Below are positions 1-51,220 of a DNA stretch of 51,220 bases, piece after piece. A program made the position numbers and the translations under genes. The notes beneath the pieces are model-generated. The model did no database searches and was not told where the DNA came from. It was given only the letters and a program-made list of their open reading frames with translations. Position 1 is the first letter of the stretch, and every line of letters begins with the position of its first letter. This DNA is from Bacteroidales bacterium (GTDB lineage: Bacteria > Bacteroidota > Bacteroidia > Bacteroidales > GWF2-38-335), in NCBI GenBank assembly GCA_016936815.1, contig JAFGXD010000143.1, positions 1 through 51,220 of the forward strand, given 5' to 3'.

Positions 1-134
1 TCTACACTTCCGGCCATGGCTGGATTAAGCAAAAAGCCATTCATCATATACTGACTGTAAAGCGGCAATTGCTGGGCTTGCGTTATATTGCTTAATGTAA
101 GTAAAGCAAAAATTGCGATTAATGTTTTTTTCAT
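1..134 (-). CDS. PorP/SprF-family type IX secretion outer membrane protein, N-terminal part
   Basis: Only the first about 44 residues are inside the window; the gene runs off its left edge. The reverse-strand reading from the ATG at 134 begins with a signal peptide (MKKTLIAIFALLTLSNITQA) followed by QQLPLYSQYMMNGFLLNPA. The 'P.YSQYM.N....NPA.AG' pattern just after the signal peptide is the hallmark of the PorP/SprF family, outer membrane beta-barrels that work with T9SS and are typically encoded beside SprB-like or type B CTD cargo. It lies 137 bp downstream of the giant SprB-repeat gene on the same strand, the same order as sprB-sprF in gliding Flavobacteria. I infer that it helps export or anchor that adhesin. 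The call rests on a short stretch, but the motif is distinctive. Confidence 0.8.
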   Translation of the reverse strand, partial: MKKTLIAIFALLTLSNITQAQQLPLYSQYMMNGFLLNPAMAGSV

Positions 135-150
135 GGTTTTATTTTTTTTA

Positions 151-181
151 CCCCCAGCCCCTAAAGGGGAGTTGTTTGGGG
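151..181. repeat. GC-rich palindromic intergenic repeat (CCCCTAAAGGGG core)
   Basis: Between the adhesin stop codon and the PorP/SprF start sits CCCC-TAAA-GGGG (158-169), flanked by an outer C-run at 151-155 and a G-run at 178-181. This gives nested potential hairpins. It stands out as a GC block in very AT-rich noncoding DNA. Similar CCCC(T)AAAGGGG palindromes are, from memory, dispersed between genes in many Bacteroidota. It could act as an mRNA hairpin between the two genes. Confidence 0.5.
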
Positions 182-231
182 AAATTTGTTTTTATTTATT
201 TTCTTATTTATTCTTTGTTTGTCGTTTGTTC

Positions 232-272
232 AAAAACTTATAACTTATGACTCAAAACTTAAAACTTAAAAC
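232..272. repeat. Short tandem AACTTAWA-type repeat
   Basis: A degenerate tandem array of units such as AACTTAT, AACTTATGACTC, AAAACTTA, AAAACTTA and AAAACT runs right up to the adhesin stop codon (272-274). Units are 7-12 bp. It is noncoding and could be a slippage-prone tract in the adhesin 3' flank. No function is visible. Confidence 0.5.
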
Positions 273-3200
273 TACCTAATTATAGTTATAGTTCCATTAT
301 GTGTTTCTTCTTCAGTTTCACCAAGTTTAACAATGTAAACGTAAGAACCAAGAGGTGCAGGATTACCATTGTAAGTTCCGTCCCATTGATTTTCAAGACT
401 TGCATATTCAGAACCTGTTCCTGAGAAACTAAACATTAACTGACCCCAACGGTTGAAGATTTCAATTTCAATGTTTTCAACAGATTCAACATCTTTAATA
501 GCCCAAGTATCGTTTATACCGTCGGCATTAGGAGTGAAAGCAGAAGGGATTTCAAGGTCGTAACATCCAATTTCTGAATTCAAAATTGTGAAAGTATCCG
601 TAACAACACAATCATTTTCATCGGTTAGGGTTAGGATGTATTCGCCGGCTGTAAGATTTTCAATATCCTCTGTTGTTTCTCCGTTTGACCAGGAATAAAC
701 ATGTGTTCCTGTTCCATCGAATGATGATATTTGAATTTCACCATCGTTGTTATCGGTACAGCTTACATTATTTACAGAATCTATTACCAACATTATTGCA
801 TTTGGTTGGTAAAGTGGAGAATTAGCAATTACAGAGCAACCGTTTGCATCGTACACTGTTACATAATATGAACCGGAGCTTAAGTTAATAGCCGTTGAGG
901 TAGTTTGAGTACCTGTATTTGCATCCCAAACATAGCTATACATAGGTGACCCACCGCTAACAACAGCCGATAGAGTACCTGTTTCACCATAGCAGGAAAT
1001 GGGCTGGGTTGTTGCAATAGTCAATCCTAAAGCTTCAGATGGCTGAGTTATTGAAATATTATTATGGACTATACTACAACCATTAGAATCTGTAATTGTA
1101 ACAGAGTAACCTCCTGCTCCTAAATTAATTGCAGAGTTATTGGTTTGTCCGTTCGACCATGAATAATAATACTGCGGAGTTCCACCTGAAACAGTAATTA
1201 CAATCGAGCCACTATTGTTTCCATAACAGGCAACATGATTAATTGCCAAAGTATCGTAAAGAGCATTTGGCTGAGTAATATTAATTGTAGCAACGGCAGG
1301 ACAGTTATTAGCATCATTAATTGAAACTGAATAAGAACCTGCAGTAAGAGCATTAATCTCATCAGTATTTGAACTTGAATTAGTAATTACACCATTAGAC
1401 CATTCGTAATGGTAAGGCGCTGTTCCTCCGGTAATTGTAACCATAACAGATCCGGAATTTCCTCCATTACACAGAACGGGGTTAGTAATTGACATTGCCG
1501 CTGTTCCTCCGCCTTCCGAAATTACTTCAGCAGTTGTGGTAGCAACACAGCTATTTGCGTCTGTTACAGTTAATCCGTAAGAGCCATAAGCAAGAGCAGT
1601 ATTTGCTGCATCTGTAACTCCATTGCTCCATAAATATGTATATCCTGGAGTTCCACCGGTTGGAGTAACTGTGGCAGTTCCATTGTCTCCATCGCAAGTT
1701 GCAGGAGTTGTTACTAAATTGGTCAAATCAATTGCTGTTGGTTCGCTAACAATGACAGAATCAACTTTTTCACAACCGCGGTTATCTGTAATTGTTACAA
1801 AGTAATAAACATTAGCAAGTAATGAGTCTGCAACTGAAGAAGCATCTCCATTTGACCATAAATAAGAATAAGGTGATGAACCTCCCGAAGGTTGAACAAG
1901 AGCATCTCCATCATTACCGCCAAAGCAGGTTACATCATCGAAATCGTAAATTGAACTGGTTAGAAGACTTGGTTGAGAAACCGTTCCGGAATTTGTATAT
2001 GTACAAGAATTATCATCCGTAATTACAATATTGTAAGTTCCTGCCAATAAATTTGAAACCGTAGCAGTTGTTGTAGATACAGCATCGTCCCATAGATATG
2101 TGTAAGGTGGTGTTCCGCCTGTAGCAGTAAAAGTAATTGATCCATCCGCAAGACCATAACATGAAATATTATTTGAGGCAGTAATAGTTGCTGAAATAGC
2201 AGTTGGTTCTGTAATAATAATTGAAGCAACTGAATTACAATTTACAGCATCTGTTACAGTTACAGAATATTCACCTGCACCAACATTATTGAGGAAATCA
2301 GTTGTTTCACCGTGGTTAGACCATTCATAAGTAAACGGACCAGTACCTCCTGAAACAATTGCTACATGAGCATATCCAAGAGTGTCGCCATGACAAACAT
2401 TGTGCGTTGCAGCATCAATTGTTACATCGGCTGCACCAATATCTGCCACGTTAACAGTTTGAGAATAAGTACAATTATGGTCGTCATAAACAGTTATATT
2501 ATATGATCCAGCAAACAAAGTGGTTGCAGTTTGAGTAGTCTGATAACCTGTGCCGGCTCCCCATTGATAAATATATGGAGCTGTACCACCGGTAGGATTA
2601 ATTGTAACTTCACCATCATTATTTCCGCAGTTAGAATTTGTAACAGCAGCAGTAGCAGTAATTGCTGCAGGTTGAGAAATAGTATAAGATTGAGATGAAG
2701 TGCAACCCAGAGCATCTGTTATAGTAACAGAATAGTTATTAGCGATTAAGCCTGAAATAGCATCGGAAGTGCCTCCGGTTGACCAATTGTAAGAGTATGG
2801 AGTAGTTCCACCGGAAGCTGAAACGCTGGCCTGACCACTACTGCCGCCAAAACATGCCACATCAATCTGTGAAGGAGTTGAGCTTAAGGCGGTTGGTTGA
2901 GTAACAGTTACAGTATTAGTTGCTGTACAAGAGTTTGCATCTGTTACGGTAACCGTATAAGTTCCGGCAGCCAAAGATGAAGCAATTGCTGTAGTTTGAG
3001 AGCCTGCTGCCGCATTCCATAAGTATGAATATGGTGAAACACCTCCTGATGCATTTACAGTTGCAGTTCCTGTTGATAGCCCATTACAAGTAACTCCAAC
3101 TGTAGAAACAGTAGTAGCAAGTGGTTGAGGCTGAGAAATTGTAATTGAATTGCTGGCAGTACATCCATTAGCATCGGTAATAGTTACATAATGAGTTCCT

Positions 3201-6200
3201 GAAGAAAGTCCTGTAGCTGTAGCTGTAGTTTGCGATCCGGCAGATGCATCCCACAAATAAGTATAAGGTGAGGTTCCATTTACTCCGGAAACACTTGCAG
3301 AACCATTGCTTCCTCCGTTACAAGATACGTTATTTACTAAAGAAGTTGTTGATGAAAGTATTGTAGGTTGAGTAATTGTTGCGGAAGTGACAGCAGTACA
3401 AGAGTTTGCATCAGTTACAGTTACATTGTAGGTTCCTTGAGCCAGTCCTGTTACTGTTGCACCTGTATATCCGGTTTGCCATGAATAAGTATATCCGGGA
3501 GTTCCACCACTTGCAGAAACAGTTGCGGTTCCATTGTTTCCTCCATTACAACTAACGTTGGTAGTAGAAGAAATGGATGGAGTAATAACAGTAGGTTGAG
3601 AGATTGTTGCAGTTCTTGAAATGGTACAACCGTTTGCATCGGTAATAGTAACAGTATAAGTACCTGCTGAAAGCCCTGAAGCAGTTGTGGTTGTTCCTGC
3701 ACCCCCCGACCATACATAACTATAGGCAGGAGTACCTCCTGAAACACCAACCACAGCTTGTCCGTTGTTTCCTCCAAAACAAGAAGCATTGGTTGTTGAA
3801 GTTATTGATGCATTAAGTGAAGCAGGTTGAGTAATTGTTACAGAGGCAGTAGAAATACATCCAATATTATCGGTAACGGTTACTGTAACTGTTCCTGCGC
3901 ATAAACTTGATTCTGTTGTTCCGGTATTTGCTGAACTAGACCAAGCATAGGAATATGGAGCGGTTCCACCTGTTGCAGAAGCCGCAGCTGTTCCATTACA
4001 ACTTCCGTTACAAGATACGTTGGTTGAGGAATATATTGTTGCCGACGGTGATCCTGCATCGTTTACGTTGGTTGTCCCTGTTCTGGTGCAACCATGAGAG
4101 TCAGTTATTGTTACTGTATATCCACCTGCATAAAGGTTTGTAGCAGTTGTTGTTGTTTGGTTAGATGGATCTGACCAAACATAAGAATAACCGGGTGTTC
4201 CGCCTGCTGCAACAACTGAAGCTGAACCATCATTGTTACCACAAGTGGCAGCAGTATTTGACATAGTTGCTGTAATAGCAGTTGGTTGAGAAACAGTGTA
4301 TGAACCTGTTCTGGTACAACCATTAGCGTCTGTGACAGTAACGCCATAAAGGCCTGCTGCTAAAGAACTTGCTGTAGCAGTTGTCTGGAAACTAGGATCA
4401 TTCCAAGAATAAGAATAGCCTGCTGTTCCACCGGAAACACTTGCGGTTGCGCTTCCTGTAGCACTTCCATTACATGTGGCTGCAACTCCTGTAGTTGTAA
4501 CACTAATTGCAGTAGGCTGAGTTACTGTTGCAGAGGTACTTGTTGTACATCCATGCGAATCTGTAACTGTAACGGTATATGTGTTTGCAGATAATCCAGT
4601 AGCTGTTGCATTTGTAGATCCCGTTGACCATGCATAGGAATAACCGGTTGTTCCACCACTGGCAGAAACGGTTGCAGTTCCGTTGTTTCCTCCGTTACAA
4701 GCAACAGCAGTATTAGTTGTTGAAGCTGTTAGAGCGGTAGGTTGCCCAATTGTTGCAGAACCTGTTCTTGTACATGAATGACTATCGGTAATGGTTACCG
4801 TATAAGTTCCTGCAGGTAGTCCTGAAGTTGTAGCACCTGTTCCACCTCCACCTGACCAGCTATATGTGTAACCGGGACTTCCTCCCGATGCAGAAACTGT
4901 TGCAGTACCATTACTCTGTCCGTTGCAATTAGCACTTACAGTTGAAGTACTTGCTGTAATTTGAGTTGGTTGAGTAAGAGGTACTGTAACAACAGCCTGA
5001 CAAACTCCAACTGCATCAGTAACAGTCACATAGTTATTTCCATTTACAAGGTTATTAGCAGTAGCTCCTGATGCACCTGATGACCAAGAATATGTGTATC
5101 CGGGAGTTCCTCCTGAAGCACTAACGGTTGCAGAACCATTACTTCCACCATAACAACTTGGGTTTGAACTTGACACCAGTGACCCTGAAACTCCAGTAAC
5201 GGTAAATGCCAATGAGTTATTATTAGTAGAGTGACTACAAATATCAGTTACTGAGCCTGTTAAATTTAGAGAGTATGAGCCTCCTGCTGTTAATGGTGTG
5301 TTAAGTGTTAATTCATAAGTATTTGAATAAGATCCACCGGCAGCACAGGTTGAAGAATAAACAGATGTAATTGAATAAGGGCCTCCGGGTCCTGTTACTG
5401 TAAAGTCGCCTGCAGCAACCGAAGAACAAAGAACATTTTCAGTAAATTCAACAGTAATAGTTTGTTGACCACAAGCAGGAGCACTTGTAATTGCATTAAG
5501 TGAAGGGCCTGTATTATCGATTACCTGAGCAGTACCTCCGAATACAATATTATAACCACCGGTTGAAACAGTCCACTGACTAACATTTATAACGTATGTT
5601 TCACCGGCAATAACTGTTAGTTCAGCGTTAAAAGGTCCATCAAGTGGGCCTGCTGAAGTCTGAGTATCGGCACCTGTAGGCCCTGTGTTACCAGTTGTCA
5701 TTGAATAATTACAACTTACTTGAGAAGCTGCATTGGTAAACACGCTTCCACAATCTAAACCTGTTATGTTCCATACAGCCCAGTCGTAGTCGTCGGTTGA
5801 AATATTTGGGGTTATTGCAAAGCCCAAAGTTCCTGTAGTTTGAACTGTAAATGTATACCAAACATCATTTCTTTCACCTTCAAGACAAGAAGTAGAACTA
5901 TTTATTTCACTGGGATAGTTTCCTGAATTTGTATATGCTGTTGATTCAGAATAAGTGCTAAAGCAAAGTGGTATTGCATTTAAACAATCTTGTGTTGTTG
6001 GAGTTGGTTGAGCAATATTAGTAACAGATAAGTTATAATTTACGCAAGCGTCTCCATTATATACCGCCGGGTCCGGTCCGTTAGAAACAACAATATAGTA
6101 AGTTGTACCCGCATTAAGCAATAATTTTACTCTAGGACTTCCATGAAATTCAGGATATTGTATTGTTGAGGAAGCCAGACAATTTCCTCCTGAACTTGGA

Positions 6201-6883
6201 CAATTATCCAATACGAAAAGTCCAATACCTCTTTCATATCCACCACCTGATACTTGGGCGGTTTGAGCATAAACATCAACCCATCCTGTGGTGCTCGGGG
6301 TATATGTGTAAACCCATTCAGCTCCTGTCATAAACAAAGAGCCACAACCATCGGTAGCATCGAAATTATTACAGTTTGAACAAGTACTTGCACCATTATG
6401 TGTGTAAGGAAGGCTTCCAATAACTGAAGGGTTAGAACAACCATGGTCAGCGCAGGAAGCTCCTGAACCCAATCTCCATTGTAGAGTCATACAAGTACTT
6501 TCATCTATACAGCTAAACCTACTAACCAAAACGCAAACCGTACCCGAAAAAGTTGCTGTCCATGTAATAGTTGATTGCAGTCCGCATCCATCGTCGTTAT
6601 ATGCAAGAAAAGTTCCTGTACAATTTGTTTGTCTAAGTGTTAATTGAGTGTCGAAATCTGTATCTCCACAAGTCTGCCAGGAGTATGTATTTCCGGAAAC
6701 AACGGTATAATAGGAATATTCTCCACCATAAACACAAGGACTAACAGTAGTCCATGTTGTTGTTGGAGAAGCAAAGGTACCACCGGGAAAATTTGCGGTA
6801 CAATTAGTACATTGGCTGAATAATGTTGAGGTGTTAACCAAAAACAATACAGCAAAAACTAAAATTGCATATAATTTTTTCAT
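272..6883 (-). CDS. Giant SprB-repeat cell-surface protein with type B T9SS C-terminal domain
   Basis: This 2203-residue secreted protein starts with a clear signal peptide (MKKLYAILVFAVLFLVNTS, cleavage near residue 24). Residues of about 25-460 form three Cys-rich beta modules resembling pre-peptidase C-terminal (PPC) domains. Residues of about 460-565 look Ig/SbsA-like. From about 565 to 2105 I count 20 tandem SprB repeats of about 76 residues (CNGGNNGT..VSASGGTPGY.YSW then GTY.VTVTD..GC). The last about 95 residues are a T9SS type B ('gliding motility-associated') CTD: AFTPNADGIND, IFNRWGQ, WDGTYNG, ending TIIR. The family is exported by T9SS and displayed on the surface; SprB of Flavobacterium is the mobile gliding adhesin. 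Gliding itself is not shown here. A small secreted protein lies 20 bp upstream and PorP/SprF downstream, so one operon is likely. The repeats are very poor in charged residues. Confidence 0.9.
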   Translation of the reverse strand: MKKLYAILVFAVLFLVNTSTLFSQCTNCTANFPGGTFASPTTTWTTVSPCVYGGEYSYYTVVSGNTYSWQTCGDTDFDTQLTLRQTNCTGTFLAYNDDGCGLQSTITWTATFSGTVCVLVSRFSCIDESTCMTLQWRLGSGASCADHGCSNPSVIGSLPYTHNGASTCSNCNNFDATDGCGSLFMTGAEWVYTYTPSTTGWVDVYAQTAQVSGGGYERGIGLFVLDNCPSSGGNCLASSTIQYPEFHGSPRVKLLLNAGTTYYIVVSNGPDPAVYNGDACVNYNLSVTNIAQPTPTTQDCLNAIPLCFSTYSESTAYTNSGNYPSEINSSTSCLEGERNDVWYTFTVQTTGTLGFAITPNISTDDYDWAVWNITGLDCGSVFTNAASQVSCNYSMTTGNTGPTGADTQTSAGPLDGPFNAELTVIAGETYVINVSQWTVSTGGYNIVFGGTAQVIDNTGPSLNAITSAPACGQQTITVEFTENVLCSSVAAGDFTVTGPGGPYSITSVYSSTCAAGGSYSNTYELTLNTPLTAGGSYSLNLTGSVTDICSHSTNNNSLAFTVTGVSGSLVSSSNPSCYGGSNGSATVSASGGTPGYTYSWSSGASGATANNLVNGNNYVTVTDAVGVCQAVVTVPLTQPTQITASTSTVSANCNGQSNGTATVSASGGSPGYTYSWSGGGGTGATTSGLPAGTYTVTITDSHSCTRTGSATIGQPTALTASTTNTAVACNGGNNGTATVSASGGTTGYSYAWSTGSTNATATGLSANTYTVTVTDSHGCTTSTSATVTQPTAISVTTTGVAATCNGSATGSATASVSGGTAGYSYSWNDPSFQTTATASSLAAGLYGVTVTDANGCTRTGSYTVSQPTAITATMSNTAATCGNNDGSASVVAAGGTPGYSYVWSDPSNQTTTTATNLYAGGYTVTITDSHGCTRTGTTNVNDAGSPSATIYSSTNVSCNGSCNGTAAASATGGTAPYSYAWSSSANTGTTESSLCAGTVTVTVTDNIGCISTASVTITQPASLNASITSTTNASCFGGNNGQAVVGVSGGTPAYSYVWSGGAGTTTTASGLSAGTYTVTITDANGCTISRTATISQPTVITPSISSTTNVSCNGGNNGTATVSASGGTPGYTYSWQTGYTGATVTGLAQGTYNVTVTDANSCTAVTSATITQPTILSSTTSLVNNVSCNGGSNGSASVSGVNGTSPYTYLWDASAGSQTTATATGLSSGTHYVTITDANGCTASNSITISQPQPLATTVSTVGVTCNGLSTGTATVNASGGVSPYSYLWNAAAGSQTTAIASSLAAGTYTVTVTDANSCTATNTVTVTQPTALSSTPSQIDVACFGGSSGQASVSASGGTTPYSYNWSTGGTSDAISGLIANNYSVTITDALGCTSSQSYTISQPAAITATAAVTNSNCGNNDGEVTINPTGGTAPYIYQWGAGTGYQTTQTATTLFAGSYNITVYDDHNCTYSQTVNVADIGAADVTIDAATHNVCHGDTLGYAHVAIVSGGTGPFTYEWSNHGETTDFLNNVGAGEYSVTVTDAVNCNSVASIIITEPTAISATITASNNISCYGLADGSITFTATGGTPPYTYLWDDAVSTTTATVSNLLAGTYNIVITDDNSCTYTNSGTVSQPSLLTSSIYDFDDVTCFGGNDGDALVQPSGGSSPYSYLWSNGDASSVADSLLANVYYFVTITDNRGCEKVDSVIVSEPTAIDLTNLVTTPATCDGDNGTATVTPTGGTPGYTYLWSNGVTDAANTALAYGSYGLTVTDANSCVATTTAEVISEGGGTAAMSITNPVLCNGGNSGSVMVTITGGTAPYHYEWSNGVITNSSSNTDEINALTAGSYSVSINDANNCPAVATINITQPNALYDTLAINHVACYGNNSGSIVITVSGGTPQYYYSWSNGQTNNSAINLGAGGYSVTITDSNGCSIVHNNISITQPSEALGLTIATTQPISCYGETGTLSAVVSGGSPMYSYVWDANTGTQTTSTAINLSSGSYYVTVYDANGCSVIANSPLYQPNAIMLVIDSVNNVSCTDNNDGEIQISSFDGTGTHVYSWSNGETTEDIENLTAGEYILTLTDENDCVVTDTFTILNSEIGCYDLEIPSAFTPNADGINDTWAIKDVESVENIEIEIFNRWGQLMFSFSGTGSEYASLENQWDGTYNGNPAPLGSYVYIVKLGETEEETHNGTITIIR
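575..5195 (-). repeat. Array of 20 SprB-type repeats (about 76 residues each)
   Basis: Counting on the translated minus strand gives 20 consecutive repeats, from the one beginning before CYGGSNGSATVSASGG (near 5150) to the one ending TFTILNS (near 575). Each has two Cys, one just before the xGGxxG turn and one in the late D.xGC motif. N-terminal units are closely similar; C-terminal units are more diverged and more acidic. Units 5, 12 and 16 are variants with CGNNDG or CDGDNG, and they end in a Gly-containing linker instead of the usual QP/EP. Confidence 0.85.
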
Positions 6884-6903
6884 AATTAAAAATTTTTCTG
6901 AAA

Positions 6904-7245
6904 TTATTTATTCTCGTTTCTATTAGCCTCTTTTATAGCTTGTTCCCTTTTCGCAGCTTCCGACTGCTCTTTTTTGGGAAACATAGCCTTGTATCTTTCA
7001 GGATTTTGCTCAATCCATTGTTGTTTTTTGGCTTGATAATTAGCTTCGTCTAATTGTTGATTACCGGTATTTTCATAAATAGGAAAATCGGCAGGCAACT
7101 TAGATTCTGAAGGACAGGTTGAACATGGCTGTTCTGTTTTACTGAGATTTTGTTTAGGGGCTTTGGTTAATTCAGTTTTTTCCTGTGAAAGCATGGAGCT
7201 TACTGAAAGTGCCAAAATAAATGCTAAAGCGTAAATCTTCCTCAT
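6904..7245 (-). CDS. Small secreted protein with CxxC motif, upstream of the SprB-repeat gene
   Basis: A 113-residue protein with a signal peptide (MRKIYALAFILALSVSSMLS, then Q21). The mature part has a CxxC pair (C41, C44, PCSTCPS), then a PIYENTGN..LDEANY..K..WIEQNPE motif and a Lys/Glu-rich helical tail. I do not recognise a named domain. My memory is that short proteins with the 'YxNTGNxxxDxxxYxxxKxxWIxxNPExY' motif occur beside T9SS cargo genes in Bacteroidota. It is the first gene of the minus-strand cluster, ending 20 bp before the giant adhesin, so co-transcription is likely. It could be a chaperone, a stalk component or a redox partner for the Cys-rich repeats; that is inference only. 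Confidence 0.75.
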   Translation of the reverse strand: MRKIYALAFILALSVSSMLSQEKTELTKAPKQNLSKTEQPCSTCPSESKLPADFPIYENTGNQQLDEANYQAKKQQWIEQNPERYKAMFPKKEQSEAAKREQAIKEANRNENK

Positions 7246-7264
7246 ATTGCTTAATTTATTAGTT

Positions 7265-7280
7265 TAATAATTAATTATTA
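7265..7280. promoter_or_regulatory. 16-bp perfect AT palindrome upstream of the T9SS cargo operon
   Basis: TAATAATTAATTATTA is a perfect palindrome 20 bp upstream of the ATG at 7245. With a TAATTTTG -7-like element on the minus strand at 7343-7336, it would fall in the 5' leader. It may be an operator or a chance AT palindrome. Confidence 0.3.
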
Positions 7281-7335
7281 CTAGGTTTAGACGAAATGTT
7301 CAATTACTTGGTTGCATTTAAGTATTTATACTCGG

Positions 7336-7343
7336 CAAAATTA
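7336..7343 (-). promoter_or_regulatory. Candidate Bacteroidota -7 element for the cargo operon
   Basis: The plus-strand CAAAATTA reads TAATTTTG on the minus strand, a full match to TAnnTTTG. It implies a leader of about 85 nt before the small secreted protein. I see no good TTG -33 partner at 19-21 bp. The rest of 7246-7700 shows no gene or RNA I can support. Confidence 0.35.
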
Positions 7344-7659
7344 TGACAAATATTAATAATTATTAGGTAATTACACGTATTTTATTGATTAGAGAGAAAT
7401 AATTTAGATAAAAATGCGATTTTTCATGACAAACGTAAGTTTATTATTGGTTTATAAGTCCATATCGGAGATAATTAGTCAAAAATTAAACTTTCTTGTT
7501 TTCGTTTTCTCAAAGGTTGAAGTTCATTAATGCGCTTGAAATATCTCTTCATGGTTAAAGATGGCCAAATTATCAAACATAATCCAATTATTCAAAAGTC
7601 AAAACTTTAAAAGCTTTCTTGAGATAAAATAGGGAATTATTAAATTAAAATTGAAATAA

Positions 7660-7691
7660 TTGAGACAGAAATAAAAATTTTCATATATTTG
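7660..7691 (+). promoter_or_regulatory. Promoter of tRNA-Arg
   Basis: TTG at 7660-7662 and TATATTTG at 7684-7691 are separated by 21 bp, matching the Bacteroidota primary sigma consensus (TTTG, 19-21 bp, TAnnTTTG). The tRNA begins 12 bp after the -7 element. Confidence 0.6.
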
Positions 7692-7703
7692 CAGCCCGAA
7701 ATC

Positions 7704-7777
7704 GGTTCCGTAGCTCAGCTGGATAGAGCAACGGCCTTCTAAGCCGTAGGTCCCAGGTTCGAGTCCTGGCGGAATCA
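7704..7777 (+). tRNA. tRNA-Arg (anticodon TCT)
   Basis: A full cloverleaf can be drawn by hand. Acceptor GGTTCCG pairs with CGGAATC (one G-T), and the D arm has GCTC/GAGC. Anticodon stem ACGGC/GCCGT encloses loop CTTCTAA with anticodon TCT. The T arm is CCAGG-TTCGAGT-CCTGG with the conserved TTCGA, and the discriminator base is A at 7777. The 3' CCA is not encoded (the next bases are CGG), as is usual in this phylum. It reads AGA/AGG arginine codons. It has its own promoter and terminator. Confidence 0.97.
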
Positions 7778-7791
7778 CGGAAAATAAGTCT

Positions 7792-7827
7792 AAAACCCTG
7801 TTAAACAATAGTTTGATGGGGTTTTTT
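7792..7827 (+). terminator. Rho-independent terminator after tRNA-Arg
   Basis: Arms 7792-7806 and 7811-7825 can form about 15 bp including G-T wobbles, around the loop AATA. The core is AAAACCC against GGGGTTTT, running into a T-tract (7822-7827). Confidence 0.7.
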
Positions 7828-7955
7828 GATTTTTTGTAGTCGGTTTTGTAGATTACAAGTCTAATTGTTAATACTTTGCGAAACATTTTTATTCCTTTTT
7901 TTATCCATTAGCTTTTTCAAATGTTGATACTTTGTTGAATTAAAATTTCCTCCCA

Positions 7956-7987
7956 TTGCCTAAGCTCGTTTTTTATTTTTATTTTTG
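7956..7987 (+). promoter_or_regulatory. Promoter of purL-menG
   Basis: TTG at 7956-7958, a 21-bp spacer and TATTTTTG at 7980-7987 fit the Bacteroidota consensus. The -7 element contains the in-frame TTG at 7985, so that TTG is unlikely to be the start codon. The leader to the ATG at 8009 would be about 15 nt. Confidence 0.6.
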
Positions 7988-8008
7988 TGCTTAATAAAAA
8001 TTAATAAA

Positions 8009-10234
8009 ATGGCAGATATTAAAGTTAATGTAGAGGTTGCCAAAGGTTTGGGACTTCTACCCGAAGAATTTGAAAAGATTAAGGAAATTTTGGGAAGAAC
8101 ACCAAATTTTACCGAATTGAGTATTTTTTCGGTTATGTGGTCAGAACATGCTTCATACAAAAATTCTATTAAGTGGCTAAAAACCCTTCCCCGCGAGGGA
8201 AAACATTTGCTTGCCGAAGCAGGAAGCGAAAATGCAGGTCTTGTTGATGTTGGAGATGGATTGGCTTGCGCTTTTAAAATAGAATCTCATAACCACCCTT
8301 CTGCTATTGAGCCTTACCAAGGTGCTGCAACAGGTGTTGGCGGTATTAACAGAGATATTTTTACTATGGGTGCAAGACCAATTGCTCAACTTAACTCTTT
8401 AAGGTTTGGAAGTCTTAATCTAGACAGAACAAAATGGCTGCTAAAAGGCGTTGTTAAGGGAATTGGAAATTACGGAAACTCATTTGGTGTTGCTGTTTTG
8501 GGCGGCGAGGTGTTTTTCGATGAGTCGTACAATCAAAATCCTCTTGTTAATGCAATGTCGGTAGGGATTGTAAAAAAAGATAAAACTATTTCTGCTATTT
8601 CTTATGGCGAAGGTAATCCTGTATATATTGTTGGTTCTTCAACAGGAAAAGACGGGATTCATGGTGCTACCTTTGCTTCCGCCGATTTAACCGAGGACTC
8701 TGCCGACGATATTCCTTCAGTTCAGGTGGGCGATCCTTTTCAGGAAAAATTGCTTCTTGAAGCTACTCTCGAACTAAACGAAACAGATGCTGTTATTGGA
8801 ATGCAGGATATGGGCGCTGCCGGAATTATCTGTTCAACATCCGAAATGTCTGCAAAAGGTGAACATGGAATGAGAGTTGATTTGTCGAAGGTGCCTTTAC
8901 GTCAGCAAAATATGGAACCGTGGGAAATTCTTCTTTCCGAATCGCAGGAACGTATGCTGGTGGTTGTTAAGAAAGGAAAAGAGAAAATTGTTGAAGATAT
9001 TTTTGATAAATGGGATTTGAATTGTGCTGTAATTGGAGAAGTTACTAAAGGAAATAGACTTAATTTTTATTGGGGAAAAGATTTGGTTGCCGATGTTCCT
9101 GCTTCAGACCTTGTTTTGGGCGGTGGCGCTCCTGTTTACGACAGAGAATATAAAGAACCTGCATATTATGCGGAATACAAGAAATTTTCAATTGATAATG
9201 TTGAGGAACCCGAAAACTTGAAAGATGTTGCCTGGGAGTTACTTAGAAATCCTAATATTGCTTCCAAGAAGTGGGTTTTCGAACAATACGATACAATGGT
9301 GAGAACCAATAATATGTCTACCAATACGCCTTCGGATGCGGGTATTGTAAATTTGAAAGGAACAAACAAGGCTCTAGCTTTAACAGTAGATTGTAATGCA
9401 AGATATGTAAAGGCTGATCCTGAAATTGGTACTTCTATTGCTGTTGCCGAAGCAGCAAGAAACATTGTTTGCTCAGGTGGAGAACCTTCAGCTATTACAA
9501 ATTGCCTAAATTTTGGAAACCCATATAATCCTGAAGCTTTTTGGCAGTTTGTTGGTGCAATAAAAGGAATGGGAGCTGCGTGCAGAAAATTTGGAACTCC
9601 CGTAACCGGTGGAAATGTTAGTTTCTACAATCAGACTCTTATTGGCGACAAGGCAGAACCTGTAATGCCAACCCCAACAATTGGAATGCTTGGAATTCTT
9701 GAAGATAAAAAACATCATACTTCTCTGGCTTTCAAAAGTAAAGGAGATATGATTTTTCTGGTAGGAAAATCGAGAAACGATATTTCTTGCTCCGAATATT
9801 TGGTTTCATGGCACAAAATTAAAGCTAGTCCTGTTCCTTATTTTAATATGGAAGAAGAATACAATTTACAACAGGCTGTATTAGAATCTATTAGAAGAGA
9901 TTTGCTGCAATCGGCTCACGATGTTTCTGAAGGTGGTGTATTTGTTGCTTTGGTTGAATCGGGAATAGTAAATAACCTTGGTTTCGATATTACCACAGAT
10001 GCAGAAATTCGTGAAGATGCTTTTCTTTTTGGTGAGGCTCAAGGCAGAATTATTGTTACAGTTTCTCCCGAAAAAGAAGGCGATTTTATTGATTTTATGC
10101 TTGAAAGAAAAATTCCTTTTTCAACTTTGGGACATGTTACCAAAGCTCAAATGAGAATTGACGATGTTTCTTTTGGCTTCATTGAGGATGCCAAAAAGGT
10201 TTACGATGAGGCTCTTGGGGAATATCTAAAATAA
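8009..10234 (+). CDS. purL: Phosphoribosylformylglycinamidine synthase, small-type PurL subunit
   Basis: A 741-residue small-type PurL, which performs the ATP-dependent amidation of FGAR to FGAM, the fourth step of purine synthesis, using ammonia from PurQ with PurS bridging. Neither purQ nor purS is in the window. Key signatures are MWSEHASYKNS with the catalytic His at residue 47, ESHNHPSAIEPYQGAATGVGG, the GMQDMGAAGI loop of the first half, and the second AIRS-like half with GGNVSFYNQT and SAHDVSEGG. The length is typical of the stand-alone form, not the 1200-1300-residue PurL fused to a glutaminase. I chose the ATG at 8009 because the upstream TTG at 7985 lies inside the promoter. The gene is followed after 6 bp by menG. 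Confidence 0.96.
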   Translation: MADIKVNVEVAKGLGLLPEEFEKIKEILGRTPNFTELSIFSVMWSEHASYKNSIKWLKTLPREGKHLLAEAGSENAGLVDVGDGLACAFKIESHNHPSAIEPYQGAATGVGGINRDIFTMGARPIAQLNSLRFGSLNLDRTKWLLKGVVKGIGNYGNSFGVAVLGGEVFFDESYNQNPLVNAMSVGIVKKDKTISAISYGEGNPVYIVGSSTGKDGIHGATFASADLTEDSADDIPSVQVGDPFQEKLLLEATLELNETDAVIGMQDMGAAGIICSTSEMSAKGEHGMRVDLSKVPLRQQNMEPWEILLSESQERMLVVVKKGKEKIVEDIFDKWDLNCAVIGEVTKGNRLNFYWGKDLVADVPASDLVLGGGAPVYDREYKEPAYYAEYKKFSIDNVEEPENLKDVAWELLRNPNIASKKWVFEQYDTMVRTNNMSTNTPSDAGIVNLKGTNKALALTVDCNARYVKADPEIGTSIAVAEAARNIVCSGGEPSAITNCLNFGNPYNPEAFWQFVGAIKGMGAACRKFGTPVTGGNVSFYNQTLIGDKAEPVMPTPTIGMLGILEDKKHHTSLAFKSKGDMIFLVGKSRNDISCSEYLVSWHKIKASPVPYFNMEEEYNLQQAVLESIRRDLLQSAHDVSEGGVFVALVESGIVNNLGFDITTDAEIREDAFLFGEAQGRIIVTVSPEKEGDFIDFMLERKIPFSTLGHVTKAQMRIDDVSFGFIEDAKKVYDEALGEYLK

Positions 10235-10240
10235 AAAATT

Positions 10241-10963
10241 TTGGTAAAACCTTATAATCAGGAATCTTCTAAAAAAGAACAGGTGGCCGGTATGTTTAAT
10301 GCCATTGCCGGTCGCTACGATTTTCTTAATCATTTTCTTTCCTTTGGAATTGATTATAATTGGAGAAAAATTCTTGTTAAGGTTTTGAAAAATCATAATC
10401 CCAACAAAATTCTTGATGTAGCAACAGGTACAGCAGATTTGGCTATTAAAGCCGCAAAAAAAACATCAGCAGAAATTCTTGGCATAGATATTTCAAAAGA
10501 AATGCTTGAAATCGGCAAAAAAAAGGTTGAAAAGCTTGGTCTGCAAAACAGAATTTCTCTTTTGGAAGCTGATGCCGAAAATCTTCCTTTTCAAAATGAT
10601 TCTTTCGATGCGGTAATGGTTTCTTTTGGGGTAAGAAATTTTGAAAATCTGGATAAGGGTCTTGAAGAAATTTACAGGGTATTAAAGCCAGGTGGTATTT
10701 TTTTAGTACTTGAATTTTCTCAGCCCGACGAATTTCCTGAAAAACAACTTTATGGTTTTTATTCAAGGTTTATTCTTCCATTTTTTGGTAGGATTTTTTC
10801 AGGAGACAAAAGAGCATATTCTTACCTTCCAGAATCTGTTATTGCATTTCCTTATGGACAATCGTTTTTAGAAAGAATGAAGGCAATTGGCTACAATAAT
10901 CTCAGTTATAAAAAATTAACTTTTGGAGTTGCAACACTATATATTGCTTATAAAATAAATTAG
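10241..10963 (+). CDS. ubiE: Demethylmenaquinone methyltransferase (UbiE/MenG family)
   Basis: This 240-residue class I SAM methyltransferase catalyses the last step of menaquinone synthesis, C-methylation of demethylmenaquinone. Motifs are MFNAIAGRYDFLNHFLSFGID near the N-terminus, the SAM-binding DVATGTADLA, VSFGVRNFENLDKGLEEI, and YRVLKPGG. The likely start is the TTG at 10241, giving the VKPYNQESSKKEQVA leader typical of Bacteroidota MenG; an ATG at 10292 (MFNAIA) would remove it. The purL stop is 6 bp upstream, so the two are probably one transcript. Menaquinone is the usual quinone of this phylum. Confidence 0.93.
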   Translation: MVKPYNQESSKKEQVAGMFNAIAGRYDFLNHFLSFGIDYNWRKILVKVLKNHNPNKILDVATGTADLAIKAAKKTSAEILGIDISKEMLEIGKKKVEKLGLQNRISLLEADAENLPFQNDSFDAVMVSFGVRNFENLDKGLEEIYRVLKPGGIFLVLEFSQPDEFPEKQLYGFYSRFILPFFGRIFSGDKRAYSYLPESVIAFPYGQSFLERMKAIGYNNLSYKKLTFGVATLYIAYKIN

Positions 10964-10974
10964 TCTTATTTTTG
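10944..10974 (+). promoter_or_regulatory. Promoter of the cation/proton antiporter gene
   Basis: TTG at 10944-10946, a 20-bp spacer and TATTTTTG at 10967-10974 match the Bacteroidota consensus. The -7 element includes the in-frame TTG at 10972, which argues that translation starts at the ATG 10990. The -33 element lies inside the end of menG. Confidence 0.6.
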
Positions 10975-10989
10975 AAAAAAAAACAAACT

Positions 10990-12348
10990 ATGGATATTTC
11001 AATTGCAATTATTTTTCTTGGAAGTCTTATCTTCTTTTCGCACATGTTCAATTCTTTGTTCGATAAAACAAAAATTCCAAATGTTCTATTGTTAATGCTT
11101 ATTGGAATTATTGTTGGTCCTATTGGCGGTTGGGTATCTCCCACGGATTTTGGACAGGTTGGAAGAATTTTTACAACAATCACTCTTGTTGTAATTTTAT
11201 TTGAATCAGGTGTTAATTTAAGATTTGCCGATATAGGAAAGGCTTTTGGATCAGCATTTTTAATTACAATAATAAACTTCATTGTATCTGTTACAATTGC
11301 TGTGGTGGTAATAATGATGTTTACAAAACTCGATTTTGTTGCATCACTTTTTGTTGGTTCAATAATAGGAGGTACTTCTTCAGCAGTTGTAATACCAATG
11401 ATTAAACAATTAAAACTTAAGGAAAGAAGTGAAACCATTCTATCTCTTGAATCGGCTTTAAGCGATGTTTTATGCCTTATTGTGGCTTTGGCTGTTTTGG
11501 GTGGTATGCAAAGTGGCAAAGATTTAGAAATGTCGGATATTCTTATTGAAATAGCTGAGAGTTTTCTAATAGCATTGGCAATTGGTATTATAAGCGGTTT
11601 TGTTTGGTCAGCTTTTCTTAAAATATTTAAAGAGATAAAAAACTCTATGTTTACTTCGCTTGCGGCAGTTCTTATTGTTTATGGACTGGTAGAGAAACTA
11701 GGTTACAATGGTGGTATTGCTGCACTTTCATTTGGTATTATGCTTGGAAATAGTGGGGTTATTAACGAAAAGAAATTGTTTAAGAAAATTTTTGCATTTA
11801 GTACAGTAAGCCTTGGTAAAAACGAAAAAGATTTCTTCTCCGAGTTGGTTTTTATTTTACAAACTTACTTCTTCGTATTTATTGGTATTAGTATACAGTT
11901 TGGAAATCTATGGCTTTATATTGTAGGCCTTATTATTGTTGCTGCAATTATTCTTTCCAGACCATTGAGTCTAAAAATTCTATCGAAGAAAAAATTCGAT
12001 AATAAAGATTTAGCCATTATGGCAATAATGACACCAAAGGGTTTAATTCCGGCAGTTTTGGCGAGTATTCCAATTCAACTTGGATTGAAATTTGGTTCAG
12101 AAATTCAGGATTTAGGATTTGCTGTTGTTCTTTTTAGTATTATTATTTGCTCTATTTTGGTTATTTTGGTAAGTAAAGATCCGTTGTTTATGACAAAATT
12201 GTTTAAAAAGAATACTTCGGAAATTCAAACAGAAAGTGTTGCTGAAAATACTGAAGCAGGTGTAGTTGCTGAATTAACAGAACCTGTTAAAGAACAGTTG
12301 GAAGAACAAAAAGACGATAATGAAAGTGTTGAAGAAAAAAACGAATAA
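10990..12348 (+). CDS. Cation:proton antiporter (CPA superfamily)
   Basis: A 452-residue integral inner-membrane protein with about 12 hydrophobic helices from residue 3 to about 400. It resembles Na+/H+ exchangers of the CPA1/CPA2 type: IPNVLLLMLIGIIVGP in the N-terminal helices, LFESGVNL, GGTSSAVVIPMI in the core, and LESALSDVLCLIVAL, whose acidic residues are the usual ion-binding region. It probably exchanges Na+ or K+ for H+ in pH and salt homeostasis; the ion cannot be decided here. The last about 50 residues are a cytosolic Glu-rich tail. I start at the ATG 10990, not the TTG at 10972 inside the promoter. Its 3' end overlaps the retropepsin-like gene by 29 bp. Confidence 0.88.
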   Translation: MDISIAIIFLGSLIFFSHMFNSLFDKTKIPNVLLLMLIGIIVGPIGGWVSPTDFGQVGRIFTTITLVVILFESGVNLRFADIGKAFGSAFLITIINFIVSVTIAVVVIMMFTKLDFVASLFVGSIIGGTSSAVVIPMIKQLKLKERSETILSLESALSDVLCLIVALAVLGGMQSGKDLEMSDILIEIAESFLIALAIGIISGFVWSAFLKIFKEIKNSMFTSLAAVLIVYGLVEKLGYNGGIAALSFGIMLGNSGVINEKKLFKKIFAFSTVSLGKNEKDFFSELVFILQTYFFVFIGISIQFGNLWLYIVGLIIVAAIILSRPLSLKILSKKKFDNKDLAIMAIMTPKGLIPAVLASIPIQLGLKFGSEIQDLGFAVVLFSIIICSILVILVSKDPLFMTKLFKKNTSEIQTESVAENTEAGVVAELTEPVKEQLEEQKDDNESVEEKNE

Positions 12349-12763
12349 AATATCAATTCCTTTTTTTTTGGAAAATGTGGAAAATGGAAAAATGCTTCTA
12401 GTTGAAGGTTCTATCAATAATTCAAAAGGTTTTTTTATACTGGACACCGGAGCTTGTTGCTCAATTATAGATTCTACTCTTATTAGTGATTTTAATTCCG
12501 AACAAACTCATTTCTCCTCCTGGCAAATCAAAACAATTGAAGGCAATAATACAAATGTTTATGCTGTTTTAATTGAAAAATTTGTTTTAAATGAAACTCA
12601 ATTCCCCGATAAAAACTTCTTCTGCACAAGTCTTCATTTTTTGAATAAAGAATTTCCAAAAAAGCCAATTTTAGGAATAATTGCTAATGATATTTTTGAA
12701 AAATATTCTGCCGTTATTGATTATTCTACAAAAGAAATGACTATTAAAATACCAGCTAATTAG
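12320..12763 (+). CDS. Retropepsin-like single-domain aspartic protease-like protein
   Basis: 147 residues with no signal peptide or membrane segment. Residues 36-51 carry FFILDTGACCSIID, the retropepsin active-site pattern (hydrophobic-DTGA) with the catalytic Asp at 42. It is preceded by a beta-strand pair (MLLVEGSINNSKG) and followed by the 'ILGIIANDIFEKYSAVIDYSTKEMTIKI' type C-terminal strands of RVP-like proteins (LG..fl..y...iDy....l). Family members act as homodimers. The substrate is unknown. The ATG at 12320 lies inside the antiporter gene (29-bp overlap), so translational coupling is likely. An alternative start at M25 would lose the first strands. Function is inferred only from the motif. 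Confidence 0.7.
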   Translation: MKVLKKKTNKISIPFFLENVENGKMLLVEGSINNSKGFFILDTGACCSIIDSTLISDFNSEQTHFSSWQIKTIEGNNTNVYAVLIEKFVLNETQFPDKNFFCTSLHFLNKEFPKKPILGIIANDIFEKYSAVIDYSTKEMTIKIPAN

Positions 12764-12846
12764 TTGATTAACTGTATGTAATCCGGCTATTTTGTACTTG
12801 ATTTATTTTAACACAAAATATAGACGGGTATTATAAAAAAAATCAA

Positions 12847-12854
12847 TATATTTG
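12847..12854 (+). promoter_or_regulatory. -7 element for secDF
   Basis: TATATTTG is a full match to TAnnTTTG, 44 bp before the secDF ATG. No convincing TTG -33 element lies at the usual distance. The following leader is AT-rich with A-runs just before the ATG and no Shine-Dalgarno, as expected in Bacteroidota. Confidence 0.45.
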
Positions 12855-12898
12855 CGGCTCAAAAATTTTTGATATATATAATTTAAAAAAAACTTAAA

Positions 12899-15800
12899 AT
12901 GCAAAACAAAGGAGCGATCAGGTTATTTGCAATTTTGCTGACCTTGGTTAGTATTTATCAGTTAACTTTTACATTCATAACCAACAGGGTTGAAAACACG
13001 GCAAAAAGTTTTGCTCAGGATTATTCTTATGCAGAAAAAGCAAAGCCGCTTATTGATTCAATTGTTAATTCAAACGGAAACCTTGAGGTTATTGATTATT
13101 GTGTAAATGCAATTAGAAATTTACAGCGTGATGTTCTTAAAATGAATGAGTTCAATTATCTTGATTCTATTCAAAGAGCAAAAGGAAATATGCAGGTAGT
13201 AAACAAATTTATTGATTCACTGGTTGTTATTCAGGATGAATTAGTTTACAGAAAAGAAAAAGCATATCTCGATAGTATGTCAAATGAGGTTGTTTATAAT
13301 TTCTTATGGCTAAGAAAATTCACTTACGAAGATTGTAAGAAACGTGAATTGAACCTTGGTCTCGACCTTAAAGGAGGTATGAACGTAACTCTTGAAATTT
13401 CTGTTGAAGATGTTATTAAAACTCTTGCAGGTCCTGTAAACAGTAAAGATCCTCTGTTTTTGGAAGCTATGAAAGAAGGCAAAGTTAAAATGAATACTGA
13501 TGGAGGAAATTTTGTAGATCATTTTGTTGAGGCATTTCAAAGGATTGGAAATGGTGCAGACATAAACTTCTTATTTCAAACATCAGGCTCAGGAAGTGTA
13601 ATAACAAATCAATCGACTGTTGCTGAGGTTCGCGATTACCTTGCTGAACAAGCACAAACAGCAATAGATAATTCTTTCAATATTTTAAGAAATCGTATAG
13701 ATAAGTTTGGTGTTACCCAACCTAATATCCAGCGTCTTGAAGGTAATTCAGGAAGAGTTATTGTTGAACTTCCCGGTATTAAAAATCCTGAAAGAGCTCT
13801 TAAGCTTCTCCAAAGTACAGCAAAACTAGAGTTTTGGGAAACTTATGAAAATAAAGATATTTTTCCGTATCTAAAAAAAGTTAACGATATTCATGTTAAA
13901 CTTAACAAACAGGAGAAAAAACCTGAAGTTGAATTACCTCTATTAGCCGAAGAAAAAAATGAAGATAATACAGGTGAAGAATTAGATACTACAAGTGAAA
14001 ATGATGATGTTGTTTCTCTTTTCAATGAGGAAGATACAATAAAAAATGAAAAAGATACTGCAAAAGCAGATTTGGGATTAGATGATGTTGATGAAACAGA
14101 AGGTGGAAAAATAGAAGACCAGCCTCTGTTTTCAATCTTAATTCCTCAAATTGCTAATAATAATCAGCCTGCAAGAGGTCCGGTTGTTGGTATGTCTTTG
14201 GGTCAAGATACTGCAAAGGTTATGAGAATGCTAAACCACGAGGAAGCAATGATTCACAGACCTATGGAAGTTATGTTCCGTTGGGAATATAAACCAAATT
14301 TAATGAAGGTTAGAACGGATAATGGAGGTGAGGAGGAAAAAGAGTATTATAATCTTATAGCCTTAAGAAAATCTACTCATACTGATAAAGCTCCTCTTGA
14401 AGGTGATGTAATTACAAGTGCAAGTGCCGACTATCATGGGAATTCTGCTATTGTTTATATGAGTATGAACTCAGAAGGTGCAACAGAATGGGCAAAACTT
14501 ACAAAGAAAAATATTGATCATGCCATTGCCATTGTTATGGATGGTGTTGTTTATTCTTATCCAAATGTTGAAAATGAAATTACCGGCGGCTCCTCACAGA
14601 TTTCCGGTAACTTTACCATTCAGGAAGCCAAAGACCTTGCAACTTTGCTAAATGCCGGTAAAATGCCCGCTCCTGCACATGTTGTTTCTTACGAAATAGT
14701 TGGACCATCATTGGGTAAAGAGGCTATTGATGCCGGTATTATGTCTTTCCTCTTTGCCTTTCTTTTGGTAATGATTTATATGGTTTTCTATTACAGCAGA
14801 AGAGCCGGTATGGTTGCTAACTTTGCTTTAATTGCAAACTTGTTCTTTATTTTTGGAGTTCTTGCTTCTCTTGGTGCAACTCTTACCCTCCCCGGTATTG
14901 CCGGTATTGTGCTTACAATAGGTATGTCGGTGGATGCTAACGTTCTTATTTATGAAAGAATTCGTGAAGAGATAGCCGCCGGAAAGGGACTGAAACTTGC
15001 TATTTCTCATGCTTATAGCTGGAAAGGTGCTATGTCAGCCATTATTGATGCTAACGTAACCACAATTCTTACCGGTATTATTCTTTATACTTTTGGCTCA
15101 GGACCTATTCAAGGGTTTGCAACTACCTTAATTATTGGTATTTTAACGTCTTTATTCTCAGCTATATTTATTACAAGATTGTTTTATGATTGGTTTATCA
15201 ATAAAAATTGGAAAATTACTTTCGATACCAAGATTACAAGAAATGCATTCAAAAATCTCAATATCCAATTTATTGAAAAAAGAAAAACTTTCTATGCAAT
15301 TTCAAGTATTGTTATTGTAATTGGATTGGGTTCGCTTTTTGTAAACGGTTTAAGTTTAGGTATTGACTTTAAAGGAGGTAGAAATTATGTAGTTAGATTC
15401 GATAAACCTGTTAGCCCATCTGAAATAAAAAAATCTTTAAAAGAGGTTTTTGGAGAATCGCCTGAGGTTAAAACTTTTGGAAAATCTAATCAGGTTAAAA
15501 TTACTACCAAATATAAAATTGACGATGAAGGAATCAATATTGAGAATGAAATTGATTCTCTAATGTTTGTTGGATTAAAATCTCAAATGTCCGAAGGTAT
15601 TACTTTAGAAAAATACAAACAAACAGATGAGACTAAAATGGAAGGTAAAATGAGCTCGCAAAAAGTCGGACCTACTATTGTTAGTGAAATTAAGGTAAGT
15701 GCGATTTATTCAATTGTTTTCTCCTTGTTAATTATGTTCCTTTATATTTTAATTAGATTTAGAAACTGGCAGTTTGGACTAGGTGCTACCGTGGCTCTAA

Positions 15801-16234
15801 TGCATGATGTTCTGTTTGTTCTGGGACTTTTCTCACTTCTTTATTCAATTATGCCTTTCTCAATGGAGATAGATCAGGCTTTTATAGCTGCTATTCTTAC
15901 TGTTGTTGGTTACTCACTTAACGATACTGTGGTTGTATTCGACCGTATTAGGGAGTTTGCAGGAATTCATACAAAGCGTGAGAGAAAAGATATAATGAAT
16001 ATGGCTATGAATTCTACTGTTTCCAGAACAGTTAATACATCTCTTACTACTTTTGTAGTGTTGCTTACAATTTTTATTTTTGGTGGTGAGGTAATTCGTG
16101 GATTTACTTTTGCTTTGCTTGTTGGTATTATTGTAGGAACTTATTCTTCATTGTTTGTTGCTACTCCTATTGTTTACGACACTATTAAACGTGCTGAAAA
16201 AATTAGGGTCATAAAAGGAAAGGCCATCAGATAA
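12899..16234 (+). CDS. secDF: Fused protein translocase subunit SecDF
   Basis: A 1111-residue SecD-SecF fusion, the proton-driven accessory of SecYEG that pulls proteins out on the periplasmic side. The SecD half has an N-terminal helix, LGLDLKGGMNVTLEI (about residue 155), a large periplasmic P1 region, and a six-helix RND-like domain with VDANVLIYERIREE. The SecF half begins near residue 800 and carries GIDFKGGRNYVVRF, VGPTIVSEI and GYSLNDTVVVFDRIRE. Asp and Arg residues in these motifs are the usual proton-relay positions. Fusion is normal for Bacteroidota. An acidic, low-complexity stretch of about 70 residues interrupts P1 (about residues 340-405). The gene ends before a strong terminator. 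Confidence 0.95.
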   Translation: MQNKGAIRLFAILLTLVSIYQLTFTFITNRVENTAKSFAQDYSYAEKAKPLIDSIVNSNGNLEVIDYCVNAIRNLQRDVLKMNEFNYLDSIQRAKGNMQVVNKFIDSLVVIQDELVYRKEKAYLDSMSNEVVYNFLWLRKFTYEDCKKRELNLGLDLKGGMNVTLEISVEDVIKTLAGPVNSKDPLFLEAMKEGKVKMNTDGGNFVDHFVEAFQRIGNGADINFLFQTSGSGSVITNQSTVAEVRDYLAEQAQTAIDNSFNILRNRIDKFGVTQPNIQRLEGNSGRVIVELPGIKNPERALKLLQSTAKLEFWETYENKDIFPYLKKVNDIHVKLNKQEKKPEVELPLLAEEKNEDNTGEELDTTSENDDVVSLFNEEDTIKNEKDTAKADLGLDDVDETEGGKIEDQPLFSILIPQIANNNQPARGPVVGMSLGQDTAKVMRMLNHEEAMIHRPMEVMFRWEYKPNLMKVRTDNGGEEEKEYYNLIALRKSTHTDKAPLEGDVITSASADYHGNSAIVYMSMNSEGATEWAKLTKKNIDHAIAIVMDGVVYSYPNVENEITGGSSQISGNFTIQEAKDLATLLNAGKMPAPAHVVSYEIVGPSLGKEAIDAGIMSFLFAFLLVMIYMVFYYSRRAGMVANFALIANLFFIFGVLASLGATLTLPGIAGIVLTIGMSVDANVLIYERIREEIAAGKGLKLAISHAYSWKGAMSAIIDANVTTILTGIILYTFGSGPIQGFATTLIIGILTSLFSAIFITRLFYDWFINKNWKITFDTKITRNAFKNLNIQFIEKRKTFYAISSIVIVIGLGSLFVNGLSLGIDFKGGRNYVVRFDKPVSPSEIKKSLKEVFGESPEVKTFGKSNQVKITTKYKIDDEGINIENEIDSLMFVGLKSQMSEGITLEKYKQTDETKMEGKMSSQKVGPTIVSEIKVSAIYSIVFSLLIMFLYILIRFRNWQFGLGATVALMHDVLFVLGLFSLLYSIMPFSMEIDQAFIAAILTVVGYSLNDTVVVFDRIREFAGIHTKRERKDIMNMAMNSTVSRTVNTSLTTFVVLLTIFIFGGEVIRGFTFALLVGIIVGTYSSLFVATPIVYDTIKRAEKIRVIKGKAIR

Positions 16235-16254
16235 TTTAATTTAATAATATTTTT

Positions 16255-16284
16255 AGCCTCGGTATTTTTCCGGGGCTTTTTTTT
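16255..16284 (+). terminator. Rho-independent terminator after secDF
   Basis: AGCCTCGG (16255-16262), loop TATTTTT, then CCGGGGCT (16270-16277) form an 8-bp stem with one G-T. A run of eight T follows (16277-16284). The last T is also the first base of the next promoter's -7 element. Confidence 0.85.
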
Positions 16285-16291
16285 ATATTTG
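16284..16291 (+). promoter_or_regulatory. -7 element merged with the secDF terminator
   Basis: TATATTTG fits TAnnTTTG exactly. It begins on the last T of the secDF terminator and ends only 3 bp before the ATG at 16295, so the predicted transcript would be leaderless or nearly so. No clear TTG is present about 20 bp upstream, where the terminator stem sits. Confidence 0.5.
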
Positions 16292-16294
16292 CGT

Positions 16295-17218
16295 ATGGAA
16301 TTCTTGCTATTGTTTGTAGGTTTAGCAATTTTGCTTGTGAGCGGCGATTTGCTTGTTCGCGGTGGCGTTGGACTAGCTAATAATTTTAAAATTTCGCGTC
16401 TTGTTATTGGGGTTACGGTAGTCTCTTTCGGAACTTCAGCGCCTGAACTTATTGTTAGTGTTAATGCTGCTATTAGCGGACATCCGGAAATTTCTATCGG
16501 TAACGTAATAGGCTCAAATATTGCTAATATTGCCCTTATTTTGGGAATTACAGCGGTTTTGTTACCAATTCCCGTAAATAGAACTTCCATTGTTGTTGAT
16601 TGGCCCGTTATGATGTTTGCAAGCTTGTTGTTTTGGTGGTTTGCTAATACCTCCGGAATTTTACAATCCTTCGAAGGAATTATTTTTGTTGTATTGCTTA
16701 TTGCATATATTATTTATTCAATAAAAAAATCTAAAGAACCCGAATTTAAGGATGAAACCAAAAAATCATATTCTTTATTATTATCCATTGGGTTTATTTT
16801 GGCTTCTTCCGTTGGACTCTATTTCGGATCGGATTTACTAGTAAATAATGCCGTAACAATTGCAACAAATTTAGATGTAAGCGAACATATTATCTCTGTT
16901 ACTATTATTGCTTTTGGTACTAGCGTACCAGAGCTTGCAACTTCAATTATTGCAGTTTACAAGAAAGAAACCGATATTTCAATTGGTAATATTATTGGAT
17001 CTAATATTTTTAATCTCTTCGCAATTTTAGGTATTACAAGTATTATTAAAGAAATCCCCGTAAGCATTAATGTTCTTAATAATGATATTTTTTGGATGCT
17101 AGGTATTGCTGCTGTCTTATTTCTTTTTATTATTCCACCAAAAAGAGGCCTTTTGAAGCGATGGAAAGGCGCTTGTCTGCTATTGATTTATTTTGTTTAC
17201 ATTTATTTACTATTTTAG
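16295..17218 (+). CDS. Calcium/sodium antiporter (CaCA family, YrbG-like)
   Basis: A 307-residue membrane protein of the Ca2+:cation antiporter superfamily with the two inverted alpha-repeats that form the ion pathway. Repeat one has [19 protein letters not shown] then [16 protein letters not shown] (about residues 35-90). Repeat two has [18 protein letters not shown] and [16 protein letters not shown] (about 200-250). About ten hydrophobic helices are visible. It probably exports Ca2+ in exchange for Na+. I chose the ATG at 16295 because [21 protein letters not shown] makes a complete first helix and the upstream TTG (16289) is inside the -7 element. First gene of a tight four-gene operon; lolD follows 4 bp later. 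Confidence 0.93.
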
Positions 17219-17222
17219 CAAA

Positions 17223-17879
17223 ATGATTTTAGCTGAAAATATTACCAAGAGTTATGGAAAGATTGATGTTCTAAAAGGCATTAATATTGAGGTGAAAAAA
17301 GGTGAAATTGTTTCTATTGTTGGCTCTAGCGGCGCCGGAAAAACTACTCTTCTGCAAATTTTAGGCACTCTTACTAGAAAAGATAAGGGCAATATAATTA
17401 TTAATAATACCAATTTAGATGCTCTTTCCGAAAAACAACTTGCCAGATTTAGAAACCTTAATCTCGGATTTGTCTTCCAGTTTCATCACCTTCTTCCGGA
17501 ATTTACTGCTTTGGAAAATGTATGCATCCCCGGTTTTATCGCTGGAAAATCAAAAACACAGGTTATTGAAAGAGCAAAAGAGCTTATTAATCACCTTAAT
17601 ATGTCGGAAAGACTTAATCACAAACCAGCTGAACTTTCAGGTGGCGAAAAACAAAGAATTGCTATTGCCAGAGCTTTAATTAATGAGCCTGAGGTTATTC
17701 TTGCCGACGAACCTTCAGGTAATCTCGATTCCCAAAATACCAAAGAACTTTACGAACTTATTACTAAATTGAGAGCGGAATTTAATCAAACTTTCGTTGT
17801 TGTTACTCACAATATTAAACTTGCTGAGGTTTCCGATAAGACTTATATTATTAATGATGGTTTGATTATTAATGGCTGA
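17223..17879 (+). CDS. lolD: ABC transporter ATP-binding protein, LolD-like
   Basis: A 218-residue ABC ATPase of the LolD/MacB type. Walker A is GSSGAGKT (34-41), the Q-loop region is [18 protein letters not shown], the signature is LSGGEKQR, Walker B is [12 protein letters not shown], and the H-loop is VVVTH. The [15 protein letters not shown] stretch is typical of LolD, which powers the release of outer-membrane lipoproteins from the inner membrane by LolCE. No lolC/lolE permease is adjacent, so the partner must be elsewhere. The start is the ATG at 17223, 4 bp after the exchanger stop; an upstream in-frame codon within the exchanger would add a non-homologous leader. The next gene starts 2 bp after its stop. 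Confidence 0.87.
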
Positions 17880-17881
17880 TA

Positions 17882-18658
17882 ATGTGTGAATTGATAAATA
17901 ATCCTTTAACTTTTATCCAACTTAAAGATTTTCTGGAATCCCGCACTATTCTTTATAACCAAAAGAGCTTTATTGAATCCGATCCAATACAAATTCCTCA
18001 TAAATTCAAAATAAAAGAAGATATTGAAATTGCAGGATTTCTCACTGCCACCATTGCTTGGGGTAATAGAAAGTCAATTATTAATAATGCTTTGAAATTA
18101 ATGGCATTAATGGATAATGCTCCTTATCAATTTCTTATGAATGCTAAAGCAAAAGATTATACAAGATTTTCAGGATTCGTACATCGTACTTTTAATTCTA
18201 CCGATTTGTTGTTTTTTCTTTCGGCTCTAAAAAATATCTACAAAAATCATTCAGGTCTCGAAAATGCTTTTATTGGAAACAATACCTTCCAACAAATTTC
18301 CTCATTTAGAAACTTGTTCTTCCAAACTGAACATTTTACAAGAAGTCAACGACATGTTTCCAACGTGACTAAAGGCTCAGCAGCAAAACGAATTAACATG
18401 TTCCTTAGATGGATGGTTAGAAAAGATGAAAATGGTGTGGATTTTGGCATTTGGAATAAACTTAAAACCTCCGATTTAATGATTCCGCTTGATGTACATT
18501 CAGGAAGGGTGGCTCGTAAACTAGGTCTTTTGCAAAGAAAACAAGACGATTGGAAAGCCGTTGTAGAACTTACTTCTAAACTTAGAGAATTTGACCCTAA
18601 TGATCCTGTTAAATACGATTATGCACTCTTTGGTGCAGGTGTTTTTGAAAAATTGTAA
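17882..18658 (+). CDS. TIGR02757 (DUF2400) family protein
   Basis: A 258-residue soluble protein matching the TIGR02757/DUF2400 family common in Bacteroidota and Spirochaetes. Recognisable features are DIEIAGFLTATIAWGNRKSIINN, the aromatic-rich YTRFSGFVHRTFNSTDL, the basic-Trp segment NMFLRWMVRKDENGVDFGIW, and the final PLDVHSGRVARKLGLLQRKQDDWKAVVELT..LREFDPNDPVKYDYALFG. The C-terminal half recalls HhH DNA glycosylases, but I cannot confirm a catalytic function. It is packed 2 bp after lolD and 2 bp before the methyltransferase gene, so it is co-transcribed. Confidence 0.85.
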   Translation: MCELINNPLTFIQLKDFLESRTILYNQKSFIESDPIQIPHKFKIKEDIEIAGFLTATIAWGNRKSIINNALKLMALMDNAPYQFLMNAKAKDYTRFSGFVHRTFNSTDLLFFLSALKNIYKNHSGLENAFIGNNTFQQISSFRNLFFQTEHFTRSQRHVSNVTKGSAAKRINMFLRWMVRKDENGVDFGIWNKLKTSDLMIPLDVHSGRVARKLGLLQRKQDDWKAVVELTSKLREFDPNDPVKYDYALFGAGVFEKL

Positions 18659-18660
18659 CT

Positions 18661-19377
18661 ATGCCAAATAATTATTTCCAATTTAAACTATTTAAAATAA
18701 ATCAGGATAAAACTGCCATGAAGGTTGGAACAGACGGAGTTTTGCTTGGTGCATGGACTAATTGTAATATTGCCACTAAGGTTCTGGATGTTGGAACAGG
18801 AACAGGACTTATTGCTTTAATGATGGCTCAACGGTCTAAAGCTATGATTGAGGCTGTTGAGATAGAAATTAATGCTTGGTTACAGGCAAAGACTAATTTC
18901 GAAAACTCCCCTTGGGCGTACAGATTAAAAGTTGAAAATGCTTCCTTTCAATCCTATTGTGATAAAGGCTTAGTAAAAATATATGATTTGATTGTCTGTA
19001 ATCCACCTTTTTTCAATAATTCATATAAACCCGAATCGCCGCAACGAGAAATTGCTCGTCACTCTATTTTGCTTTCTCCTCTAGATTTAGTAAGTGGAGT
19101 AAACCAATTACTTAAAGATGAAGGACTTTTCTCTGTTATTCTGCCTTTTTCAACTCATAAAGAATTTATTGAAATTGCTGAAAAAAATGACTTGTTTTGT
19201 TGCAGAATTACTATTGTTCGTCCTCTGCCTAATCTCGAACCACACAGGGTTTTAATGGAATTTAGAAAGCAGCAAATAAATTGTATTGAAAATAGTCTTT
19301 GTATTGAAACCGGTGAAAGACATCAGTATTCTGCTGATTATATTGAGCTTACAAAAGATTTTTATTTAAACTTTTAA
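18661..19377 (+). CDS. tRNA1(Val) (adenine(37)-N6)-methyltransferase-like (TrmN6/YfiC)
   Basis: A 238-residue class I SAM methyltransferase. KVGTDGVLLGAW near residue 20 and the SAM loop VLDVGTGTGLIALMMAQR are typical of the YfiC/TrmN6 family. The DLIVCNPPFF motif (N/DPPF) shows methylation of an exocyclic amino group, in E. coli A37 of tRNA-Val. Length and motif order fit the family. Last gene of the exchanger-lolD operon. Its final 12 bp overlap the 3' end of the convergent Ste24-like protease gene (19366-19377), with no terminator between. Confidence 0.88.
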   Translation: MPNNYFQFKLFKINQDKTAMKVGTDGVLLGAWTNCNIATKVLDVGTGTGLIALMMAQRSKAMIEAVEIEINAWLQAKTNFENSPWAYRLKVENASFQSYCDKGLVKIYDLIVCNPPFFNNSYKPESPQREIARHSILLSPLDLVSGVNQLLKDEGLFSVILPFSTHKEFIEIAEKNDLFCCRITIVRPLPNLEPHRVLMEFRKQQINCIENSLCIETGERHQYSADYIELTKDFYLNF

Positions 19378-20607
19378 CTTCTGTAGGGCTTCAATTCGTT
19401 GCAAAAGAGTGGGGTGGGAGTAGGTAAAAAATACATACCATGGATGAGGTGTTAAATTACTAAGGTTTTCTGATGATAATTTTTTTAACCCCGATATCAA
19501 ATGTTCCGAATTATAAACTTGAGCTGCATATTTGTCTGCTGCATATTCGTTTTTTCTGGATACCGTATTCATAAACAAACCTAAAACTATAGAAACAGGA
19601 CTATATAATAATCCAAAAACAATTAACGCTATATGGAATCCGGGTGTTGAAATTCCTAAAGCTTCCGACAGAATTGGGTTGCCGGCAAACAGACTGAATA
19701 AAAACAGCATTATTCCTGTTTGAATTAAAGAAGTAAATATTCCTATTAAAGTGTGCTTCTTTTTATAATGCCCAATTTCATGAGCTAAAACTGCAATTAT
19801 TTGTTCCTTAGTTAATTCGCTAATTAATGTGTCGTATAAAACAATTCTCTTTTTTCCTCCCAGACCGGTAAAATATGCGTTTGCTTTTGTACTTCTTTTT
19901 GAACCGTCTATTACGTAAATATTTTTCAATTTGTAACCAACTTTTTTACTAAATTCTTCAATTGCTGTTCTCAATTCTCCTTCCTGCAAAGGACTTTGTT
20001 TATTAAACAGAGGAACAATTATATTTGAATAGAACATTGCCATAAATAGCATAATTGCACTAAGACCAATCCATGCAAACAACCAGAAATTTGCTTCATC
20101 TAGCCGGTAAAACCAAATTATTAAAGACAAAATTCCTCCTCCCAAAACTGCGATAAGAAACCATGATTTTATTTTATCCAGAATAAATGTTTTTCCGGTA
20201 GTTTTATTAAAACCATATTTCTCCTCAATTACAAAGGTGTCGTAATAGGCAAAAGGTATTGAAAGAATATCGGAAGCAATCATAAGTATTCCAAAGAATA
20301 TTAATGCAATGAATATTGGGTTGTCGCTGTATCCTTTTGCAATTTTATCCACAAAAGCAAAACCTTCAAATAGAAACATTAATAGCACTAAAATTATTGA
20401 AAATGAAGATGATATAATGCTAAATTTATAATTTTCCAGACTGTAGGATTGTTGCTTTTTGTATTTTTCGTCGTCGTAAACATCTTTAACTAACTCAGGA
20501 ATAGTTTTTTTTCTATATGTGGAATTGAGATAATCTAAAACCTGATCAATTACAAAGTCGAAAATTATTATTCCAATAAGTATCCAAAACAATAAATCTG
20601 CTGTCAT
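19366..20607 (-). CDS. M48 family (Ste24/CAAX prenyl protease 1-like) membrane zinc metallopeptidase
   Basis: A 413-residue membrane protease. The zinc motif HExxH is in VLAHEIGHYKKKH and the third ligand Glu in NEYAADKYA about 70 residues later. About seven hydrophobic helices surround it, and the N-terminal region DSYEEKYGFNKTTGKTF type (here FVIEEKYGFNKTTGKTF) is the Ste24 signature. Eukaryotic Ste24 trims prenylated proteins; bacterial homologues are thought to act in membrane protein quality control. The start ATG is at 20607, with a candidate -7 element on the minus strand at 20628-20621. It is convergent with the methyltransferase gene, sharing 12 bp. Confidence 0.92.
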   Translation of the reverse strand: MTADLLFWILIGIIIFDFVIDQVLDYLNSTYRKKTIPELVKDVYDDEKYKKQQSYSLENYKFSIISSSFSIILVLLMFLFEGFAFVDKIAKGYSDNPIFIALIFFGILMIASDILSIPFAYYDTFVIEEKYGFNKTTGKTFILDKIKSWFLIAVLGGGILSLIIWFYRLDEANFWLFAWIGLSAIMLFMAMFYSNIIVPLFNKQSPLQEGELRTAIEEFSKKVGYKLKNIYVIDGSKRSTKANAYFTGLGGKKRIVLYDTLISELTKEQIIAVLAHEIGHYKKKHTLIGIFTSLIQTGIMLFLFSLFAGNPILSEALGISTPGFHIALIVFGLLYSPVSIVLGLFMNTVSRKNEYAADKYAAQVYNSEHLISGLKKLSSENLSNLTPHPWYVFFTYSHPTLLQRIEALQKLKV

Positions 20608-20620
20608 TTTATTTTTTTCT

Positions 20621-20659
20621 CAAACCTAATGTTTTTTTTTAAGTCGGCATAAATCCGAC
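20621..20659 (-). promoter_or_regulatory. Promoter and dyad operator candidate of the Ste24-like gene
   Basis: CAAACCTA (20621-20628) is TAGGTTTG on the minus strand, a full TAnnTTTG match 14 bp from the ATG. A dyad GTCGG-7nt-CCGAC lies at 20643-20659, where the -33 contact would be, so it may be a regulator site. It also could be a simple hairpin. Confidence 0.35.
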
Positions 20660-20794
20660 ATAATTTTTCTGAATATTTTTTTTCTCTGTAATTTTTACTA
20701 AAAATTTACGTATATTTACTAGTTAATTATGGCAACCATTTTCTAAGTAATTCGTCTTAATTGTAAATATTGACAAGAATAAATACAAAAGAAT

Positions 20795-23700
20795 ATGAAA
20801 AAGAATATAATTCTTTCACTGTTAGTAGCTTTTTCGATCATTTCTAATGCGCAAATTTTTCTGCAAGGAAATAGAGTTGAAATCGGCATTCACTCCTTCG
20901 GCTCATATGGTAGCGATAATGCTGCACCGGCAGGTTATCATCCGACAAATGGAAACTTAGGGTTTGTTTGCGACTATACATCAGATGGTTGGGCAGCAGG
21001 ATCTCCCGTATATATGGGTGATTACTTTGTTCCCGGCTCCCCGGAAGAAGGTTGGGGTGTTGAATGGAATGTAGGGGCAACCTCATATAATTTTAATAAT
21101 TTCGGACTAAACTTTGATACTGATATTCCAATGATTAGTAATACCGATGAAAGTACTGCTGATGAAAAAGTTGGAGTTTGGGTTGGTGAAGCTGTTAATG
21201 GTGCTGAAAGACTGAGAATTTCTCAAACAACTCGTTTGGGTATGAATAACTTATACTTCACAATTGAAGTAATGATGCTTAACACAGGAACTGTAACTTT
21301 GGAATCTGTGGAATATCTAAGAAACGTTGACCCCGATAATGAAATTGAATGGACAGGCGATTATACAACAAGTAACTATGTAGCTGCACAACCGGGAGTC
21401 GCAGGAAATCCTGATGTTGCTCTGGTTTGTGCTTACGGATTAGTATATGGAGCTCCACTATTTTTAGGTACAATTGATGATAGAGCAAGAGTATCAGTTG
21501 AAGGTTTTTCAAACAGAGACCCTGACGATATTTACGATTCTCCGGTAACACCAACACAGGCATCACCTTCAGTTTATGATGAGGCCGTTGCTTTAGCTTA
21601 TAGATTTGGAGATTTAGCACCGGGTGAATGTGTTACTTTTACATATTTCTATGGTTTGGAGGAAGTTGATCCAGGAGATGTTGTTTTCCCATTAACTGTT
21701 GAGTTTACTCATTATCCAAACGATGATTTATTTGAAGAAAATTGCTCTGGAACCGGCTCAAATGCTATTATTGCTTATAATTGGGATTTTGATAACGATG
21801 GAGTATTCGATGCTACAGGTGAAACTGCTACTTATGATTTTCCAACCGGAGGTAACCAGTCTGTTACTCTTTCTGTTACTCTTTGCAATGGTGAAGTTCA
21901 CGATACTACAATTGTTATTTGCGACTTTGCTCCTGATTTAGGAGATGATGTTTCTGTTTGTAGTGGTTCTAATGTAGTTTTAGATCCCGGTCCAGGGACC
22001 TCTTTCTCGTGGGATCCGGGTGGCCAAACTACTCCAACAATAAGCGTTAACACCCCCGGAACTTATTCTGTTACTGTTACCGATGCTAACGGATGTACCG
22101 GTACCGACGAAATTATTGTTTCAATTGGCTCTACTCTAACTCCGGATTTAGGCCCCGATGTCTCATTCTGCGCAGGCAATTCCGTAACACTAGATCCGGG
22201 AACATACGATAATTACTCATGGACAGGAGGATCAACCGACCCAACGTTGGAGGTTACTACTTCAGGAACTTACAGCGTTACAGTGTCCGATGGTGTTGGT
22301 TGCTCAGGAACTGACCAAATTGTGGTTACAGTTAACCCTGTTCCTACAATTTCATTCTCTATAGATTCAATTGAATGCTTTGGCGATGCAACAACTATCT
22401 CATATACCGGCTCAGGTGTTGCAGGTGACACTTACACATGGGATTTTGATGGCGGCACAATTGCTTCAGGTTCAGGTATGGGACCATACTCAGTATCATG
22501 GGGTTCGGCAGGTGTTCATACAATATCTTTGGAAGTTGAAACTGCAGCAGGTTGTGTAAACTCAGGAACTCAATCGCTTTCCGAAGCTCCTGAATTAACT
22601 GCTTCTCTTGCAATAAATAATCATGTAAGTTGCGGTGGTTATACCGACGGATCTGCTACTGTTACTGCAACAGGAGGATTTGGAACTCTTTCTTACGATT
22701 GGTCAAATTCAACTGCAACAACTGCTACTGTTAGTACTTTAGGTGCAAATACCTATCAAGTAACTGTTTCCGACCAACATAACTGTTCGGTTGTAACTAA
22801 TAGTATTGTAATTACAGAACCTAACCCAATTGCAGTTGTTGAGACAATAACTGATATTCAGTGTTATGGCTATAATGATGGAGAAATATTGCTGAACGTG
22901 TCTGGAGGTCAGAATCCTTATACATACTCATGGAATGGAGGCTTTCCAACCACAAATCCTGCAACTGATCTCGACGGTGGAAATCAAACTGTTACAATTA
23001 CAGACGGTAATGGTTGCACTGCTTCTTTTACATTTTTTGTTGATGAACCTCCTGTATTTGCTGCTGAAATAACAAGTAGTGAAAATGTTTCATGTTATAA
23101 TGTTTGCGATGGTTCTGCTACTGTTGCTGTTACTGGAGGAGTAAATCCATACACTATCAGATGGCCTTCAAACAATAGTAATGCCATTGAAAATAACCTT
23201 TGCGACGGAACTTATATTGTTACAATAACCGACGCAAACTTATGTACAACCTCGGCGCAGGTTGTTATTACCGAACCCGATGAATTGATTGTAAATATTA
23301 CTTCATCAACAAACATAAGCTGTTTTGGATATAACGATGGTACTGCAACTGTTGAAATTTCTGGAGGAACAATTCCATATATGATTAACTGGAGTTCCGG
23401 AACCGGTACATTTACTGCAACAGGGATGAATTCAGGATTAAATACAGTTTCTGTTACCGACTTAAACGGATGTGCAGCAAGTGATAATGTTACTTTATCC
23501 GAACCTCCACAACTTACTTCCACAATTACAGGAACCGACCTCGAATGTCATGGCTACAACAATGGTGCTGTAAACCTAACTGTAAACGGTGGAACAAATC
23601 CTTACACTTATTGGTGGTCTAATGGAATTTCTGATGAAGATCTAACAGGGATTTCAGGAGGAAATTACGGAGTTACTGTAACAGATGGAAACGGCTGCAC

Positions 23701-25003
23701 TTTAACAAATTCCATTTCTATTTACGAACCACCGGCAATAGTAATTACCACATCACCAAATTCTTATATTTGTATTGATCAATCTGCAATAGTTTCAGCT
23801 TCGGCAACAGGAGGACAATTCCCATATTCATACATGTGGAACGGTTCTATGCCCGGAGCCAGCCAATCTGTTTCTCCGGTAACTGACCAAACTTACAATG
23901 TAGTTGTAACCGACGGCAATGGTTGTACTAATTCAGCCAGTGTTACAGTATTTGTTTACGATTCTTTAGACCTTAGTCTTGCAATTGTAGACCCAATAAT
24001 CTGTCTGGGAGAACCTGCTGTTATTAATTCAACATTCTCAGGTGGAAACGGAGGACCTTATATTCTAACCTTAGAAGATGGAACATATATTAGTAATCCA
24101 TTCACAGATTATCCAACTGAAAATGAAACTTATAGAATTATGTTGCAAGACTGGTGTGGAACACCACCTGTATATGCCGATATTTCAGTAATTGTTATTG
24201 ATCCTCCTGTTGTTTCATTTACAGGAGACGACCTTGATGGTTGTGAACCTCATCAGGTTCAATTTAATGCATATAGCGATGATAGTCAACTTAACTACGA
24301 TTGGGATTTCGGAAATGGTGGTTTTGCTTTGGTTCAAAATCCGGTTCATGTTTACAATTTCGACGGGCTTTTTGATGTTTCGGTTACTGTTACTGATATT
24401 TACGGATGCAAAACTACAGTTACTTACGAAGATATGATAACTGTTTATCCCTTACCTGAAGCAAGTTTTAGACCCGAACCGGCAAGGACAACTGTTTTAA
24501 AACCACATATTTACTTCAATAACTTATCTTCAAGTTATGTAATGTACAATTATTGGTTCTTTGATGACGGCGATTCATCAAGCGTAGTTAGTCCTCTTCA
24601 TACTTATCCTGACGTTGAAGCAACATACGAGGTAACATTAATTACCGAAACACAATATGGTTGCAAGGACACTACAAAATCATTTGTGTATATTGATGAT
24701 GTTTATGCTTTTCATGCTCCTACTGCTTTTTCTCCAAACAGAGATATGACTAATGATATTTTCTTTGTATGGGGTTACGGTATTGATGCAGAACAATTCC
24801 ATCTATACATTTACGACCGTTGGGGAGAATTAGTATTCGATACCGATAAGTATAACCACGAAGATCCTGCACAATACGGATGGGATGGCAGAATTAAAGG
24901 CAACAAATATGCTGAATCGGGAATGTACTCTTGGTTAGTAATTTATAGAGACTTTAAAGGAGTTGAACATCAGCAGGCCGGAGGAGTGGTTTTGTTGAGA
25001 TAG
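20795..25003 (+). CDS. Large secreted PKD/Ig/SprB-repeat protein with type B T9SS C-terminal domain
   Basis: A 1402-residue surface or secreted protein. The signal peptide is MKKNIILSLLVAFSIISNAQ. Residues of about 20-290 are an unrecognised beta-rich domain. Then follow a PKD-like unit (YNWDFDNDGVFDATGE), two Ig-like units (DLGDDVSVCSGS, DLGPDVSFCAGN), another PKD-like unit (YTWDFDGG), five SprB repeats with a sixth diverged one, two more PKD units (YDWDFGNGG; YWFFDDGDSSS), and a T9SS type B CTD of about 95 residues (TAFSPNRDMTNDIF, IYDRWGELVF, WDGRIKG, ending VVLLR). PKD domains commonly mediate adhesion or polymer binding. It is monocistronic by appearance; no PorP/SprF partner adjoins it, so it may use the general T9SS machinery. 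CTD motif AFSPNRDMTND replaces the common FTPNGDGxND. Confidence 0.88.
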   Translation: MKKNIILSLLVAFSIISNAQIFLQGNRVEIGIHSFGSYGSDNAAPAGYHPTNGNLGFVCDYTSDGWAAGSPVYMGDYFVPGSPEEGWGVEWNVGATSYNFNNFGLNFDTDIPMISNTDESTADEKVGVWVGEAVNGAERLRISQTTRLGMNNLYFTIEVMMLNTGTVTLESVEYLRNVDPDNEIEWTGDYTTSNYVAAQPGVAGNPDVALVCAYGLVYGAPLFLGTIDDRARVSVEGFSNRDPDDIYDSPVTPTQASPSVYDEAVALAYRFGDLAPGECVTFTYFYGLEEVDPGDVVFPLTVEFTHYPNDDLFEENCSGTGSNAIIAYNWDFDNDGVFDATGETATYDFPTGGNQSVTLSVTLCNGEVHDTTIVICDFAPDLGDDVSVCSGSNVVLDPGPGTSFSWDPGGQTTPTISVNTPGTYSVTVTDANGCTGTDEIIVSIGSTLTPDLGPDVSFCAGNSVTLDPGTYDNYSWTGGSTDPTLEVTTSGTYSVTVSDGVGCSGTDQIVVTVNPVPTISFSIDSIECFGDATTISYTGSGVAGDTYTWDFDGGTIASGSGMGPYSVSWGSAGVHTISLEVETAAGCVNSGTQSLSEAPELTASLAINNHVSCGGYTDGSATVTATGGFGTLSYDWSNSTATTATVSTLGANTYQVTVSDQHNCSVVTNSIVITEPNPIAVVETITDIQCYGYNDGEILLNVSGGQNPYTYSWNGGFPTTNPATDLDGGNQTVTITDGNGCTASFTFFVDEPPVFAAEITSSENVSCYNVCDGSATVAVTGGVNPYTIRWPSNNSNAIENNLCDGTYIVTITDANLCTTSAQVVITEPDELIVNITSSTNISCFGYNDGTATVEISGGTIPYMINWSSGTGTFTATGMNSGLNTVSVTDLNGCAASDNVTLSEPPQLTSTITGTDLECHGYNNGAVNLTVNGGTNPYTYWWSNGISDEDLTGISGGNYGVTVTDGNGCTLTNSISIYEPPAIVITTSPNSYICIDQSAIVSASATGGQFPYSYMWNGSMPGASQSVSPVTDQTYNVVVTDGNGCTNSASVTVFVYDSLDLSLAIVDPIICLGEPAVINSTFSGGNGGPYILTLEDGTYISNPFTDYPTENETYRIMLQDWCGTPPVYADISVIVIDPPVVSFTGDDLDGCEPHQVQFNAYSDDSQLNYDWDFGNGGFALVQNPVHVYNFDGLFDVSVTVTDIYGCKTTVTYEDMITVYPLPEASFRPEPARTTVLKPHIYFNNLSSSYVMYNYWFFDDGDSSSVVSPLHTYPDVEATYEVTLITETQYGCKDTTKSFVYIDDVYAFHAPTAFSPNRDMTNDIFFVWGYGIDAEQFHLYIYDRWGELVFDTDKYNHEDPAQYGWDGRIKGNKYAESGMYSWLVIYRDFKGVEHQQAGGVVLLR
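22600..23731 (+). repeat. Five SprB-type repeats inside the PKD protein
   Basis: Five successive about 75-residue repeats (CGGYTDGSATV, CYGYNDGEILL, CYNVCDGSATV, CFGYNDGTATV, CHGYNNGAVNL) each end in a conserved D..GC segment and a (E/D)P(P) boundary. They prefer GYNDG where the giant adhesin has GGNNG, so the two arrays are distinct in type. Confidence 0.75.
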
Positions 25004-25068
25004 GCCTGAGGGTAAAAATATTGCCGCAATCAACCAATAACCATCCCACTGATAAGAACTCTTTTCAG

Positions 25069-25150
25069 TCAAAGTGTAAAACAAAACACCTTCAAAGTGT
25101 AAAACAAAATACCTTCAAAGTGTAAAACAAATTGATTAAAAAGTGTAAAA
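25069..25150 (+). repeat. Four phased 23-bp direct repeats (iterons) before the DUF4143 ATPase gene
   Basis: AAAGTGTAAAA occurs four times with its first G at 25074, 25097, 25120 and 25143, exactly 23 bp apart. Units 1 and 2 are almost identical across the whole 23 bp (TCAAAGTGTAAAACAAAAYACCT); units 3 and 4 keep the core. Unit 4 falls at the -33 position of the promoter (GTG 25143-25145, 21 bp before TATATTTG at 25167). This looks like a multi-site protein-binding region controlling the ATPase gene. Confidence 0.75.
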
Positions 25151-25166
25151 TTTAAAAAATGTATTT

Positions 25167-25174
25167 TATATTTG
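25167..25174 (+). promoter_or_regulatory. -7 element of the DUF4143 ATPase gene
   Basis: TATATTTG matches TAnnTTTG fully and lies 19 bp before the ATG at 25194. The expected -33 TTG is replaced by GTG from the fourth iteron. Confidence 0.6.
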
Positions 25175-25193
25175 TGCTAGAAATTACGCATAT

Positions 25194-26447
25194 ATGAAAT
25201 ACTATACTAGAATAGCTGAAAATGAAATAAACCAAAAATTACTAGCCTCCGGAGCTTTATTGATTAAAGGTCCTAAATCTTGTGGAAAAACCGAAACTGC
25301 AAAACAATTTGCTAAAAGTATTCTTGAAGTCGACCGTAATGAACAGGTGCCAATAGTTATGAGCATCGATCCTAAAATCTTATTGCAAGGTAAGACACCC
25401 CGATTAATAGATGAATGGCAGGAACAACCTAAGTTATGGAATTATGTACGACATGAAGTGGATGACAGAAAAAAGAAAGCTCAGTTTATTCTAACCGGTT
25501 CGGCAAATTCGGAAGAAGAAATAAAATTGCATAGCGGAGCCGGAAGATTCACTATTGTTGAAATGCAAACCATGTCATGGCAGGAAATGGGATATTCATC
25601 AGGTCTTGTAAGCCTCAATGCATTATTAAATGGCGAGGCAATAGCTTATTCAGACAATAGCCTATCCCTTGAATTGGTTGTGGAAAGAATGATTAAAGGA
25701 GGTTGGCCCGCATTACTAAACAGTCCATTAAATGAGGCGATTCTTTTAAACAGAGCTTATATAGATTTGCTGGCAGAAACAGATATGAGCAGGGTTTCAA
25801 ATGTTAAACGCGATCCTCAAAAAGTGCGTTCTTTGCTACGTTCAATTGCCCGGAATATTGCAACTTTGGTCGATAATACAACCTTGGAAAAAGATATTAA
25901 GGCTCTTGAAAATACAGATTTATCTCGACCTACAATTATTGATTATCTTAATGCATTGTCGCAATTAATGATATTTGAAGAACAAGCAGCATTTAACACA
26001 CACATTCGTTCATCCAGTTCATTACGCAAATCTCCTAAAAGACATTTTTGTGATGTTTCGCTTGCAATTGCTGCATTGAAGTTAGATAAAAAAAGATTGA
26101 TGAACGATTTGAAATATTGTGGATTTCTATTTGAATCGCTTGTATACCATGACCTTAAAATGTATGCACTAGCCAATGATGCCGAAATTTTTCATTACAG
26201 AGACGCAGCGGGTCTGGAAGTTGATGCTATTATTCAACAAACTGGGGGGAAATGGGCTGCTTTTGAAGTTAAACTTGGAATAGGTATGCTTGATGAAGCT
26301 GCAAAAAATTTGCTCAAATTTAACGTACTGATTGATGAGAAAAAGCATGGAAAACCGGCATCTTTGAATATAATAACCGGAACAGGATTGAGTTTCACTC
26401 GCCCCGACGGTATAAATGTAATTTCATTGGCTTCATTAGGCAAATAA
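25194..26447 (+). CDS. AAA_14/DUF4143 family ATPase
   Basis: A 417-residue protein of the AAA_14 plus DUF4143 type. The P-loop is GPKSCGKT (26-33). The Walker B/sensor region is RLIDEWQEQPKLWNYVRHEVD, and QFILTGSAN lies about residue 100. The C-terminal third has FHYRDAAGLEVDAII..GGKWAAFEVKLG, the D...EVK arrangement of PD-(D/E)XK nuclease-like folds seen at the end of DUF4143 proteins. The family is large, multicopy in many Bacteroidota, and has no settled function. The gene stands alone between phased iterons upstream and palindromic repeats downstream, suggesting an accessory, perhaps transferred, cassette. The start ATG is placed well after the -7 element. Confidence 0.88.
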   Translation: MKYYTRIAENEINQKLLASGALLIKGPKSCGKTETAKQFAKSILEVDRNEQVPIVMSIDPKILLQGKTPRLIDEWQEQPKLWNYVRHEVDDRKKKAQFILTGSANSEEEIKLHSGAGRFTIVEMQTMSWQEMGYSSGLVSLNALLNGEAIAYSDNSLSLELVVERMIKGGWPALLNSPLNEAILLNRAYIDLLAETDMSRVSNVKRDPQKVRSLLRSIARNIATLVDNTTLEKDIKALENTDLSRPTIIDYLNALSQLMIFEEQAAFNTHIRSSSSLRKSPKRHFCDVSLAIAALKLDKKRLMNDLKYCGFLFESLVYHDLKMYALANDAEIFHYRDAAGLEVDAIIQQTGGKWAAFEVKLGIGMLDEAAKNLLKFNVLIDEKKHGKPASLNIITGTGLSFTRPDGINVISLASLGK

Positions 26448-26513
26448 ACCAAAACCATTCGCACATCCAAGTAAATTGTAATGCGGTATTATGAAAATGG
26501 TTTATGCACCCGT

Positions 26514-26560
26514 AACCACGAAGTGGTTTCCCGGTAATAGCTATGGGTTTTAACCCATGG
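26514..26560. repeat. REP-like double palindrome downstream of the DUF4143 gene
   Basis: Two small hairpins lie side by side: AACCAC-GAA-GTGGTT (26514-26528) and CTATGGGTT-TT-AACCCATGG (26541-26560, with one T-G pair). The arrangement resembles extragenic palindromic elements of the REP/BIME sort. No transposase gene is in the window. It also sits at the 3' end of the minus-strand recG gene. Confidence 0.5.
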
Positions 26561-26591
26561 GAATTAATAGAAAATATAGATTGATGTAACG

Positions 26592-28694
26592 CTAACTTAT
26601 TATGCCCCAATTGACTTTGGATTTCTTTTGCTTTTTCAATTGGTTAAGCAATATACTGTTTTCAGGTTTCTGCAACAAAGGATCGTCGTTAATTATTTCT
26701 TCGGCAATATTTCTTGCGTATTGAAGCAATTGCCCGTCTTTAGCCAGATTGGCAAGTTTTAAATCGAATGCTATACCGCTTTGCTGGGTTCCTTCCATAT
26801 CGCCTGGTCCTCGTAATTGCAAATCTGTTTCTGCAATCTCGAAACCATCTGTTGTTCTAACCATTGTTTCAATTCTTTTTCTACCATCATCAGTCAATTT
26901 GTAGGAAGTCATTAATATACAATACGATTGGTCTGCTCCTCTCCCAACCCTTCCGCGCAACTGATGCAATTGAGATAATCCAAAACGTTCAGCCGATTCA
27001 ATAATCATTACCGAAGCATTAGGAACATCAACACCAACTTCTATAACTGTTGTTGCCACCATAATATTTGTTTGACCGGTAACAAACCTATTCATTTCCA
27101 AATCTTTATCGGCAGATTTCATTTTTCCATGCACTATGCTCACCTTAAATTCGGGAAGTGGAAAAGCCCTAACAATACTCTCGTAACCATCTTCAAGATC
27201 TTTATAGTCCATTTTTTCAGATTCCTTAATAAGCGGATAAACAATGTAAATTTGTCTACCCTCCTTTATTTGGGATTTAATAAAACCGAAAACTTCCAAC
27301 CTTTTTGAATCGAAACGGTGGACAGTTTTTATTGGCTTTCTTCCGGGGGGAAGTTCATCAATTACTGAAACATCCAAATCGCCGTAAAGAGTCATTGAAA
27401 GTGTTCTTGGAATTGGAGTGGCTGTCATTACCAAAACATGAGGAGGATTAACATTCTTTCCCCAAAGTTTAGCCCTCTGAGCCACACCAAACCTATGTTG
27501 CTCATCTATTATTACCATTCCCAGATTATTAAAAACCACGGTATCCTCAATTAAAGCGTGAGTACCAATAAGAATTTGAATTTCACCCGATTGCAATCTT
27601 TCATGTAGTATAGTTCTATCCCTTTTCTTTGTGGAGCCTGTTAGCAAAGCAACTTCAATTTCTAGTCCTTTAAGAAACTTCAATACAGTCTCAAAGTGTT
27701 GATTTGCAAGAATTTCTGTTGGAGCCATAAGACAAGCCTGAAAACTATTATCCAAACCAATAAGCATGGTCATTAAAGCAACAAGAGTTTTTCCTGAGCC
27801 AACATCTCCTTGCAAAAGTCTATTCATTTGTCTTCCGGAGCCAATGTCTTTTCTAATTTCCTTAACAACACGTTTCTGAGCATTGGTTAGCTCGAATGGA
27901 AGATTTTTTTTATAGAAATTGTTGAAATAATCGCCAACCTTTTCAAAAATAAACCCCTTAAACCGCTGGTTTCTATACGATTTCTGACTTATTAAATTAA
28001 GTTGAATTAAAAAGAGTTCCTCTAGTTTTATGCGATATTCAGCTTGTTTAAGCAATTCGTTCGACTGGGGAAAATGCATATTATATAAGGCGTCATTCAA
28101 ATTGAGGAGCTTGTATTTGGTAATAAACCATGCGGGCAGAGTTTCAGGAATTTTACCCTGAAGGTTATAAAAAACTCCCTGCAAAATTTTGCTGAAAACC
28201 TTTGAAGTAATATATGAGTTTTTTAGTTTTTCGGTAGAGGGATACATTGCTTGCAGACCCGAAAGCTGGTCGTTATCGGCTTTTTCTGCCAAATCAATTT
28301 CCGGATGAGCCATTGTAAGTTGCCTGTTGAAATATGATGGTTTTCCAAAAACAACATATTCAGAACCTGACTTTAGAAACGATTTCATCCACTTTATTCC
28401 CTTAAACCAAACAAGCTCAATTTCTCCTGAATAATCTGTTAATTTGGCTGTTAATCTTTTTCTATATTTATCGCCAACCTCTTCAATATCAGAAATAACT
28501 CCTTTTAACTGAATATGTATCTCGCTGCTGTTTATTTCTGAAATCTTATAAAACCTGGTTTTATCAATATATCTGTATGGAAAATAATACAAAAAATCCT
28601 CCACAGTCCTTATGCTTGCTTCAGCAGCAAGTAACTCGGCTCGTTTTGGTCCAACACCCGATAAAAACTGTATATTTTGATTAATGTCTATCAT
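26592..28694 (-). CDS. recG: ATP-dependent DNA helicase RecG
   Basis: 700 residues, the normal RecG length. The N-terminal wedge (OB) domain covers about residues 60-150. Helicase motifs follow: LLQGDVGSGKT (Walker A, near 290), MAPTEILANQH, the DEQH box in VIIDEQHRFG, VMTATPIPRTL, then the C-terminal lobe with VATTVIEVGVDVPNA, QLHQLRGRVGRG, and DLQLRGPGDMEGTQQSG of the TRG region. RecG remodels stalled replication forks and Holliday junctions. It is divergent from the methyltransferase gene at 28787. No terminator is clear at its 3' end apart from the REP-like palindromes beyond it. Confidence 0.97.
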   Translation of the reverse strand: MIDINQNIQFLSGVGPKRAELLAAEASIRTVEDFLYYFPYRYIDKTRFYKISEINSSEIHIQLKGVISDIEEVGDKYRKRLTAKLTDYSGEIELVWFKGIKWMKSFLKSGSEYVVFGKPSYFNRQLTMAHPEIDLAEKADNDQLSGLQAMYPSTEKLKNSYITSKVFSKILQGVFYNLQGKIPETLPAWFITKYKLLNLNDALYNMHFPQSNELLKQAEYRIKLEELFLIQLNLISQKSYRNQRFKGFIFEKVGDYFNNFYKKNLPFELTNAQKRVVKEIRKDIGSGRQMNRLLQGDVGSGKTLVALMTMLIGLDNSFQACLMAPTEILANQHFETVLKFLKGLEIEVALLTGSTKKRDRTILHERLQSGEIQILIGTHALIEDTVVFNNLGMVIIDEQHRFGVAQRAKLWGKNVNPPHVLVMTATPIPRTLSMTLYGDLDVSVIDELPPGRKPIKTVHRFDSKRLEVFGFIKSQIKEGRQIYIVYPLIKESEKMDYKDLEDGYESIVRAFPLPEFKVSIVHGKMKSADKDLEMNRFVTGQTNIMVATTVIEVGVDVPNASVMIIESAERFGLSQLHQLRGRVGRGADQSYCILMTSYKLTDDGRKRIETMVRTTDGFEIAETDLQLRGPGDMEGTQQSGIAFDLKLANLAKDGQLLQYARNIAEEIINDDPLLQKPENSILLNQLKKQKKSKVNWGIIS

Positions 28695-28786
28695 TTTGTA
28701 TTAAAAACAAATGAATTTCAATTTTAAGAATTAATTTAGCATTTTGTTTACTAATTAAGCATATTTTATTCCTTATTTTTCAACAA

Positions 28787-29575
28787 ATGAAACTGTTTCA
28801 AGCTTATAAATATTTACTTTTCTTAATACAAGCTAGAAATAGAAAGGGACACGGAGTTCATTCCCCCTTTGTTTTCAATTTAATTTCCAATCACTTACTC
28901 GATAATACTCCATATTATTGTTTTGAAAAAATTGAATTATTAAGAAGAAATTTGGAAGAAAGTAATAAGGTTTTAAAAGTGAAAGATTTAGGAGCCGGTT
29001 CAGTAAAAATGAAAAAGCCTGAACGAAAAGTTAGTGAAATAGCAAAAAACTCAGGCAGTCCGGCAAAATATGGAGAAACTCTTTTCAAACTAACAAACAT
29101 AACAAAACCAAAAACCATTCTTGAATTAGGAACATCTTTAGGATTGGGAACTGCATACATGGCTTCTTACAGCAAATTTGTAAAGGTTATTAGTATTGAG
29201 GGTTGCCCTGAAACTGCAAATATTGCCAAAAGCAATCTCATGAGTCTTGGACTAACAAACGTTGAAATAATGACCGGAGATTTTTCAAAAAATTTGCCTA
29301 ATGCTATTGAAAAACTACATTCGCTTGATTTTGTGTTTTTTGATGGAAACCATAGAAAAAAAGCCAGTTTAGAATATTTCAATTTTTGTCTAAATTTTGC
29401 AGGAGAAAATTCAGTTTTTGTTTTTGATGATATTTACTGGTCAAAGGAAATGTGCAAAGCCTGGAAAGAAATAAAGAAAAATGAAAAAGTAAGTTGCACA
29501 ATAGATTTATTCCGCATGGGCATTGTATTTTTTAGAAAAGACCTTCCAAAGCAAAATATTAAATTGCTAATTTAG
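28787..29575 (+). CDS. Class I SAM-dependent methyltransferase (O-methyltransferase-like)
   Basis: A 262-residue soluble protein. The central SAM loop is ILELGTSLGLGTAYMA, followed by VISIEGCPETANIAKSN (acidic ribose-binding position), VEIMTGDFS, and DFVFFDGNHRKKASLEYF, FVFDDIYWSKEM, which resemble the Methyltransf_24/COG4122 O-methyltransferases. The N-terminal GHGVHSPFVFNLI..HLL is a segment I associate with a Bacteroidota-specific branch of this family. The substrate is unknown. A degenerate -7 element (TATTTTTC) lies a few bases before the ATG. It is divergently placed from recG. Confidence 0.8.
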   Translation: MKLFQAYKYLLFLIQARNRKGHGVHSPFVFNLISNHLLDNTPYYCFEKIELLRRNLEESNKVLKVKDLGAGSVKMKKPERKVSEIAKNSGSPAKYGETLFKLTNITKPKTILELGTSLGLGTAYMASYSKFVKVISIEGCPETANIAKSNLMSLGLTNVEIMTGDFSKNLPNAIEKLHSLDFVFFDGNHRKKASLEYFNFCLNFAGENSVFVFDDIYWSKEMCKAWKEIKKNEKVSCTIDLFRMGIVFFRKDLPKQNIKLLI

Positions 29576-29631
29576 ATACGGAAACCGGTTTTATACATTT
29601 GGAAAGCCAAACTAACCTTTTGGAAAATAAA

Positions 29632-29663
29632 TTGACTTGTTCATTAATAATTTCATATTTTTA
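29632..29663 (+). promoter_or_regulatory. Candidate promoter of the sensor kinase operon
   Basis: TTG at 29632-29634, a 21-bp spacer and TATTTTTA at 29656-29663 match the Bacteroidota consensus at all but the last base. The ATG follows 28 bp later. Confidence 0.4.
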
Positions 29664-29691
29664 CCTTTATTACTTAATGACTCAAAAATAA

Positions 29692-31764
29692 ATGCCTAAC
29701 CTAAAATCTTTCATAATTGCAATATTCTACTTAATAGTTTTTCAAGTAACATTTTTATATGCTCAATCGGTTGACCAAAAAGTAATTGACAGCCTTCAAA
29801 ATTGTTTGAAAATAGAAAAAGACGAAAAAATCAAAGTTCATTTGTTGGTTGACCTTTCAGCAGTATATACACAGGTTGAGCCCGAAACCGCAAAAGATTA
29901 TGCTCTAACGGGTTATAATCTTGCATTAAAAGTAAAAGACCACGAATCGGCAGCAAATGCACTAAATAACCTTGCTGTATGTTACTATTACCAAGGTAAT
30001 TTGGAAAAAGCACTCGAAAATTACCAAAAAGCTTTGGAAATTGACAAAACCCACAAAATGCAAAAAAACATTGCAACAAGGTTAAATAATATTGGCATGG
30101 TTTACAACGACATGGCTCAATACGATTTAGCGATTGACTATTACGAACAAGCTTTGGAAATTGATTTGAAATATGGCAATAAAGACCAAGCTGCAGTTCG
30201 CTATAATAACATTGGAATGATTTACGCTCATTGGGGTCAGTATAATCAAGCCGTAGAAAATTTTACAAAAGCCTTGGAAATTGATAAAGAATCGGGTGAT
30301 AAAGAAAGAATTGCAATACGCCTTAATAATATAGGCATGATTTTTTACTATATGAATAATTTCGAAGAAGCAAAAAAATATTTTGAAGAGGCTTTAGCAA
30401 TAGATAAGAAACTTGATAATCAAAAAAATATAGCGATAAGGTTAAACAATTTGGGAAAAGTATTAAGCGGAGCAGGAGATTACACTCAGGCATTAGCTCA
30501 TTTTAATGAATCTCGAGAACTTAGCGAAAAAATGCAAAACCTTCCGGATATAGCAATAAGTCTAAAAAATACAGGTTTGGTATATCTAAAATTAAATGAT
30601 TCTGAAAGAGCAAGAGTAAACGCAAAAAAGGCTTTGGAAATAAACAGACAAATCGGTAATACTTATGAAATAGCAGATATTTACCTATTATTGGGAGACA
30701 TTTATAAACTTGAGGAAAATTTCACGGAAGCAGTAAATTCTTACAGAAAAAGTCTTGAAATAGCAGATTCAATAAATCATAAAAGTTTACTAATGAATGT
30801 ATTTCAAAATTTATCTTTATGTTTTGAAAAAGTTAACATTATAGATTCTGCATTAATATATTATAAGAAATACAGTGAATCAAAAGATAGTATTTTTTCG
30901 GAAAATAATCATAAGGAACTTGCTTATATTCAGGCACTTTATGAGAAGGAAAAGTCGGGAAGAATGCTTGCGGAAAAAAACAAAGAAATTGCAGAATTAA
31001 ACGCAGAAAAAGAATCAATAATAAAACAACGATATGCGCTAATACTAGGAATATTAGTTCTCGCTGTAATTTTTGTGGGAATATTTTTATTTAGAAGATA
31101 CAAGGAAAGTATCCAAAGAAACAAACTTAAACACGAACTAAACAGCTACATGCAAAAGGCCTTGCGACAACAAATGAATCCACATTTTATATTTAACACC
31201 TTAAGTTCAATTCAGTACTTTATTCTTCAAAACGACAACATTTCTTCTAACAAATACCTGTCGAAATTTGCCGGATTAATGAGGATGGTGTTAGAAAATT
31301 CTAGTCACAACACAGTTTCAATAGAACAAGAACTCGATGCCCTGAAGTTATATCTTGAACTGGAGCAACTTCGATTCGAGAACAAATTTAATTATTACAT
31401 TAATGTTGAAGAAAACCTGCTTGAAGAACAAATCCCAACATTACTAATTCAGCCTTTTGTTGAAAACTCCATACGACATGGAATAATGCATATAGAACAA
31501 GTTGGAATAATTAGAATTGACATTAGTAAAGTTAAAAACGGTTTAGAAGTTACAATTGAAGATAATGGGATTGGAAGAGCAAAATCAACTGAGATTCAAA
31601 CAAATAAAGAAGGACACAAATCCAGAGGAACATCAATAACCGAGTCGAGACTGGAACTACTAAACAGTGTTTTTGGCTCCGAAATGAATGTAGAATACAT
31701 TGATTTAAAAGATAATAACAATAATGCGATTGGAACAAAAGTTAAAATCTTAATTCAAAATTAA
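29692..31764 (+). CDS. TPR-containing LytS/YehU-type sensor histidine kinase
   Basis: A 690-residue membrane kinase. A signal peptide-like N-terminus (residues 1-25) leads into an extracytoplasmic array of about eight TPR repeats (about 50-400; units like ALNNLAVCYYYQGNLEKALENYQKALEI, here quoted only in part: NNIGMVYNDMAQYDLAIDYY). A coiled coil follows (about 405-445), then one transmembrane helix (about 447-467). The His_kinase domain has QMNPHFIFN with the phospho-acceptor H498, and the ATPase domain has LLIQPFVENSIRHG and VTIEDNGIGRAK. The architecture is a common Bacteroidota one; the TPR part probably senses a protein or peptide in the periplasm. The LytTR regulator starts 5 bp after its stop, so the two form a two-component pair. 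Confidence 0.93.
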   Translation: MPNLKSFIIAIFYLIVFQVTFLYAQSVDQKVIDSLQNCLKIEKDEKIKVHLLVDLSAVYTQVEPETAKDYALTGYNLALKVKDHESAANALNNLAVCYYYQGNLEKALENYQKALEIDKTHKMQKNIATRLNNIGMVYNDMAQYDLAIDYYEQALEIDLKYGNKDQAAVRYNNIGMIYAHWGQYNQAVENFTKALEIDKESGDKERIAIRLNNIGMIFYYMNNFEEAKKYFEEALAIDKKLDNQKNIAIRLNNLGKVLSGAGDYTQALAHFNESRELSEKMQNLPDIAISLKNTGLVYLKLNDSERARVNAKKALEINRQIGNTYEIADIYLLLGDIYKLEENFTEAVNSYRKSLEIADSINHKSLLMNVFQNLSLCFEKVNIIDSALIYYKKYSESKDSIFSENNHKELAYIQALYEKEKSGRMLAEKNKEIAELNAEKESIIKQRYALILGILVLAVIFVGIFLFRRYKESIQRNKLKHELNSYMQKALRQQMNPHFIFNTLSSIQYFILQNDNISSNKYLSKFAGLMRMVLENSSHNTVSIEQELDALKLYLELEQLRFENKFNYYINVEENLLEEQIPTLLIQPFVENSIRHGIMHIEQVGIIRIDISKVKNGLEVTIEDNGIGRAKSTEIQTNKEGHKSRGTSITESRLELLNSVFGSEMNVEYIDLKDNNNNAIGTKVKILIQN

Positions 31765-31769
31765 AACAA

Positions 31770-32525
31770 ATGAACCAAATTAAAGCAATAATTGTTGATG
31801 ATGAGGTTAAAGCCCTTAAATCAATTGAAATGATTGTTAATCAGCATTGTGAAAATGTAAAAATTGTAGGTCTTGCAAATTCTGTAGCACAAGCTGAAGA
31901 ATTAATTGCATTACATTCTCCAAATCTGGTATTTTTGGATGTAGAAATGCCGGAGGCCAATGGTTTTGAGCTATTGGAAAGAGTGCAGCCAAGAAATTTT
32001 GAGGTAATTTTTGTTACAGCATTCAATCATCATGCTCTTAAAGCAATAAAATACAGCGCATTCGATTATATTCTTAAACCGGTTGATATTGATGAAATTA
32101 TAACAAGTGTAGAAAAAGCTACTAACAAAATATATTCATCAGAGCTAATTGATCGTAGATTTGAAGTTCTTTTAAATAATTTAAAAAGCTCTAACCCAAA
32201 AAAGTTGGCAATTCCATTTTCGGAAGGACTGGAATTCCTCGACATATCTCAAATAATCCGTCTTGAAGCCGATAGATCATACACCAGTTTTTTTATGGCA
32301 AACCGAAAGACCATTTTGGTTTCAAAAAGCATGAAGGAATACGAAATACTTGAACAAGACAGTTTTTTTCGAATTCATCGTTCACATTTAATTAATTTAA
32401 AGCATATTAAGAAATTCTATAAAAGAGACGGAGGTGAAGTTGAAATGTCGGATGGAGCAGTTCTGCCGGTTTCGAGACAGAAAAAAACAGAGTTCCTTGA
32501 AGTTTTGCAAAGCATTTCAGTATAA
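31770..32525 (+). CDS. LytTR-family response regulator
   Basis: 251 residues. The receiver domain (1-120) has the acidic pair DDE near residue 10, the phosphorylation site D57 in NLVFLDVEMP, T/S in FVTAFNHHA and K in YILKPVD. The LytTR DNA-binding domain (about 145-245) has EFLDISQIIRLEADRSYTSFF, FFRIHRSHLINLKHIKKF and LPVSRQKK. It binds DNA as AgrA/AlgR-type regulators do and is the evident partner of the TPR-kinase 5 bp upstream. Targets are not visible; an epimerase gene follows after 11 bp and may be in the same transcript. Confidence 0.95.
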   Translation: MNQIKAIIVDDEVKALKSIEMIVNQHCENVKIVGLANSVAQAEELIALHSPNLVFLDVEMPEANGFELLERVQPRNFEVIFVTAFNHHALKAIKYSAFDYILKPVDIDEIITSVEKATNKIYSSELIDRRFEVLLNNLKSSNPKKLAIPFSEGLEFLDISQIIRLEADRSYTSFFMANRKTILVSKSMKEYEILEQDSFFRIHRSHLINLKHIKKFYKRDGGEVEMSDGAVLPVSRQKKTEFLEVLQSISV

Positions 32526-32536
32526 AATTTGAAAAA

Positions 32537-33433
32537 ATGAAAATAATTATCTCCGGAGGCACAGGTTTTATTGGAAGCAAATTAAGTGAAAAGCTTGAAA
32601 AAGAAGGTTTTACCCTTGCAATAATTTCAAGACAAGCAGAAATCATAGATTCACGGTTTACGGCTCTTTCCTGGGATGAGAATGAAATACTATCGTTTAT
32701 TGGCAAAGAAAAATTTGCAGTAATAAATCTTGCGGGAAGAAGCATATCTTCGGGAAGGTGGACAAACAAGAATAAACAAAAAATTGTACAAAGCAGAATA
32801 TTTACAATTGATTTTTTTGGAAAGATTTTCAAGAACAACAATTTGTATCCGGAAGTATTTATACAAGCTTCCGCTATAGGGTTTTACGGAACCCACAAAG
32901 AAAAAATATTTACAGAAAAAGAAGCAAATGGAGATGGATTTTTAGCCGATTTAGCCTACAAAATAGAGAAAGCAGTTGAAGAAAAGATAGAATCGAAAAG
33001 AAAAATATTAATTAGAACCGGTTTGGTTGCAGGGAAAAATGGAGGTTTTCTAAAGAGATTGTTATTGCCATACAAGTTTTTTGCAGGCGGGCATTTTGGC
33101 ACAGGAAAACAATTCTTCTCCTGGATACATATTGAAGATGAGATAGATGCAATATTATTTCTACTAAGAAATGAAAACACGAAAGGAGCCTACAATTTAA
33201 CAGCACCCGAGCCTGTAAGTATGAAGGAGTTTTGCAAAACAACAGGAAAAGTCCTGAAAAGGCCTTCATTTATGGTAGTTCCCGGATTTATTCTCAGGAT
33301 AATTTTTGGTGAAATGGCTAAAGAAGTATTGCTTAGTGGACAAAAAGTAATTCCCCAAAGATTGATGGAAGAGGGTTTTATTTTTTCTTTCCCAAATTTG
33401 AATTCAGCACTTAGCAATTTACTCAAAAATTAA
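32537..33433 (+). CDS. TIGR01777 family NAD(P)-binding epimerase (SDR39U1/YfcH-like)
   Basis: 298 residues, extended SDR fold. The Rossmann motif IISGGTGFIGSKLSEKL opens the protein. Then come VINLAGRSISSGRWTNKNKQ (the TIGR01777 signature of Gly-Arg-Trp-Thr), QASAIGFYGTHKE (the active Tyr region), and LIRTGLVAGKNGGFLKRLLLPYKFFAGG, with FSWIHIEDEIDAI and YNLTAPEPVSMKEF near the end. The physiological substrate is unknown; E. coli YfcH and human SDR39U1 are homologues. It lies 11 bp after the response regulator, so readthrough expression is likely. Confidence 0.92.
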   Translation: MKIIISGGTGFIGSKLSEKLEKEGFTLAIISRQAEIIDSRFTALSWDENEILSFIGKEKFAVINLAGRSISSGRWTNKNKQKIVQSRIFTIDFFGKIFKNNNLYPEVFIQASAIGFYGTHKEKIFTEKEANGDGFLADLAYKIEKAVEEKIESKRKILIRTGLVAGKNGGFLKRLLLPYKFFAGGHFGTGKQFFSWIHIEDEIDAILFLLRNENTKGAYNLTAPEPVSMKEFCKTTGKVLKRPSFMVVPGFILRIIFGEMAKEVLLSGQKVIPQRLMEEGFIFSFPNLNSALSNLLKN

Positions 33434-33516
33434 TTACACTTTGTTTAAAAACTCAGCCTTTGGGAAGCAAAAAGACAATTCCATATAAAAAGAACAAAAA
33501 ATTTAAAAGAAAACCT

Positions 33517-33524
33517 TAATTTTG
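33517..33524 (+). promoter_or_regulatory. -7 element of the thioredoxin-like gene
   Basis: TAATTTTG is a full TAnnTTTG match 24 bp before the ATG at 33549. No clear -33 TTG is present. Confidence 0.45.
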
Positions 33525-33548
33525 CAAACTAACTAATACTGTTTTGCC

Positions 33549-33896
33549 ATGAAAATAATAATGGTAAAGAAATTTTTGGAAGACGGCTCAGAATGCAAGA
33601 AATGTATTGAAGTTTATGAAAGAATTCAAAAAAACGATGAGCTTAAATACATTAATGAAATAATTTATGCTGATTTAAGAGAACCCCAAAGTGAGGGTAT
33701 TGTTCTTGCTGAAAAATACGATATTGATATTGCTCCTTTCTTTATTGTTGAAAAAGATAATAATATTTCGGTTTTTACATCTTACATGCAACTAAGAAAA
33801 GAAGTTTTTAATACAGAACCGGAACCGGAAGATATTGAAATAGAAGAAAAAAGAAAGGTGAAAGATGATCCTGATGAGGATTTGTATTGGATGTAA
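33549..33896 (+). CDS. Small thioredoxin-fold protein with CxxC motif
   Basis: 115 residues, cytoplasmic (no signal peptide). The N-terminus is KIIMVKKFLEDGSECKKCIEVYERI, a first beta strand followed by a redox CxxC (C16, C19) at the start of a helix, as in glutaredoxins. A Pro in DIAPFFIVEKDN at the expected cis-Pro position and a following strand complete a thioredoxin-like core. The tail (about 85-115) is Glu/Asp-rich. A thiol oxidoreductase or electron donor is likely; I recall similar proteins beside PAPS-reductase-like genes, but none is here. It is flanked by a promoter and by the convergent symporter gene. Confidence 0.7.
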   Translation: MKIIMVKKFLEDGSECKKCIEVYERIQKNDELKYINEIIYADLREPQSEGIVLAEKYDIDIAPFFIVEKDNNISVFTSYMQLRKEVFNTEPEPEDIEIEEKRKVKDDPDEDLYWM

Positions 33897-33934
33897 AAAT
33901 ATGTTTTATTTTATTATCGAAAGTGTTTTGAATT

Positions 33935-35788
33935 CTATCTTTCTATCTTGTTATACCAGAAAAACTTTAAGAAAGTAGTTGTTAAGACAAATACTACAAA
34001 TGCCATCCAAAACCAATTAAACTCCCTTATTACTAAGAATATAGGCATTACAGTAAGACTCATTTGCCAAATAATTCCTATTAAAGAGTTTAGCATATCT
34101 ATCTTAAAATTTCTATTTGCTTTAAATTCAGGATTTTGCATTTTGGTCTTTTTATATATTGGCCTCCAAAAACCCCATGGTCTAACGTTTTTGTAAAAAC
34201 CAATTAATACTTCTTCATTATCAGGTTTTGTAAGTAAAGTGCCTGCTAAAGAGCCAATTACCGAAGCAAAAAACACAATTCCAAATTCTATTATTAATCT
34301 GTAAGTTGGTTCTATTCCATTGTTTTCGAAAAACTCAGCAGAAAAAACTCTGGAAACTACTAATGCAGCAATAAGTCCTGAAATCATTCCCCAAAAGAAA
34401 CCAAAGCCGTTAAACCTCCACCAAATCCATTTTAGAGTATTAGAAAAAGCATATCCTGCAAATAAAGAACCTGTTATCCATAGAAAAATATCGTTTATTG
34501 AATTAATAAAAAAACCAACACTTATTCCTAATATTACAACAAAAAATGAAGCCAAATAACTTGCTTTAACCAATTGTTTGTCGCTAGCATTTGGATTAAA
34601 AAACTTCTTGTAAATATCATTTACAATATAAGCAGGTCCTGCATTTACATTAGCCGCAAAAGTCGACATAAATGCTGCAATTAATCCGGCTAAAATAATC
34701 CCTAATACCCCTGTTCCTACATAATTATTAAGTACATAAGGTAAAACCTTTTCAAAATCAATTCCTTCAGAACTTACCAAAGCATCCCTATCGAAATACA
34801 CCAAACCTAAAACTGCAACTCCTGTAATCATTAAATATCTGGGGAAATATAGCGCTAGCGAAACAATACCGCTTGCCAAAGCTGCTTCTCTGGGACTTCT
34901 TGTTGCTAAAACTCTTTGCATATCGTAACCCGGAACCGGACCTGCAATACTAACAAAAACCCCTCTAAATACTGCCATCATTATAAAAGCCGTTATTATT
35001 TCATAACCATCGCTGCCAATTTTCGACTGCACTTCCGGGATAATATTATTCCAGTCCAGATTCATTTTCCATCCAAAGAACAATTGATTCCAACCATCAG
35101 GAGTTGCGGCTTGAATTTGTTCGTAACTTACTGTATTTATTGCTATTATGCCAATAATTACACAGGCAACAGTCATTACAATAAACTGAATTACTTCTGT
35201 TAAGACTACTGAATACATTCCCCCTTTTATTACATAAACTGTAGTAATTCCCATTATTAAAAGAGCATACATTCTTTCAGAACTAATTAACAAACCCGCA
35301 AATTCAATACTCATATCCCATGGGAGGAAAATTGCAGCAAATTTTCCAATTCCTTCAAAAGCATAAGCAATAAAACCTACCACTGCAACCAAAGCAAAAA
35401 CAACCACCGAAATATGAGAGTATTTTGTTCCCTTACTGTCGCCAAATCTTGTTTTTAACCATTCTGCACCTGTAAGTACGTTTGATCGCCTAAGCCAAAC
35501 AGCCAAAAATATCATTAAGAAGACCTGATTCCACACAGGCCAAATCCAGGGAATCCAAACAGATTTTAAGCCATAAACAAACATTAGCATTACCATAAGC
35601 ATGGTTCCGGCAATATCGAACTGCCCCGAAGCGTTCGATAAGCCCAACATATACCAGGGTATTCTTTTACCCCCCAAAAAATATGAATCTAGATTTTTCT
35701 TTGCGCGGTTTGAAATCCAAAAGCCTGCAAAAATAATAAGTAGTAGATAACTTAATAAAATAACAATATCAATAGTAGCTAAATTCAT
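33935..35788 (-). CDS. Sodium:solute symporter (SSS family)
   Basis: 617 residues with about 14-15 hydrophobic helices. The N-terminus has DSYFLGGKRIPWYMLGLSNASGQFDIAGT, the signature of the sodium:solute symporter family (LGGR.....lG.s..as..sa). AGLIAAFMSTFAANVNAGPAYIVNDIYKKF is the usual helix 8-9 motif with the Na+-site Ser/Thr residues. It imports an unknown solute (sugar, amino acid, or similar) with Na+. I start at the ATG 35788 (MNLATIDIVILLS) because the frame upstream to the TTG at 35821 adds 11 residues without a start context. It is convergent with the thioredoxin-like gene and divergent from the GH3 gene. Confidence 0.92.
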   Translation of the reverse strand: MNLATIDIVILLSYLLLIIFAGFWISNRAKKNLDSYFLGGKRIPWYMLGLSNASGQFDIAGTMLMVMLMFVYGLKSVWIPWIWPVWNQVFLMIFLAVWLRRSNVLTGAEWLKTRFGDSKGTKYSHISVVVFALVAVVGFIAYAFEGIGKFAAIFLPWDMSIEFAGLLISSERMYALLIMGITTVYVIKGGMYSVVLTEVIQFIVMTVACVIIGIIAINTVSYEQIQAATPDGWNQLFFGWKMNLDWNNIIPEVQSKIGSDGYEIITAFIMMAVFRGVFVSIAGPVPGYDMQRVLATRSPREAALASGIVSLALYFPRYLMITGVAVLGLVYFDRDALVSSEGIDFEKVLPYVLNNYVGTGVLGIILAGLIAAFMSTFAANVNAGPAYIVNDIYKKFFNPNASDKQLVKASYLASFFVVILGISVGFFINSINDIFLWITGSLFAGYAFSNTLKWIWWRFNGFGFFWGMISGLIAALVVSRVFSAEFFENNGIEPTYRLIIEFGIVFFASVIGSLAGTLLTKPDNEEVLIGFYKNVRPWGFWRPIYKKTKMQNPEFKANRNFKIDMLNSLIGIIWQMSLTVMPIFLVIREFNWFWMAFVVFVLTTTFLKFFWYNKIER

Positions 35789-35974
35789 GCCGGCTAAAGT
35801 AGTAAAAAATAAGAAAGTCAATTATGCAGAATTGATTTTTGAACAATCAAAACAGCATTTTTTTTACTGTTTGTCATTTTTTGCAATAAGTCTAAAACAT
35901 TCAACGTTTCCTTACCTAACAGATGCTTGTTAATAAACAATTGTTAAAGTATTTCCATAAAAGCTGTGGAATTA

Positions 35975-35982
35975 TATTTTTG
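35975..35982 (+). promoter_or_regulatory. -7 element of the GH3/beta-lactamase gene
   Basis: TATTTTTG fits TAnnTTTG and lies 24 bp before the ATG at 36007. It supports that start over in-frame codons further upstream (35923). Confidence 0.45.
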
Positions 35983-36006
35983 TCGATTATTAACTCATTC
36001 AAAAGT

Positions 36007-38964
36007 ATGATTTTGAGACTAATTATTCTACTTATTACAATAGGTTTTGCTACAATTCAGCCCATGTATGCTATTGGTTTTAAAAGCATTCCTCAGCAGC
36101 AAGATTCAATAAAACCACCATTTCTTTCGGTTGACACTAAATGGGTAGATTCTGTAATGGCTACAATGAGTCCTGACGATAGAATTGCTCAGTTAATGAT
36201 GGTTGCAACTTATTCAAATAAACCGGTTTCGCATTCCAAAACCATAGCAACTTTAATTAAAGATTATAAAATTGGAGGTCTTATTTTTATGCAAGGAGGG
36301 CCAATTCGTCAGGCTCAATTAACTAATTACTACCAGTCTGTATCAGAAATACCCCTTTTTATTGCAATGGATGCAGAATGGGGTTTGTCAATGCGTCTGG
36401 ATAGTACAATTTATTTTCCACGTCAAGTTATTTTGGGTGCAATACAAAATAACCAACTTATTTATGAAACAGGAGTTGAGATTGCCAAACACTGCCGCAG
36501 ACTTGGTGTGCATGTAAATTTTGCGCCGGTAATTGATGTAAATAATAACAAAAATAATCCGGTAATTGGTTACAGATCCTTTGGAGAAGATCCGGAAAAT
36601 GTTGCTCAAAAGGGTTATTTTTTTATGAAAGGAATGCAAGATAATAAGGTTCTTGCTTGTGGAAAACACTTTCCCGGTCACGGAGATACTGATGTTGATT
36701 CCCATGTTTCTCTTCCTGTTATTAATCATTCTAAGGAAAGGTTGGATAGTATTGAATTATACCCGTTTAAGCAGCTAATTGGAAAAGGTCTTGGCAGCAT
36801 TATGATTGCTCATCTATATGTTCCTTCATTGGATAACACTAAAAATACTGCTACAACTCTTTCTTCAAAAGTGGTAAACGATTTACTTATTAATGATTTA
36901 GGCTTTACAGGCCTTATTTTTACAGATGCTTTGAATATGGGAGGTGTGGCAAATTATTACCAACCCGGTGAAGTTGACGTAAAAGCGCTTCTGGCGGGAA
37001 ATGATGTTTTACTATTTCCACAAAACGTTCCGGTTGCAATAAAAAAAATTCGTGAAGCAATAAATAATGGGGAAATTTCACAAGAAGAGGTAGATAGAAG
37101 GTGTAGAAAAATTTTAATGTTCAAAAAATGGGTGGAATTGGATAAAAATTCTAAAATTGACATTAAAAATCTTCATGCTGATTTGAATCCTGCTTCATCA
37201 AAAATTCTTATTAATAAACTTTATGAGAATGCATTAACCCTTGTTAAAAACGATAACAAACTTATTCCTTTAAAACGACTTGATACTCTTAAAATAGCCT
37301 CCGTTGTAATTGGTGATAAGAAATTTAACTCATACCAGAAAACTCTTAGTCTATATACAAATGTTGAACATTTTTCAATTTCTAAAACAATAACACCTGA
37401 AGAATCTACTGTACTTCTTAAGAAACTTTCGGCTTACAATCTAGTTATTGTTGGATTTCATGGTACAAATAGGTCGGTTGGAAAAAACTTCGGAATCACC
37501 AGTCAGTCAATTGATTTCGTTAGTAAACTTGCTAATATGAACAACGTTATTATTAGTGTTTTTGCAAATCCTTATTCTTTGGAAAAGCTTAAAAATACTA
37601 ACAAAATAAAAGGAATAATAGTTGCTTATCAAGATTTAAGAATAACTAATGAGCTTGCAGCAAAACTTATTTTTGGAGGTGTTACTGCTAAAGGAAAACT
37701 TCCTGTTTCAGGTGGAATTTTATTTCCCGCAGGAACAGGCATAACTGCTGAAAACTCTGTTCGAATTAATTATTTAGAACCTGATGAGTTAGGAATAAAT
37801 ATTAAAAGTCTTAATAAAATAGACTCCCTAATAAATAATGCAATCAGTAAAAAAGTTATTCCTGGCTGTCAATTGTTAATTGCAAAAAATGGAAACGTTT
37901 TTTATAACAAAGCATACGGATTTCAAACTTACGATTCATTGAGAGCTGTAGAAACAAGCGATTTATATGACCTAGCCTCATTAACCAAAATTTTGGCAAC
38001 TACCCCTTCATTAATGAAATTGGAGGACGAGAAAAAATTTAGTGCAGATTCTGCTATTAACATCTACCTACCTTATTTAGATACAACAAACAAAAAAGGA
38101 ATTAAATGCAATAAAATACTTGCTCATGAAGCCAAACTTGCATCCTGGATTCCATTTTACAAGAAAACAATTGCTAACGATAGCATAAGAAATTTTTTCT
38201 ATAGTAGTTCAAAAATAGCAGATTATTCAATTGAAGTTGGAGATAAAATGTTTATGCATAATGCTTACAGGGATTCAGTATTTATAAGAATAGGCAATTC
38301 AGCCTTAAGAAAAAAACCCGGGTATAAATATAGCGACCTGGGTTTTTATCTTTTTTATCAATTGGTTGAAAAAATTACAAATGTTCCTTTTGGTAAATTT
38401 ACTGACTCAGTTTTTTATTCCCGCTTAGGAGCCAATAACTTAGTCTTTAATCCCCTTGAAAAATATCCCAAAGAAATAATTGCTCCTACTGAAAATGATA
38501 CCTTTTTTAGAAGGCAGTTAATTCAAGGGTATGTACACGATTATGGAGCAGCCATGCTTGGAGGAGTTTGTGGACATGCAGGTTTGTTTGGAAATGCAAA
38601 CGATATTGCGAAATTGCTGCAAATGTTCTTAAATAAAGGGGAGTATGGAGGTGAAAAATACCTTGAACCGGAAATTGTAGAAAAATATACTTCATGCTTT
38701 AATTGCCCAAAAAACAGACGGGGCTTGGGATTTGATAAGCCTCAGGTAACAGCCTCAGAATCAGGTCCTGCGTCCAAATCATGTCCAAGATCTTCCTATG
38801 GTCATTCCGGTTTTACAGGAACTTTTGCCTGGGTTGACCCTGAAAATAAATTGATTTATGTATTTTTGTCAAATCGTATTTATCCCGATATTGAAAACAA
38901 ACAATTAATAAGTACAGGATTACGAACTGATATTATGGAAATAATTTATGAGTCATTTAAATAG
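36007..38964 (+). CDS. NagZ-type glycoside hydrolase family 3 fused to a serine beta-lactamase-fold domain
   Basis: A 985-residue two-enzyme protein exported by a signal peptide (MILRLIILLITIGFATIQPMYA). The GH3 domain (about 45-390) has KHFPGHGDTDVDSH, the His/Asp acid-base loop of NagZ-type N-acetylhexosaminidases, and the nucleophile D307 in LIFTDALNMGG. A middle C-terminal GH3 segment runs to about 600. The rest (about 610-985) is a class C beta-lactamase/PBP4*-type domain with the SxxK motif at S658-K661 (ASLTK), YSD near 775, and HSGFTGT as the KTG equivalent. Both catalytic sets look intact. I infer cleavage of GlcNAc-MurNAc or muropeptides plus a peptide or ester-cleaving step in the periplasm. 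Downstream M23-LysM peptidase (6 bp) supports peptidoglycan remodelling. Confidence 0.93.
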   Translation: MILRLIILLITIGFATIQPMYAIGFKSIPQQQDSIKPPFLSVDTKWVDSVMATMSPDDRIAQLMMVATYSNKPVSHSKTIATLIKDYKIGGLIFMQGGPIRQAQLTNYYQSVSEIPLFIAMDAEWGLSMRLDSTIYFPRQVILGAIQNNQLIYETGVEIAKHCRRLGVHVNFAPVIDVNNNKNNPVIGYRSFGEDPENVAQKGYFFMKGMQDNKVLACGKHFPGHGDTDVDSHVSLPVINHSKERLDSIELYPFKQLIGKGLGSIMIAHLYVPSLDNTKNTATTLSSKVVNDLLINDLGFTGLIFTDALNMGGVANYYQPGEVDVKALLAGNDVLLFPQNVPVAIKKIREAINNGEISQEEVDRRCRKILMFKKWVELDKNSKIDIKNLHADLNPASSKILINKLYENALTLVKNDNKLIPLKRLDTLKIASVVIGDKKFNSYQKTLSLYTNVEHFSISKTITPEESTVLLKKLSAYNLVIVGFHGTNRSVGKNFGITSQSIDFVSKLANMNNVIISVFANPYSLEKLKNTNKIKGIIVAYQDLRITNELAAKLIFGGVTAKGKLPVSGGILFPAGTGITAENSVRINYLEPDELGINIKSLNKIDSLINNAISKKVIPGCQLLIAKNGNVFYNKAYGFQTYDSLRAVETSDLYDLASLTKILATTPSLMKLEDEKKFSADSAINIYLPYLDTTNKKGIKCNKILAHEAKLASWIPFYKKTIANDSIRNFFYSSSKIADYSIEVGDKMFMHNAYRDSVFIRIGNSALRKKPGYKYSDLGFYLFYQLVEKITNVPFGKFTDSVFYSRLGANNLVFNPLEKYPKEIIAPTENDTFFRRQLIQGYVHDYGAAMLGGVCGHAGLFGNANDIAKLLQMFLNKGEYGGEKYLEPEIVEKYTSCFNCPKNRRGLGFDKPQVTASESGPASKSCPRSSYGHSGFTGTFAWVDPENKLIYVFLSNRIYPDIENKQLISTGLRTDIMEIIYESFK

Positions 38965-38970
38965 TAAACA

Positions 38971-39867
38971 ATGAAATTTATTGCATTTTTATTTTTTTTA
39001 GCAACGGCCTATTTTACAGCAAATTCGCAAGATAAAATAACAAAAGAAGTTGTTGATACTATTCAGGTTAATAGCATCCCTGTTATTATTTACACCGATT
39101 TTTCCTGGAAATACTTAAATCCCAACGATGTCGACGATTATTTTAATTTGCAAAATGCAATACATTTCGATACAGTACCTTATTTTAATGAATTTTGGAA
39201 TAATGATAAAGTATATGTTTACGAAGATACCACCTCATTTGAAGATACAATATATATAGCCCTATTCGATTCACTTCATAGAAACTTTAATAACCCTTGG
39301 AATGGAAATTTTGTTTCTAAATTTGGCCCAAGAGGTTCAAGGTTTCATTATGGAGTTGATATTGACCTTAATACTGGTGATACCCTTAGGGCAGCATTCG
39401 ATGGAAAAGTTAGACACGCCAGATATAACAATGGAGGCTATGGAAATATGATAATTATAAGGCATTTTAATGGGTTGGAAACTGTTTATGCTCATCTATC
39501 TGAAATATTTATGTATGAAAATCAATATGTTAAAGCCGGCAGTCCAATTGGATTAGGAGGAAATACAGGTAGAAGCAGAGGGCCACATCTTCATCTGGAA
39601 ACCAGATACAGAGGTTTTGCTTTTGACCCTGTAAACCTCATAGACTTTACAACAGGAAAATTGAAAAACGATACATTAATGCTAACACCAATTGTTTTCG
39701 GATATAAGGCAAATCTTAAAAATCCTGTTTATTACAAAATAAAATCTGGTGATACTCTTTCAGCTATTGCAGTTAGACACAACACAACGGTAACAGCTCT
39801 TTGCAACATAAACGGAATTACCCGAAATACAACATTGCACATCGGTAGAGTGTTAAGAGTAAGATAA
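38971..39867 (+). CDS. M23 family metallopeptidase with C-terminal LysM domain
   Basis: 298 residues with a signal peptide (about 1-19). The M23 (LytM-type) zinc endopeptidase core has RFHYGVDIDLNTGD (HxxxD ligands), TVYAHLS and GPHLHLE (HxH), all present, so it should be active on peptidoglycan cross-bridges. The last about 45 residues are a LysM module (YYKIKSGDTLSAIAVRHN...L.NING) that binds glycan chains. The order catalytic-then-LysM is less usual than LysM first, but known. It begins 6 bp after the GH3/beta-lactamase gene, so they form an operon with a shared cell-wall role. Confidence 0.92.
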   Translation: MKFIAFLFFLATAYFTANSQDKITKEVVDTIQVNSIPVIIYTDFSWKYLNPNDVDDYFNLQNAIHFDTVPYFNEFWNNDKVYVYEDTTSFEDTIYIALFDSLHRNFNNPWNGNFVSKFGPRGSRFHYGVDIDLNTGDTLRAAFDGKVRHARYNNGGYGNMIIIRHFNGLETVYAHLSEIFMYENQYVKAGSPIGLGGNTGRSRGPHLHLETRYRGFAFDPVNLIDFTTGKLKNDTLMLTPIVFGYKANLKNPVYYKIKSGDTLSAIAVRHNTTVTALCNINGITRNTTLHIGRVLRVR

Positions 39868-39942
39868 TCTTAAAAAATCATCTGTATTTTGCATGATATT
39901 TGAAAAAAGATTAACTTTACAAATAATCTAAAAAATAAAGTC

Positions 39943-40320
39943 ATGAAAAAAATTATTATTATCTTTTCGTTCTTAATTACCGGTTTCTTTCTAAATGCTC
40001 AAGAAGTTACAACAAAATACAATTTAAGTATTGATGGTAAAAATGGCAGCGAAATAAGCCTTTCTACAGCCAAAATAATTGAAAAAGGTGAAATATTGGT
40101 GGATCCAACAACAGCTCAAATACTTGCTTTTAATCTTGAATATTTGGATAATGGTGAAACTAAGGTTCTATCTACTCGTTCTAGAACCATTACAAAAGAA
40201 ATGAAGGAAGTAATTTCATCTATGACTCCCGGAGATAGTTTTAAGATAACCGGCATAATTCTTGGTGAAGTTAAGGCTGTTTATTCTGCTCCGGATATTA
40301 AGGTTAATATTGTGGAGTAA
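39943..40320 (+). CDS. Small secreted protein resembling the GldM C-terminal region
   Basis: 125 residues with a signal peptide (MKKIIIIFSFLITGFFLNAQ). The mature part is a single beta-rich domain: FNLEYLDNGETKVLSTRS, TITKEMKEVISSMTPGDSFKITGI, and a final PDIKVNIVE strand. The order 'strand, S-rich turn, helix (T.E....I....PGD.....I.)' recalls the C-terminal domain of the T9SS subunit GldM/PorM, where similar segments occur. I infer a stand-alone relative; without a profile search this is tentative. It has no adjacent T9SS gene. A terminator follows at 40333-40357. Confidence 0.6.
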   Translation: MKKIIIIFSFLITGFFLNAQEVTTKYNLSIDGKNGSEISLSTAKIIEKGEILVDPTTAQILAFNLEYLDNGETKVLSTRSRTITKEMKEVISSMTPGDSFKITGIILGEVKAVYSAPDIKVNIVE

Positions 40321-40332
40321 TAAAATTATTTT

Positions 40333-40357
40333 AGGAGTCAATTAAACTCCTTTTTTT
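40333..40357 (+). terminator. Terminator after the GldM-like gene
   Basis: AGGAGT (40333-40338), loop CAATTAA, ACTCCT (40346-40351) form a 6-bp stem followed by seven T (40351-40357). Confidence 0.7.
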
Positions 40358-40364
40358 GCAGCTA

Positions 40365-40397
40365 TTGTGGCATTTTACATTAAAAATAGTAGTTTTG
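40365..40397 (+). promoter_or_regulatory. Promoter of the heptose kinase gene
   Basis: TTG at 40365-40367, a 22-bp spacer and TAGTTTTG at 40390-40397 match the Bacteroidota consensus except for a slightly long spacer. The translation start (TTG at 40414) follows 16 bp later. It begins just after the preceding terminator. Confidence 0.45.
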
Positions 40398-40413
40398 CAG
40401 AAAATTTTTAGAA

Positions 40414-41400
40414 TTGAAAAAAGATATTATTCAAAAACTTAAAACATTCCCCCAAAAAACAATCCTGGTTATCGGCGATGTTATGGTAGATGCTTATATA
40501 TGGGGGAAGGTGAACAGAATCTCGCCGGAAGCACCGGTTCCTGTACTGTCTATTTCACATAGAGAAAATAGATTAGGAGGTGCGGCAAATGTGGGGCTAA
40601 ACCTCCTATCGCTTTCTGCCAAACCAATTATTTGCTCGGTAATTGGTGAAGATGAAAAGGGAAAAATTTTCCTTGAATTACTAAAAAAACAAAACCTTAC
40701 AACCGACGGCATTATTACTTCTGAATTGCGGAAAACAACTTCAAAAACCAGAGTAATAAGCTCAGGACAACATTTATTAAGAGTTGATGAGGAAATAACA
40801 AATCCTCTGAATGCTGAAATTGAGAAAAACTTTATTTCACACATAATTGCTATCCTAAAACATAACAGTATTGATGCTATTATTTTTGAAGATTATGACA
40901 AAGGCTGCATAAGTCCTAATCTTATTAACGAAATAGTTAGCTTTGCAAATAACAAAAATATTCCAGTTACAGTAGATCCAAAAAAGACTAACTTTCTGGA
41001 ATATAAGAATATAAGTATATTTAAGCCAAATTTACTTGAATTAAGAGAAGGTATGAAAATGGATTTACCTAAATCTAATCCTCAAGAAATTAACAATGCT
41101 GCGAATTTGTTGTTAACAGAAAAAAATCATAGCAATATTATTGTAACTCTTTCTGAATATGGAATTTATGTTACCGACGGAAATAAATGGGAAATTTTCC
41201 CTGCCGAAAAACGAGATATTGTTGATGTTTCTGGTGCAGGAGATACAGTAATTGCGGTAGCTACTCTTTGTATTGCTGCCGGTATAGGTATTTTCGAGAC
41301 GGCTAGAATAGCAAATATTGCCGGAGGTCTTGTTTGCGAAAAAGTCGGCGTTGTGCCAATAGAAAGAAATGAATTGTTCGACGAATTCGATAGATCATAA
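40414..41400 (+). CDS. rfaE1: D-glycero-beta-D-manno-heptose-7-phosphate kinase (RfaE/HldE N-terminal domain type)
   Basis: A 328-residue PfkB-family sugar kinase. ILVIGDVMVDAYIWGKVNRISPEAPVPVL and RLGGAANVGLNL are the heptose-kinase signature. The ATP/anion-hole motif DVSGAGDTVIAVATL carries the catalytic Asp near residue 272. It phosphorylates D-glycero-D-manno-heptose 7-phosphate for ADP-heptose and LPS core synthesis. The C-terminal nucleotidyltransferase domain of E. coli HldE is absent, so a separate hldE2 must exist elsewhere. The start is the TTG at 40414, since the nearest internal ATG would delete the first strand and its GD motif. Confidence 0.92.
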   Translation: MKKDIIQKLKTFPQKTILVIGDVMVDAYIWGKVNRISPEAPVPVLSISHRENRLGGAANVGLNLLSLSAKPIICSVIGEDEKGKIFLELLKKQNLTTDGIITSELRKTTSKTRVISSGQHLLRVDEEITNPLNAEIEKNFISHIIAILKHNSIDAIIFEDYDKGCISPNLINEIVSFANNKNIPVTVDPKKTNFLEYKNISIFKPNLLELREGMKMDLPKSNPQEINNAANLLLTEKNHSNIIVTLSEYGIYVTDGNKWEIFPAEKRDIVDVSGAGDTVIAVATLCIAAGIGIFETARIANIAGGLVCEKVGVVPIERNELFDEFDRS

Positions 41401-41510
41401 AAACAAATACTACTGATTATTGAAACTGAAGTGCACAAATTTCAAAAATCTAAGGATTAATATAAATAAGTTGATTAAAATCATTTATTTTGCACAATAA
41501 AATCATAAAT

Positions 41511-42122
41511 ATGGAAATGGATTACAACACCCAACGAAAACAGTTAGTTTTGCCGGAATACGGCAGAAACCTTCAGAATATGGTAGATCATATAAAGACT
41601 CTGGAAACTAAGGAAGAAAGAAATAAGGCAGCTAAGTCTTTAATTGGAGTTATGGGTAACCTAAACCCACATCTACGAGATGTAAGCGATTTTAAACACA
41701 AATTATGGGATCACTTGTTTATTATGGCAGATTTCGATTTGGATGTGGATTGCCCTTACCCAATAATTACACGTCATACACTCACTCAAAAACCAAAAAG
41801 ACTACCTTATAAACCTCATAATCTTAAGTATAAGCATTATGGCAGAATTATTCAGGATATGATTCAGGAAGCTATTTTACTTGAGCCAGGTGACGAAAAA
41901 GAAGCTCTTATTATGCTTATTGCCAACCATATGAAGAAAAATTACATTACTTGGAATAAGGATGCAATAATTGATGAGGAGATTTATAAAGATGTGGAAG
42001 AAATGTCGAAAGGCCTGCTAATTCCAGATAGAAGCAACAAACTTGCTGAAATTAGAGAACCAAGACCTCAGCAACAACAAAATTATCCAAAAAAATCTAT
42101 AAAGAAAAAAGGAAGAAGATAA
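41511..42122 (+). CDS. DUF4290 family protein
   Basis: A 203-residue soluble protein of the Bacteroidota-specific DUF4290 family: MDYNTQRKQLVLPEYGRN near the N-terminus, then VDHIKTL, NLNPHLRDVSDFKHKLWDHLFIMADF, YPIITRHTL and MIANHMKKNYITWNKD. The C-terminus is Lys/Arg/Gln-rich, suggesting nucleic-acid or ribosome binding, but no function is known to me. The ATG at 41511 (or 41517) is preferred to an in-frame TTG at 41490 in the A/T-rich leader. murA follows 9 bp after its stop, and this pairing is probably an operon. Confidence 0.9.
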   Translation: MEMDYNTQRKQLVLPEYGRNLQNMVDHIKTLETKEERNKAAKSLIGVMGNLNPHLRDVSDFKHKLWDHLFIMADFDLDVDCPYPIITRHTLTQKPKRLPYKPHNLKYKHYGRIIQDMIQEAILLEPGDEKEALIMLIANHMKKNYITWNKDAIIDEEIYKDVEEMSKGLLIPDRSNKLAEIREPRPQQQQNYPKKSIKKKGRR

Positions 42123-42131
42123 TAGTAAAGC

Positions 42132-43436
42132 ATGGGAACATTTGAAATTACCGGTGGTAGAAGATTAAAAGGGGAAATTATTCCTCAAGGCGCTAAAAAC
42201 GAAGCTTTGCAAGTACTATGTGCAGTCTTGCTTACTCCCGAAGAAGTAATAATTGAAAACATACCAGACATAAGAGATGTAAACAAACTAATTGAATTAC
42301 TTTCCGACTTGGGAGTTGAGGTAACAAAACTTGAAAAAGGAACTTACAGGTTTAAAGCAGCCAATGTTAATATGGATTATCTTATTAGCCCAGAATTTAA
42401 AGAAAAAGGAGCTGCTCTAAGAGGAAGTATTATGATTGTTGGACCTTTGTTGTCTCGCTTTGGATATGCATATATTCCAAAACCGGGAGGAGACAAAATT
42501 GGTAGAAGAAGACTTGATACTCACTTTTTGGGATTCGAAAAACTTTCTGCCAAATTTAATTATGACGTTTCTGAGTCATTCTATTACGTTGAAGGCAAAG
42601 AGCTTACCGGAAATTACATGCTTTTAGATGAAGCTTCAGTAACAGGAACCGCAAATATTGTTATGGCTGCTGTCTTTGCAAAAGGTAAAACAACGATTTA
42701 TAATGCAGCTTGCGAGCCTTATGTGCAGCAATTGTGCAAGATGCTTAACGCAATGGGTGCAAAAATTGGAGGAATAGGTTCAAATTTGCTTACAATTGAA
42801 GGTGTTGAATCTCTTGGAGGAACAAGACACAGAATCCTTCCTGATATGATTGAGATTGGCAGTTTTATTGGAATGGCTGCTATGACTCATTCTGAAATTA
42901 CAATTAAAAACGTATCATACGATAACCTTGGAATTATTCCCGATGCCTTTAGAAGACTTGGAATTAAATTGGAACGTCGCAACGACGATATTTATATTCC
43001 TGCTCAGGAATTTTACGAAATAGAGACTTTTATAGATGGATCCATAATGACCATTGCCGATGCTATTTGGCCAGGTCTTACTCCCGACTTGCTTAGCGTA
43101 TTTTTAGTTGTTGCTACACAGGCAAAAGGTAGCGTGCTTATTCACCAAAAAATGTTCGAATCAAGATTGTTTTTTGTAGATAAATTAATTGATATGGGTG
43201 CACAAATTATTCTTTGCGACCCACACCGAGCCACAATTATCGGTCTTAATAATCAATATCAACTTAGAGGAACCAAAATGTCGTCACCGGATATTAGAGC
43301 CGGAGTTGCACTTCTTATAGCTGCAATGTCGGCTGAAGGAACCAGTATTATTAATAATATTGAGCAAATTGATAGAGGATATGAGAAAATTGATTTGAGA
43401 CTCAATCAATTAGGAGCAAAAATAAAAAGAATTTAA
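42132..43436 (+). CDS. murA: UDP-N-acetylglucosamine 1-carboxyvinyltransferase with Asp at the active-site Cys position
   Basis: 434 residues, the first committed enzyme of peptidoglycan precursor synthesis (transfer of enolpyruvate from PEP to UDP-GlcNAc). Motifs are QGAKNEALQVLCAVLL with the conserved Lys-Asn (22-23), RGSIMIVGPLLSRFG, and the loop PKPGGDKIGRRRLDTHF. Further on are GTANIVMAA, PDMIEIGSFIGMAA, DLLSVFLV, and IEQIDRGYEKI. The loop residue that is Cys115 in E. coli MurA is Asp here (D121, codon 42492-42494). Asp at this place is known from Mycobacterium, Chlamydia and Borrelia and gives intrinsic fosfomycin insensitivity. The gene follows DUF4290 by 9 bp. Confidence 0.96.
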   Translation: MGTFEITGGRRLKGEIIPQGAKNEALQVLCAVLLTPEEVIIENIPDIRDVNKLIELLSDLGVEVTKLEKGTYRFKAANVNMDYLISPEFKEKGAALRGSIMIVGPLLSRFGYAYIPKPGGDKIGRRRLDTHFLGFEKLSAKFNYDVSESFYYVEGKELTGNYMLLDEASVTGTANIVMAAVFAKGKTTIYNAACEPYVQQLCKMLNAMGAKIGGIGSNLLTIEGVESLGGTRHRILPDMIEIGSFIGMAAMTHSEITIKNVSYDNLGIIPDAFRRLGIKLERRNDDIYIPAQEFYEIETFIDGSIMTIADAIWPGLTPDLLSVFLVVATQAKGSVLIHQKMFESRLFFVDKLIDMGAQIILCDPHRATIIGLNNQYQLRGTKMSSPDIRAGVALLIAAMSAEGTSIINNIEQIDRGYEKIDLRLNQLGAKIKRI

Positions 43437-43478
43437 ACATTTTTGTTAACTTTTATATGATTTGACTTTTTTTGGCGT

Positions 43479-43486
43479 TATATTTG
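43479..43486 (+). promoter_or_regulatory. -7 element of the TlpA-like thioredoxin gene
   Basis: TATATTTG fully matches TAnnTTTG, 43 bp before the ATG at 43530. No TTG at the standard spacing. Confidence 0.45.
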
Positions 43487-43529
43487 CGATGAACATATTT
43501 AACTATCTCCATATTTAAAAAATGAAAAT

Positions 43530-44114
43530 ATGAAAAACATCAGAATCTTTCTCATTTTATCGCTTACAGCTTTCGCTTTTTATAGTTTTATTACCGCCCA
43601 AAATTCTGAAAATATCGTAAAACAATATGGCAAAACGACTCTTGAGGATGGAAAAGAGGTTGTAATTGGTACAGAAATCGGCAATAAAGCTCCCGAGATT
43701 ACTCAGGCTAATACTGAAGGAAAAGAAATTTCTTTAAGCGATTTAAAAGGAAAAATGGTTTTAATTGACTTCTGGGCAAGTTGGTGTGGACCTTGTAGAC
43801 GGGAAAATCCTAATGTAGTAAGTGTTTATGAAGAATTTCAAGATAAGAAGTTTAAGAGTGGAAAAGGATTTACTGTATTTTCAGTATCATTCGACAATAG
43901 TAAAGATAAGTGGTTGGATGCAATAGAAAAAGATAAATTATCATGGGAATACCATGTTAGCGATTTAAAAGGTTGGGGCAACAAATACGCAGGTGTGTAT
44001 GGAGTACGAGGAATTCCTTATAATTTTCTAATAGACAAAGACGGAATTATTGTTGCTAAAAACTTAAGAGGTTCGGCTCTTAAAGCTGAATTAGAAAAAC
44101 ATCTTAAAGAATAA
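43530..44114 (+). CDS. TlpA/ResA-like periplasmic thioredoxin-family protein
   Basis: 194 residues. A signal peptide or N-terminal anchor covers residues 1-23. The AhpC/TSA-like thioredoxin fold follows: GNKAPEITQ..TEGKEISLSDLKGKMVLIDFWASWCGPCRRENP with the redox C86/C89 (WCGPC), FSVSFDN, and the cis-Pro in VRGIPYNFLIDKDG. Members reduce disulfides in periplasmic proteins or apocytochromes. Nothing near it indicates cytochrome assembly; the many Cys pairs in the SprB-repeat proteins are possible clients, but that is inference. It is single, with a promoter at 43479 and a strong terminator at 44137. Confidence 0.92.
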   Translation: MKNIRIFLILSLTAFAFYSFITAQNSENIVKQYGKTTLEDGKEVVIGTEIGNKAPEITQANTEGKEISLSDLKGKMVLIDFWASWCGPCRRENPNVVSVYEEFQDKKFKSGKGFTVFSVSFDNSKDKWLDAIEKDKLSWEYHVSDLKGWGNKYAGVYGVRGIPYNFLIDKDGIIVAKNLRGSALKAELEKHLKE

Positions 44115-44136
44115 AACCTAAATTTATTATATGAGT

Positions 44137-44164
44137 GGCATAAGAAAACTTATGCCATTTTTTT
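44137..44164 (+). terminator. Terminator after the TlpA-like gene
   Basis: TGGCATAAG (44137-44145), loop AAAA, CTTATGCCA (44150-44158) form a perfect 9-bp stem followed by six T (44159-44164). The T-tract runs into the -33 element of the grpE promoter. Confidence 0.9.
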
Positions 44165-44192
44165 GTGCCATTTTGTCGGTTTCTTAGTTTTG
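44161..44192 (+). promoter_or_regulatory. Promoter of grpE-dnaJ
   Basis: TTTTG (44161-44165), a 19-bp spacer and TAGTTTTG (44185-44192) form a near-ideal Bacteroidota promoter. It overlaps the preceding terminator's T-tract. I see no CIRCE-like inverted repeat (TTAGCACTC...). Confidence 0.6.
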
Positions 44193-44242
44193 GCAAATTA
44201 TTTGAATGCAAAAGGCATTATTAAATTTTAATTGAAAAAGAT

Positions 44243-44797
44243 ATGAGCGAGAAAAAAGCAGATGTAAATGAAACAACTGTTAAACAGAAAGTTGAGAAGG
44301 TAAAGCCCAAAACAAAAGAGAAAAAAGTAACAAATAATAAAGAAAACAACAGTATTCAGGAATTGGGCAACAAATTACAGGAAATGTCAGATAAATATCT
44401 TCGTTTGTCAGCCGAATTCGATAACTTTAGAAAAAGAACTCTAAAGGAAAAGTCCGATTTAATTAGAAATGCAGGTGAAGACCTTATTCTTTCATTGCTT
44501 CCTGTTGTTGATGATTTTGAAAGAGCAGTAAAATCTATGGAAGGTAAAGAAGAAAACGACGCTTTTTGTCAGGGAATTATTCTTATTTACAACAAATTAA
44601 AAGATTCCTTGGCCGGCAAAGGTTTGAAAGAGATGGATTCCATTGGTGCTGAATTTAATACAGATTTGCATGAGGCGATAACAAAAATTCCAGCTCCAAA
44701 CAGCGAACTTAAAGGAAAGGTTGTTGATGCAATAGAAAAAGGATACTTCTTAAACGACAAGGTAATACGCTTTGCAAAAGTAGTTGTTGGAGAATAA
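44243..44797 (+). CDS. grpE: GrpE nucleotide exchange factor
   Basis: 184 residues. A Lys-rich disordered N-terminus (1-35) leads into the long dimerising helix (LGNKLQEMSDKYLRLSAEFDNFRKRTLKEK). The beta-domain has LSLLPVVDDFERAV, GIILIYNKLKDSL, and the C-terminal signature FNTDLHEAI...GYFLNDKVIRFAKVVVG. It exchanges ADP for ATP on DnaK (not in this window). dnaJ begins 19 bp downstream, so the two are one operon under the promoter at 44161-44192. Confidence 0.96.
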   Translation: MSEKKADVNETTVKQKVEKVKPKTKEKKVTNNKENNSIQELGNKLQEMSDKYLRLSAEFDNFRKRTLKEKSDLIRNAGEDLILSLLPVVDDFERAVKSMEGKEENDAFCQGIILIYNKLKDSLAGKGLKEMDSIGAEFNTDLHEAITKIPAPNSELKGKVVDAIEKGYFLNDKVIRFAKVVVGE

Positions 44798-44816
44798 TCA
44801 TTGAAAAAATATTGAA

Positions 44817-45965
44817 ATGGCAAAAAGAGACTATTACGAGATTCTAGAAGTATCAAAAAACGCTACCAAAGAAGAAATTAAGAAGGCTTATAGAAAGAAA
44901 GCTATACAGTTTCACCCCGACAAAAACCCCGGGAACAAAGAGGCTGAAGAAAAATTTAAAGAAGCTGCCGAAGCTTATGAAGTTTTGAGCAACGACGATA
45001 AAAGAAGAAAATACGACCAATTTGGTCATGCCGGTATGAGTGGTGGCGGTGGCGGTTATGGAGGCGGAATGACAATGGAGGATATTTTTTCATCCTTTGG
45101 AGATATTTTTAGCGATTTTGGATTTGGTGGATTTGGTGGATTTGGCGGTGGATCAAGATCTTCCAGAAGAGTACGTAAAGGGTCTAATATTAGAGTAAAA
45201 GTAAAACTCAACTTAAGCGAAATTGCCAACGGTGTTGAAAAGAAAATAAAAGTAAAAAAAGACATTCCTTGCGATGCATGCAGCGGAACAGGTGCTGAAC
45301 ATGGTTCCGGTCATTCCGAATGTCATACTTGCCGAGGCTCCGGAAGAGTAACCCGAATTCAGAATACAATTTTAGGTCAGATGCAGACAGCAAGCACCTG
45401 CCCTACTTGTCAGGGTGAAGGAAAAATTATTACCAGAAAATGTAAAGTGTGCAATGGAGAAGGAGTTGTAAAAGGCGAAGAAATAATAAAACTTAATATT
45501 CCCCCGGGAGTAGCGGAAGGAATGCAACTTGCCGTTTCCGGAAAAGGAAATGCTCCAAGAATGGGAGGTGTTAACGGCGATTTGCTTGTGGTAATTGAGG
45601 AAGAAGAACATCCTGAATTAATAAGAGATGGAAACGACCTAATTTACAACCTTTACCTAAGTGTGCCGGATGCTGCTCTGGGCGAGGCAGTTGAAATTCC
45701 AACAATAGAAAACCGTGTAAAAATAAAAATAGAACCGGGAACACAACCGGGAAAAATCCTTAGGCTTAAAGGCAAAGGACTTCCCGATGTAAACGGCTAT
45801 GGTAAAGGAGATCTTTTGGTAAATATTAATGTATGGATTCCTAAAAACCTCACAAAAGACGAGAAGAAAATTTTTGAAAAATTTAAAGAATCAATAAGTT
45901 TTAAACCCGAAACCGACAGAAGAGACCAAGGGTTCTTTGAAAGAATGAGAAATATGTTCGACTAG
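44817..45965 (+). CDS. dnaJ: Chaperone DnaJ
   Basis: 382 residues, type I DnaJ with every domain in order. J domain (1-70) with HPD at 33-35; Gly/Phe-rich linker (about 75-120); zinc-finger domain with four CxxCxGxG repeats ([32 protein letters not shown]); then the C-terminal substrate-binding beta domains ([21 protein letters not shown]). It stimulates DnaK ATP hydrolysis. The TAG stop lies in a CTAG palindrome that is also the stop of the convergent M42 peptidase gene (45962-45965). Confidence 0.97.
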
Positions 45966-46882
45966 TAGTCTTGAAGCTTTTTAACAAGAATTTTATAAAT
46001 TTTCATCATAGATTCTATATCGTTCTTATGAACTCTTTCTTCCGCGGAATGGGCATTAGCTTCGGGTGCACCAATAAAACACCAATCTATTGGGTAAGGA
46101 GTTTTCTGCAAATAACCTCCGTCGCTGCTACCGCTTTCCTCTACTTCAATTTGGTGTTTCAAGTCATTAGTTTTTAAAATGTTACGAATTAAATCTACGA
46201 AATCTTTTCTTGGAATATATTTATCTCTTAATGAAACAACAGCACCTTGTCCATGAAAAACTCCATCGGTTACCCAGGTTATATCGGCAATTAGTGCTTT
46301 GGTTATTTTGTATTTTTCGTATAATATTCTCGCAATAATTTCTACACTTCCCCCTCCGTGTTCCTCAAGGGAAGTAAAAACCAAAATGCCATTTTCCAAA
46401 TCTTTTGCAATTTTCAAACAAGTATAAACTCCCAATCTATTATCCAAGAATGGAGAAACAACATATTCTTCATCTTCCTGAAAGTTTGGGCAAAAAGCAA
46501 GAGCTGTTCCCGGGTCAATTGTTTTCTCAGATTTTATTGAAATTGAATCATCTTCTTCATTTACAAGTAATTCACCAACAACTAAATCATTTCCACAAAA
46601 TCCTCTTAATTTTGTTCCTTGTGTAATAACCGGGCTTCCAATTCTAACCAACTGATTATTATATCTGGCAGTAAAACCAACAGAATCCATGTGAGCAAAA
46701 ACAGCAAGCTTTGGTTTACCGAACACAAGAATAATATTTCCTTGTAAATTGTCGGTAATAATATCAGGCGATTTTTTCCATTTTTTTGAATTAGTTTGAA
46801 CATATTCAATAATAAAATCCCTTATTCTATATTCTTCACCCGAAGGGCCATGAAGTTCGCAAAGCTTTTTGAGTAGTTTCAT
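45962..46882 (-). CDS. M42-family metallopeptidase (deblocking/glutamyl aminopeptidase-like)
   Basis: 306 residues, cytoplasmic. Metal-binding and catalytic motifs of the M42/M20-like clan are present: [12 protein letters not shown] (His-x-Asp), SPFLDNRLG (bridging Asp), [11 protein letters not shown] (Glu-Glu), ADITW, and a final His in [20 protein letters not shown] at the N-terminus is the typical M42 opening. It probably forms a large tetrahedral aminopeptidase. It is slightly short for the family (about 340). Last gene of a minus-strand operon EamA-YigZ-M42, starting 1 bp after the YigZ stop. Confidence 0.9.
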
Positions 46883-46883
46883 A

Positions 46884-47492
46884 TTATTCTGTTCGTAAAA
46901 TTTCTATTTTAACTGAATCAATTTTTTCTAACCTTTCAGTTATTCTCTGAGCCTCTGAAAGTCTAAGTTTCACATTAATAGAGCATTGCAACTCGAAACA
47001 TTGCTCAAATTGCTCTAACTGTTCCTCTTTAAGCACAGTCATAACATCGTTCATTGCTAAATATTCGAAATGGATTTTAGTGATATTATTTACAGTTTTC
47101 TCAATAATTTCTCCATTTCTAATTGCCTCCGAAGCGGCTGTTCTATAAGCATTTATAAGTCCCGGAACTCCAAGTTTTGTTCCCCCGAAGTATCTAACAA
47201 CCACAATCAAAATATTAGTAAGGTCGAAAGACTGAATCTGACCAAAAATTGGCATTCCTGCAGAATTAGAAGGCTCGCCGTCGTCGTTTACCCTGTAATG
47301 CAGCTTATCTGCTCCAAGTCGCCATGCAAAACAATGATGACGTGCATCGTAATACTGATTTCTGAGGTTTTTCTGAATATCTTTTATTTCAGTTTCAGAA
47401 AAAACAGGAAAAGCAAGTCCAATAAACTTACTTCCTCTATCTTTGAAAAAGCCTTCAGAATTTTCCTTAATTGTTTTATAAATATCTTCCAT
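46884..47492 (-). CDS. YigZ/IMPACT (UPF0029) family protein
   Basis: 202 residues. The UPF0029 N-terminal domain has FKDRGSKFIGLAFP, DARHHCFAWRLG, DDGEPSNSAGMPIFGQI and VVRYFGGTKLGVPGLINAYRTAA, all diagnostic. A C-terminal EF-G-V-like domain (DUF1949) follows from about residue 135. Eukaryotic IMPACT inhibits GCN2; bacterial YigZ is a suspected translation-related or peptidase-like protein with no proven role. It is tightly packed (1 bp gaps) between the EamA transporter and M42 genes on the same strand. Confidence 0.93.
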   Translation of the reverse strand: MEDIYKTIKENSEGFFKDRGSKFIGLAFPVFSETEIKDIQKNLRNQYYDARHHCFAWRLGADKLHYRVNDDGEPSNSAGMPIFGQIQSFDLTNILIVVVRYFGGTKLGVPGLINAYRTAASEAIRNGEIIEKTVNNITKIHFEYLAMNDVMTVLKEEQLEQFEQCFELQCSINVKLRLSEAQRITERLEKIDSVKIEILRTE

Positions 47493-47493
47493 A

Positions 47494-48363
47494 TTAGAAG
47501 GATTCGAACATTAGCAATAAGGCTGCTGCCACCGACAAAAATATTCCAAAGTAATTAATTTTGGAAAGTTTTTCATTAAAAAACAAATATGCTGAAAAAA
47601 CGGCAAGCACCACAATACCTATGTTATTTACTCCAAAAATAACGGAACCATCGAGGCTTCCGGAATTAAGAGCAAGAAGAATAAAATATATTGAACCAAA
47701 ATTAGCAATTCCTAATAATCCACCAAGCAATAATGTTTTTAACCTAAAGAACTCATTTCTAAGTTTTTTGCTCAGCATTACAATAATTAGCCCCGATACA
47801 CAGCTTATAGTAAAAAGTACTCCCGAGAAAACAGAAGCGTAATTATCTGAAACATAATTAGATTGAGCATATTTCACAAAAGTATCTACGGCGCCAAGTC
47901 CGAAAAATATGATAATTGGAAAGATAATAGCATTTCTATTTACCTTAGCATCTGGCTTTTTATAAACAGTTAACACAACAGCTAGAACAGCTAGAATTAT
48001 TCCGACAAGTTTGGTAGTCTCTAGAACTTCATTATCGTAAACAATTGAGAATGTGATTGGTAATATAACAGACATTCGTCCTGCCACCGTAGAAACAGAA
48101 ACCCCGGCATATTTAATAGTTTTGCCCATTAGCCAGAACATTAGAATAAAGAGCAATCCAATTACAAAAGCAAGTCCCAACCAATTAGAATTAATAACGC
48201 TTTGAAAAGAGACCGTATTGTTATTAAGCAAAAATCCCAGAGAAGCGGCAAAGATGTAATTTGTAGCAATTGCGGCAAAAGTATTTACCTTAAACCTTTC
48301 GAGCAGTTTAAAAACAATAACAATAGCAGTTGAAGATAATATGCAAAGAAGCAGGTAAATCAT
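47494..48363 (-). CDS. EamA/DMT-superfamily transporter
   Basis: 289 residues with ten hydrophobic helices in two five-helix repeats, as in the drug/metabolite transporter superfamily. Recognisable pieces are the N-terminal FAAIATNYIFAASLGFLL, GRMSVILPITFSI (end of repeat 1), and GVNNIGIVVLAVFSAYLFFNEKLSKINYFGIFLSVAAALLL in the last two helices. The substrate is unknown. First gene of the minus-strand operon with YigZ and the M42 peptidase; it starts 8 bp after the dnaA terminator, so its own promoter is unclear. Confidence 0.87.
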   Translation of the reverse strand: MIYLLLCILSSTAIVIVFKLLERFKVNTFAAIATNYIFAASLGFLLNNNTVSFQSVINSNWLGLAFVIGLLFILMFWLMGKTIKYAGVSVSTVAGRMSVILPITFSIVYDNEVLETTKLVGIILAVLAVVLTVYKKPDAKVNRNAIIFPIIIFFGLGAVDTFVKYAQSNYVSDNYASVFSGVLFTISCVSGLIIVMLSKKLRNEFFRLKTLLLGGLLGIANFGSIYFILLALNSGSLDGSVIFGVNNIGIVVLAVFSAYLFFNEKLSKINYFGIFLSVAAALLLMFESF

Positions 48364-48370
48364 TGGTTTA

Positions 48371-48400
48371 AAAAAAAAGCAGATTAGAAAAATCTGCTTT
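48371..48400 (-). terminator. Terminator after dnaA
   Basis: On the minus strand AAAGCAGATT (48400-48391), loop TTTCT, AATCTGCTTT (48385-48376) form a perfect 10-bp stem followed by T-residues to 48371. The dnaA stop is 15 bp before it, and the EamA ATG only 8 bp after it. Confidence 0.85.
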
Positions 48401-48414
48401 GTTATGAAATAAAA

Positions 48415-49851
48415 TTACATTTTAAGTTTTTTCTCAATTTCATCAATATACAGCCTAAACCGTTTGTCAGTGTCAATCAGGTTATTAACAGTTTTGCAGG
48501 CATGTAAAACAGTAGCGTGGTCTTTTCCGCCAATTTGACTTCCAATAGTAGCAAGAGAAGATTTTGTAAGGCTTTTAGCGAAGAACATAGCAATTTGTCT
48601 GGCCTGAACAATTTCCCTTTTTCTGGTTTTGGATTTAAGCAGGTCTACGGGCATGCTAAAATAATCGCAAACAACTTTCTGAATATAATCTATAGAAATT
48701 TCTCGTTTAGTATTTTTTACAAGTTTATCAATCATTTGCTTAGCCAAATCGAGAGTAATATCTTTTCGGTTAAGAGTAGACTGAGCAAGAAGAGAAATAA
48801 GAGCACCTTCTAGTTCGCGAACATTGTTAGTAATATGGGAAGCAATGTATTCGATAACTTCCTGAGGCATTTCTATACCGTCTTTATAAGTTTTTTGGTT
48901 TAGAATTGCTATTCTGGTTTCATAATCAGGAACTTGTAAATCGGCAGAAAGTCCCCATTTAAATCTTGACAGCAATCTTTGTTCTAATCCCTGAAGTTCA
49001 ACAGGGGGTTTATCGGAAGTAAGAATAAGCTGTTTTTTAGATTGGTGCAGGTGATTAAAAATTTGGAAGAAAATTTCCTGAGTTTTTTCTTTTCCTGCAA
49101 ATTCATGTACATCATCTAGAATAAGAACATCTATCATTTGATAGAAATGCATAAAATCGTTTACGTTTTCTGTACGAACTGATTCCACAAATTGGGTTGC
49201 AAACTTATTGGCGTTGACGTAAAGGACAATTTTTTCAGGAAATTTTTCCTTAACCTCAATACCAATTGCCTGAGCAAGATGTGTTTTTCCCAGTCCTGAA
49301 ATGCCGTATAATAGTAATGGGTTAAAAGCAGTTCCACCGGGGTTATTGGCTACAGCATATCCTGCAGAACGCGCAAGTCGATTACATTCTCCTTCAACAA
49401 AATTTGAAAAAGAATTATCAGGGTTTAGCTGAGGATCAACATGTAATTTTTTTATTCCGGGTATTATAAAAGGATTCTTAATAGAATTTTCTTTTAGATT
49501 AAGAGGAATAGAAACAGGTTTATTCTTCAGATCGGTTTTATTTTTTGCCGGAATTTTAACGGTAACAGGTTTTGCATTGGAGAAAGAATTATTCTCCATA
49601 ACTACATTGTATTCAAGTTTCGCTTCAGATCCCAGCTCTTTTCTAAGAGTTTTTCTCAAAATGTCGATATACTGCTCTTCCAGATATTCGTAGAAAAACG
49701 GACTGGGAACCTGAATGGTAAGCACGGAGCTTTCCAGCTTGATTGGAACTATAGGTTCAAACCAAGTCCGATAACTAATGGAAGGCACATTGTCCTTAAT
49801 TATCTTAAGGCAATTACTCCATACGGTCTCATGAGTCTTATCCATTATCAT
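48415..49851 (-). CDS. dnaA: Chromosomal replication initiator DnaA
   Basis: 478 residues with all DnaA domains. Domain I (about 1-85) has WSNCLKIIKDNVPSISYRTWFEPI. A variable Lys/Pro linker follows (about 95-150). The AAA+ domain III carries Walker A GISGLGKTHL, Walker B DVLILDDVHEFAGKEKTQ and the sensor/Arg-finger segment LLSRFKWGLS. DNA-binding domain IV ends with ARQIAMFFAKSLTK and GGKDHATVLHA, the DnaA signature. Two ATGs overlap at the start (49851 and 49845, reading ATG-ATA-ATG-GAT); either may be used. A noncoding, AT-rich region with direct repeats lies upstream. dnaN is not adjacent. Confidence 0.97.
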   Translation of the reverse strand: MIMDKTHETVWSNCLKIIKDNVPSISYRTWFEPIVPIKLESSVLTIQVPSPFFYEYLEEQYIDILRKTLRKELGSEAKLEYNVVMENNSFSNAKPVTVKIPAKNKTDLKNKPVSIPLNLKENSIKNPFIIPGIKKLHVDPQLNPDNSFSNFVEGECNRLARSAGYAVANNPGGTAFNPLLLYGISGLGKTHLAQAIGIEVKEKFPEKIVLYVNANKFATQFVESVRTENVNDFMHFYQMIDVLILDDVHEFAGKEKTQEIFFQIFNHLHQSKKQLILTSDKPPVELQGLEQRLLSRFKWGLSADLQVPDYETRIAILNQKTYKDGIEMPQEVIEYIASHITNNVRELEGALISLLAQSTLNRKDITLDLAKQMIDKLVKNTKREISIDYIQKVVCDYFSMPVDLLKSKTRKREIVQARQIAMFFAKSLTKSSLATIGSQIGGKDHATVLHACKTVNNLIDTDKRFRLYIDEIEKKLKM

Positions 49852-50213
49852 TCAGATATTTAATAATTTTGTTACACCATTGTGTTCAGACTAGCAAGAT
49901 TGTAAAAAAAAACTTGTAAAAAAAATTTTTAAACTCTTGTTTTTTTCAAAAATCATTTATGCTTTTTATTATCAGTTAATTAAAAATGAAAAAAAAATAA
50001 AATTTCTTAACACTCACTTAATCAACACTTTACATTAAACAAACATTTCTATAATCAATATTTTACATTAATACCCAAAATTCATAGATAAAAACCAAGA
50101 AAATAGGGATAAAAACAATCAATGCTAATTGGTTTTAGAATGCATAAATGTAAGGAAATTCAATGGAAATCTGCAAGCTTTTTTAAATAAAAAACAGCTT
50201 TTTTGTATATTAA
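49852..50213. other. AT-rich noncoding region upstream of dnaA with direct repeats
   Basis: About 360 bp without a gene. It holds AATCAACACTTTACATTAA (50020-50038) and AATCAATATTTTACATTAA (50053-50071), 17/19 identical and 33 bp apart, and two TTGTAAAAAAAA copies 14 bp apart (49910-49935). I find no good DnaA box (TTATNCACA); the nearest are poor minus-strand matches (TTATCCCTA, TTATCTATG). It may hold the dnaA promoter or be part of an origin, but this is unproven. A weak hairpin (about 50175-50200) lies near the MCE gene end. Confidence 0.4.
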
Positions 50214-51206
50214 TTATTGCTTCTTGTCTTTTTTGTCTTTATATACCTGTCTGCTAAAGTCAAACAATGGAAAAGATACGTATCGTTTTGGATTAATACG
50301 AATGTCATCAAGCAATCTGTCGAGGTTTTTGGATGCTTCTTCCAGATTTCTGTACAAACTGTCGTTATTAACTAACATTCCTACCGTTCCTTCACCTCTA
50401 TTAATCTTCTCAAAGATATCGTTTGCTTGTGCAAGAGCTTTATCTGCATTGCTAATTGTTTCGGCAATACGTGCTTTTGAAAGTGTGTCTGATAGATTTG
50501 AGAAATTATTGATGATATTTGTCAATTTCCCTGTATTAGACCTTAAATTATCTGAAAACATTTCAATATTGGTAAGAGTTCGGGATATTTTGTACTTCTG
50601 GCCTCTCATTAATGTATCTAGTGAAAATGCAGTTCCTTCAAGATATGAAATTGTAGTTCTTATACTTTCAATTGATTTTTTAAGGTTTTGAGTGGTTCGC
50701 TCACTCATAACTGTTTGAATGGAAATAATTAGAGTGTCTATATCGGCAAGTAGCTCTTCGGCTTTTTTCTTAACAGGAGCCACTTCTTGTGAAACTTGTT
50801 CAGTAAGAGACATTTCCAACGAAGAAAGTAATGTGTCTCCGGAATTGTGATACTCGGAATTGCCGGAAATATCCATTTTTATTGCCATATTACCCATTAT
50901 TCCTTTAGAAACAATTTTTGCTATTGAATTTCTTGGAATTTTAACATCATTATTAATATGAATTTCCACTACCATGGAATAGTCTTTTTGCATATTAATT
51001 GACCTTACTTTTCCTATTATTAAACCATTTAATTCAACAGGACAACTGGCATCAAGTCCGTCTATTCTTTCGTATCTGGCAAAAAACACCTGATCGGATG
51101 AGAAAAAATTTATTCCTTTCAAGAAATTTATTCCCCAGATTAATGCTGCAGCAGCAATAATAACAAATATTCCAATTTTTGTATTTCTTTGAATTTTAAA
51201 TGCCAT
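50214..51206 (-). CDS. MCE (MlaD-like) family lipid-transport protein
   Basis: 330 residues. A single N-terminal transmembrane helix (about 10-30, IGIFVIIAAAALIWGINFLKG) is followed by one MCE domain (about 35-115): VFFARYERIDGLDASCPVELNGLIIGKV and IPRNSIAKIVSKGIMGNMAIKM (the usual yt.v.dv.gL..gspV...G..vG.V pattern). The rest is helical with heptads (about 125-300), ending in a Lys-rich tail. Such proteins form hexameric rings or tubes in the periplasm carrying lipids between membranes. No MlaE/MlaF genes are in the window. Its promoter probably lies beyond the right edge. Confidence 0.92.
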   Translation of the reverse strand: MAFKIQRNTKIGIFVIIAAAALIWGINFLKGINFFSSDQVFFARYERIDGLDASCPVELNGLIIGKVRSINMQKDYSMVVEIHINNDVKIPRNSIAKIVSKGIMGNMAIKMDISGNSEYHNSGDTLLSSLEMSLTEQVSQEVAPVKKKAEELLADIDTLIISIQTVMSERTTQNLKKSIESIRTTISYLEGTAFSLDTLMRGQKYKISRTLTNIEMFSDNLRSNTGKLTNIINNFSNLSDTLSKARIAETISNADKALAQANDIFEKINRGEGTVGMLVNNDSLYRNLEEASKNLDRLLDDIRINPKRYVSFPLFDFSRQVYKDKKDKKQ

Positions 51207-51220
51207 GTTTATTACAAAAA

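Follow-up and report, generated by a model that had tools for sequence, protein, structure and literature searches.

In the window, the 51,220-nucleotide stretch of DNA from a Bacteroidales bacterium analysed here, the stop signal of secDF merges directly into the probable promoter of the next gene, which encodes a calcium/sodium antiporter (the exchanger). Checking the sequence base by base confirmed this arrangement, which leaves no space for the usual untranslated leader. Each part of the junction is of a known kind; what is unusual is a start site that straddles the AUG. We give about even chances to the explanation that an ancestral promoter, fused to the terminator, lost its leader together with a tatA gene, and that the exchanger is made from a leaderless RNA starting at A16295, perhaps with some readthrough from secDF.

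Anatomy of the junction

The features of the junction, the genes around it and the comparable sites in the same genome are collected in Table 1. The sequence-only reading had placed the hairpin, the T8 tract, TATATTTG and the ATG, and all of these positions proved exact. The stem arms of the hairpin are AGCCTCGG and CCGGGGCT, 20 nt 3' of the secDF stop codon, so that a G+C-rich hairpin and then a T-tract follow the stop, as in an intrinsic terminator. The hairpin region folds with a z-score of -2.76 and was the best among six sites found by a simple terminator scan of 10 kb, a scan that is non-discriminating by itself because 5.9 sites are expected in shuffled sequence. The T8 tract coincides with the T-rich zone found just 5' of the -7 element in the sampled promoters of this genome. 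Only CGT separates TATATTTG from the exchanger ATG, giving a spacer of 3 nt.

Table 1. Features of the secDF-exchanger junction, its genes and comparable sites in the same genome
Feature	Position	Strand	Remarks
secDF (fused SecD-SecF translocase), upstream gene	12899..16234	+	NCBIfam NF009585, 1298 bits (cut-off 1037)
secDF stop codon TAA	16232-16234		
Terminator hairpin	16255-16277	+	8 pairs (6 G-C, 1 G-U), loop TATTTTT
T8 tract of terminator	16277-16284	+	last T is first base of -7 element
Probable -7 element TATATTTG	16284-16291	+	matches TAHHTTTG, Bacteroidota primary sigma factor
Exchanger ATG	16295-16297		
Candidate +1 bases	A16295 (spacer 3), U16296 (spacer 4), G16297 (spacer 5)	+	
Calcium/sodium antiporter (exchanger), 307 aa	16295..17218	+	TIGR00367, 238 bits (cut-off 180); Na_Ca_ex PF01699
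LolD-like ABC ATP-binding protein, second gene of unit	17223..17879	+	TIGR02211, 269.9 bits (below cut-off 307.75)
TIGR02757 family gene, third of unit	17882..18658	+	TIGR02757, 242 bits (cut-off 139)
TrmN-like methyltransferase gene, fourth of unit	18661..19377	+	NF047853, 231 bits (below cut-off 350)
Other fused case, own genome	L089 gene 10825-11214	-	
Other fused case, own genome	L093 (7850)		
Spacer-4 genes, G000 sample (1)	L005 11304; L018 443; L089 13665; L111 16893-18041 (-)		
Spacer-4 genes, G000 sample (2)	L115 14379; L119 532-1005 (-); L120 1811-2371 (-); L120 5944		
Spacer-4 genes, G000 sample (3)	L125 2648; L126 2783-4363 (-); L158 10259		

A second exchanger paralogue, 41% identical, lies at G000:C156:34585-35514 and is preceded by TAATTTTG and a short leader.

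The exchanger start codon

Homology supports the earlier view that the N-terminus of the exchanger is fixed. The ATG of relatives stands exactly at projected residue 1 in 38/63 cases and no more than two codons away in 56/63, which makes ATG 16295 very likely to be the true start. Several of these exchangers open alike, with MEY or MDY for instance, and continue into the same first helix. An upstream TTG start at 16289, which falls inside the -7 element, was set aside. Translation could also begin at an in-frame downstream non-AUG codon, since TTG occurs at codons 4 and 6 (16304 and 16310) and would leave a leader of 7-15 nt, but the position of the ATG in relatives makes this very improbable. 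The exchanger's context for leadered initiation ranks at the 11th percentile among 705 genes, close to the median for internal ATGs, and a leadered start is thus a poor fit.

Spacing between -7 elements and start codons

Our sample of the genome comprised the window and 80 stretches from 80 contigs (1,097,953 bases of ~3.58 Mb). It yielded 718 open reading frames (ORFs), of which 705 had 150 bases upstream; some of their starts will be wrong, because length and the first ATG, rather than a trained gene finder, defined the ORFs. In these 705 regions, TAHHTTTG before the ATG forms a broad hump at 10-45 nt; at a distance of exactly 4 nt there is also a sharp peak, with 11 genes carrying it against 0.72 expected (P = 3e-10). 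The chance rate was taken from distances of 60-141 to the ATG, where the exact motif occurs about 0.72 times per position per 705 genes, so that a match within spacers 0-9 would arise by chance in ~1% of genes. These distances and internal in-frame ATGs served as further controls; an antisense upstream control is partly unsuitable, because divergent promoters may occur there.

Many -7 elements of Flavobacterium johnsoniae are described as lying 4 or 5 nt from the transcription start (PMC6847099), and we therefore read spacer 4 as putting +1 on the A of the AUG, which would make these genes a leaderless class. They are functionally mixed, with a DAP epimerase, a pseudouridine synthase and a histidine kinase among them (Pfam scan of 9 of the 11). 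The only same-genus relative, G001, has spacer 4 in 3/254 upstream regions, and in ten further genomes of the order it is seen in 1/273, with two more genes at spacer 5.

Spacer 3 was seen once in 1232 upstream regions (705 from this genome, 254 from G001 and 273 from the ten order-level genomes), and that case is the exchanger itself, a count that taken alone is not above chance (0.72 expected). The exchanger thus differs from the 4-nt spacing of this genome's leaderless genes, and a leaderless reading is plausible, yet one base off the genome's own rule. Upstream regions were examined for 35 of 65 exchanger loci, the window's included; in nine of them an exact TAHHTTTG lies no farther than 130 nt away, and all except the window's have spacers of at least 12.

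An assembly error or strain difference might account for the missing base, in which case the true spacer would be 4 and the gene would belong to the leaderless class like the others. The sharp preference for spacer 4 and the rarity of spacer 3 speak for this, but CGT is no homopolymer and no conflicting sequence turned up, the region being represented by a single contig; we regard such a difference as most unlikely.

Evidence for the -7 element

TATATTTG has the TAHHTTTG core of the Bacteroidota primary-sigma promoter. A motif model for which the 705 upstream regions, the exchanger's included, served as training set scores it at 13.0 bits, a value attained by a fraction 8e-5 of the positions lying farther than 55 nt upstream. 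The motif posterior for the spacer-3 site is 0.86-0.98, varying with the spacing prior; the exchanger's own share was removed from that prior for the value of 0.86 and for the smoothed values. Outside the core the context is ordinary to weak, at the 19th percentile of sampled promoters and the 91st of intragenic look-alikes. No clear -33 element is visible upstream of TATATTTG; according to PMC6847099, this motif is hardly evident in F. johnsoniae either. No second exact match to TAHHTTTG begins anywhere from 16106 to 16283.

Further promoter candidates in the interval from secDF to the ATG, including TATTTTTC in the hairpin loop and TATTTTTA at 16247, each had a posterior below 0.04 with every prior. 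A scan for E. coli-type promoters was set aside, having returned 46 sites against 39.4 expected in shuffles.

The secDF 3' end in relatives

We examined 61 secDF 3' ends: the window's own, 57 from relatives found by genome search and three named records. A hairpin followed by T5 or more lies within 140 nt at 49/61 (the window and 48 relatives). In 7 of these 48 relatives (L134, L148, L150, L153, L226, L227 and L231) an exact TAHHTTTG is fused or nearly fused to the terminator, at -1 to +2 from the end of the T-run, an offset range that was chosen after the first cases had been seen; in the other 41 the exact fused element is absent. By comparison, 19/560 T-runs without a hairpin upstream of genes carry such an element (P = 0.001), a null rate taken from the window's own genome that may differ in others. 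The hairpin rules were loosened (loops up to 23, one mismatch), which admits L153 (loop 18) and L226 (loop 17); the count without these two is 5 of at most 48. The sequence-only reading had named conservation of neither hairpin nor -7 element as an outcome that would speak against it; in fact the hairpin position recurs, and the fused -7 element is found in a minority of relatives.

In five of the seven (L134, L150, L153, L227 and L231) a TatA-like protein is encoded behind the fused element, with spacers of 14-38 nt, while L226 and L148 have other ORFs there, at 30 and 153 nt. The TatA label rests on a profile for the L134 and L052 proteins together with a genome search, and for the others also on the appearance of the sequence. 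In G042, secDF is followed by terminator, TATATTTG, 28 nt, tatA and exchanger; JAADFW010000037 (L052) and Prolixibacter (L054, L066) likewise have secDF, terminator, promoter, tatA and exchanger. G010, which has no tatA, has secDF, terminator, TACCTTTG, 19 nt and exchanger. In G001 the exchanger is absent and a lolD-like gene directly follows the secDF terminator and TATCTTTA, which is without the nearly invariant G. TatA matches lie 66-820 bp upstream of the exchanger in 8/60 relatives searched (G053, G038, G016, G008, G015, G035, G032 and G042). No tatA stands between secDF and the exchanger in the window, and the single TatA match in its genome is on a different contig, C189. This comparison suggests that a small gene, tatA, and a leader formerly lay between terminator and exchanger, and their loss in the window's lineage would be the simplest history.

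Two further kinds of site were noted. At the secDF 3' ends of G049 and G034 (L149 and L235) an exact TAHHTTTG lies within the terminator hairpin itself. In the Flavobacteriia-like records L055, L057 and L061, TATCTTCG, with C replacing the third T, occurs shortly before the exchanger ATG.

The comparison also bears on whether TATATTTG could be a chance match, with the exchanger operon being an attenuated extension of secDF transcription. The chance rate of about 1% of genes, the first T supplied free by the T-tract and the lack of an exact element in G001 speak for plain readthrough of this kind. The fused elements in relatives and a motif posterior of at least 0.86 tell against it, however, as does the fact that the same layout is kept by unrelated hairpin sequences, with a lolD-like gene, tatA or the exchanger behind them. 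We consider plain readthrough rather unlikely, and the suggestion that the -7 element is a decoy is disfavoured; TATATTTG is probably a real -7 element.

Start base and proposed mechanism

At the exchanger, distances of 3, 4 and 5 nt from the element lead to A, U and G, respectively. In E. coli the modal start is 7 bp downstream of the -10 element, and moving the start one base upstream of the mode is reported to cost 1.8 kcal/mol, against 0.7 for one base downstream (PMC5730371); in Bacteroides thetaiotaomicron, purines are described as preferred first bases (PMC7366714). We took TAnnTT as the -10 equivalent, which makes spacer 4 the modal position, and assumed that the E. coli energetics are transferable to this polymerase. 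By these published rules the main start would be U16296 or G16297, inside the AUG, with A16295 one base early, which agrees with the earlier expectation of a +1 at or within the start codon when the usual spacing applies. Since the exchanger is one base short of spacer 4, an RNA with a canonical start would have lost its AUG instead of opening with it, and the two energies would favour G16297 over A16295. With U16296 modal and flanked by the purines A16295 and G16297, a mixture of starts is to be expected, in which only the A16295 RNA would carry the AUG.

The sequence-only reading offered three options, namely a leaderless mRNA, a decoy -7 element with readthrough or unusually close initiation, and these are the right ones. 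In the explanation that we put first, the ancestral layout would have been secDF, terminator, promoter, tatA, exchanger and lolD-like gene, with TATATTTG retained as a genuine primary-sigma element whose first T, like the T-rich stretch just 5' of it, comes from the terminator T-tract. With the loss of tatA and the leader, the exchanger ATG would have come to stand 3 nt from TATATTTG, leaving RNA polymerase to choose among A16295, U16296 and G16297. An intact 5'-terminal AUG could come only from A16295, and this leaderless RNA would most likely be what the exchanger is translated from, with an efficiency that is probably low. Readthrough of the secDF terminator may be a supplement, and transcripts from G16297 would still carry the downstream genes.

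In the main rival explanation, the promoter would be real and yet start mainly at U16296 or G16297, its AUG-less RNA serving the lolD-like and later genes while the exchanger is made mostly by readthrough from secDF. Both the published spacing (PMC6847099, PMC5730371) and this genome's spacer-4 class place +1 past A16295, and the gene order of G001 fits a promoter of this kind. Against this, a terminator with 8 pairs and T8 should limit readthrough, the readthrough RNA has the poor leadered context described above and its AUG sits in a weak A/U hairpin; moreover, the base just upstream is a purine, A, on which transcription could start. We judge such a division of labour possible, though well short of probable.

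Start-site switching is known from pyrC/carAB-type promoters of E. coli, where, as would be the case here, translatability depends on which of several neighbouring bases is used as the start. The difference is that the choice, hypothetical in this case, would determine whether the start codon itself is part of the RNA. That the promoter straddles the AUG deliberately, with the choice between A16295 and G16297 (set, for example, by ATP and GTP levels) switching the exchanger on and off within its operon and polymerase released at the secDF terminator feeding the promoter, seems to us improbable.

Related arrangements and known systems

In the window's own genome, 3/21 hairpin T-runs are fused to an element against 19/560, a weak difference with the window counted in (P = 0.04). 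A terminator T-tract fused to TATTTTTG precedes L093 7850-11305 and L181 1767-5222 of G001, so that both species of the genus have it; the two are similar genes for a large secreted protein, with PKD, trypsin-like and sorting domains found in that of L093 (Pfam). The literature that we searched for terminator-promoter overlap in Bacteroidota contained no instance, although one may nonetheless be in print.

Primary-sigma promoters of Bacteroidota are described as having TAHHTTTG at -12 to -5, the start following after 4-5 nt (PMC6847099). The junction resembles them in its exact core, the pyrimidine after the G and the T-rich stretch just upstream; it differs in that this T-rich part is the terminator T-tract and in having no clear -33 element. 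Roughly 3.7% of 5' UTRs in B. thetaiotaomicron are given as shorter than 10 nt (PMC7366714), and leaderless or near-leaderless mRNAs in F. psychrophilum as 5.5% (PMC9723704). As in such mRNAs, the -7 element here stands immediately before the ATG and leaves no room for a leader; the spacer, however, is 3 rather than the 4 of this genome's class, and the usual +1 would fall inside the AUG. E. coli polymerase that stays on the DNA after intrinsic termination is reported to restart nearby in vitro (PMC6978380). Here too a terminator and a promoter lie within reach of a retained polymerase, but that work used separate elements in vitro, whereas these are fused and come from Bacteroidota.

Significance

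The junction provides a concrete and testable case of a leader that would have been lost through gene deletion, with the usual start site then lying inside the start codon. Gene finders and promoter predictors alike would mis-handle such junctions if they require a leader. Bases can be shared between an intrinsic terminator and a promoter at one locus across several families of one order, which is relevant to the question of whether a polymerase set free by termination begins again close by.
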